From: Actinomycetes bacterium
GTDB taxonomy: Bacteria; Actinomycetota; Acidimicrobiia; Acidimicrobiales; Palsa-688
NCBI GenBank assembly: GCA_021838305.1
Contig: JAKCEB010000004.1
Location: 1-41,260 of the forward strand
Direction: 5' to 3'
DNA length: 41,260 nucleotides
In this document: piece after piece, positions 1-41,260 of the stretch
Layout of the letters: every line of letters begins with the position of its first letter
Numbering within the stretch: position 1 is the stretch's first letter
Program-made: the position numbers and the translations under genes
The notes under the pieces: generated by a model
The model's database searches: none
Told to the model about the DNA's origin: nothing
The model's input: the letters and a program-made list of their open reading frames with translations, nothing else

Positions 1-889
1 CGCTCTTGACGGCCATCGCGGATGGTCCAGCAGCGGCGTTCCCGCCAACGGCCTCCGGTCCGGCCTGCTCATCAACTTGAGCAGGCGCAGTGCTCGATGG
101 CTCCGACTGGGCAAGTGACAGCATTTCGGTCATCTCTCCCGCGTCAAGGTACGCCTGACGGCGAAGCAAATGCTCCCTGTAGGAGCGGACCGCCTCAGCG
201 GGGCTTCCGAGTCCTACGAGATGCCCATGGTCGAGCACTGCGGCGCGGTCGCAGACCTGGCGTACGAGGTCGGGTGAGTGGGTCACGACGACGATTGTTC
301 GACCCTCACGTTGGAACTGACGGACCCTGTCGAAGCACTTGCGCTGGAAGAGCTCGTCGCCGACAGCGAGGACTTCGTCGACGATGAGGATGTCGGGGTC
401 CATGTGGACCGCCACGGCGAAGCCGAGCCGGACGTACATACCCGACGAGTAGTACTTGACCTGGTTGTCTATGAACTGTTCGAGCTCGGCGAAGGCGACG
501 ATATCGTCGAAGCGCCTATCCACGTACTTTCGAGACATGCCGAGCAGGGAGGCGTTCAGGTAGATGTTCTCACGCCCCGACATGGCGGGTTGGAACCCTG
601 CGCCCAGCTCGAGAAGCGCAGCGACGCGTCCTCTCGTCATGATCTCGCCCGAAGTCGGTTGCACGATCCCGGCAGTGCACTTGAGCAGCGTCGACTTGCC
701 GCTCCCGTTGTGGCCGAGAAGGCCGAACGTCTGGCCTTCACTTATCTCCAGTTCGATGTCACGGAGGGCCCAAAAGTCCTCGTAGGGCACCTTGCCCCAG
801 TGCAGCATCCGCTCTTTGAGCGATGTGAACTGCTCGTGGTAGAGCCGGAAGTGTTTGGAGACGCTCCGGACCTCGATAGCTGTTGACAC
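1..889 (-). CDS. ABC transporter ATP-binding protein, polysaccharide/teichoic acid export type (Wzt/TagH-like), 3' end beyond window
   Basis: Reverse-strand translation from GTG at 889: VSTAIEVRSVSKHFRLYHEQFTSLKERMLHWGKVPYEDFWALRDIELEISEGQTFGLLGHNGSGKSTLLKCTAGI...YYSSGMYVRLGFAVAVHMDPDILIVDEVLAVGDELFQRKCFDRV. Walker A, signature-like SSGM and Walker B are present. The supplied ORF track shows only antisense frames here because the true ORF runs off the window edge. Confidence 0.93.
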   Translation of the reverse strand, partial: MSTAIEVRSVSKHFRLYHEQFTSLKERMLHWGKVPYEDFWALRDIELEISEGQTFGLLGHNGSGKSTLLKCTAGIVQPTSGEIMTRGRVAALLELGAGFQPAMSGRENIYLNASLLGMSRKYVDRRFDDIVAFAELEQFIDNQVKYYSSGMYVRLGFAVAVHMDPDILIVDEVLAVGDELFQRKCFDRVRQFQREGRTIVVVTHSPDLVRQVCDRAAVLDHGHLVGLGSPAEAVRSYREHLLRRQAYLDAGEMTEMLSLAQSEPSSTAPAQVDEQAGPEAVGGNAAAGPSAMAVKS

Positions 890-944
890 GCATGTGATCC
901 TACCTGCAGCACCGATCGGAACCTTTCGGATTGCTCAACAGGCC

Positions 945-1910
945 TCAGAGTTGCTCCGCAAAGCTCCCCTCGCGCTTCGCGAACACGGACAGCGCGAACA
1001 GCAGCAGGGCTCCTGCGAAGCCAATCACCGCGAGGAGCTGCCAGCCATACCACCACAGTCCGGCGTGGTCAGGAAGGATGTGCACCGGGACGCCACCGGT
1101 GCCGATCGGGGAAGTGACCGAGTAGATGGCCCGCTGGAACGTCAGCACGATCGGAGTCACAGGATTAAGCCGATACAGGATGAAAAGCCACAGGTAGTGA
1201 GAGTGGCCGAACTGTATGGGATCGCGAATTTGGGCGTAGGTGTAAACGATCGGGGTACCCCAGAACCACACCTGGAGCCCGATACCGAGGAGGTAGCCGA
1301 CGTCGCGAAGCTTCACGTTGAGCGCTGCGAACAGTATTCCGATCGCGGTGGCGAGGAGAATTACGGCGATAAGGGCCGGAATCAAAAGGGGCAGGTAAGC
1401 GACCGCAGGCCCGGAGCGGAATGCCAGGAGGAAAACGATCAAAACAATTGTCTGGAAGCCCATCTGGGTCAGCGCCGAGCCGATCTGAGCGAGGGCGGGG
1501 ATTTCCCGCGGGAAAGCCACCTTCTTGATGATCGGCGAGTTGCCGACGATGGAACCGCACGCTCCTGAAACGCCCATCGAGAAGAAGTTCCAGACGAGGG
1601 TGCCGCACATCAGGTATATCGCGAATCTCGGTATGCCGTTCTTCAGTATTAGCTGAAAAACTACGAAATACACGACGAGGTTGATGGCCGGGTTCAGCAT
1701 CGACCACAAGAACCCCAGGATGGAGTTTTTGTATTGGACGGTCAACTCCTTGCGAGTCATCTCGCCGAGCAGTTCTCGGTATGTCCAGATTGCCTGGACC
1801 CGCTGGCGAAGGCTGATCTTCGGGGACACCACGCGAAGCGGTTTGTCCCCATCGCGGCGCACAACGGGGGGATCTGGAAGTCGGGCTGCAAGATCTGGGG
1901 GGCCAACCAT
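945..1910 (-). CDS. ABC-2 type polysaccharide export permease (Wzm-like)
   Basis: ORF 945..2015; likely start [11 protein letters not shown] at 1910 to avoid overlap with clpP. Multiple TM segments and [34 protein letters not shown], typical of the ABC2_membrane family; adjacent to the Wzt-like ATPase. Confidence 0.92.
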
Positions 1911-1965
1911 GTGGGGCCATGATAGGAGGGCTGCTCCGCTTGGCGTTGCGTATAGGCTGCGTGCG

Positions 1966-2577
1966 ATGGATACCAGACCCACGATCACGGCAGCGCAGTC
2001 CCTGAGCGGGGACACATCGGGAGACGTCTACCAGCGCCTGCTCAAGGAGCGGATCGTCTTTTTAGGCACCCAGGTCGACGACACGTCCGCGAACCTCATA
2101 TGCGCCCAGCTCCTGCTCTTGGCGGCCGAGGATGCAGAAAGAGACATAAGCCTCTACATCAACTCTCCTGGCGGATCTGTCACAGCCGGATTAGCAATCT
2201 ACGACACGATGCAGCTCGTCCCTTGCGACGTGTCGACCGTTTGTATGGGGCTCGCTGCGTCGATGGGCCAGTTCCTGCTGTGCGCGGGCGCCAAAGGCAA
2301 GCGTCTGTCGCTTCCCCACTCGCGTATCCTCATGCATCAGCCGTCAGGGCAGGCTCAGGGTCAGGCATCCGACATCAAGATCCAAGCAGAGCAGATCATC
2401 TACTTGAAGAAGATGATGGCTGAGCGGATATCGTTCCACACGGGTCAGCCGGTCGAGAGGATAGAGCTCGACTCGGACCGCGACCGCTGGTTCACGGCCG
2501 AACAAGCCCTCGAGTACGGTTTCATCGACAGGGTTATCGAGAAGGCTTCGCGGGTCAATGAGCCCGCGAGCGCCTGA
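1966..2577 (+). CDS. clpP: ATP-dependent Clp protease proteolytic subunit (ClpP)
   Basis: [22 protein letters not shown]...[19 protein letters not shown]...[11 protein letters not shown] (Ser), RILMHQPSG (His), [20 protein letters not shown] (Asp). Catalytic triad intact. Confidence 0.95.
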
Positions 2578-2582
2578 CCCTC

Positions 2583-3751
2583 TTGGCGAAGGGCCGTATA
2601 GCGGTAGTCGCTGCGACAGCTGGCAGTAACGTCGGCGGCGCCGAGGTCATGCTTCGTGATGTTGCCAGCGGACTCGCTGAACGAGGATGGGAAGTTGAGA
2701 TCCTCACAACTGCGGCGGAGGACATCTACACGTGGGAGAATGTCGCTCCGACAGGCGTGAGTAAGGAACTAGCGCTGACCATCCGCCGTTTTGAGGCAGT
2801 AGGACTGTCTCAACCTGTTCGCGACCAGCTTTCGATGCGCATCCTCGCAGGCGAGAAGCTCACCATGTCGGAACAGTACCGCTGGGCTAATGCCGGGATG
2901 CGGGTGCCAGGCCTTTACGACTACCTGGCCGAGAATGCCAGTAGCTATAGGGCGATCATCTGTGGGCCGTATATGTTCTGGGCTGGCTTGGTTCTTGCCG
3001 ATCTTGCCCCCGAGCGAACAATACTTTTTCCTTGCCTCCACGACGAGCCGTTTGCGCGTCTCGGCCTCTATAGGTACCAGATGACGGCCGTGCGTGGTCT
3101 GTGGTTCCAGACCGACCCTGAGTTCGATCTTGCGAAGAGCCTCGGCTTGATCGGCGATCGCTACGCTTTTGTGGGCTCGGCAGTTTCCAACCCGGCGAGC
3201 GTAGACGTCGCGTCCTTTCGCCGCCGCTACGGCGTAGATGGGGACTACATATTCTTCGCGGGGCGCCGGGAGTGGGGTAAGGGATGGCCGCAGCTGATGT
3301 CGGACCTCACCTTCGCTGGCGAAGTTCTAGGCCGTACCGTCCCGTTGGTCACTTGCGGCGTCGGCGAAATCGGACCACTCGGCGACAAGCTTGGCGTTCG
3401 TGACATCGGCGTTGTCCCGGAAGCGGACCGGGCATCAGGTCAGGCCGGAGCTTTGGCCTACATCCAACCGTCGGCGATGGAAAGCTTCTCGCGAACCGTG
3501 CTCGAGGCTTTCCAGCTAGGCACCCCCGTCGTAGCGAACTGGCACAGTGCCGTCGTGAGGTGGCATTGCGAGCGATCGGGCTCAGGGCTCACATACTCCA
3601 ACCGCTACGAGTTCACCGAGTGCATGCGACTTCTGCTCGATAACCCGGAGTCGATTCGCGCTCTTGCGCTGGGCGGCGCCGCGTACGTCGAGGAGCAGTT
3701 CACCTGGCCCGCTGTCATCGACCGGGTCGAGGCCAGCCTGCAGGAGTGGAC

Positions 3752-3755
<4 letters not shown>
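2583..3755 (+). CDS. Glycosyltransferase (GT4-like)
   Basis: N-term RIAVVAATAGSNVGGAEVMLRDVASGLAERGWEVEILTT; C-terminal AYIQPSAMESFSRTVLEAFQLGTPVVAN. TTG start. Confidence 0.85.
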
Positions 3756-6729
<2,974 letters not shown>

Positions 6730-6781
6730 TCGCCAAGGATAGCGTCGGTCCGGTCGCCGACAGCTGTGCCAGGATTGCGGT

Positions 6782-7150
6782 GTGCTCCCGGTTTACGAGT
6801 CGATCAGCGCGGTGACGTTGCTCGTTGCCGACATGGGCACTTCAATAAAATTCTATAGCTCTCTTGGCCTTGACGTGCTTTTTGGGGGTTCTGATGCAAA
6901 TTTCACCACTCTTCGTGTGGGCGCCGGCTGTCTGAACCTGCAGGTCGATGAGCTTTCGGCAGGAGCACCGAGGGTCCCGTGGGGCAGGGTCGTCATATGG
7001 GTGGGCGACGTCGACGCCGTGTACCGGCAGGTCGTTTCCTGCGGCTGGAAGACCGAGACCGTTCCCGAAGACGCCCCGTGGGGTGAACGTTATTTTCACA
7101 TCCGCGACCCTGATGGCCACGAACTGAGCTTTGCCCGGCCGATCAGCTGA
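6782..7150 (+). CDS. VOC (glyoxalase/bleomycin resistance) superfamily protein
   Basis: SAVTLLVADMGTSIKFYSSLGLDVLFGG...RYFHIRDPDGHELSFARPIS, single VOC module. Confidence 0.85.
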   Translation: MLPVYESISAVTLLVADMGTSIKFYSSLGLDVLFGGSDANFTTLRVGAGCLNLQVDELSAGAPRVPWGRVVIWVGDVDAVYRQVVSCGWKTETVPEDAPWGERYFHIRDPDGHELSFARPIS

Positions 7151-7694
7151 GCGAGAAAGGACGTTGCGCGCTAACAGCCTGGCGGGGAAGCAGGACGCTT
7201 ACGTCGCTGCCGCGGCGGATGCGGATCTCGACGACACCCGCTCCGGCGGCGGCGTTAACTTTTGAAACGAACGCGTCGACCGGATTTGGTCCGGGGACCT
7301 TGCGGGCCTCCTCGGTCGCCGATCCCGGCGAAGGAGCTTGCGAAGACCAACTTGTGACGATTCGACGCAGCTCCTCGAGATCACGCGCTCTGGCTCCTGC
7401 CCAGCGGTCTCGCATGACGAGCGCAGCGAGCGACTCTCTGAATTCTGGGCTGTTCTCGCTGCGAGCAATGCTCAAAAGGTTCGGTGGTCGATCAGCCGAA
7501 GCGGTGAGCGGTTCGGTGGCTGATCCTCGTTCGACCTCGTCGATATCGCGTGGCCTAAGTTTCCAAACCGCGACTATCACGAGCGCCACGAGGACGCATG
7601 CGAGAAGGGCAAATTCGATCACGCGCGGGTCACCTCGCTCCACGCGCGCCCCACGGAGCGCCCCATAATCCCAGGGGAAGGCGATGCACTGCAA
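7143..7694 (-). CDS. Hypothetical protein with N-terminal TM segment
   Basis: Open frame with one hydrophobic segment (VIEFALLACVLVALVIVAVW) then a soluble tail. Convergent 8-nt overlap with the VOC gene. Start codon uncertain. Confidence 0.6.
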   Translation of the reverse strand: MQCIAFPWDYGALRGARVERGDPRVIEFALLACVLVALVIVAVWKLRPRDIDEVERGSATEPLTASADRPPNLLSIARSENSPEFRESLAALVMRDRWAGARARDLEELRRIVTSWSSQAPSPGSATEEARKVPGPNPVDAFVSKVNAAAGAGVVEIRIRRGSDVSVLLPRQAVSAQRPFSLS

Positions 7695-7798
7695 CTCACT
7701 GACATAGTGTCGGCGTTATCGGGAGCGGGGTTGAGGATCCAGAGGCAAGAGGTCACGACTGAAGGCTGGGGGAATGCGCCCTAAACTCCCCGCATGAA

Positions 7799-9094
7799 AT
7801 GGTGACTTCGAGATGGAAACGTGGCAATCATCGCGTCCCACGGGTATTGTTCGTGAGTCACGAGGCGAGCCGCACCGGCGCGGTTCTGGCACTGCTTCGC
7901 CAGGCTCAATGGCTTGTCGACGAGCGTCTCGTCGATCCCCGTTTCCTCATCCGTACGCCCGGCGAGCTCTTCGGTACGGACCTCCTCGAGAGGTTCGAAG
8001 CTCTCGGTCCTACGAGGATGGTTTCATCTCGCTCCGAGCGCCTGCGGCGCGCTATTCGGAACCGGCTGGGAATTCGGGTGTCGCGCGCTCTCGATGTTCT
8101 TTTCGCCCTGCGGATGTGGATTGAATACCGAGACGTGTCGCTCGTTTGGTTCAACACCGTGATGAATGGGCCAGTCCACTTCGATCTTGCACTTCTGAGA
8201 GCGCCCCGGTTGTGTCACATCCACGAGCTTCGACGATTCCTCAATGCGTTCCTCCCCCCACATTGGATGACCGCTGCCTTGGATGACGTGGACGTTTGGG
8301 CCGCCGTCGGCGAGGACGTAGCGAAAATGCTCACGTCCGACTACCATGTCAGCCCTGATCGCATCGAGATCCTTCCCGGCATCGCCGGCATTGACCGCAG
8401 AGCCGTTCCAGGTTGCGACCGGAAGATTGTTACGCAATCGTCGTCGGCGCTACCTGCGGTGGCGAGGGGCGGCGTCGGCGCCAAGTTCAAGGTTGGCGCC
8501 ATAGGACCACCTGGGATCAGGAAGGGAAGTGACATGTTCGTCGCCACTGCGATCGAACTTGCTCGGAAAGGTTACGGCTCGCGCATTGCGATGACGTGGC
8601 TTGGAGGCACTGAGGGAACAATCGAATTCGAGGACCTCGCTGAGGACGTGCGCGCGGCGGGCCTTTCGGAATTTGTCGAAGTGAAACCGTCGCGTCCCGA
8701 CATGGCAGCGTTCTACTCAGAGTTGGACCTACTTCTCATACCCTCGAGGCAGGAATCGTTTCCGTTGGTCATGTTGGAAGCGGCGCTGTTTGGCGTTCCG
8801 CTTCTGACCTTTCAAGGATCGGGGGGCTCCGACACGTTCGCCTCGTGGGGGGCAGGACGCCGAGTGCCCTATCTCGACTCGACGGCGATGGCGGCAGAGG
8901 TTGTTGCTTTAGTCGAGGACCGAGGCGAACTCGGACGCCTCGGAGAAGCCGCCCGCGTACTGGTGACGGAGCGCTTCGGCATTGACGCGATCGGCGGCCG
9001 CTGTAGAGAGATCCTCGAGCGTTCTGTTCGACTCCCGACGAGACCTCTCCACGGGAGAGTTGCTCGACTGCTGACATCTCGAAGACCTGCTTGA
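7799..9094 (+). CDS. Glycosyltransferase family 4
   Basis: RVLFVSHEASRTGAVLALLRQAQWL...GAIGPPGIRKGSDMFVATAIEL...LLLIPSRQESFPLVMLEAALFGVPLLTFQGSGG. Confidence 0.87.
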   Translation: MVTSRWKRGNHRVPRVLFVSHEASRTGAVLALLRQAQWLVDERLVDPRFLIRTPGELFGTDLLERFEALGPTRMVSSRSERLRRAIRNRLGIRVSRALDVLFALRMWIEYRDVSLVWFNTVMNGPVHFDLALLRAPRLCHIHELRRFLNAFLPPHWMTAALDDVDVWAAVGEDVAKMLTSDYHVSPDRIEILPGIAGIDRRAVPGCDRKIVTQSSSALPAVARGGVGAKFKVGAIGPPGIRKGSDMFVATAIELARKGYGSRIAMTWLGGTEGTIEFEDLAEDVRAAGLSEFVEVKPSRPDMAAFYSELDLLLIPSRQESFPLVMLEAALFGVPLLTFQGSGGSDTFASWGAGRRVPYLDSTAMAAEVVALVEDRGELGRLGEAARVLVTERFGIDAIGGRCREILERSVRLPTRPLHGRVARLLTSRRPA

Positions 9095-9132
9095 GGTCCT
9101 TCTCCGGCTCCCCAAAAGGCGCTCTCGAAAGC

Positions 9133-10095
9133 CTACGCCGGCGTCGCCACCAGCGGTCGGTCAACGGCTGCGATGCTTACCCGCTCCAGGACTTCGCGGT
9201 CCGTGAGACGCGCGAGATGGCGCACGCGCCTTCTCGCCTTCAGCGCTTTGGGGAGCCGAACTACAGCTGATTTGAATCCCATCAGTGTTCCTCGGTCTCG
9301 TCGAAGGATTGCAGTCATCAGGCGAAGAGGCATAAAGAGTAGATGCTGAGCGATCATGAGTGGATCGGTAACGTCCTTCCAGACAGTGAGAAGTTCGTTC
9401 TGGCGGACGAACGATCGCAGCTCGTCCTTGCTGAATACCTTCCTACTAGTTTGGCCACCGAGATGATGACACACCGATCCAGGGGCGTAGAGGATGCGGT
9501 AGCCGGCCTTCCAGGCGAGGTAGGACAGTTCGATGTCCTCGTGGTACATCGGCCACAGAAGCTCGTCGATGGAGCCGAGAGCGACCAGAAGGTTTCGGCG
9601 GAAGAAGGACTGACCGCCGACCGCGAAGAAGCAGGAGGTTGGCGTCTCGCTGTGCGCGAGGGGTTCGTAGAAGAGCAGCCCATGTTTCCAGACGGCCGCC
9701 GTGCGAGTTCCCTGCTCCTGCCCGTGGCGATCCAGGACTCTTGCGCACACGGCGAAGACGTCAGGCTCGTCGAGAAGCGGAAGGGCCGCTTCGACGAAGT
9801 TCTCCTCCACCTTCATGTCGTTGTTGCAAAATGCCACGAAGCGTCCACGCGCCGCGGCCAGACCGTCGTTCAGTCCGAAGATGTAGCGGTTGACGGGCAG
9901 GCGCACCAGGCGCACCGCTGGAAAGACTTCGGCTACCGCGTCGGCGCTCCCATCGGAGGAGCCATTATCCACGACGATTATCTCGTCGTCTTCTCCGATT
10001 GCTCTCACGACGCTCGCCAGGCAATCAAGAAGCACGTCGCGCTCATTGTAGTTGGCGATGATCAGCGAACATCTGACATCTGATGTGTCATGCAC
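9133..10095 (-). CDS. Glycosyltransferase family 2
   Basis: CSLIIANYNERDVLLDCLASVVRAIGEDDEIIVVDNGSSDGSADAV...FVAFCNNDMKVEENFVEAALPLLDEPDVFAV...MYHEDIELSYLAWKAGYRILYAPGSVCHHLGG. Confidence 0.92.
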   Translation of the reverse strand: MHDTSDVRCSLIIANYNERDVLLDCLASVVRAIGEDDEIIVVDNGSSDGSADAVAEVFPAVRLVRLPVNRYIFGLNDGLAAARGRFVAFCNNDMKVEENFVEAALPLLDEPDVFAVCARVLDRHGQEQGTRTAAVWKHGLLFYEPLAHSETPTSCFFAVGGQSFFRRNLLVALGSIDELLWPMYHEDIELSYLAWKAGYRILYAPGSVCHHLGGQTSRKVFSKDELRSFVRQNELLTVWKDVTDPLMIAQHLLFMPLRLMTAILRRDRGTLMGFKSAVVRLPKALKARRRVRHLARLTDREVLERVSIAAVDRPLVATPA

Positions 10096-10219
10096 GTCTC
10101 TACAGACCTCTTTTCAACGGACCGACACGTCGACACCGGCGGCTTCGCATACCTACAAGCGAACTACCCACCGTTGGGATGTCGGCAAATGGCTGCAATT
10201 CCTGAGGAATCCAAGTGGC

Positions 10220-11830
10220 TCAGTAGGCGCCATCTTGGCGCAGCACCCTCGCAGGCGTGTGCCAGAGAATCGATAGATCCCACCAAAGGGACCATGACGC
10301 TACATAGAGGTAGTCAAGGCGACGCAACTCCTCGAACGGGAGGTCGTTGCGTCCCGAAGTTTGCCAGAGGCCAGTCATCCCTGGGCGCACATCAAAGCGA
10401 CGTGCCGCCCATCCTTCGATTTGTCCGGATTCGACCAAGACGAACGGGCGAGGACCCACCAGGCTCATGTCGCCGAGTAGCACGTTGATCAGTTGTGGGA
10501 TCTCGTCGAGGCTCGACTTTCGTAGGAGTCTTCCGGTAGAGGTGATCCTCGGATCCTTCTTGATCTTGAACAGAGGTCCCTCGAGTTCGCTTGCGAAATC
10601 CGCCTTTCGCAGGTCGGCGTCAACATACATCGTGCGAAACTTGTGAATGCGAAAAGGCTTTCCGCCCCTGCCAGCTCTGGTCTGCGAGAACAGTACAGGT
10701 CCCTCAGAGGTCGCTTTCACGCCAACGGATATGGCGATCAGGAGTGGTGACAGTATCAAGAGCCCGAGTGATGCGCCGACTACGTCGATAGCGCGCTTGA
10801 CGAACCGATCGACCAGGCCGAGCGACGCCGGGGCTACGTCGATGACGGGGAGACCTCGGAGGTCGTCGACGTTGGATCGGATCGTGAGAAGGTCGAACAT
10901 GCGCGGTACCACAGAGATACGCACATGATCGGGCAAGTCGCGCAGATGTGCGGCCATCCCAGCCTCATTCGAAGCGCTGAAAGCGACAACCACGTGGTCG
11001 ACGTTGAAACGCTCGACGATCCCAGCGAGATTGCCGAGCGGCCCCAACCAGGGGACGCTTCTTGTGTAGTCACCGTCTAACTCCGCGGAATCGTCAGCGC
11101 AACCGACGACACTAAGGTCATCTAGGCGGGCCAGCCGGGAAAGGACCATTTCGGCGACTTGACCGCTGCCGACTACCAGCACGTTGGACTGCGCCGACGA
11201 AGGTCTGACCACCGCCGATATCGCCTTGCGACTTGTGGGGATCGCAACGAGGCCGATGACGGCGGCGATGGCCGCCGCTGTACGGTCCACGCTAGGACCC
11301 TGTAGCCAGCGGTGAATCCCTCCACTGGCGAACAGCGCCAGAAGACTTCCGGCTGCCATGCCGTGCGCTATGTGGCCAATGTCGGGGAAGGAGGAGCTGA
11401 CGAGCCGCCGCTGAGCGCGGTGGTAGAGCCCATAGATCCCGAGCACGACAATGAAGATCGGCACGTAACAGATCGAGGCGAAAGCGGCCGCGAGGTCGTT
11501 GCGAGAGAGGATCGCCTGATCTACCAGCTGACCCGAAACCAAGGCGATCGCCGTGGCGGCGGCATCGGCCGCCATCAGGAGAGTGACGGCAGAGCTTCTC
11601 GTCGTCGCAGACGCCGCAGATCGACGCGCAGTTGAGTCGGGTTCCTGCTCTGGAACGGCACGGGTCGAGCGCCGGGTTGCCCGAGGGGGCGAGCTTTCCG
11701 TGGTAGGGAGCATCGGTGGGACGAAGCCCACAGCGGGCAGGCCGTCCACCCAGCGACGAGTCGTCACAGGGAGCCCACCGTAAGACTGCCTTGGTGTGAC
11801 CTGGGCGACACGTGAACCTTCCCTGTCCAA
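10220..11830 (-). CDS. Polyprenyl-phosphate sugar-1-phosphate transferase (initiating transferase, PHPT/WbaP/CpsE family)
   Basis: N-terminal TM helices, CoA-binding-like middle domain (NVLVVGSGQVAEMVLSRLARL), then KRAIDVVGASLGLLILSPLLIAISVGVKATSEGPVLFSQTRAGRGGKPFRIHKFRTMY...RKSSLDEIPQLINVLLGDMSLVGPRPF...RFDVRPGMTGLWQTSGRNDLPFEE. Start codon uncertain. Confidence 0.95.
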   Translation of the reverse strand: MDREGSRVAQVTPRQSYGGLPVTTRRWVDGLPAVGFVPPMLPTTESSPPRATRRSTRAVPEQEPDSTARRSAASATTRSSAVTLLMAADAAATAIALVSGQLVDQAILSRNDLAAAFASICYVPIFIVVLGIYGLYHRAQRRLVSSSFPDIGHIAHGMAAGSLLALFASGGIHRWLQGPSVDRTAAAIAAVIGLVAIPTSRKAISAVVRPSSAQSNVLVVGSGQVAEMVLSRLARLDDLSVVGCADDSAELDGDYTRSVPWLGPLGNLAGIVERFNVDHVVVAFSASNEAGMAAHLRDLPDHVRISVVPRMFDLLTIRSNVDDLRGLPVIDVAPASLGLVDRFVKRAIDVVGASLGLLILSPLLIAISVGVKATSEGPVLFSQTRAGRGGKPFRIHKFRTMYVDADLRKADFASELEGPLFKIKKDPRITSTGRLLRKSSLDEIPQLINVLLGDMSLVGPRPFVLVESGQIEGWAARRFDVRPGMTGLWQTSGRNDLPFEELRRLDYLYVASWSLWWDLSILWHTPARVLRQDGAY

Positions 11831-11986
11831 GTCGGGCCACGAATAGTGGCGTCGACACTGCTACTAACTCCGCTCCTCACGAATGCTAGAAACATCATCG
11901 ATCCAATCGAAGTGGTCGCTGACCAATCTTCTCGTTTTTCCGAATTGCTACGGCGACCACCGTGGGCGCCGTCAGTCTGCTGCGAT

Positions 11987-14900
11987 ATGGGTATGGTTCA
12001 CCCGGTCAACATGACCAACGGAACCAACAGCGAGTATCGACTCCGCCTTCCTCGCAAGCGGCACCTCAACTCGACCGGGCGGCTAGTCGCTGCGGTGTGC
12101 GTGGTTATGTCGAGCCTCGCTGCGATCGGGTACCTTCGCTTGTCGAGCCAGTCGCTCGGAAGACCCGGAAGGGTGGGCACCGCTAATCAAGTGCCCGGCA
12201 GCATCGCGGCCCCGAGCGCTTCAAGCATCACCAGTAGCTGTCAAATGCCGACGCCGGCCCAAGAGCTTGGTCCTCGCCCCGTACTGCCGGGAAATCCGTT
12301 TCGCAAAGTGATCTTGCCTCAAGGTGGTTTCGACGAGATGTCAGTTTCGGCGACGGGGATATACACCGTTGGTGCTAGTGGCGTAGACGTCTATAGCATG
12401 ACGGGCCGGCTACTGGACAGGTTCGCGCTACCTGCACGTTTGATGGCGCACAAACCGACCGACTTCAGCCAGCCGGTCGTCGACCCCTCCGGCCACATCT
12501 TTCTATCGTCGCGAACTGGTGGGTGGGTTGCCGAACTGTCAGCTCACGGTTCGTTGTTGCGTACTTTTCCCATTCGAGGAGAACCGACCAATATCTTCGC
12601 TCTGCAGTCGGGATCAGCCTCGAAGACCTTCGAGCTTGGTGTCAGCACTACGACCCTAGTTTCGTCGAGTCTCGTCTTTGATGAGGGCGGCCACTATATG
12701 GGACACGTAGCTTTCAGGGCTGCGACCTCGGGTTGGCTAACGAATGGCGTTGCGCACCAGATGGTCTATTCGGATGGGAAGGGTTTCGTCCAAGTCTGGG
12801 ACTCGTCAGGCAAGACGATGGAGTCTCGCTTCGGCTCGCAAGTGCTGAGTGGCATCGACTCCTACACCGGAGGACCTTTCAGTTTCGATGTGGCAGGCGA
12901 GGCTGCCGCTGGACCTCACGGAACCATCTATGCCGTAAACGGACCAAATGCTTTGACGGTAACTTCAGCCGATGGAATCCTAAAAACCGTCACGAGTCTC
13001 GGCGGGAGTTTGGGAGGGTCGACGAGCGCCACGGGGGCGCTGTTTGAACAGAACGGCAACCTTTATTTGCAGACCGGCCAGGTCGGCGACAGCTCGAAGG
13101 ACTCCATCTCCGTCCTGGCGTTGACAACACTGCGTAAGTTCGCGGCTGCGCCTCGAACGCTCAACACGCTTGGATGGGGAGCCGGCCTCCGGGCGGCGGC
13201 AGCAGGAAACTACTTCCCGCCGGGTACGTCGCCGACGCTCAGCGCAGTCTTCGACCCGTGGTGGTCTCGCATTTGGGGTCACTTGGCGCTCAAGTTATCG
13301 ATCTGGAATGTGTCCCAGATCTCAGGCGGGATTCCCCCAATTCCACAGACGGTGGATCTCGGCCGGTCGAAGTTTTCTACAAACGTCACCCTTCCGGTGC
13401 CGCTTCTCGACGCAGCGCCCGGCCCTTATGAGCTTGAAGGAGAGCTCGTCGACACGTCCGTCGTCCCGCCGTCGCTACTCGGCACGGCATGCATGCCTTT
13501 CAGCGTCGGGGCGCCTGGCGACCGGCTCAACTTGAACTCGCTGTCCACAGGTGTTGGAGCGGGCGGACCGAGCGCGTCGAGAGGGGTGCAACTCAACTCG
13601 CAGCTTGGACTCAGCGGCTTTCGCCCAGACTCGCCTATAGGCCTTTCACAGTTCCTCACCCACTGTGACCCGGCGCGCCCATCGTCGTCCACCTGCGGAC
13701 CCCAGGCGATGACCTTTGGATCTGCCCCGCTCGGCTACTTCCGTGCCGCAGCTATCGCCGCCAGCCGGGGCGTGACCTTCTGGATTCAGGTGAGCGGCGG
13801 CGGTCAGCTCGGTCGGATGCTCGCTGCCCACGGGTGGTGGGGCCCGGATGTGGAGAAACTCGTCACCTTCTACTCCGCGTCCCCTCCCGCTGGATGCTTG
13901 GTCTGCGCACCGGTGACTAGATGGGAGCCGTGGAATGAACCGAACTCCACCGGCTTCTCGAATGCGACCAACTACGTCTCAGAGGTCTTGAAGCCGTTCT
14001 ACGCCGCAGTCAAGCGAGCCGACGTCGAAGACACGGTCCTCGGCGGTTCGACACTCGGTGTCCCAATCGCATGGTGGACAGCCTTGGTGGCGGCGGGGGG
14101 TTTGTCCTACATGGATGTCGCTACCGTGCATCCCTACACCGGAAACAACGATTCGTGGGCGGAAGACGGAACGCAGGTGCAGCTCGCACAGCTACAACGG
14201 CTTGTGTCGCCAAAGCCGCTTTGGATCAGCGAGCTCGGCTGGTGGAGCGACGGCCCCTACGACTTCCTGGCTCAGGCCGACAACGTCGCTCAAGCAATGG
14301 TTGCCCAGAAGGCGCTAGACATACCCGTCTGGAACTACTTCTTCGACGAAGGAAGCTGGGGCAACGACGGTGTCAGCTTCTCACTCATCCAGACGTCAGG
14401 ACGCGGCGACGACTATGTCAAGCCCGCGGCTCTTGCGACGATGACAGCCTCCAGCGAGTTGTCCGGATCCACCTTCGAAGGAAACTCTGCGACAGGAATA
14501 CCCTACGTATATCAGGCAAACTTCGCGAGACCGTCGCCGAGCAGAGGGAACCTTGCTGTCGTGTGGACAGGTGGGACGGCCGACGTCGAATCGCTGACAG
14601 TGTCAGGACCAGCGAGTAGTGCCAGCACAGTACCGATCGTGGTGACCAACGAGTACGGCCGCTCCACTTCCTACCGGCTCCGTACCTCGGTCAGTTATCG
14701 CTTCGCTGTCTCGCAATCGGTAACATACGTGCTATCACCTCGTGGTTACCACCTTGCACTTGAGTCGACAGAGCCATTCGGACCCAACCTGGCTCTCTCC
14801 TCCTCGGGAGCGACGGCGACGGCCTCGTCCTCAGGGCCGGGCAATCCAGCGGCAGCAGCGATAGCCGGGACCGCCGCCTCCGCCGGCTACGGTCAGGGAT

Positions 14901-15313
14901 GGATGCCGGCGTCCGGCGACACTCACCCATATCTGACTGTGAGGCTTGCTAAGCCTGCAGAGATCAACCGGGTACTTGTGGACAGTCAGTCTGAAGGCAG
15001 CACTGCGGCGGGTCTACGGAATTACGCGATCCAGGTGCTAAACCCTAAAGGTAACTGGATCCAGGTCGCGCAAGTTAGGCAGGAATTCCGCGATCACGTC
15101 GATGAGTTGGCTTTTGATCCCGTTGTCACAAGGTCGATCAGGGTAGTAATCACAGCAGCCAATTACGGCGGATACGCTGGAGGTGGAGTCCCAAGCTTCT
15201 GGCCTATCGGCCAGGCACAAAGCCCCCTCCTTCACTCGCTTCAGGTGTACTCCGGGTCACTCAACCCGACGGCCGTCGGGGGTGGCGCGCTGAGTTCCTT
15301 ACCCGTCGCCTGA
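11987..15313 (+). CDS. Large secreted/membrane-anchored protein: N-terminal propeller-like region, clan GH-A-like glycoside hydrolase domain, C-terminal discoidin (F5/8 type C)-like domain
   Basis: ORF 11846..15313; likely start at 11987 or 12011. N-terminal TM/signal (LVAAVCVVMSSLAAIGYL). VTRWEPWNEPNSTGF (putative acid/base Glu) and KPLWISELGWW (putative nucleophile Glu). C-terminal PFGPNLALSSSGATATAS...YLTVRLAKPAEINRVLVDSQ...YAIQVLNPKGNWIQVAQV...RSIRVVITAANYGGY. Confidence 0.8.
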   Translation: MGMVHPVNMTNGTNSEYRLRLPRKRHLNSTGRLVAAVCVVMSSLAAIGYLRLSSQSLGRPGRVGTANQVPGSIAAPSASSITSSCQMPTPAQELGPRPVLPGNPFRKVILPQGGFDEMSVSATGIYTVGASGVDVYSMTGRLLDRFALPARLMAHKPTDFSQPVVDPSGHIFLSSRTGGWVAELSAHGSLLRTFPIRGEPTNIFALQSGSASKTFELGVSTTTLVSSSLVFDEGGHYMGHVAFRAATSGWLTNGVAHQMVYSDGKGFVQVWDSSGKTMESRFGSQVLSGIDSYTGGPFSFDVAGEAAAGPHGTIYAVNGPNALTVTSADGILKTVTSLGGSLGGSTSATGALFEQNGNLYLQTGQVGDSSKDSISVLALTTLRKFAAAPRTLNTLGWGAGLRAAAAGNYFPPGTSPTLSAVFDPWWSRIWGHLALKLSIWNVSQISGGIPPIPQTVDLGRSKFSTNVTLPVPLLDAAPGPYELEGELVDTSVVPPSLLGTACMPFSVGAPGDRLNLNSLSTGVGAGGPSASRGVQLNSQLGLSGFRPDSPIGLSQFLTHCDPARPSSSTCGPQAMTFGSAPLGYFRAAAIAASRGVTFWIQVSGGGQLGRMLAAHGWWGPDVEKLVTFYSASPPAGCLVCAPVTRWEPWNEPNSTGFSNATNYVSEVLKPFYAAVKRADVEDTVLGGSTLGVPIAWWTALVAAGGLSYMDVATVHPYTGNNDSWAEDGTQVQLAQLQRLVSPKPLWISELGWWSDGPYDFLAQADNVAQAMVAQKALDIPVWNYFFDEGSWGNDGVSFSLIQTSGRGDDYVKPAALATMTASSELSGSTFEGNSATGIPYVYQANFARPSPSRGNLAVVWTGGTADVESLTVSGPASSASTVPIVVTNEYGRSTSYRLRTSVSYRFAVSQSVTYVLSPRGYHLALESTEPFGPNLALSSSGATATASSSGPGNPAAAAIAGTAASAGYGQGWMPASGDTHPYLTVRLAKPAEINRVLVDSQSEGSTAAGLRNYAIQVLNPKGNWIQVAQVRQEFRDHVDELAFDPVVTRSIRVVITAANYGGYAGGGVPSFWPIGQAQSPLLHSLQVYSGSLNPTAVGGGALSSLPVA

Positions 15314-16519
15314 CGCCGTATTCAGGTGCTTCTTGCCAAGTCGTCCTTTGGCTGGCGTACGGGCTGTGGCGTAGACCTCGCGGAATTCGTTGGCCAGTCT
15401 CGGCGACGCGAAATCTGAGAATCGCTCCAGACCCCTGGACGCGATCTTGTCGCGCAGCGCAGCATCACTGAGCAACGCGTCAAGTGTGCCGGCCAAGACC
15501 TTTGTATCGTGCGGGTCGATGAGTAGCCCGTCTTCGCCGTCGGATACAAACTCGGGGGGACCCCCTATAGACGTGGCTATGACCGCAGTGCCCGCCCGCC
15601 AGGCCTCCAGAACGACGATCCCGAAAGGTTCGAGACGACTCGGCATGACGAATAGGTAAGCTCCGGCCATCGCGATTGCGACCTCCTCGCGCGACAGGCG
15701 TCCGGCGAAATGGACCCTCTCAGCGATGGCGAGATCAGCGGCGCGATTACGAAGCTCTTCCAACTTAGGCCCATCGCCACCGATTACAAGGTCTGTGTCG
15801 GGGTGATCGGCGGAGATCTGGCAAAACGAGTCGAGAAGGAGATCGAAACCTTTCTTTTCCACGACTCGCCCGACGGCGAGAACGTACTTCCTATCCAGAA
15901 CGGATTTGAGGTCGGGCCGGACGGAGAAGTTGGAGCCGTCGGTGTCGAGCGTCGGATCGGCGTCATTGAAAATGACTATGCCGCGTCCCTCGCGAAGTCC
16001 GAATCGCGCCTCGGCGTCACGGAGGGTAAATCCTGAACAGCCAGTTATGGCGCGTGCACGACGAATGCCGATACGCAAGGCGAGGCGCATGGTTGCTGAT
16101 ATCGAGTAGATGTCGCTATCGTCCATAACAGTTTCGCCCTGGAGCGATATCACGAGCGGAACTTTCGTCAAAATGCTTACGGCAGTGGCGTAGGCACCAT
16201 TCGGTCCAAAGCACTGCACATTCAAAAGGTCAGGACGGAACTCCCGGGTTGCTCGTAGCATTGATCGAACAGTTGAATATCCCTCGAGTACAAATGGTCG
16301 TAGGGATGAAGGGTGCGCCCGTGGAAGCGTGTAGGGAAAACGCCGTACCTGTATTCCATCAATCGTTTCAGCGGACACCACCGGTCCGTCTATCGAAAAG
16401 GGTGCCCATATCTCCACTTCGTCGCCCCGGCTAGCAAGGTTGATGGCAAGATTGCGGGTGCACTCTTCGACACCTCCCACGCTAGGAAGGTACTGGCTTG
16501 GAAGAAGCGCAACCCTCAT
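15299..16519 (-). CDS. Glycosyltransferase family 4
   Basis: MRVALLPSQYLPSVGGVEECTRNLAINLASRGDEVEIWAP...VLAVGRVVEKKGFDLLLDSF...VMPSRLEPFGIVVLEAWRAGTAVIATSIGGPPEFVSDGEDGLLID. Confidence 0.95.
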   Translation of the reverse strand: MRVALLPSQYLPSVGGVEECTRNLAINLASRGDEVEIWAPFSIDGPVVSAETIDGIQVRRFPYTLPRAHPSSLRPFVLEGYSTVRSMLRATREFRPDLLNVQCFGPNGAYATAVSILTKVPLVISLQGETVMDDSDIYSISATMRLALRIGIRRARAITGCSGFTLRDAEARFGLREGRGIVIFNDADPTLDTDGSNFSVRPDLKSVLDRKYVLAVGRVVEKKGFDLLLDSFCQISADHPDTDLVIGGDGPKLEELRNRAADLAIAERVHFAGRLSREEVAIAMAGAYLFVMPSRLEPFGIVVLEAWRAGTAVIATSIGGPPEFVSDGEDGLLIDPHDTKVLAGTLDALLSDAALRDKIASRGLERFSDFASPRLANEFREVYATARTPAKGRLGKKHLNTASGDG

Positions 16520-17619
16520 TTGCTCTCCTCGATCACGCTGCGGTAAAGGTCGATCGTCTTTGCTAGTTGCGTTTCGATTCCCAGATGAAGCCTTTGCAAG
16601 TTTGCGAGGTCACGTCCGTATTCGTCTCGACGTTTCGGGTTGGTCGCGAGCTCTGCGAGTTGGCGACCGGCCTCGGCGACGTCGAACGGCGGGTAGAGCG
16701 CCGCAGCACTGTGGAGACCAACAGTTTCGAGATGTCCGCCTCCCGCTGCGGCAACGACGGGTGCGCCGGCCGCCATAGCTTCGATGACCGAAAGGCCCAG
16801 GGGCTCGTCAGGGCGGGGAGCGAGGAATACGGCGGCTCTCCGCTGCAACTCCGCTACGTCGCTGCGGAACCCGAGGAACCTGCAGGATTCGCCGACTCCC
16901 AACCCATTGGCCAATGCAACAAGGCGTTCACGTTCTGAACCGTCGCCTGCTATGACGAGCGTCCATCCTTGCGCGGCAAGCCCGGAAGCTCCCCAAGCCT
17001 CGATGCCGAGATCAGCCCGTTTCTCCGGTTCGAGCCTCTGCGCCATGAGTACTTCATTGCGTCGTTCGGCGGAAGGTCTGACCTCGTCGACGTTCTCTAC
17101 CCCGGGAACGATCACGGTTGAGGCTCCCTCGATTCTCGAGGATACGTATTCGGAGATCGCAATTTGCGTATGGATCCGGCGCGCTAGGAGAGAGGAGACG
17201 GCTTTCCTGGTAGCCGACGAACCACGAGGTTGAGCGAAGTGGCGGGTGCAGACGACTGGCACCCGGGTTCCCAGTGTGGCGACGACCGAAGCGACCTCAG
17301 CATCAGTCATGTGGGCATGGATGACATCGAACGGTCGAAGTTGTCGAAGTCGAAGTACCGCCGACGTCACCGTTGGCGCGGGGACCCACGATACCTGTAC
17401 GTTTCGCAAATGTGAAGTAATCGCCTGTCGATCCCCGCCGAAGATCACTACCTCCCAGCCGGCACGGGCCATAGCCGCGGAGAGGACCGTCACATATCGT
17501 TCCACACCGGCAAATGAATCCGTACATACGACATGCGCGACTCGCGTTGGTCGATTCTTCGATCCGAGATTCACTAAGCGCCCGCCGAGGGGCGAGCTCA
17601 TTTCAGACGACAGACTCAT
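16516..17619 (-). CDS. Glycosyltransferase family 4
   Basis: THVVCTDSFAGVERYVTVLSAAMARAGWEVVIFGGDR-type N-term (ORF reads RVAHVVCTDSFAGVERYV); VLMAQRLEPEKRADLGIEAWGAS...FLAPRPDEPLGLSVIEAMAAGAPVVAAAGGGHLETVG. 4-nt overlap with the downstream gene. Confidence 0.93.
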   Translation of the reverse strand: MSLSSEMSSPLGGRLVNLGSKNRPTRVAHVVCTDSFAGVERYVTVLSAAMARAGWEVVIFGGDRQAITSHLRNVQVSWVPAPTVTSAVLRLRQLRPFDVIHAHMTDAEVASVVATLGTRVPVVCTRHFAQPRGSSATRKAVSSLLARRIHTQIAISEYVSSRIEGASTVIVPGVENVDEVRPSAERRNEVLMAQRLEPEKRADLGIEAWGASGLAAQGWTLVIAGDGSERERLVALANGLGVGESCRFLGFRSDVAELQRRAAVFLAPRPDEPLGLSVIEAMAAGAPVVAAAGGGHLETVGLHSAAALYPPFDVAEAGRQLAELATNPKRRDEYGRDLANLQRLHLGIETQLAKTIDLYRSVIEESK

Positions 17620-18505
17620 CGGGCGCTCGTAAAGCAGAGGCCACCATGGTCGGGCCCATTGTAAGGATACGAAGACGTTCGCGGGCCTCCCGGCGCTGCG
17701 GTTTGTGGGCGAGTGCCGAGCGTATCAACGCACCACAGATCGAGGCTGCGCGGTAGGACTGCCATCCGGTCCAGCCGTAGTGCTTTCGGATCAGTCGCTC
17801 TTGGGATGCGTGGAAATGGACGAGGCGCGTCACGCGGTCTCCTCCGGTCCCTGCGCCGATATGGAACCCATGAACGTCCCCGATGTATTGAACCTCCCAG
17901 CCTCGTGCAACGGCTCGCATCTGCCAGTCAGCTTCCTCGGCATAGAGGAAGAACCTCTCATCGAAGGGACCGACATCCGCGAGTGCCGCTGCTTTTAGGA
18001 GAAGGATGGAACCGATGAGAAACTCGTGTCCCCGGATGAGCCGGCTGAGTCCGAAAGCTTCGAGCCAGGCACCACTTGGCGAAGGAAAGGGCCAACTTAC
18101 CCTCGCCGGTCCCGCTTCGCCGTCTTGCGCCGGGGCGATGCATGCGGTGCGCTCCTGGAGGTGAAGCCTCGCGTGAAGTGTCGCGACGTCCGCGGCGCTG
18201 ATGGCTGCGTCCGGATTAACGAGCATTACGTCAGCTCGGACTCCAGAAATAAGCTGAAGAGCTCGATTCACGCCGGCGGCGAACCCGAGGTTCCTGCCCG
18301 GATCTATGTAGCGGTGGCCGTACCTTTCGACGAGTTGTCTGGTCAGATCCGAACTCGAGTTGTCGACGATCGTCGTCGTGAATGTCGAACGATGGGAGTC
18401 GGGGCATGCAAGGGAGTCCAAGCACGCCCGCAGAGGCATCGTGCTTCCGTAGGCGACTATCACGACATGTAACGGAGGCGCCTCCTGGGTTGATCCTGCG
18501 GTCAC
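17603..18505 (-). CDS. Glycosyltransferase family 2 (rhamnosyltransferase-like)
   Basis: HVVIVAYGSTMPLRACLDSLACPDSHRSTFTTTIVDNSSSDLTRQLVERYGHRYIDPGRNLGFAAGVNRALQ...VGPFDERFFLYAEEADWQMRAVARGWEVQYIGDV. Confidence 0.93.
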   Translation of the reverse strand: MTAGSTQEAPPLHVVIVAYGSTMPLRACLDSLACPDSHRSTFTTTIVDNSSSDLTRQLVERYGHRYIDPGRNLGFAAGVNRALQLISGVRADVMLVNPDAAISAADVATLHARLHLQERTACIAPAQDGEAGPARVSWPFPSPSGAWLEAFGLSRLIRGHEFLIGSILLLKAAALADVGPFDERFFLYAEEADWQMRAVARGWEVQYIGDVHGFHIGAGTGGDRVTRLVHFHASQERLIRKHYGWTGWQSYRAASICGALIRSALAHKPQRREARERLRILTMGPTMVASALRAPDESVV

Positions 18506-19833
18506 CGGACACCAGCTCGGAGCAGGTCAATGCCCTCCCAGTCGTTCCTGTCATGCGATGTCGATTCAAGATGCTCTGCGCCCAGGCACAGTCCGGCAAG
18601 AAGCCACGGAATAGAGCCCTGCGCTGTGACCCAGAACACGTCGAGCTGACCCTGCACGAGCCTTGCAACGACAACCGCCAGTGCGAGGGTGCCGTATCTG
18701 CGGGGTACGCGTCGCAGAATTATCACCGATCCGATGAGCAGTGCCAGGAACCCGACCAGCCCTACAAGTCCAGCCGACGTAAGCACTTCGGCCTCGCCGT
18801 TTGGTGGCTGAAATGCGAAGGGCACACGATTGGTGTACCACCATCGAAGACCGATCCCAAACCAAGGTGACATGTGCCAGATCTGGAGGGATTGGCGAAG
18901 CCAAGTCTCGCGTTGGTGGACACTGTTGAACTTATTGGAGGACCGCAGCTTTTTGTCGACAATGACACCAGCCACGATTAGCATCGGGACACACGCTGCG
19001 GCTATAGGCTTGGCGTAACGCCGCAGCTCTTTGTTGCGCACTGTCATTATCCCTACGGCGATGATCGCGCTAAGCATCGCCTGTTTGGATTGACTCGCAA
19101 GCATCCCGAGTGCGCACACCGCCCACACGAAGGTCGCCCTTTCCGCTACTCGGGGGCTGAGCCAGTCGGGGCGTGCGTATGCGAGGAGAAACGCGAAGCA
19201 CAGCATGTCTCCTATGTAGTTTTTTTGCATTCCGAGCGGTAGGTACGCAGCAGTCAGGTGATGGGTGACTGACCAAGCGGTCGCCCACAGTGCGATAACG
19301 CAGGATCCGATCAGGAATGCCGAAGTGGCGATCGTAGCGCGTCCGCGCACTGCGACTACCCAGCCGATTATGAGGCTACCTCCGACCAGGAAGGCTTCGT
19401 GCACCCATTCGATCAGGTTGGCGCGATACGGGTTGTAGACGACATTCAGAAGCGTGGTGGCCTCGTAAAAGCCGAGCAACCACAACAGTGCGCGGATCTG
19501 TGGAGCTCGGCTGCCCTCAAAGGCGGAGATGGCGCATAGTGTCGCGACGCCAAGAATGAGATCAGAGAAGCTCAGGTTCGAGCTCGACGCACTAACGCGA
19601 AAGACGAGGAGGGTCGCCGGGATGGCTAGAGCCGGCAGTATCGTGATGTCCCAGATCACGATCGCAACGCCTAAGATCCCAGCGGCAAACGCGACGGTGT
19701 ATCGGGACCCGCCATGGGTCATGTACGCAAGCAATGGGGTTGTTGCTACCAGCGCCCATGTGAGCGTCGTCTGCCAGCGCGGGAGGGGAGGCTTCCGAAA
19801 CGGGTGCCTGACTCGCAACCCCTCCAAGGTCAT
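18502..19833 (-). CDS. O-antigen ligase/polymerase-like membrane protein (Wzy-like)
   Basis: About 10 hydrophobic segments; periplasmic-loop pattern RETWLRQSLQIWHMSPWFGIGLRWWYTNRVPFAFQPPNGEAEVLTSAGLVGLVGFLALL typical of the Wzy_C/O-antigen ligase family; embedded in the GT operon. Confidence 0.82.
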   Translation of the reverse strand: MTLEGLRVRHPFRKPPLPRWQTTLTWALVATTPLLAYMTHGGSRYTVAFAAGILGVAIVIWDITILPALAIPATLLVFRVSASSSNLSFSDLILGVATLCAISAFEGSRAPQIRALLWLLGFYEATTLLNVVYNPYRANLIEWVHEAFLVGGSLIIGWVVAVRGRATIATSAFLIGSCVIALWATAWSVTHHLTAAYLPLGMQKNYIGDMLCFAFLLAYARPDWLSPRVAERATFVWAVCALGMLASQSKQAMLSAIIAVGIMTVRNKELRRYAKPIAAACVPMLIVAGVIVDKKLRSSNKFNSVHQRETWLRQSLQIWHMSPWFGIGLRWWYTNRVPFAFQPPNGEAEVLTSAGLVGLVGFLALLIGSVIILRRVPRRYGTLALAVVVARLVQGQLDVFWVTAQGSIPWLLAGLCLGAEHLESTSHDRNDWEGIDLLRAGVR

Positions 19834-21704
19834 CGGCTGTTTCGGAGGCGTCGGGACGACAATCGGCCGCCTTCGTCGTCGGCGTCAGCGTCCGTCGGGT
19901 GGCCGTACGTGACGTAGGCCGAACCGTAGTACGAGGAGACTTCGCTTCTGGCGCTCATATTCGCGACCAATCCGAGCACGGGCGCCGGACTGCTCTCCAG
20001 AAGTTGAAGAGCACGCCTCGCAACAGAACGGGACGTTCGTCCCTCGGCGACCACGAAGAGGACTCCGTCGGCCTGCTCGGTCAGGACCATAGCGTCCGTC
20101 ACCGTCAGAACCGGAGGGCTATCCATGATCACAACATCGGCGACAGCAGAGATGTCAGCGACCAGGTCTTCGAATGCGCTCGAACCAAGGAGTTCCGCTG
20201 GATTCGGCGGGACGGGACCAGCGGGGCAGAGCCAAAGATCTTTCACGCCGCTCCACACCAATAGATCGAGCAGATCCGTTGCGGGTGTACGGTCTGATGA
20301 TAGAGCCGACGAGCGTGGGCCGCGGGCACTTTGGGCATCGTTAACATGCCCGTTGTTGGCGTGGCCGTTGGTCCGCGAGTAGGGGGTGCCGTGCAACTGG
20401 GACGGCGTCAAAACGCCAGTACCGAGGGCCTGCAGAGCACTGACGTCTAGTTGCTCGGGTGCCAGACCCGGCTTACCGCCGGATTCTCTCCTGGTCGTCC
20501 GAAGCCGGCCGAGCTTGGAGCTGGCGTCGGCGATTGCGGACGATATCCCCCATCGCGACGGTTCCACGCCGAGAAGGCGTTCAGCGGTCGGAGCGCGAAG
20601 ATCAGAAGACACCAGGACAGTGAGCATGCCGGACATCGCCCAGGCCGCTGCGAGGTTCGCAGCCACGAACGACTTGCCCTCGCCCGGCTCGGAACTCGTC
20701 ACCAAAATCGTCTTGATCTCCCGCTCAACTGAGACGAAGCGGAGCGCGGTTCGTAGCTCTCTGACAGCCTCAGCGAGATCGTCGTTCGGGTGGGTTGCGA
20801 TCGTTCCGGACGACGTGGCGTCATTGCGCAGTGGTATCCGCGATAGCACGCTGTGTGGGCTCAACGCTTCGACTTCCGCGGCCGACCGCAGCTTGTCGTC
20901 CAAACGGTGTCGAAGAAGCGCTATTCCGAGCCCGGCGAGAAGCCCTGCAACTACCGCTAGCTCGATGACCTTGTGGGAGCTGCCTACTGCTGTCGCTCCC
21001 GACGCAGAGGCCGAACTGTAAACTTCGATCCCGGCGGACTCGAGAGAGAGGTTCTGCTGCTGTTGGAAGAGGGATTGGTAGTCAGCTATCGCTACCGCAA
21101 GCTGCTCGTCGGCCGCAAGGTTAGCGCCAGCGGGTTGGGAAGCGTTGGGCTGAGTTCCAGCCGTCGAGCCCGGCGTGACTGCGCCTTGTGCCTGCAGAGT
21201 ATGTATCTGGTTCGCAATCACAGCCAGTTGGCCGTCGAGGGATGCGGCAGACGTGTTGAGTGCCTTCGAGCGGACCGATATGTATGCCGCGGAAGCAGCG
21301 TTCGCGGCCGCAGCGGCCTGCGCCGGAGTCGCAGCAGTCGCAGTGACATCCAGTAACGCACTGTTGTTTGCGTCGAGCGCGAACGCCACGCCAACTGACC
21401 CAACGGGAGTTCCTGCTGCCTTGGCCGCCGCCGCGGCTATCGAGAGATCATGGGTCTGCACGAGCGGATCAGGCCCGCTCGGTGCATTGGACGTCGAGGT
21501 GGAGTTCGCCGAGCTACCTGGGTTGGCGACGACTGTCGCCGTGGCCTGATAGGTCACCTTGTGACGCTTCACGTAGAAGACAGACGCGCCAGTCGCCAGG
21601 ATCACGCACAGTGCTACGATCCACCACTGACGCCGGGCGACAAGAGACCACGAGGTGGAACGAAGGTTCGACGTACCGGGTGATGTGATCGACGACGGCT
21701 GCAT
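19830..21704 (-). CDS. Polysaccharide co-polymerase/BY-kinase-like protein (Wzz-type domain fused to CpsD/CapB-like ATPase)
   Basis: WSLVARRQWWIVALCVILATGASVFYV (Wzz N-term TM); KTILVTSSEPGEGKSFVAANLAAAWAMSGMLTVLVSSDLRAPTAERLLG (Walker A/A'), VADVVIMDSPPVLTVTDAMVL (Walker B), C-terminal SSYYGSAYVTYGHP tyrosine cluster. Start probably internal to ORF 19830..21830. Confidence 0.9.
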   Translation of the reverse strand: MQPSSITSPGTSNLRSTSWSLVARRQWWIVALCVILATGASVFYVKRHKVTYQATATVVANPGSSANSTSTSNAPSGPDPLVQTHDLSIAAAAAKAAGTPVGSVGVAFALDANNSALLDVTATAATPAQAAAAANAASAAYISVRSKALNTSAASLDGQLAVIANQIHTLQAQGAVTPGSTAGTQPNASQPAGANLAADEQLAVAIADYQSLFQQQQNLSLESAGIEVYSSASASGATAVGSSHKVIELAVVAGLLAGLGIALLRHRLDDKLRSAAEVEALSPHSVLSRIPLRNDATSSGTIATHPNDDLAEAVRELRTALRFVSVEREIKTILVTSSEPGEGKSFVAANLAAAWAMSGMLTVLVSSDLRAPTAERLLGVEPSRWGISSAIADASSKLGRLRTTRRESGGKPGLAPEQLDVSALQALGTGVLTPSQLHGTPYSRTNGHANNGHVNDAQSARGPRSSALSSDRTPATDLLDLLVWSGVKDLWLCPAGPVPPNPAELLGSSAFEDLVADISAVADVVIMDSPPVLTVTDAMVLTEQADGVLFVVAEGRTSRSVARRALQLLESSPAPVLGLVANMSARSEVSSYYGSAYVTYGHPTDADADDEGGRLSSRRLRNSR

Positions 21705-21891
21705 TGAGGCTGCTTTCTCAGCGGAACTTAGCCTTCCGATCGTACCTGTATTGCGGTCTGATCGTTCCGCGGCCGAACCAAGTGTATTGATCGGAAAGGG
21801 GCGCCCGAAGAGCACGCGTGGCATCGACATACTTGTCTCAGTCGGCCTTGGGGAAGCGTTACTTGACCTAGCCCCGCAGGCATTCGCTTAG

Positions 21892-22998
21892 TCATTGGAG
21901 ATGTTCGCCGATTGCGGGAACTTCCTGGCTTACGAGGCCGCGCATCGTGGCCTTGAAATATTGAGGAGAGAATCGTCGCGCCCACTGTCGGATTTCTGAT
22001 TCATCCCACTTCTGCTTGCAGAGTTGTGATACCGCCCGCGCGATCGCGGTCGGCTCTGGGCTATCGAAGAATACGCCGGTGCGCGCTTCTACGACGGTTT
22101 CGAGGAACCCTCCCCATTTAAGTGCCGCTGTCGGCTTGCCGAATGCAGCGCCTTCCACCGGGGTCAGGCCGAAGTCTTCGTATGACGCTGCGACAACGCC
22201 TGCACACCTGGAATAGCTCCATCGAAGTGTCGAGTCGTCAACCTCTCCGCACATCTCAACGTTCGGTGGAGCGGCAAGTTGCAATGCCGGGAAAAGTGGA
22301 CCCCCTCCGATCACGAGGAGTCGGAGATGAGGCAGCATTCGAAACGCTTCGACTACCGATTCTACGTTCTTGTACGAGAGGAGGCGAGAGACGCATAGGA
22401 AGAAACCAGCGTCAATACCGGCAATCGGCGAAGCCGGACCGTCCGTGCCAAGGGAGAACGGCGGGTGTACGACTTGTGCGTCGATCCCGTAGGCGATTCG
22501 AACCCTGTCTCTCACGACATTCGAGTTGACGACATAGAGATCAGCAGACAGTGCCGCCCTCCGGTCCCAGCGCGTCAAGGCGGGCCGAAGCGTTTTGAGC
22601 GCAGTCCTGGTTCCAGCCCCCATGCCTTTCAGGTAGCTGTCTGTTTGATATAGCCAACGAGCGGGGTTGTGACAGTAGACGACCTTCCGACCGCTTACCT
22701 TCACGCCGTGCGCCCAACCGCTCGACGAGCAGACTGCGACGCTGCAGTCAACGTTTGCGGTGGAGAAGGCCGGTGCGAGGACTGGCATCGCAAGGCGATG
22801 GTCGTTGCGGAACAGTCGCAGATGATTTATCGGGAGGGTACGGACATGGAGTGACTCGAACTCCGGGTAGGTGGCTTGAGGGTCGTAGAGTGACGTCAGC
22901 ACGTCGGCGCCGGGGAAGGCGTCGGCCAGGGCGAGGACAACACGTTCAGCTCCGCCCCGCTGGGTCAAATAGTCATGGACGATTGCAATTTCAGCCAC
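21892..22998 (-). CDS. Glycosyltransferase family 4
   Basis: VAEIAIVHDYLTQRGGAERVVLALADAFPGADVLTSLYDP...FFLCVSRLLSYKNVESVVEAFRML...GVVAASYEDFGLTPVEGAAFGKPTAALKWGGFLETV. GTG start overlapping the stop of the upstream gene. Confidence 0.93.
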   Translation of the reverse strand: MAEIAIVHDYLTQRGGAERVVLALADAFPGADVLTSLYDPQATYPEFESLHVRTLPINHLRLFRNDHRLAMPVLAPAFSTANVDCSVAVCSSSGWAHGVKVSGRKVVYCHNPARWLYQTDSYLKGMGAGTRTALKTLRPALTRWDRRAALSADLYVVNSNVVRDRVRIAYGIDAQVVHPPFSLGTDGPASPIAGIDAGFFLCVSRLLSYKNVESVVEAFRMLPHLRLLVIGGGPLFPALQLAAPPNVEMCGEVDDSTLRWSYSRCAGVVAASYEDFGLTPVEGAAFGKPTAALKWGGFLETVVEARTGVFFDSPEPTAIARAVSQLCKQKWDESEIRQWARRFSPQYFKATMRGLVSQEVPAIGEHLQ

Positions 22999-24136
22999 GT
23001 CGAGCAATCCTCCCGCGCAAGGCTGCGGCACTCAATGCAGCGGCGAGTGATGCGACGATCGCCTCGTCGGAGAAACGCGCCTCGGCTCCCTGACGGGCTC
23101 GCACGGCGGCGTCCTGCAGTGCGATGCGGTCGGTATCTAGATGGACGAGCATCCTCGCAAGTTCCTCATGGTCCGACTCACCGACGGTCCAACCCGCCCC
23201 GATCTGGCCGATGAGGAAGGGGAGCTCCCCGGATCTGCTTACGATTGCCGGAACCTCTGCGGCCGCCGCCTCAATCACGACCCTCCCGAACTGCTCGCTC
23301 CAGCGCGCTGTCTTTCTCGATGGCACCACGAGGAGGTCCAACTCGCGGTAGGCGGCGGCGACGGCCGTTCGATCGAGAGCTCCTCGCCAGTTGATTCGGT
23401 CGTGTACCCCGAGAGCGTCCGCGATTGTCCGCAGTCGTGGTTCATCCGGTCCTGAACCGATGATGTCCAGTACAAGGTCAATGCTTTGGGCGTCCGCAAT
23501 GGCCTTTATGGCTGTGTCGGCCCCTTTTTCCGGGACCAGACGGCCAACAAAGCCGACGCGAAGAGTGTTCTTCGCTGGACGCGCGCCGTTGGGGGACGGC
23601 CTGAATACCACCAAGTCGACAGGCATCGGAATGACTTCGATAGGCTTGCGGTAGCCTTTGCGGCGCATCACGTCGGCGACGTTGTCCGAAACTGTCACCA
23701 CGAAGTCCGATTCCCGGTAGACGTAGGCTTCGCTCTGGCGAAACGGAATCGGATAACGCTTGAGCAGGTTCTGCGCACTGCGCACGCCGACTGGGATGTC
23801 GGATAACGCTCTAACGGCCCGCAGCATCTGGAATGTTGCTGCTGCGTACGGTTCATGATAGATGTAGACAAGGTCGGGGTTGAAGTCTCTTACATGACGG
23901 CGCAATCGCCCAAGGAAGAAGTGCAGCGGAATGTTCCCCTTTAGAGCGATCGGGGAGTGGCGTAACTCAGTCGTCATTCCCTGCCCAGCGACCGCCTTGA
24001 TCTCCGTCCCGTACTCGTCTCTCCAAGTTTTAGCGGCTAGCAGTGCGATGTCCCAACCAGTGTGGTCGGCGAGCTTGGAGTAGAGAGACTGGCGGGCGGG
24101 GAGGCCCGCCCACGGATGCATTATGAGAACCCTCAT
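22991..24136 (-). CDS. Glycosyltransferase family 4
   Basis: MRVLIMHPWAGLPARQSLYSKLADHTGWDIALLAAKTW...RVGFVGRLVPEKGADTAIKAIADAQSIDLVLDIIGSGPDEPRL...VVPSRKTARWSEQFGRVVIEAAAAEVPAIVSRSGELPFLIG. Confidence 0.93.
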   Translation of the reverse strand: MRVLIMHPWAGLPARQSLYSKLADHTGWDIALLAAKTWRDEYGTEIKAVAGQGMTTELRHSPIALKGNIPLHFFLGRLRRHVRDFNPDLVYIYHEPYAAATFQMLRAVRALSDIPVGVRSAQNLLKRYPIPFRQSEAYVYRESDFVVTVSDNVADVMRRKGYRKPIEVIPMPVDLVVFRPSPNGARPAKNTLRVGFVGRLVPEKGADTAIKAIADAQSIDLVLDIIGSGPDEPRLRTIADALGVHDRINWRGALDRTAVAAAYRELDLLVVPSRKTARWSEQFGRVVIEAAAAEVPAIVSRSGELPFLIGQIGAGWTVGESDHEELARMLVHLDTDRIALQDAAVRARQGAEARFSDEAIVASLAAALSAAALRGRIARRG

Positions 24137-25365
24137 CTAGGCGCACCGCCGCCTGGCTTGTGACGCCTTGCGCGCCGAGCTGCGAGTGTCATTGCAAGGC
24201 GCCACGACTCGACTACCACAGAGGCAAACCGCTCGGGAGAGCTTACGGTCGCGGCTTCCTGTGCGGCGATCCGGCCCACGGCCAGTCGTCTGGCAGGATC
24301 TGCTAGAAGGGCCGCGAGGCATTGTCGCAGTGCCGCGGTGTCGCCCGGGGCGACGAGGAAACCGGACTGACCATCCGAAATAACTTCCTTTATCGCACCC
24401 ACCTCGGTCGCGACCACTGCAAGGCCGTGCGTCATCGCTTCGAGGACTACTGTCGGGATCCCTTCGGATCGGCCCGTAGAGCTGAGCGCGAAGACGTCGG
24501 CGGCGCCCAATAGGTCAGCAATGTCGAGACCGGCCTCCAGGTGCCCGACGGCTCGCTCGCCAAATCCTTTCGCCGCAGCGTGACGGCTTAGCACGGTAGC
24601 GTAGTCGGCGTGGCCGGCTTGGACAGCTCCTCTGATTCGAAGCGCCGGCCTTTGGGGTAAGCCGACGGTACCACTAGGCCAGCCGAGTGCCTCGATCAGC
24701 CGGTCGAATCCCTTCTGCGGGTTCAGGTTGCCGACAGCGACGACGAGGGTCTCGTCTGCTTCAACTCCGAGGCGCAGGCGGGTCTCCGAGCGACCGGTAC
24801 CCGTTGCGCGACGCGCAATGACGGGAGGGACAAATGATATCTGGCGCCCCGGCCGGAGCCGAGCGCCGGGATATTGTGCGGCTAGCGAGACTCCAGTTGT
24901 CATGATGACGTCGGACAGAGCAATAACGAACGGCATCATCGCCCAGCGCAGGGCTACGGGTGGTCTCGTATCTATGAGCTGCCAGACGACGCCGCAGCCT
25001 CGGAGCCGAGCGGCGATTGCCCCGTCGACGTTCAGCAACCCGTGAACTTCGACCACGTCGATCCGCTTCTCGTCGATGAGCGTTGCGAGATCCTTGACCT
25101 GACCCGGATAGTTCCTCGCAAGGTCAAAAAGGCCCTGGTTTCGCAGGGACGCACGCGGCCGGCGCAGGTCCATCTCGACGACCTCGACACCGGCAGAGCG
25201 GAGCCGAGCGGCGCCATCGCCCTTCTCGGCGGGTAGCACGACTGTGAGGTCGAGACCGGGTAAGGCTGACGCGAGTGCGACAGCCTGGTTATGCGGTCCA
25301 CCGAATGCGCTAGAGTGGATGATTGACAGGACTCGAAGACCGAATGCCTCCGATTCTGCGCTCAT
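24133..25365 (-). CDS. Glycosyltransferase family 4
   Basis: LRVLSIIHSSAFGGPHNQAVALASALPGLDLTVVLP...VVAVGNLNPQKGFDRLIEALGWP...DVFALSSTGRSEGIPTVVLEAMTHGLAVVATEVGAIKEVISDGQSGFLV. Confidence 0.93.
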   Translation of the reverse strand: MSAESEAFGLRVLSIIHSSAFGGPHNQAVALASALPGLDLTVVLPAEKGDGAARLRSAGVEVVEMDLRRPRASLRNQGLFDLARNYPGQVKDLATLIDEKRIDVVEVHGLLNVDGAIAARLRGCGVVWQLIDTRPPVALRWAMMPFVIALSDVIMTTGVSLAAQYPGARLRPGRQISFVPPVIARRATGTGRSETRLRLGVEADETLVVAVGNLNPQKGFDRLIEALGWPSGTVGLPQRPALRIRGAVQAGHADYATVLSRHAAAKGFGERAVGHLEAGLDIADLLGAADVFALSSTGRSEGIPTVVLEAMTHGLAVVATEVGAIKEVISDGQSGFLVAPGDTAALRQCLAALLADPARRLAVGRIAAQEAATVSSPERFASVVVESWRLAMTLAARRARRHKPGGGAPR

Positions 25366-25488
25366 GGTATGTATCTTCGGCTATGACGAGCCTTGCCTTC
25401 AGATGCTGCCCAGGTTCGTGCCCGCTGTCGTAAAGTCGAGACACGATGCAGGCCACCACGTCTCCCTATGGAGAAGCTTCGTACCGAG

Positions 25489-27078
25489 ATGAGTGACGTC
25501 GACTCTCACGCGTCGGCAGATCCGCTCCCGGCCGGTAACGATCGCGACATTGCGAACAATGCCAGCGGATCGCAGCTTTTGCGAAACTTCTTCGCAAACT
25601 ACCTTTCGTTCGGGGCGGCGATCCTTCTGTCGCTGTTGCTCACGCCGATCGTGCTTCATCACGCGGGAACAGTCAACTACGGCTTGTGGATCACCTTGTC
25701 CGCTGCAGGCTCATACGTCGGCTTGCTCGATGCCGGAGTATCGACCGCGGCGGTTCGCGAGATAGCGGCAGCTATCGCGAAAGGCGACGAGGAGCACCTC
25801 AACGAGCTGTTCGATGCAGTCAACGTGTTCTTCGTAGGTACCGGTGCCGTTGCATGTGCAGTGACCATTGTGGGTGTCCCGCTCATCGGAAAGGTGTTCT
25901 CTCTCACCCCAGGGACCCTCGAGGCCGCCCGGATAGCGTTGGTGCTCGAAGGGGTTTGGACTGCGATCGGGTTCTTGAAGATAATCCCGACCGTAGGGCT
26001 GTACGGAAGCGGCCGGAGCGACATCATGGCTTTCATCGGTGTGGGGTTCGTTACTACTACTCAGGCAGCTCAGATTGTCGTCACGCTGCTCGGCGGTGGA
26101 CTCGTTGGGCTGTTCGCTGCCGCAACAGGCAGTTCGATCATTGCCCTCGCTGTCTCGTGGAGGATCGCCCAGAGGTTCGGAGTCCGTCGCCGGCTGAGGT
26201 TCCACCTCGTCGGCTCCACAATGCGAGCTCTTCTAATCCAGGGCTGGGACAACACGCTGATCAGCATCAGTGGGATCATCTCGTATCGCTTGGACGCAAT
26301 GCTGATAGCGGTCATCCTTCCGATAACTCAGGTCGCGCCCTACGACATTGCGCTGTCCACTGCGAATCTTTCGGGGAATCTTGCTACTACCGGAACGTCA
26401 TTGCTGCTCCCGGCGTACGCTCACTCACACGCCGTCAACGACACGTCCCGGCAATTTACTCTTTTCTCACGGGCGGTGATGGCGAGTATGGCAATAGCCA
26501 TGTCAGTGACCGCTGCGCTGATCGCCTTCGGTCAACCTATCCTCGTGCTTTGGCTCGGCCACGTGCCGGCCCACACTTACGAGATTCTGGTGGTCATGAA
26601 CCTTGTTTTCGTGGTTCGAATGCCAGGCCGGCAGGCGACGGTATACCTTACCGGCATCGGGAAGGTCCGACAGATAGCACGGCTTTCCTTGATTTTTGCC
26701 GTAACGAATTTCGGTATGAGCGTCGCCACAACTTTCTGGTTGGGAGCGGTTGGGCCTGTAGTCGGGTCCATCCCCCAAGTCCTGATTTTTGAGTTCGTTG
26801 CGCTGCCGGTGCTCTGCCTTCGGGAGCTCGGAGTGACGATCACCTCATATCTAAAGACGGCGATCGCCCCCCTTGCCGCGCCTTTAGGGGCCGCAGCTTC
26901 GACGAGTCTGTTGCTCAGATTCACGGTTCACACATCTGAAGTGGGGGCGCCGTTCGAAGCCGTTGCGGTGGTGGTAGCGGCGGTGCTGGCGCTCGGCGCG
27001 TGGTTCTGGATCACCGAGATGGAGTTCAGGGAAGTTGTCGGCCGTCACTTGCATCGAGGCGGACCTTCCACTCGCTGA
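25489..27078 (+). CDS. Polysaccharide/oligosaccharide flippase (Wzx-like, MOP superfamily)
   Basis: Polytopic membrane protein: LLRNFFANYLSFGAAILLSLLLTPIVLHHAGTVNYGLWITLSAAGSYVGLLDAGVSTAAVREIAAAIAKGDEEHLNELF. Start chosen at ATG 25489 (MSDVDSHAS). Confidence 0.88.
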   Translation: MSDVDSHASADPLPAGNDRDIANNASGSQLLRNFFANYLSFGAAILLSLLLTPIVLHHAGTVNYGLWITLSAAGSYVGLLDAGVSTAAVREIAAAIAKGDEEHLNELFDAVNVFFVGTGAVACAVTIVGVPLIGKVFSLTPGTLEAARIALVLEGVWTAIGFLKIIPTVGLYGSGRSDIMAFIGVGFVTTTQAAQIVVTLLGGGLVGLFAAATGSSIIALAVSWRIAQRFGVRRRLRFHLVGSTMRALLIQGWDNTLISISGIISYRLDAMLIAVILPITQVAPYDIALSTANLSGNLATTGTSLLLPAYAHSHAVNDTSRQFTLFSRAVMASMAIAMSVTAALIAFGQPILVLWLGHVPAHTYEILVVMNLVFVVRMPGRQATVYLTGIGKVRQIARLSLIFAVTNFGMSVATTFWLGAVGPVVGSIPQVLIFEFVALPVLCLRELGVTITSYLKTAIAPLAAPLGAAASTSLLLRFTVHTSEVGAPFEAVAVVVAAVLALGAWFWITEMEFREVVGRHLHRGGPSTR

Positions 27079-27087
27079 CAACTGCCC

Positions 27088-27336
27088 TCAGTCAGCGAGC
27101 GACGTGATCGCACTCCGTATGGAGTTTATGGACCCGAATGTTGTCTTGGTGAGCAGTTGGTCGGGAAATTCGATCCCGAGTTCGTCTTCAAGACCCAGCA
27201 TGACGCTGACCAGGGCGTGAGACGACATTCCGAGGCGTTGAAGGTCGTCGCTGTCGAGTACGTCGCTCACCTCTACGACCAGCTTTGCTTCCTCGGCTAG
27301 CACCCGCCTAATCACGTCATCGACATTGGTCGTCAT
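27088..27336 (-). CDS. Stand-alone acyl/aminoacyl carrier protein
   Basis: MTTNVDDVIRRVLAEEAKLVVEVSDVLDSDDLQRLGMSSHALVSVMLGLEDELGIEFPDQLLTKTTFGSINSIRSAITSLAD; carrier-protein fold pattern with a candidate phosphopantetheine Ser in GMSSHALV. Confidence 0.85.
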   Translation of the reverse strand: MTTNVDDVIRRVLAEEAKLVVEVSDVLDSDDLQRLGMSSHALVSVMLGLEDELGIEFPDQLLTKTTFGSINSIRSAITSLAD

Positions 27337-27414
27337 CGGAGGATCTTCGGCGCGGGGCGACTCAGGCTTAACCGGACGCACCGGTGCACCGATCTCTCAG
27401 GTAGCCTTTCTCGG

Positions 27415-28563
27415 GTGGCAAGCGTTAACGGAGCGGGTGATTTCGACGTCGTCTGCTGCTCGTTGGAGGCGTGGGACGAAGTTTGGAGAAGGAACCAGTT
27501 CCTCGTGAGGGAATTACTGGGCCTGCGTAGTCGTATGCGCATTCTTTTTGTGCAACCTCCGTCGGACGCCTTGTGGTCTGCGCTGCACGCCAGGCCGATC
27601 GGCGAGACCGGCGTGCGCCTTGTTCCTCGCTATGAGCGGGTAGCGGCCCTGACACCTCGCAAATGGTTGCCGCGTGGCGCGTTCCGAGGTGTCGACGACC
27701 GCCTAGGGCGGCTGGTCTACTCCCACGCCCTCAGGATGGATCTCGTGAACCCTGTGCTGTGGGTAAATGACAGCGGTTATGCAGGACTGGCCGAGAGTTG
27801 CGGATGGCCCGCCGTCTACGACGTAACGGACGACTGGACCCTGGCGGAGCGCTCCGAGCGAGAGGCGAGAAGGCAGGAGACAAACGATCGGCGAATGCTG
27901 GTTTCTGCAAGAGAAGTGGTGGTCTGCTCTCCCGCTCTTGCCGCATCACGAGGAACGGGTCGCTCCGTCAGGGTCATTCCTAATGGGGTGGACGTCGATC
28001 ACTTCCGCCGGGAGACAACCCGCCCGGGGGACCTACCGTGCGACTTTCCGGTGTTGTATTGCGGCACGGTCGCAGCGGATCGTATCGATGTGGACCTTTG
28101 CGTGGAGCTTGCGGCGGCCCTACCGGAGGGAGTCAAACTCGTGTTCGTGGGACCAAACGCCTGCTCACGAGAAACCACGAGGCGCCTGGCCGACGCCGGG
28201 GCCGTTTTCCTTGGGGCCCGGCCCTATCAGGAAATTCCATCTTACATGCAACACGCAGGGCTGCTTGTCGTTCCGCACCTCGTTACCCCTTTCACCGAGA
28301 GTCTCGATCCGATCAAGGCGAGAGAGATCCTTGCCGTTGGGAAGCCGGCTATCTCGACACCGGTGGCCGGCTTCAGAGACCTAGGCTGGCCGATTGAGGC
28401 CGTCAATCGACGAGGTTTCGTTTCCGCCGTGCTCAGCGCATTGGCTGGTCAGTCACCCCCGGGGCGGAGACCTTACGACATGGACGACTCAGTCTCTTGG
28501 GGCGCCCGCGGCAGAGCGTTTCTCGATGTACTCGAGGCTGCAGCGAACGCCGGCTCCCGCTAG
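27415..28563 (+). CDS. Glycosyltransferase (GT4-like; glycosyl transferase group 1)
   Basis: DVVCCSLEAWDEVWRRNQFLVRELLGLRSRMRILFVQPPSD...VYDVTDDW...VRVIPNGVDVDHF...VLYCGTVAADRIDVDLCVELAAALPEGVKLVFVGP...LVVPHLVTPFTESLDPIKAREILAVGKPAISTPVAGF. Confidence 0.88.
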   Translation: MASVNGAGDFDVVCCSLEAWDEVWRRNQFLVRELLGLRSRMRILFVQPPSDALWSALHARPIGETGVRLVPRYERVAALTPRKWLPRGAFRGVDDRLGRLVYSHALRMDLVNPVLWVNDSGYAGLAESCGWPAVYDVTDDWTLAERSEREARRQETNDRRMLVSAREVVVCSPALAASRGTGRSVRVIPNGVDVDHFRRETTRPGDLPCDFPVLYCGTVAADRIDVDLCVELAAALPEGVKLVFVGPNACSRETTRRLADAGAVFLGARPYQEIPSYMQHAGLLVVPHLVTPFTESLDPIKAREILAVGKPAISTPVAGFRDLGWPIEAVNRRGFVSAVLSALAGQSPPGRRPYDMDDSVSWGARGRAFLDVLEAAANAGSR

Positions 28564-28976
28564 GCCTCGCTCGGCCGGCGCCGTTTGCGAGTCGCAAGCA
28601 CCAAGGCACCCCCGGCTCCTATGGCTCCAGCCCCGACCGCTGTGACCAACGCAGCGTCAATCCCGGTGAAAGCCAGGCCTGAAGGAGGTGCGGGTGGCAC
28701 GACGGGAGGCGGCGGCGGGACTACAGACGGGGCTGTCGTGGGTGGCGTCGTCGTCGACGGCGGGGCAGTTGTTGGCGGGGTCGTAGGTGGAGTGGTCGTT
28801 GTTGGCGGGGTCGTAGGCGGCGTGGTTGTCGGCGGCGGGGTTGTCGGCGGCGTGGTGGTGGGCGTCGGTCCGTAGGCGAACGCAGGCGACTCGGTCGAGG
28901 TGACGGCTAGGCTGCCAAAGAAGGCCGCCACGGTAAATGCGCCAACGCTAGTTGTCCGCAGCACCCGATCTGTCAT
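28560..28976 (-). CDS. Secreted Thr/Pro-rich cell-wall-type protein with C-terminal LAFTG sorting-like signal
   Basis: Signal peptide-like N-term (SVGAFTVAAFFGSLAVTSTESPAFA), TTPPTTPPTTTTPP repeats, then LAFTG-IDAALVTAVGAGAIGAGGALVLATRKRRRPSEA (motif + TM + basic tail). Start position uncertain (ORF to 29099). Confidence 0.8.
   Translation of the reverse strand: MTDRVLRTTSVGAFTVAAFFGSLAVTSTESPAFAYGPTPTTTPPTTPPPTTTPPTTPPTTTTPPTTPPTTAPPSTTTPPTTAPSVVPPPPPVVPPAPPSGLAFTGIDAALVTAVGAGAIGAGGALVLATRKRRRPSEA
28727..28862. repeat. Degenerate short tandem repeat encoding Thr/Pro-rich stalk
   Basis: Repeated units such as gttggcggggtcgtagg(c/t)gg(c/a)gtggt and gtcggcggcggggttgtcggcggcgtggtg. Confidence 0.75.
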
Positions 28977-29099
28977 GAACTTCACTTTGCTTGCTCCTCT
29001 CGACGAAAATCCTCGAGTTGCGGACCTTTTGTGCCGATACGTCATCACCGTAACCGACTCGCGCTCAGATAGCGACACCCTTGTGCCGATAGGCGGCAC

Positions 29100-31436
29100 T
29101 TAATGCTTAAAGCGGAAAGAGCGGAAAGCATTGAGCTTTGTCGGGACCAGCCAGGAGTTGTTCTGCTCGGCGTGCCAGCGACCACCAACCCCGGTGACGT
29201 TAACGACGACATGGTCGGCTAGCACCATCGGTTGATTGTGTAGGACTATGTTGTACGTTCCCCTTCCGACGATTCCATGTAAGGTCACGACGACCTTGGC
29301 GGTTGCGCCGGACGGCACGTCGACATATCCGCTGTAAGTGTTGACCCCAAGTTCAGGGGTGCTGGCCAGTGCCGTATCCTTCCCGTTCACCGTCGCATTC
29401 GAGATAGTGAGCGGACTGTACACGGAGAACCAGACGAGGTTGCTGCCGGGTGCGAGCCCGCTTCCGGCATAACTACCTATGACCAGAGGTGAAAGTCCCT
29501 TGTCGGGCGCCGAGTTGTGCAAGGTCGCCGTGACCGTGGACTGGACTGCGCCGTTGGCTGGGTTGTATTCGACGTTGTCTGAGATCGAGCGCTGCATGTA
29601 TGCGTCGGTCTTGTTGTTTGCTGCATTCTGGGTTATCACAGACAGAAGGTCCCCGCCGTTTGTAGTGGGGAAGGCGCCTGCGAGGCCAGTTGCGTAGAGG
29701 AGAGCCCGATCGCTCGGGTGGATGCTCCAAAAGAGCAAGTCCCCTGTGGCGACATCTGGAGCCAGATCGCCAACGAGCGTCCTGATCCCGGGTAGCGTCC
29801 CACCGGCGAGGCGACCTGCGGCGAGCTTGAGGGCGTCCGCTAGTGCCGCTTTGCGTGCAGCTTGGTCCGCCACGGTCGGATATTTGGCGTACTGGCCTTT
29901 GAGGAGCATCTGCTCTGTGTTGGCTCCGGTAAGGGTTCCGAAACCTGGTACTTGGAGCGGGCCTGTGGCGTTGAGTATCGAGGCTACGGACTTTGCATCG
30001 AGAATAAGCATTCCGTCGATCGGGTGATGCCCGACCTCCTGGTATAGCTGTGACACGACCGATGTCACCGTAGGAAGGTCCGGAGAATACGGCACGTCGA
30101 TGAAAGTGTCCTGCGGTTTGAACTGTCCGTAGCGTGCCAGGTAGGACGGTGGACCGCTGAGGTGACCACCCCCCTTCGCCTGGAGCTGATTGGCTATCGT
30201 CCCGGCGTCACCGAAGCTGGTCAGTTGGATATGGCCATTCGTGGCGGTCAACTCGCCGTACCAGACGAGCAGCCCTCCGAGTCCTCTGCTCTCGGCCGGG
30301 TCCAGAAATCCAACAAAATAACGGCGGGTACCGTCAGCTCCAAGAAGGGAAGGCGCGTCCCGGACCGCCATCGAAGCAAGCCTGGTGAACTTGGTTACTT
30401 TCGTAATGTCTGATTGGAGTTTGGCAACTTTCGAAGCTATCGGTGCTAATTGCCAAGGCGATGAGACGGAGGCCAGGCGAAACGAACCATTAGCGAGGGC
30501 AGTGTCAAGGTTGCTGATCGGCGTGTCGAGCGCTCGAACGGCGGCGAGGTCAATCGCGCCGTTGGTCACATGAAGCTGCGAGAAATCAATCGCTGACGCA
30601 TTTGCCTGAGCCGCAGCTGAGATATTGCGCGCCACCGATACCGAAACCGTGAGTGCCTGACGCTGTTGAGCGACGAGCGGCACAACAGCAGCTCCCGCAC
30701 TCCACCAAGAGTTGAGCGTTCTCCCCGCTGTAGCGAGTTCCGCAGTGGCAACCTTCAGCTGACTCGTCGCTTCAGCAAGATTCCCGGACTTCAGCGTCGC
30801 TAGGGCGGCTTTCTCGGTAGCGCTGCCTTGGTCGACTTGCGCCCGGACCATGAGTGCGGCGACGCCGACCGCAACAGCGGATGCCGAAGCTCCGACTGCA
30901 AGACACACACCCACGACTGTTGCCCATTGGCGCACTCGCAGCGGCAGCGACCGCGTCGACGAGATGAGAAGCGGCACGATCGCAATGCACGCGGCGACTG
31001 CAGTGGCCCCCTGGAAGCCGAGCGGTGGCAGATGCAGTAGCACCTGCACCGACAGCGCTGCTGACGCAGAACCCAAGACAGGCGATGCGTCGGCAGTAAA
31101 GGTTCCGCCGACTGCTAGGAGGAGGCACAACGCCCCGGCCATGAGAAGCGACCCTCGGCTGAGCGCGGCTGCAACGACAGCGAGCCACAAGAGGCTTCCT
31201 CTGCTTGCCCGCGAACCGGCATAAGCTCCAAGACCGCCTACGAGCGCCGGATACAGGTGATCCAGGAAGGCCATCCCAGTGGGGTGAACGTTCGCGGTTG
31301 ACGCCGTGACATATGACGCCGCTGCAATCAAGGTCGGGAGAGGGAACTCCGGTCCGCGGGTCCTCAGACGCGCGATTCTCGCGAGCGCAGCGCTCGCGGT
31401 AGTCCACGGCGATACGCTCACCTCACCTATCGCCAC
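29100..31436 (-). CDS. DUF4012-type membrane-anchored protein
   Basis: N-terminal TM helices; DAPSLLGADGTRRYFVGFLDPAESRGLGGLLVWYGELTATNGHIQLTSFGDAGTI...PDLPTVTSVVSQLYQEVGHHPIDGMLILDAKSVASILNATGPLQV...LLFWSIHPSDRALLYATGLAGAFP. Confidence 0.85.
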   Translation of the reverse strand: MAIGEVSVSPWTTASAALARIARLRTRGPEFPLPTLIAAASYVTASTANVHPTGMAFLDHLYPALVGGLGAYAGSRASRGSLLWLAVVAAALSRGSLLMAGALCLLLAVGGTFTADASPVLGSASAALSVQVLLHLPPLGFQGATAVAACIAIVPLLISSTRSLPLRVRQWATVVGVCLAVGASASAVAVGVAALMVRAQVDQGSATEKAALATLKSGNLAEATSQLKVATAELATAGRTLNSWWSAGAAVVPLVAQQRQALTVSVSVARNISAAAQANASAIDFSQLHVTNGAIDLAAVRALDTPISNLDTALANGSFRLASVSSPWQLAPIASKVAKLQSDITKVTKFTRLASMAVRDAPSLLGADGTRRYFVGFLDPAESRGLGGLLVWYGELTATNGHIQLTSFGDAGTIANQLQAKGGGHLSGPPSYLARYGQFKPQDTFIDVPYSPDLPTVTSVVSQLYQEVGHHPIDGMLILDAKSVASILNATGPLQVPGFGTLTGANTEQMLLKGQYAKYPTVADQAARKAALADALKLAAGRLAGGTLPGIRTLVGDLAPDVATGDLLFWSIHPSDRALLYATGLAGAFPTTNGGDLLSVITQNAANNKTDAYMQRSISDNVEYNPANGAVQSTVTATLHNSAPDKGLSPLVIGSYAGSGLAPGSNLVWFSVYSPLTISNATVNGKDTALASTPELGVNTYSGYVDVPSGATAKVVVTLHGIVGRGTYNIVLHNQPMVLADHVVVNVTGVGGRWHAEQNNSWLVPTKLNAFRSFRFKH

Positions 31437-31545
31437 GGCGGCAGTAGATGTTCCACGATCACAAGTTAAGGTATCGGCAGATTCCGACCGACACCGAAGG
31501 GTGAGTTGGCTTTCCTGTTATGGACATTAGGCACCTCACCCCGCC

Positions 31546-33258
31546 ATGTTGACTGATCCACTTTGGATAGGTTCAGGTCCTCCACTCGCAGCATGGCTCC
31601 ACCGCCCTGAAGACTCGATGGTGCATGCGATCGCGGTTGCCTGCGGCCCGGTTCTCGGCGAGGATGCTACGAAGGGACGGATGGCCTTCATAGCCCTTGC
31701 AGAGATACTTTCCGACAGGGGTATCGCTCTGCTTCGCTTCGACTACGAGGGAACTGGTGATTCTGCGGGGAGCTCTATGGATGTCGGCCAGGTCCAGCGG
31801 TGGCGCGATAGTGTCAAACGCGCTGTCGACTACGCCTGCCAGATCACCTACGCGCCGTGCATTCTCGTCGGTATGCGACTCGGATCGATTTTTGCAGCTG
31901 ATGTAGCGCAAGAGGATAGTCGGATCAGTGGAATCCTTCTTTGGGATCCGGTGTACAGCGTCAGGCGCTACCTGCGTGAGCAGAAGATCTTCGTTTCCTC
32001 CGTGTTCGGCGTTGCCCAGCCGGAAGACGGCTCCTTCGCAGGTGCGGGATACACGCTTGCCCGCGATTCGGTTGCGGACCTAGAAGGACTAGTGCTCACT
32101 AGTCCTGACGGCAGGGTGGCGGATCGCACCGCCAGTGTGCTGATTGCCACACGTGTAGGAGACCGGTCCGGCGCGCCGGAGGTGGCCAACTTCGCCAAGG
32201 TCGGCGCGAAGAGGCTGGAGCTGCGTGGACAAGCGGCGCTCATGGAATTGCCTCCGCATGAAGTGCGGCCTGACCGGGTGGACCTTCGGGCTCTCGCCGA
32301 ATGGATCTCTGAGCGATCCGGGACGGCCGAGTGGCCTGCCGCTCCTTCGATCGTCGACCACGCAGAGATGCTCGTGCAGGTCGAATCGGCGACACAATGG
32401 GGTCCGTCGCTCGTCGATCCCCCTAAGGTGATCGAGCGCTTTCGCCGCCTTGGCAGCGTTCCATTGTATGGGGTCGAAACCGATCCGGGCGTCGCCGGTG
32501 ACCCGCTCGCAACAGTCGTGTTCCTGAGCGCAGGAGCTCTTGAACGCTTCGGTCCGGGGCGACTTTGGGTCGAGCTTGCTCGTAACCTGGCAGCAAAAGG
32601 CGTATCTTCGATCAGGGTCGACAACAGTGGTGTCGGAGACACCCCTTCGCGCAATGGGTTGCGGCGGGGAGTCATGCTCGACCCGGGTGCGCTGACCGAC
32701 CTCCGCGATATTTGCGAGGCGCTCGATGCGCCAAACGGATCGGGACTTATCTTTGTCGGGTTATCATCGGGGGCATATCATGCAGCAGAGGCAGGATTGT
32801 CCCTTCAGCCGACTGCCATCTGCATGGTGAACGGCTCCGCGTTAGACAATCCACCGGAGCTGAGTCGTGGAGATCGGGTCGATCCGAGACGACGGGCTTA
32901 TAAGCCTATGTGGCCCGCTTTTCGGCGTCTGGCGGTGTCTCACAAGCGACTTGCGAAAGTCGTCTGGCACGGCGTGGGAAACGTCGCCGTCTCTGCTTCC
33001 CCGGCGTCGATCCCTGTGCGGATCGCCGAGAGGGGAGTCAATGTACTTACGTTGGCGACCGGCGCGGATCGGGGTGCGTTCGGCGGTAACCTTTACTGGT
33101 TCGTGCGAGCCAGAAGAGCCCGTCGTAGGGGGATGCTCGAGGAATACCGCTTTGCAATAGAGGACCATCCGCTTTACACGGAGGACGCAAGAAGAGTTGT
33201 GGGGCGCGTCCTACTAGATTTCCTTGTAGAGCACGCGACGTCGCGCACCTTTCAGTAA
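31546..33258 (+). CDS. Tandem alpha/beta-hydrolase fusion (two hydrolase-like halves)
   Basis: First half: GIALLRFDYEGTGDSAG...PCILVGMRLGSIFAADVA (GxRxG in place of GxSxG). Second half: GVSSIRVDNSGVGDTPSR...GLIFVGLSSGAYHAAEAGLSL (GxSxG). Confidence 0.8.
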   Translation: MLTDPLWIGSGPPLAAWLHRPEDSMVHAIAVACGPVLGEDATKGRMAFIALAEILSDRGIALLRFDYEGTGDSAGSSMDVGQVQRWRDSVKRAVDYACQITYAPCILVGMRLGSIFAADVAQEDSRISGILLWDPVYSVRRYLREQKIFVSSVFGVAQPEDGSFAGAGYTLARDSVADLEGLVLTSPDGRVADRTASVLIATRVGDRSGAPEVANFAKVGAKRLELRGQAALMELPPHEVRPDRVDLRALAEWISERSGTAEWPAAPSIVDHAEMLVQVESATQWGPSLVDPPKVIERFRRLGSVPLYGVETDPGVAGDPLATVVFLSAGALERFGPGRLWVELARNLAAKGVSSIRVDNSGVGDTPSRNGLRRGVMLDPGALTDLRDICEALDAPNGSGLIFVGLSSGAYHAAEAGLSLQPTAICMVNGSALDNPPELSRGDRVDPRRRAYKPMWPAFRRLAVSHKRLAKVVWHGVGNVAVSASPASIPVRIAERGVNVLTLATGADRGAFGGNLYWFVRARRARRRGMLEEYRFAIEDHPLYTEDARRVVGRVLLDFLVEHATSRTFQ

Positions 33259-33302
33259 CGAGTCTTTCGACCCGATAACTGTTCCGTGAAACCGGTGGAC
33301 AC

Positions 33303-35171
33303 TTGGAACCAGCCCGGGGCCACGAGACGCCTCGGAGTCAAGACAGGCCGTGGTCGCCAGTGACGCGCGTGGCCGTCGTAGGTCTCGGTCCGTGGGGCTT
33401 GGCCGTGGTCGAGCGACTAGTCGATGTTGCTCGGCGAAATCGCACCTCGCTCGCCGTCGAAGTCGTCCAGCCCGGCACTCCGGGTAGCGGCGTCTACAGC
33501 ATCAGCCAGCCCGATTATCTGATCCTGAACAACGCGTGCGGACAGCTCTCGTCGTATGCCATGGGCGACGGATCCGAGGTCCCGTACGGCATGAGTTTCT
33601 ACGAGTGGGTGACAAGAGAGGGCTACCGGTGGCTCGGCGACGAATGCGATCGAGATCCCAGTGGCCGGCCGATCGACCCATCTGACTTCCTGCCCCGACG
33701 GTTGATGGGGGAGTACCTCCAGTGGTTCTATCGGACGCTGACAGCGTCACTTCCTCCCAACATTGAGATCCGCCACCACGATGCTTCAGCTCTCGACGTC
33801 GCGCTCGGCAGCGACGGGAGGGAGGTTGTCGTGCTAAGCGACGGGCGACTGCTCGCCGTCGACCATGTCGTCCTCACTACAGGACACACAGAGAACATCG
33901 AAGAGGTGGATACCGAGGAGCGTCCGAGGTCGCTTCGGCCGTACCCGGTGTCGTACCTGGCGTCGATCGTCGCACCCTCGGAAACGGTTGCTGTCTCGGG
34001 AATGGGACTAGTTGCGTTCGACGTGCTGGCAGCGCTTACTACTGGAAGGGGTGGACGCTTCGTAGATTCGCCTGAGGCGGGTCGTCTTCGTTACATTCAG
34101 GGAGGAACAGAACCGACGATCTGCCTCTATTCGAGGTCTGGCGTACCCTACTGCGCAAAGGCGACCCACGGTATTGACCCGACGGGGTCCTACGATCCCG
34201 TGATATTCACCGCGACAGCAATGGCGGCATTGGCGCGAACTGACGACGGGCTTCGGAGGGAGCTCGACTTTCGAAACGACCTTCTACCGCTGATAGTTGC
34301 CGAGATGCAGGTCCGATTTCACGCTCAGCGTGCGCAGAGGATCGCCGGGGACCAGGCGGCTCGACACGTTGTAGCGGACCTTGAAGTCGCCTGGCAGAGC
34401 GGAACTTTCGCGAAAGTCCTGGAGGATCTCGAGGCGATGCACGGTACTTTCGTAGCGGAGGAGAATCTCTTCGCTGGGAGCGGTATCGAATTCGCTTCGA
34501 GTGATCGCTACCAGGCTTGGGCCAAGCAGGCATTGTCAGCGGATCTTGACGAGGCTCTCGACCCGATGGGCAGTCCTGTCAAGGCGGCGCAGGAGACCAC
34601 CCGTATTCTTCGCGACCGCATTCGCGGTCTGATTGAGTTCGGTGGGCTGTCAGCGGAGTCGTATGTCGATTTCTGCTCGACGATCCGAGGCCGCCTCAAT
34701 CGTCTAGAGGCGGGGCCGCCAGCCATTCGCTCGCAGCAGTTACTCGCCTTGATGGAGGCAGGAGTAGTACGGATACCGTTTGGGCCGAGCCCTCGCCTTC
34801 GAAGGACCACAGGTGGTGTTCGGATAGAGTCGACACAGCTAGATGAGGGCATTGGCATCACAGTTGACCGAGTGATTAGAGGCCATCTGGACATGCCGTC
34901 GCTAGCCAATTCGCAAGCACCCTTGCTGAGGCGCCTCGTCGACGCCGGACGAATGCGCCAGATGCACTACAGAGCCCGCGAGGTCGGCAGCGTTTGCCTC
35001 GATGATTCTTTTCACCCTATAGACTTGTACGGCCGGTCGCAGGAGCGGCTTTGGATTCTCGGAGTCCTGACCGAGGGGACACGCTACTTCACGCACTATC
35101 TACCTTCTCCACAGAGCCGGCTGCGTGCCGTATTGGACGCAGACCTGTGCGCGAGGTCTATTGTCAGCTAG
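33303..35171 (+). CDS. FAD/NAD(P)-binding protein (PF13454-type oxidoreductase-like)
   Basis: VTRVAVVGLGPWGLAVVERLVDVARRNRTSLAVEVVQPGTPGSGVYSISQPDYLILNNACGQLSSYA...GEYLQWFYRTL...LAVDHVVLTTGHTENIEEV. Alternative GTG start at about 33360. Confidence 0.85.
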   Translation: MEPARGHETPRSQDRPWSPVTRVAVVGLGPWGLAVVERLVDVARRNRTSLAVEVVQPGTPGSGVYSISQPDYLILNNACGQLSSYAMGDGSEVPYGMSFYEWVTREGYRWLGDECDRDPSGRPIDPSDFLPRRLMGEYLQWFYRTLTASLPPNIEIRHHDASALDVALGSDGREVVVLSDGRLLAVDHVVLTTGHTENIEEVDTEERPRSLRPYPVSYLASIVAPSETVAVSGMGLVAFDVLAALTTGRGGRFVDSPEAGRLRYIQGGTEPTICLYSRSGVPYCAKATHGIDPTGSYDPVIFTATAMAALARTDDGLRRELDFRNDLLPLIVAEMQVRFHAQRAQRIAGDQAARHVVADLEVAWQSGTFAKVLEDLEAMHGTFVAEENLFAGSGIEFASSDRYQAWAKQALSADLDEALDPMGSPVKAAQETTRILRDRIRGLIEFGGLSAESYVDFCSTIRGRLNRLEAGPPAIRSQQLLALMEAGVVRIPFGPSPRLRRTTGGVRIESTQLDEGIGITVDRVIRGHLDMPSLANSQAPLLRRLVDAGRMRQMHYRAREVGSVCLDDSFHPIDLYGRSQERLWILGVLTEGTRYFTHYLPSPQSRLRAVLDADLCARSIVS

Positions 35172-36460
35172 GCGATCGACGTTGCAGCATTGACAGCGGC
35201 GTCTAGCGCAGCGTCGATGTCTTCAAGGATGTCGTCGACATGCTCAATCCCCACTGACAGGCGGACTGCGTCAGGTGTTATCCCGGCCGCCGCGAGCTCG
35301 TGAGGCTTGAGCTGGCGGTGGGTAGTGGAAGCGGGGTGACTCACCAATGATTTGGCATCGCCGAGGTTGACCAGACGCTTGAGAAGGGCTACCGAATCGA
35401 AGAAGGCGATGGCAGCCTTGAAGCCGCCGACAGGACCGAATGTCAAGATCGACGGAACTCTTCCCCCAAGGTAGCGGTGGCATAAAGCATGGTGGGGGTT
35501 GTCAGCGAATCCAGCGTAGCCGACCCACGCAACCCTGGCGTCCTGCGCAAGGTATTCGGCGACTGTCCGGGCATTCGCTTCGTGGCGGTCGAGGCGAACC
35601 GCCAAAGTCTCGAGCCCTTGGAGCAGATGGAAGGCAGACATCGGGGACAGGGTCGCGCCGGTGTTTCGTAGCGTAACGCTGCGTGCTCGCACAGCGAACG
35701 CGCGATCTGGGAAGTCACGCGAGAAGACGACGTCGTGGAATGCCGGCTCCGGTTCGCTGAACATCGGGAATCGATCAGCGTGACTGGCCCACGGGAAACG
35801 CCCGGAATCAATGATGACGCCACCCAATGTAGTACCGTGGCCCCCGACGAACTTGGTCAATGAGTGGACTACAACATCAGCGCCGAATCGGATCGGCTTC
35901 AGCATCAGGGGCGTTGCAACTGTGTTGTCGGCTATTACTGGGACACCACGTCTGTGGGCAAGTTCAGCCACCGCTTCGATGTCCACGACGTTTCCGGCTG
36001 GGTTTCCTACAGTCTCGAAAAACACGGCGCATGTCCGGTCGTCGATGAGCGACGAAATGGCGTTCGGGGTGTCATCGGCCGCAAAGCGCGTCTCGATCCC
36101 GAACGTCGGGAGGACATGCGCAAGGTAGGTGTAGGTCGCTCCGTAGAGCTGAGGAGCTGCCACTATGTTCATCCCTGACTTGGCAACGGTGAGCAGGGCG
36201 TAGCTGACAGCGGCCATTCCCGAGGCGACGGCCAGAGCCGCGCTGCCTCCCTCAAGAGCCGTCATTCGCTGTTCAAGTACGTCGTTTGTCGGGTTGTTGA
36301 TCCGGTTGTAATGGAAGCCGGGGGTCTGGATGTCGAAAACGGCCCCGGCGTGCGCTGCGTCGATAAAGTCGTGCGCTACGGTTTGGTGTATCGGGACGGC
36401 TACCGCACGGGTCGAGTCGCCCGCGTAGCCGCCGTGGATTGCTATCGTCTCGTCACGCAA
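35168..36460 (-). CDS. metY: O-acetyl/O-succinylhomoserine sulfhydrylase-type PLP enzyme (Cys/Met metabolism family, MetY-like)
   Basis: MRDETIAIHGGYAGDSTRAVAVPIHQTVAHDF...YNRINNPTNDVLEQRMTALEGGSAALAVASGMAAV...VPVIADNTVATPLMLKPIRFGADVVVHSLTKFVGGHGTTLGGVIIDSG (PLP-Lys in SLTKF). Confidence 0.93.
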   Translation of the reverse strand: MRDETIAIHGGYAGDSTRAVAVPIHQTVAHDFIDAAHAGAVFDIQTPGFHYNRINNPTNDVLEQRMTALEGGSAALAVASGMAAVSYALLTVAKSGMNIVAAPQLYGATYTYLAHVLPTFGIETRFAADDTPNAISSLIDDRTCAVFFETVGNPAGNVVDIEAVAELAHRRGVPVIADNTVATPLMLKPIRFGADVVVHSLTKFVGGHGTTLGGVIIDSGRFPWASHADRFPMFSEPEPAFHDVVFSRDFPDRAFAVRARSVTLRNTGATLSPMSAFHLLQGLETLAVRLDRHEANARTVAEYLAQDARVAWVGYAGFADNPHHALCHRYLGGRVPSILTFGPVGGFKAAIAFFDSVALLKRLVNLGDAKSLVSHPASTTHRQLKPHELAAAGITPDAVRLSVGIEHVDDILEDIDAALDAAVNAATSIA

Positions 36461-37400
36461 CGCTCGAACTGACCTTGCCTCTCGTTATCCCCATCCAGTT
36501 GCGATAGATGCGACGGGCGTGAGGACGCCATGAAGACGTAGCTCGCTGGGCAATCAATTCGAAGTCAGGGAACGCCACGGGGGTATTAGCGAGGATTGCT
36601 GAGTGGAAGTCCTCGAGGCACCGCATGTCGACGGGTGCAGCGCAGCCGCTTGGCAGCCGCGGGGTGTCGCCTTGGGCGTTTTCGAGCCAACGACGGACGT
36701 CGCGGCGGTATTCGAAGAGAAGACTCGATGGGTCGTATTCAGGATGGCCCTGCATCAATACCAGCTCGGAGTGGTCCACTCGTTTGGATGCCACTGTCCA
36801 GCCGAAGTGCACTGACGCCAGGTGTATTTGGTATCCGGCTGACTGAATAAGTTCTGTCGGGACATCGTTGAAGCGAGATTGAGGCATATGCAGCTTGGCG
36901 GGGAGGCCTTCGGTCAAAAGCGTATGGCTCCTGACGGCTTGGAGCAAGACGCCTGTCTGTTTCTGGTGGAGGCGACGCCGACCGATCCCGTCGAACAATG
37001 CTACGGCGGCGTGTGCAGCGAGGCAAGAGGCAACCACTACGCTGGCCGTATTGCATGCCCACTCCAGGAGTTTCGCCATCTCGTCCCAAGACGGCTCGTC
37101 TTCGGTCGGACCCGGATGGGGTGCGCCGCCGGTCACGATTACGGCATCAGGCGTAGTGGAGTAGATGTTCTCGATGTCCAAATATCCCGGCAGAGGCTTC
37201 TCGCTGAAGGCCGCGTCTCGGACAGGCAGGAGGTAGCGTCTGCAGGTGACGGGGATGGGGGACGTTTCAGCGACCAATTCGAGAAACTGTCTCTCGGCGG
37301 CCGCGAAGGCCGAAGGCGGCATGTTGTTGACGAACGCGACTTCCAGATCGCGTGTTGCCTCGCGTTTGAAAATGCCATTACTTGACCTGGAAGGGTCCAC
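36453..37400 (-). CDS. metA: Homoserine O-succinyl/acetyltransferase (MetA/HTS family)
   Basis: VAFVNNMPPSAFAAAERQFLELVAETS...DAVIVTGGAPHPGPTEDEPSWDEMAKLLEWACNTASVVVASCLAAHAAVALFDGIGRRRL...RFNDVP...VLMQGHPEYDPSSLLFEYRRDVRRWL; Cys nucleophile and HPEYD motif. Confidence 0.9.
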   Translation of the reverse strand: MDPSRSSNGIFKREATRDLEVAFVNNMPPSAFAAAERQFLELVAETSPIPVTCRRYLLPVRDAAFSEKPLPGYLDIENIYSTTPDAVIVTGGAPHPGPTEDEPSWDEMAKLLEWACNTASVVVASCLAAHAAVALFDGIGRRRLHQKQTGVLLQAVRSHTLLTEGLPAKLHMPQSRFNDVPTELIQSAGYQIHLASVHFGWTVASKRVDHSELVLMQGHPEYDPSSLLFEYRRDVRRWLENAQGDTPRLPSGCAAPVDMRCLEDFHSAILANTPVAFPDFELIAQRATSSWRPHARRIYRNWMGITRGKVSSSVA

Positions 37401-37485
37401 AGTGGCGTCTTCGGCGTCACAGCGTAGTATCTGAAGTTGGTTCTTCTATCGCATCTCTGCCCTGCTCGAAGTCGACTCGTCACGG

Positions 37486-39081
37486 TTACGCGGTTTCGAC
37501 TGCTTCCTGCGGCCACGGGGCTAGGCGGGCCTCGCGCAATAGGCGCCGTTCGTCGACCTTGCTCGATGTGCTGAGCGGCAGTTCGGGTGTAACGATGATC
37601 CGGTCCGGCAGCATAGTTGTGGGAAGAACGGCTGCTGCGCGATCTCGGACCGCAAGGTGATCCATACCAGTATCGACTACGACGAAAGCTGCGACGCCCA
37701 GCGTGCCTTCGTTGTCGAAGGTTGCGATTGCCGCTGCTTGAACGCCGCTGAGCTTCGTCAGCTCCTCGGCAATCTCGACCAACGAGAGCCTTATCCCGCT
37801 TCGCTTTATCACGCGGTCGGCTCGTCCCAAAAAGGCATAGTGGCCGCGCTCGTCGAGACGCATCAGATCGCCCGTCTTGTAGACGACCTCCCCCGGGACG
37901 GCATCGCATCTCAACACAGATGTCGTCAGCTCGGGAGCCTTCCAATAGCTCTCCATTAGTTGGCCGCCACCGACATAGAGCTCGCCCACTTCGCCCGGAG
38001 TGTTGACGGGCGTGCCGTCCGACTTGAGGAGGTGGAAGCTTGTCCCCCGGTGCGGACCTCCAATCGGAACATAGCCACCGGCCAACAACTCAGGAGTCAA
38101 CTCGAAGTCCGAAACCGTGATCGTCGTCTCGGTTGGCCCGTAGCGGTTGATTACTCTGATCGACGGCTTGACGTCCCAAATGGAGTTCACTTCGCTGCAC
38201 GAGGCGGCTTCCCCGCCAAGCGCAACCACTTGGACGGCACTGTTGGCGAACCCTGAAAGACCTCGTCCGGTCAGAAGGAGTCTGAGAAAGCTCGGGGAGA
38301 AACTGACCGAGTTGATCTCATGGCGAGCGAGGGCGGAGAAGTAAGCGCGCGGAAAGGCCAGTGAGCTTCGTTCCGGTATGACGAGTAAGCCGCCGTAGTA
38401 CAGCGTCGGGAAGATCGTCGAGAACGAGCCGTCGAAATGGACTGGCGACACGCAAAGGGCGCGGGTGTCGATGTCGACGGGTTGAATTCTCCCGATCTCG
38501 GCCACGGAGGACGCGAAGGCCGAGCTAGAGATCATCGCCCCTTTCGGCGATCCGGTCGTACCTGAGGTATAGATGGCGTAAGCGAGTCGGCCAGCTCGGG
38601 GCGTAGGTGCCTCGAAGTCCGCGGCCGGACGAGCGAGGTCACGATAACGGACCGCCCTGTGCTCCGGTGGAAAGATCTCTGTCTGATCAGCAAATATCAC
38701 TAAATGCGGTTCGCAGTCGGAGATGATCGCCGCTTGGCGCTCGTGCGGGTCCGAGACCGACACCGGCACGAACATGGCCCCGAGCCAGTTGCAGGCGAGT
38801 GCAGCCACGACGAAGTCTACGGAGTTGCCGATCAGCAGAACGACTCGGCTGTCCACGCCGGCGCCAAGATTCGCTATTCCGGTGGCGACTCGGCGGATCT
38901 CATCGGCGAGATCGGCGTACGAAATCTCGCGATCCAGGTCCTTGACGGCCGGACGGTCGCCGAGCAGTTCGGCGTTTGCAAGCACAGCCGAAAGCACGTC
39001 AGCTTGTAGGTCAGGTTCCGGGGTGGTGATGGGCGGGCCGCCCGCTCCGGTCCGATTCCCGACATCGTTAGTGCGCATCAC
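37486..39081 (-). CDS. Free-standing NRPS-type adenylation (AMP-binding) protein
   Basis: AYAIYTSGTTGSPKGAMISSSAF (A3), VINRYGPTETTI (A5), VYKTGDLMRLDERGHYAFLGRADRVIKRSGIRLSLVEIAEEL (A7/A8), LPLSTSSKVDERRL (A10-like K). Confidence 0.93.
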   Translation of the reverse strand: MMRTNDVGNRTGAGGPPITTPEPDLQADVLSAVLANAELLGDRPAVKDLDREISYADLADEIRRVATGIANLGAGVDSRVVLLIGNSVDFVVAALACNWLGAMFVPVSVSDPHERQAAIISDCEPHLVIFADQTEIFPPEHRAVRYRDLARPAADFEAPTPRAGRLAYAIYTSGTTGSPKGAMISSSAFASSVAEIGRIQPVDIDTRALCVSPVHFDGSFSTIFPTLYYGGLLVIPERSSLAFPRAYFSALARHEINSVSFSPSFLRLLLTGRGLSGFANSAVQVVALGGEAASCSEVNSIWDVKPSIRVINRYGPTETTITVSDFELTPELLAGGYVPIGGPHRGTSFHLLKSDGTPVNTPGEVGELYVGGGQLMESYWKAPELTTSVLRCDAVPGEVVYKTGDLMRLDERGHYAFLGRADRVIKRSGIRLSLVEIAEELTKLSGVQAAAIATFDNEGTLGVAAFVVVDTGMDHLAVRDRAAAVLPTTMLPDRIIVTPELPLSTSSKVDERRLLREARLAPWPQEAVETA

Positions 39082-39115
39082 GTCGATGTTATTCAGGAGA
39101 GTTGGGCTTGAGCGG

Positions 39116-39158
39116 TCCGCCCCGGATTCGAGCGCAGAGCTTGCGGATCAAGAGTCGA
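39116..39158 (-). repeat. Degenerate direct repeat of the 3' half of tRNA-Lys (tRNA remnant/att-like sequence)
   Basis: cgccccggattcgagcgcagagcttgcggatcaagagtcg aligns with the antisense strand of tRNA-Lys, cgccccctgggattcgaacccagaacctgcggattaagagtccg. About 6-7 mismatches over the core 35 nt plus a 3-nt gap. Confidence 0.75.
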
Positions 39159-39247
39159 GGTAGTGCCGGCCGTCCCCGGTCTCGGGTTGTTGGCCTGCAG
39201 CGGGTCGAGCTCGGCCGGGGGGAGGTTGATCGGTTCAGCTGGGACGG

Positions 39248-39489
39248 TCATAGTGCCGCGACCGCGACGACGCCGGTCCCGGAGAAATCATCGCCGACGT
39301 CCAAGAGGTCGTGGGTCGACTTGGCCAAGCGTAAGAGAAGAGATCGCCGAAGTTGAGCCCGGCCGGGCGATCATCAAGAACGGGGAGGGCGTCGCAGCGC
39401 TCAGCGATGGCCATCAGGTCGGAGCCCAGCTTCCTTGTCCCCGCCACACGGCGGACCCGCTCCAGGCGCTCCCGAAGCGCGGGTGCCAC
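39248..39489 (-). pseudogene. Decayed vapBC toxin-antitoxin remnant (VapB C-terminus fused to frameshifted VapC PIN C-terminus)
   Basis: ALRERLERVRRVAGTRKLGSDLMAIAERCDALPVLDDRPA (VapB-like), then GLNFGDLFSYA, then after a frame change LAKSTHDLLDVGDDFSGTGVVAVAAL* (VapC-like), ending at TGA 39248-39250. Confidence 0.75.
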
Positions 39490-39519
39490 GGCGGGTGGGT
39501 GGGGTTGGGTTGGTTGGGG

Positions 39520-39591
39520 TGCGCCCCCTGGGATTCGAACCCAGAACCTGCGGATTAAGAGTCCGTTGCTCTGCCATTGAGCTAGAGGCGC
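39520..39591 (-). tRNA. tRNA-Lys (CTT)
   Basis: GCGCCTCTAGCTCAATGGCAGAGCAACGGACTCTTAATCCGCAGGTTCTGGGTTCGAATCCCAGGGGGCGCA; cloverleaf pairs, anticodon CTT. Confidence 0.95.
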
Positions 39592-39702
39592 AGCTGTCCG
39601 CCCTTTCGCCGAGTCGATCAGCTAGCCAAAAGCTCGGTTCGCTGATAGCTCGGTCGGGGCCGACGGCGATGTTACCCCAGACTTCGAGCACTTTCACGCA
39701 AG

Positions 39703-39780
39703 TGGGGTGACCGAGGGGACTTGAACCCCCGACCTCCAGGGCCACAACCTGGCGCTCTAACCAACTGAGCTACGGCCACC
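39703..39780 (-). tRNA. tRNA-His (GTG)
   Basis: GGTGGCCGTAGCTCAGTTGGTTAGAGCGCCAGGTTGTGGCCCTGGAGGTCGGGGGTTCAAGTCCCCTCGGTCACCCCA; anticodon GTG, extra 5' G, encoded CCA. Confidence 0.95.
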
Positions 39781-39842
39781 AAGAAACCACTATTCTTTCA
39801 CATCCTGACGCTGCCAGTGCCGCATGACGGCTACGCCTCACA

Positions 39843-40640
39843 TCAGCCGGGTAATCCGGCTTGCAATATCGAGTCAAGTTCGAGCACAGCGAGAGAATCG
39901 CGTTCGCTCGATTTGTCATGTGCGAGCCCCTCCACCCTCCAGCCGTCACGTTCCGAGGTATAGCGAACGTGTAGGTGGCCGTGCACGACGAGCTTCGGCG
40001 CCGTGCGACGGACCGCCTCGTCGACGAGCGACCTCGCACGGCGGTCGTCGTCAAGGAGCGCTTGGGGGAAGGGGAGCGGCCGTAGAGGTGGACTCACTGC
40101 CGTGGGTGGTGTGTGCGTCGCAAGAACGTCGAGCGGCTCGTCGCCGAGGCGATCCACGTCCGATCGGGTGATTTCCTCGCCGGGCCACCAGTTGTGCCCT
40201 TCTCGGCGTAAAAAGCGGTCAAGGCTGACGGCGCCTCCGAGCGCGCCGAAACGCAGACCGTTCCACTCCCATCGCGCGCCTCTCGTCGCCCACGTCACCG
40301 ATTCACGCATCCGAACCAGGCCGCACTCGTCGGCGAAAGGTCGCCACTCTTCGAGCGCATCATGGTTCTCGTGATTCCCGTCGAGCCACACGAGGTGAGC
40401 TTCCGCTTTGCGGGCACACTGATCGACATGGTCGAGCCAGGCGTCTTCACGGCCGGGCCACAGCCCGAAGTCGCCCAGCTGCAAGATCCGCTGGCAACCG
40501 TTTCGAAGCGCGGCTTCACATGAGATACGGGCCCACTGCTCATTTCCGTGCCAGTCGCCGGCGAGCATCACCCGGCCGCCGGCCGCTTCGCAGTCCGGAC
40601 CCGCGTCCGTGGCGCACGATCGGAAGTGAGCGGCAGGCAC
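39843..40640 (-). CDS. Metallophosphoesterase (calcineurin-like)
   Basis: LAGDWHGNEQW, LQLGDFGLWPG, WLDGNHENHD, LATHTPP, VVHGHLHVRY motif series. Start uncertain. Confidence 0.93.
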   Translation of the reverse strand: MPAAHFRSCATDAGPDCEAAGGRVMLAGDWHGNEQWARISCEAALRNGCQRILQLGDFGLWPGREDAWLDHVDQCARKAEAHLVWLDGNHENHDALEEWRPFADECGLVRMRESVTWATRGARWEWNGLRFGALGGAVSLDRFLRREGHNWWPGEEITRSDVDRLGDEPLDVLATHTPPTAVSPPLRPLPFPQALLDDDRRARSLVDEAVRRTAPKLVVHGHLHVRYTSERDGWRVEGLAHDKSSERDSLAVLELDSILQAGLPG

Positions 40641-40716
40641 CCCTACATCATGTCGGACCTACTGATGAAGGAGCTCGATTCTCGGCGCGACGGCTGCAGT
40701 ATCGTCTAGAAGGCAA

Positions 40717-40790
40717 GCCCCTGTAGCTCAGCTGGATAGAGCGGCTGCCTTCTAAGCAGCGGGTCGCAGGTTCGAGTCCTGCCGGGGGCG
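40717..40790 (+). tRNA. tRNA-Arg (TCT)
   Basis: GCCCCTGTAGCTCAGCTGGATAGAGCGGCTGCCTTCTAAGCAGCGGGTCGCAGGTTCGAGTCCTGCCGGGGGCG; anticodon TCT. Confidence 0.95.
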
Positions 40791-40877
40791 CGCCGCGCCG
40801 TTCCGTTAGCGCACCCTACTCGGCTCGACCGGCAATAGCCCAGCGGCCCGACCCTTCCTCGAAGGCTGTTGTCGCAC

Positions 40878-40926
40878 AGACTGTGCGTGTAATTGCACGG
40901 AAAATGTGCAATTACACGCACAGTCT
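40878..40926. repeat. Perfect 21-bp inverted repeat with 7-nt loop
   Basis: AGACTGTGCGTGTAATTGCAC-GGAAAAT-GTGCAATTACACGCACAGTCT; the arms are exact reverse complements. Confidence 0.95.
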
Positions 40927-41002
40927 TCAGTTTCAGGAGATGCGCCTGAAGGGCCGGATTAGACGGGATAACGCCCGGAACAGGCCGGGGCTGCCGCCAG
41001 AT

Positions 41003-41260
41003 TCAGGCCACCCAGAACGGCTTGCGCTTCGCTTTGAAGGCCGCGATACCCTCGGCTGCTGCCGGCGAGGCAAACAAGGCCGCCGAAATCTCCTGCGTCC
41101 AGGCCAATCCTTCGACAACCCCGCGCTGCGGAACTTCTCTCAGCAGCGACCTCGTAGCAGCGAGGGCGCCCGGCTCGCAGAGCGCAAGGTCATCGAGGTG
41201 CTCGTCGAGCGTGACGGACAGATCTGAGAGGGAAACGACAGACGTCACAAGCCCCGCCCG
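41003..41260 (-). CDS. Enoyl-CoA hydratase/isomerase family protein, C-terminal fragment (5' end beyond window)
   Basis: RAGLVTSVVSLSDL...ALCEPGALAATRSLLREVPQRGVVEGLAWTQEISAALFASPAAAEGIAAFKAKRKPFWVA; typical crotonase C-terminus; frame open to the window end. Confidence 0.82.
   Translation of the reverse strand, partial: RAGLVTSVVSLSDLSVTLDEHLDDLALCEPGALAATRSLLREVPQRGVVEGLAWTQEISAALFASPAAAEGIAAFKAKRKPFWVA

Follow-up and report, generated by a model that had tools for sequence, protein, structure and literature searches.

The window, i.e., the whole analysed stretch of DNA of 41,260 nucleotides, is identical with contig C1, part of a draft genome of 2.8 Mb (completeness 77%, contamination 5%). 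The features around its tRNA-Lys gene are as follows.

37486-39081, minus strand: AMP-binding (A-domain) gene, native flank of the insertion site (PF00501, E 8e-62)
39114-39156, minus strand: degenerate copy of the tRNA-Lys 3′ half, read as the displaced original end of the gene and distal att scar (alignment, and position in relatives G001 and G002)
39157-39517, no strand: 361 bp without an integrase, read as all that remains of the integrated element (69% G+C vs. 61% for the window)
39230-39367, minus strand: remnant of vapC (PIN toxin), 3′ part only, 5′ part deleted and frame shifted (78% nucleotide identity to vapC of relative G008)
39360-39494, minus strand: what is left of vapB (antitoxin of the PSK_trans_fac/Rv0623 type), lacking its 5′ end and joined to vapC (nucleotide identity with G008 vapB, 77%)
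39517-39592, minus strand: intact tRNA-Lys (CTT), read as the integration target (ARAGORN and Rfam RF00005, 69.2 bits)
39703-39779, minus strand: tRNA-His, native flank on the other side (tRNA calls; conserved beside tRNA-Lys in relatives)

The tRNA-Lys/tRNA-His pair is found repeatedly through the order. A 21-bp inverted repeat without mismatches, its arms separated by a 7-nt loop (agactgtgcgtgtaattgcac ... gtgcaattacacgcacagtct), lies at 40878-40926, approximately 90 bp past tRNA-Arg, and is perhaps a terminator or a binding site.

A degenerate direct repeat of the tRNA-Lys 3′ half had been noticed in the first-pass annotation. In the best local alignment of 39100-39170 with 39515-39595, positions 39114-39156 pair with 39518-39563 in the same orientation over 46 columns, comprising 37 identities (37/43, or 86%), 6 substitutions, and one 3-nt gap, with a score of 47 (+2/-3/-5/-2). 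When the short piece was dinucleotide-shuffled, scores did not exceed 26, and when the entire 39.5 kb on its left was shuffled, they did not exceed 35; a score of 47 was reached by none of the 5000 and 60 shuffles, respectively. The repeat, which is the top match of tRNA-Lys across those 39.5 kb, is thus real and had been described correctly, but its coordinates had been given two bases off, as 39116-39158. The similarity spans the acceptor 3′ strand, T arm, variable loop, 3′ anticodon strand, and anticodon loop, where AAG on the window strand represents the CTT anticodon, and ends in the first bases past that loop. The recognisable anticodon loop and the stop in the anticodon region had also been reported, and both are borne out by the alignment. 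The tRNA-His and tRNA-Arg genes were rejected as sources of the repeat, as they gave no meaningful alignment (score 6 vs. 26 in a second scoring scheme), and two more matches to tRNA-Lys in the same genome are ordinary tRNA-Thr and tRNA-Gln genes.

The probable state of the site before insertion can be seen in two other genomes of the genus (G001 and G002), both fragmented assemblies. In each of them, the first start codon of the AMP-binding orthologue comes 5-6 nt after the 3′ end of tRNA-Lys (L034 10085-10090 and L035 2436-2442), and neither the repeat nor vapBC occurs between the two genes. From a matched point in the AMP-binding gene to the tRNA, window positions 38583-39519 correspond to 469 bp in G001, and 38844-39519 to 208 bp in G002; the window is longer by 467 bp in both cases. 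The offset of 404 bp between scar and tRNA accounts for all but 63 bp of this extra length in both comparisons, and the degenerate copy occupies the position of the tRNA end in the empty sites. This agreement constitutes independent evidence because the position of the repeat was chosen without regard to it. The flanks are collinear on both sides of the insertion site. A third relative (L090) carries its AMP-binding gene on a 3.3-kb contig without the tRNA and is thus not informative on the site. The gap of 5-6 nt in G001 and G002 leaves no space for a promoter, and judging from this spacing the AMP-binding gene may therefore be transcribed together with the tRNAs there. The true start of its open reading frame (ORF) is uncertain since the conserved part of the protein begins later.

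With regard to the DNA between the two copies, a vapBC remnant had been placed there previously, and alignment with the vapBC genes of G008, a family member, supports this. The G008 proteins belong to PF07704 (VapB, E 5e-27) and PF01850 (VapC, E 4e-17). Of vapC, the window retains the 3′ part, and of vapB, the middle; about 310 bp that span the vapB 3′ end and the vapC 5′ part are gone, the loss being at a short shared GC-rich sequence. On the tRNA side, the start region of vapB is absent as well, and the vapC part is then out of frame. What is left is a pair of fused, frameshifted fragments containing no complete frame for a PIN toxin or an antitoxin, and not a VapBC module. It matches PF07704 only weakly (E 9.5e-4, under the curated cut-off), and the ORFs overlapping it matched no Pfam family. 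No integrase is present within the 361 bp, and the four integrase matches in the genome are all on other contigs. Neither the remnant nor the 361-bp segment has a second copy in its own genome, and the remnant has no counterpart in G001 or G002. The toxin was detected in four of 32 family genomes (E 1e-10), none of the four being in this genus; vertical descent of vapBC beside the tRNA was rejected on account of this distribution and its absence from the other genus members. In the literature, nothing was found directly on vapBC at tRNA att sites.

Elsewhere in the family, integrative elements likewise use this tRNA. An integrase gene of nearly full length starts 79 bp past tRNA-Lys in G023, broken ones start 86 bp past it in G008 and 83 bp in G018, and an integrase fragment starts 28 bp past it in G019. 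These four lie directly beside the tRNA, whereas the integrase of G022 was assigned to tRNA-Lys by contig ends. Perfect copies of 37-46 nt of the tRNA-Lys 3′ half occur in two relatives, G008 and G022. In G008 (L063 15792-18306), a 2.43-kb insert separates tRNA-Lys from a perfect 37-nt copy, the order being tRNA-Lys, the broken integrase, a second vapBC, the 37-nt copy, and the vapBC homologous to the window remnant. In G022, contig C6 starts with an integrase gene (PF00589), and close to its opposite end lies a perfect 46-nt copy whose extent is exactly that of the window scar. Beyond this copy, the DNA equals that of the G008 element's left arm; insertions may thus be stacked here, although the joining of the G022 contigs is inferred. 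Among 31 stretches downstream of tRNA-Lys that were scanned, 3′-half copies scoring at least 30 were found in G000, G003, G005, and G008, all in the orientation of the tRNA and none in the opposite one (shuffle maximum 27); the secondary copies in G005 and G003 (scores 49 and 37, respectively) are weaker.

Some further observations were made at this tRNA. G031 contains a 51-nt copy of the 3′ half (96% identity, L042 4250-4300) in the same orientation, 25 kb from the intact tRNA, and its only tyrosine integrase match is on another contig. In G047 (L061 12959-14000), genes for HTH_66/DUF433 and PIN_10 proteins start 118 bp from tRNA-Lys; they are likely to be a toxin-antitoxin pair, and hence a PIN module of a different kind at the site. 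The first vapC is about 2.1 kb from the tRNA there. A copy on G028:C26 (L045) was called tRNA-Glu-like by ARAGORN and hence not counted as an att site.

Taken with the empty sites in two same-genus genomes, the foreign vapBC between the copies, and the integrases and perfect 3′-half repeats at the same tRNA elsewhere in the family, 39114-39592 is very probably the remnant of an element which integrated at the anticodon region of tRNA-Lys(CTT) and later decayed, as had been proposed at first pass. The marks by which islands are recognised are found here, namely, a displaced fragment in the same orientation, empty sites with collinear flanks, foreign DNA between the copies, and relatives in which elements with an integrase use this tRNA. 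Against this reading, no integrase or excisionase is left at the site, and the simple model does not account for approximately 63 bp that separate the scar from the conserved portion of the AMP-binding gene. Moreover, the comparison within the genus covers two fragmented assemblies, and the genome itself is an incomplete draft with some contamination, although the scar lies inside a single contig and the gene order of this contig matches that of G001. Because the element lacks an integrase, the site is called a remnant and not an intact island.

The course of events was very probably the following. An integrative element with a tyrosine integrase would have recombined into the anticodon region of tRNA-Lys(CTT). 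Its own tRNA 3′ half would have restored the gene, so that 39517-39592 stayed functional, with the 3′ half of the intact tRNA-Lys probably supplied by the incoming element, and the original 3′ half would have been pushed to the far end of the element, adjoining the AMP-binding gene. The element would have carried a vapBC pair near the tRNA. The integrase and almost all other parts would then have been lost by deletion, so that 361 bp with the vapB-vapC fusion pseudogene are left, while the displaced half at 39114-39156, free of selection, would have gained its 6 substitutions and the 3-nt deletion. The repeat and its orientation, the empty sites, the vapBC remnant, and the presence of integrase-bearing elements at this tRNA in relatives are observed; the identity of the lost enzyme as a tyrosine integrase, the original size of the element, and the order of the deletions are inferred.

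It is also conceivable, though quite unlikely, that the tRNA gene was partially duplicated by slippage or ectopic recombination, with no integrase involved and vapBC arriving later. Duplication can create tRNA fragments, and it would agree with the lack of an integrase at the site. However, the copy breaks off in the anticodon region, and so do near-perfect ones in G008, G022, and G033; every secondary copy in the scan has the att orientation, integrases use tRNA-Lys in relatives, and the interval between the copies is filled exactly by foreign DNA.

A second alternative concerns the extent of the insertion. The first-pass annotation had an accessory EPS/A-domain cluster begin at the degenerate copy, and polysaccharide genes are indeed common on tRNA-linked islands, and the cluster is located 3′ of the tRNA. 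Nevertheless, nearly all window proteins have collinear orthologues (41-91% identity) on one G001 contig (C47). The collinear stretch starts at the left contig end, takes in the genes for sugar transferases and glycosyltransferases, and reaches the A-domain gene; the two methionine-type genes adjoining the latter and the whole polysaccharide region are part of it. Moreover, the A-domain gene adjoins the empty tRNA in both G001 and G002. The region thus belongs to what members of the genus have in common, and the scar is not the edge of an island there; a large accessory island including the A-domain gene and EPS cluster is very improbable. The foreign DNA amounts only to the stretch of approximately 0.4 kb that separates the copies. 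The synteny conserved across the proposed boundary overturns it within the genus, while integration at the tRNA is upheld because the relatives lack both repeat and insert. Only an older acquisition in the genus ancestor would be conceivable, and the scar would not mark its boundary. One large ORF (11846-15313; 1155 aa, with a C-terminal F5/8 type C domain) has no match on the G001 contig and is possibly a species-specific insertion in the polysaccharide region. Finally, chance resemblance or generic T-arm similarity can practically be dismissed: T-arm sequences are common to many tRNAs, but the similarity here includes the Lys anticodon loop, is not shared by tRNA-His or tRNA-Arg, scores higher than all 5000 shuffles, and falls where the empty sites place the former tRNA end.

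The site is a clean late-stage case of tRNA-targeted integration, recognisable as such because the same-genus empty sites mark the former tRNA end. The neighbouring polysaccharide/A-domain cluster is common to the genus, and the scar gives no ground for calling it an island. PIN-type modules lie beside tRNA-Lys in three genomes and in different stages: vapBC with a broken integrase (G008), the HTH/DUF433 and PIN-like pair (G047), and the dead vapBC remnant of the window. It may be speculated, albeit with considerable doubt, that tRNA-Lys(CTT) is a recurrent site in the family where integrative elements erode to toxin-antitoxin genes; if true, this would fit the idea that addiction genes are among the last parts to be lost. 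The principle is standard, and what is new is one more instance, notable only for its degree of decay and for the toxin-antitoxin modules of relatives at the same site.

Compared with known systems, the remnant is homologous to G008 vapBC, a member of the VapBC family (PIN toxin and Rv0623-like antitoxin), over parts of both genes, but it is a pseudogene made of fused and frameshifted pieces, in which neither the toxin nor the antitoxin is complete. The G008 tRNA-Lys element shares with the scar the tRNA, the orientation, the 3′-half repeat at the far end, and vapBC modules; on the other hand, its repeat is perfect over 37 nt, and 2.4 kb of it are left, in which the integrase is broken but a vapBC is still open. 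In the islands catalogued by Islander, a regenerated tRNA and a displaced 3′ fragment in the same orientation mark the island ends, and the anticodon region is among the recognised crossover subsites of tDNA-integrated islands (PMC4383910). The scar likewise has a regenerated tRNA, a displaced fragment, and a crossover in the anticodon region, but no more than 361 bp of the element are left, the integrase is gone, and the fragment is only 86% identical with a gap, so that a search requiring an integrase would miss it.
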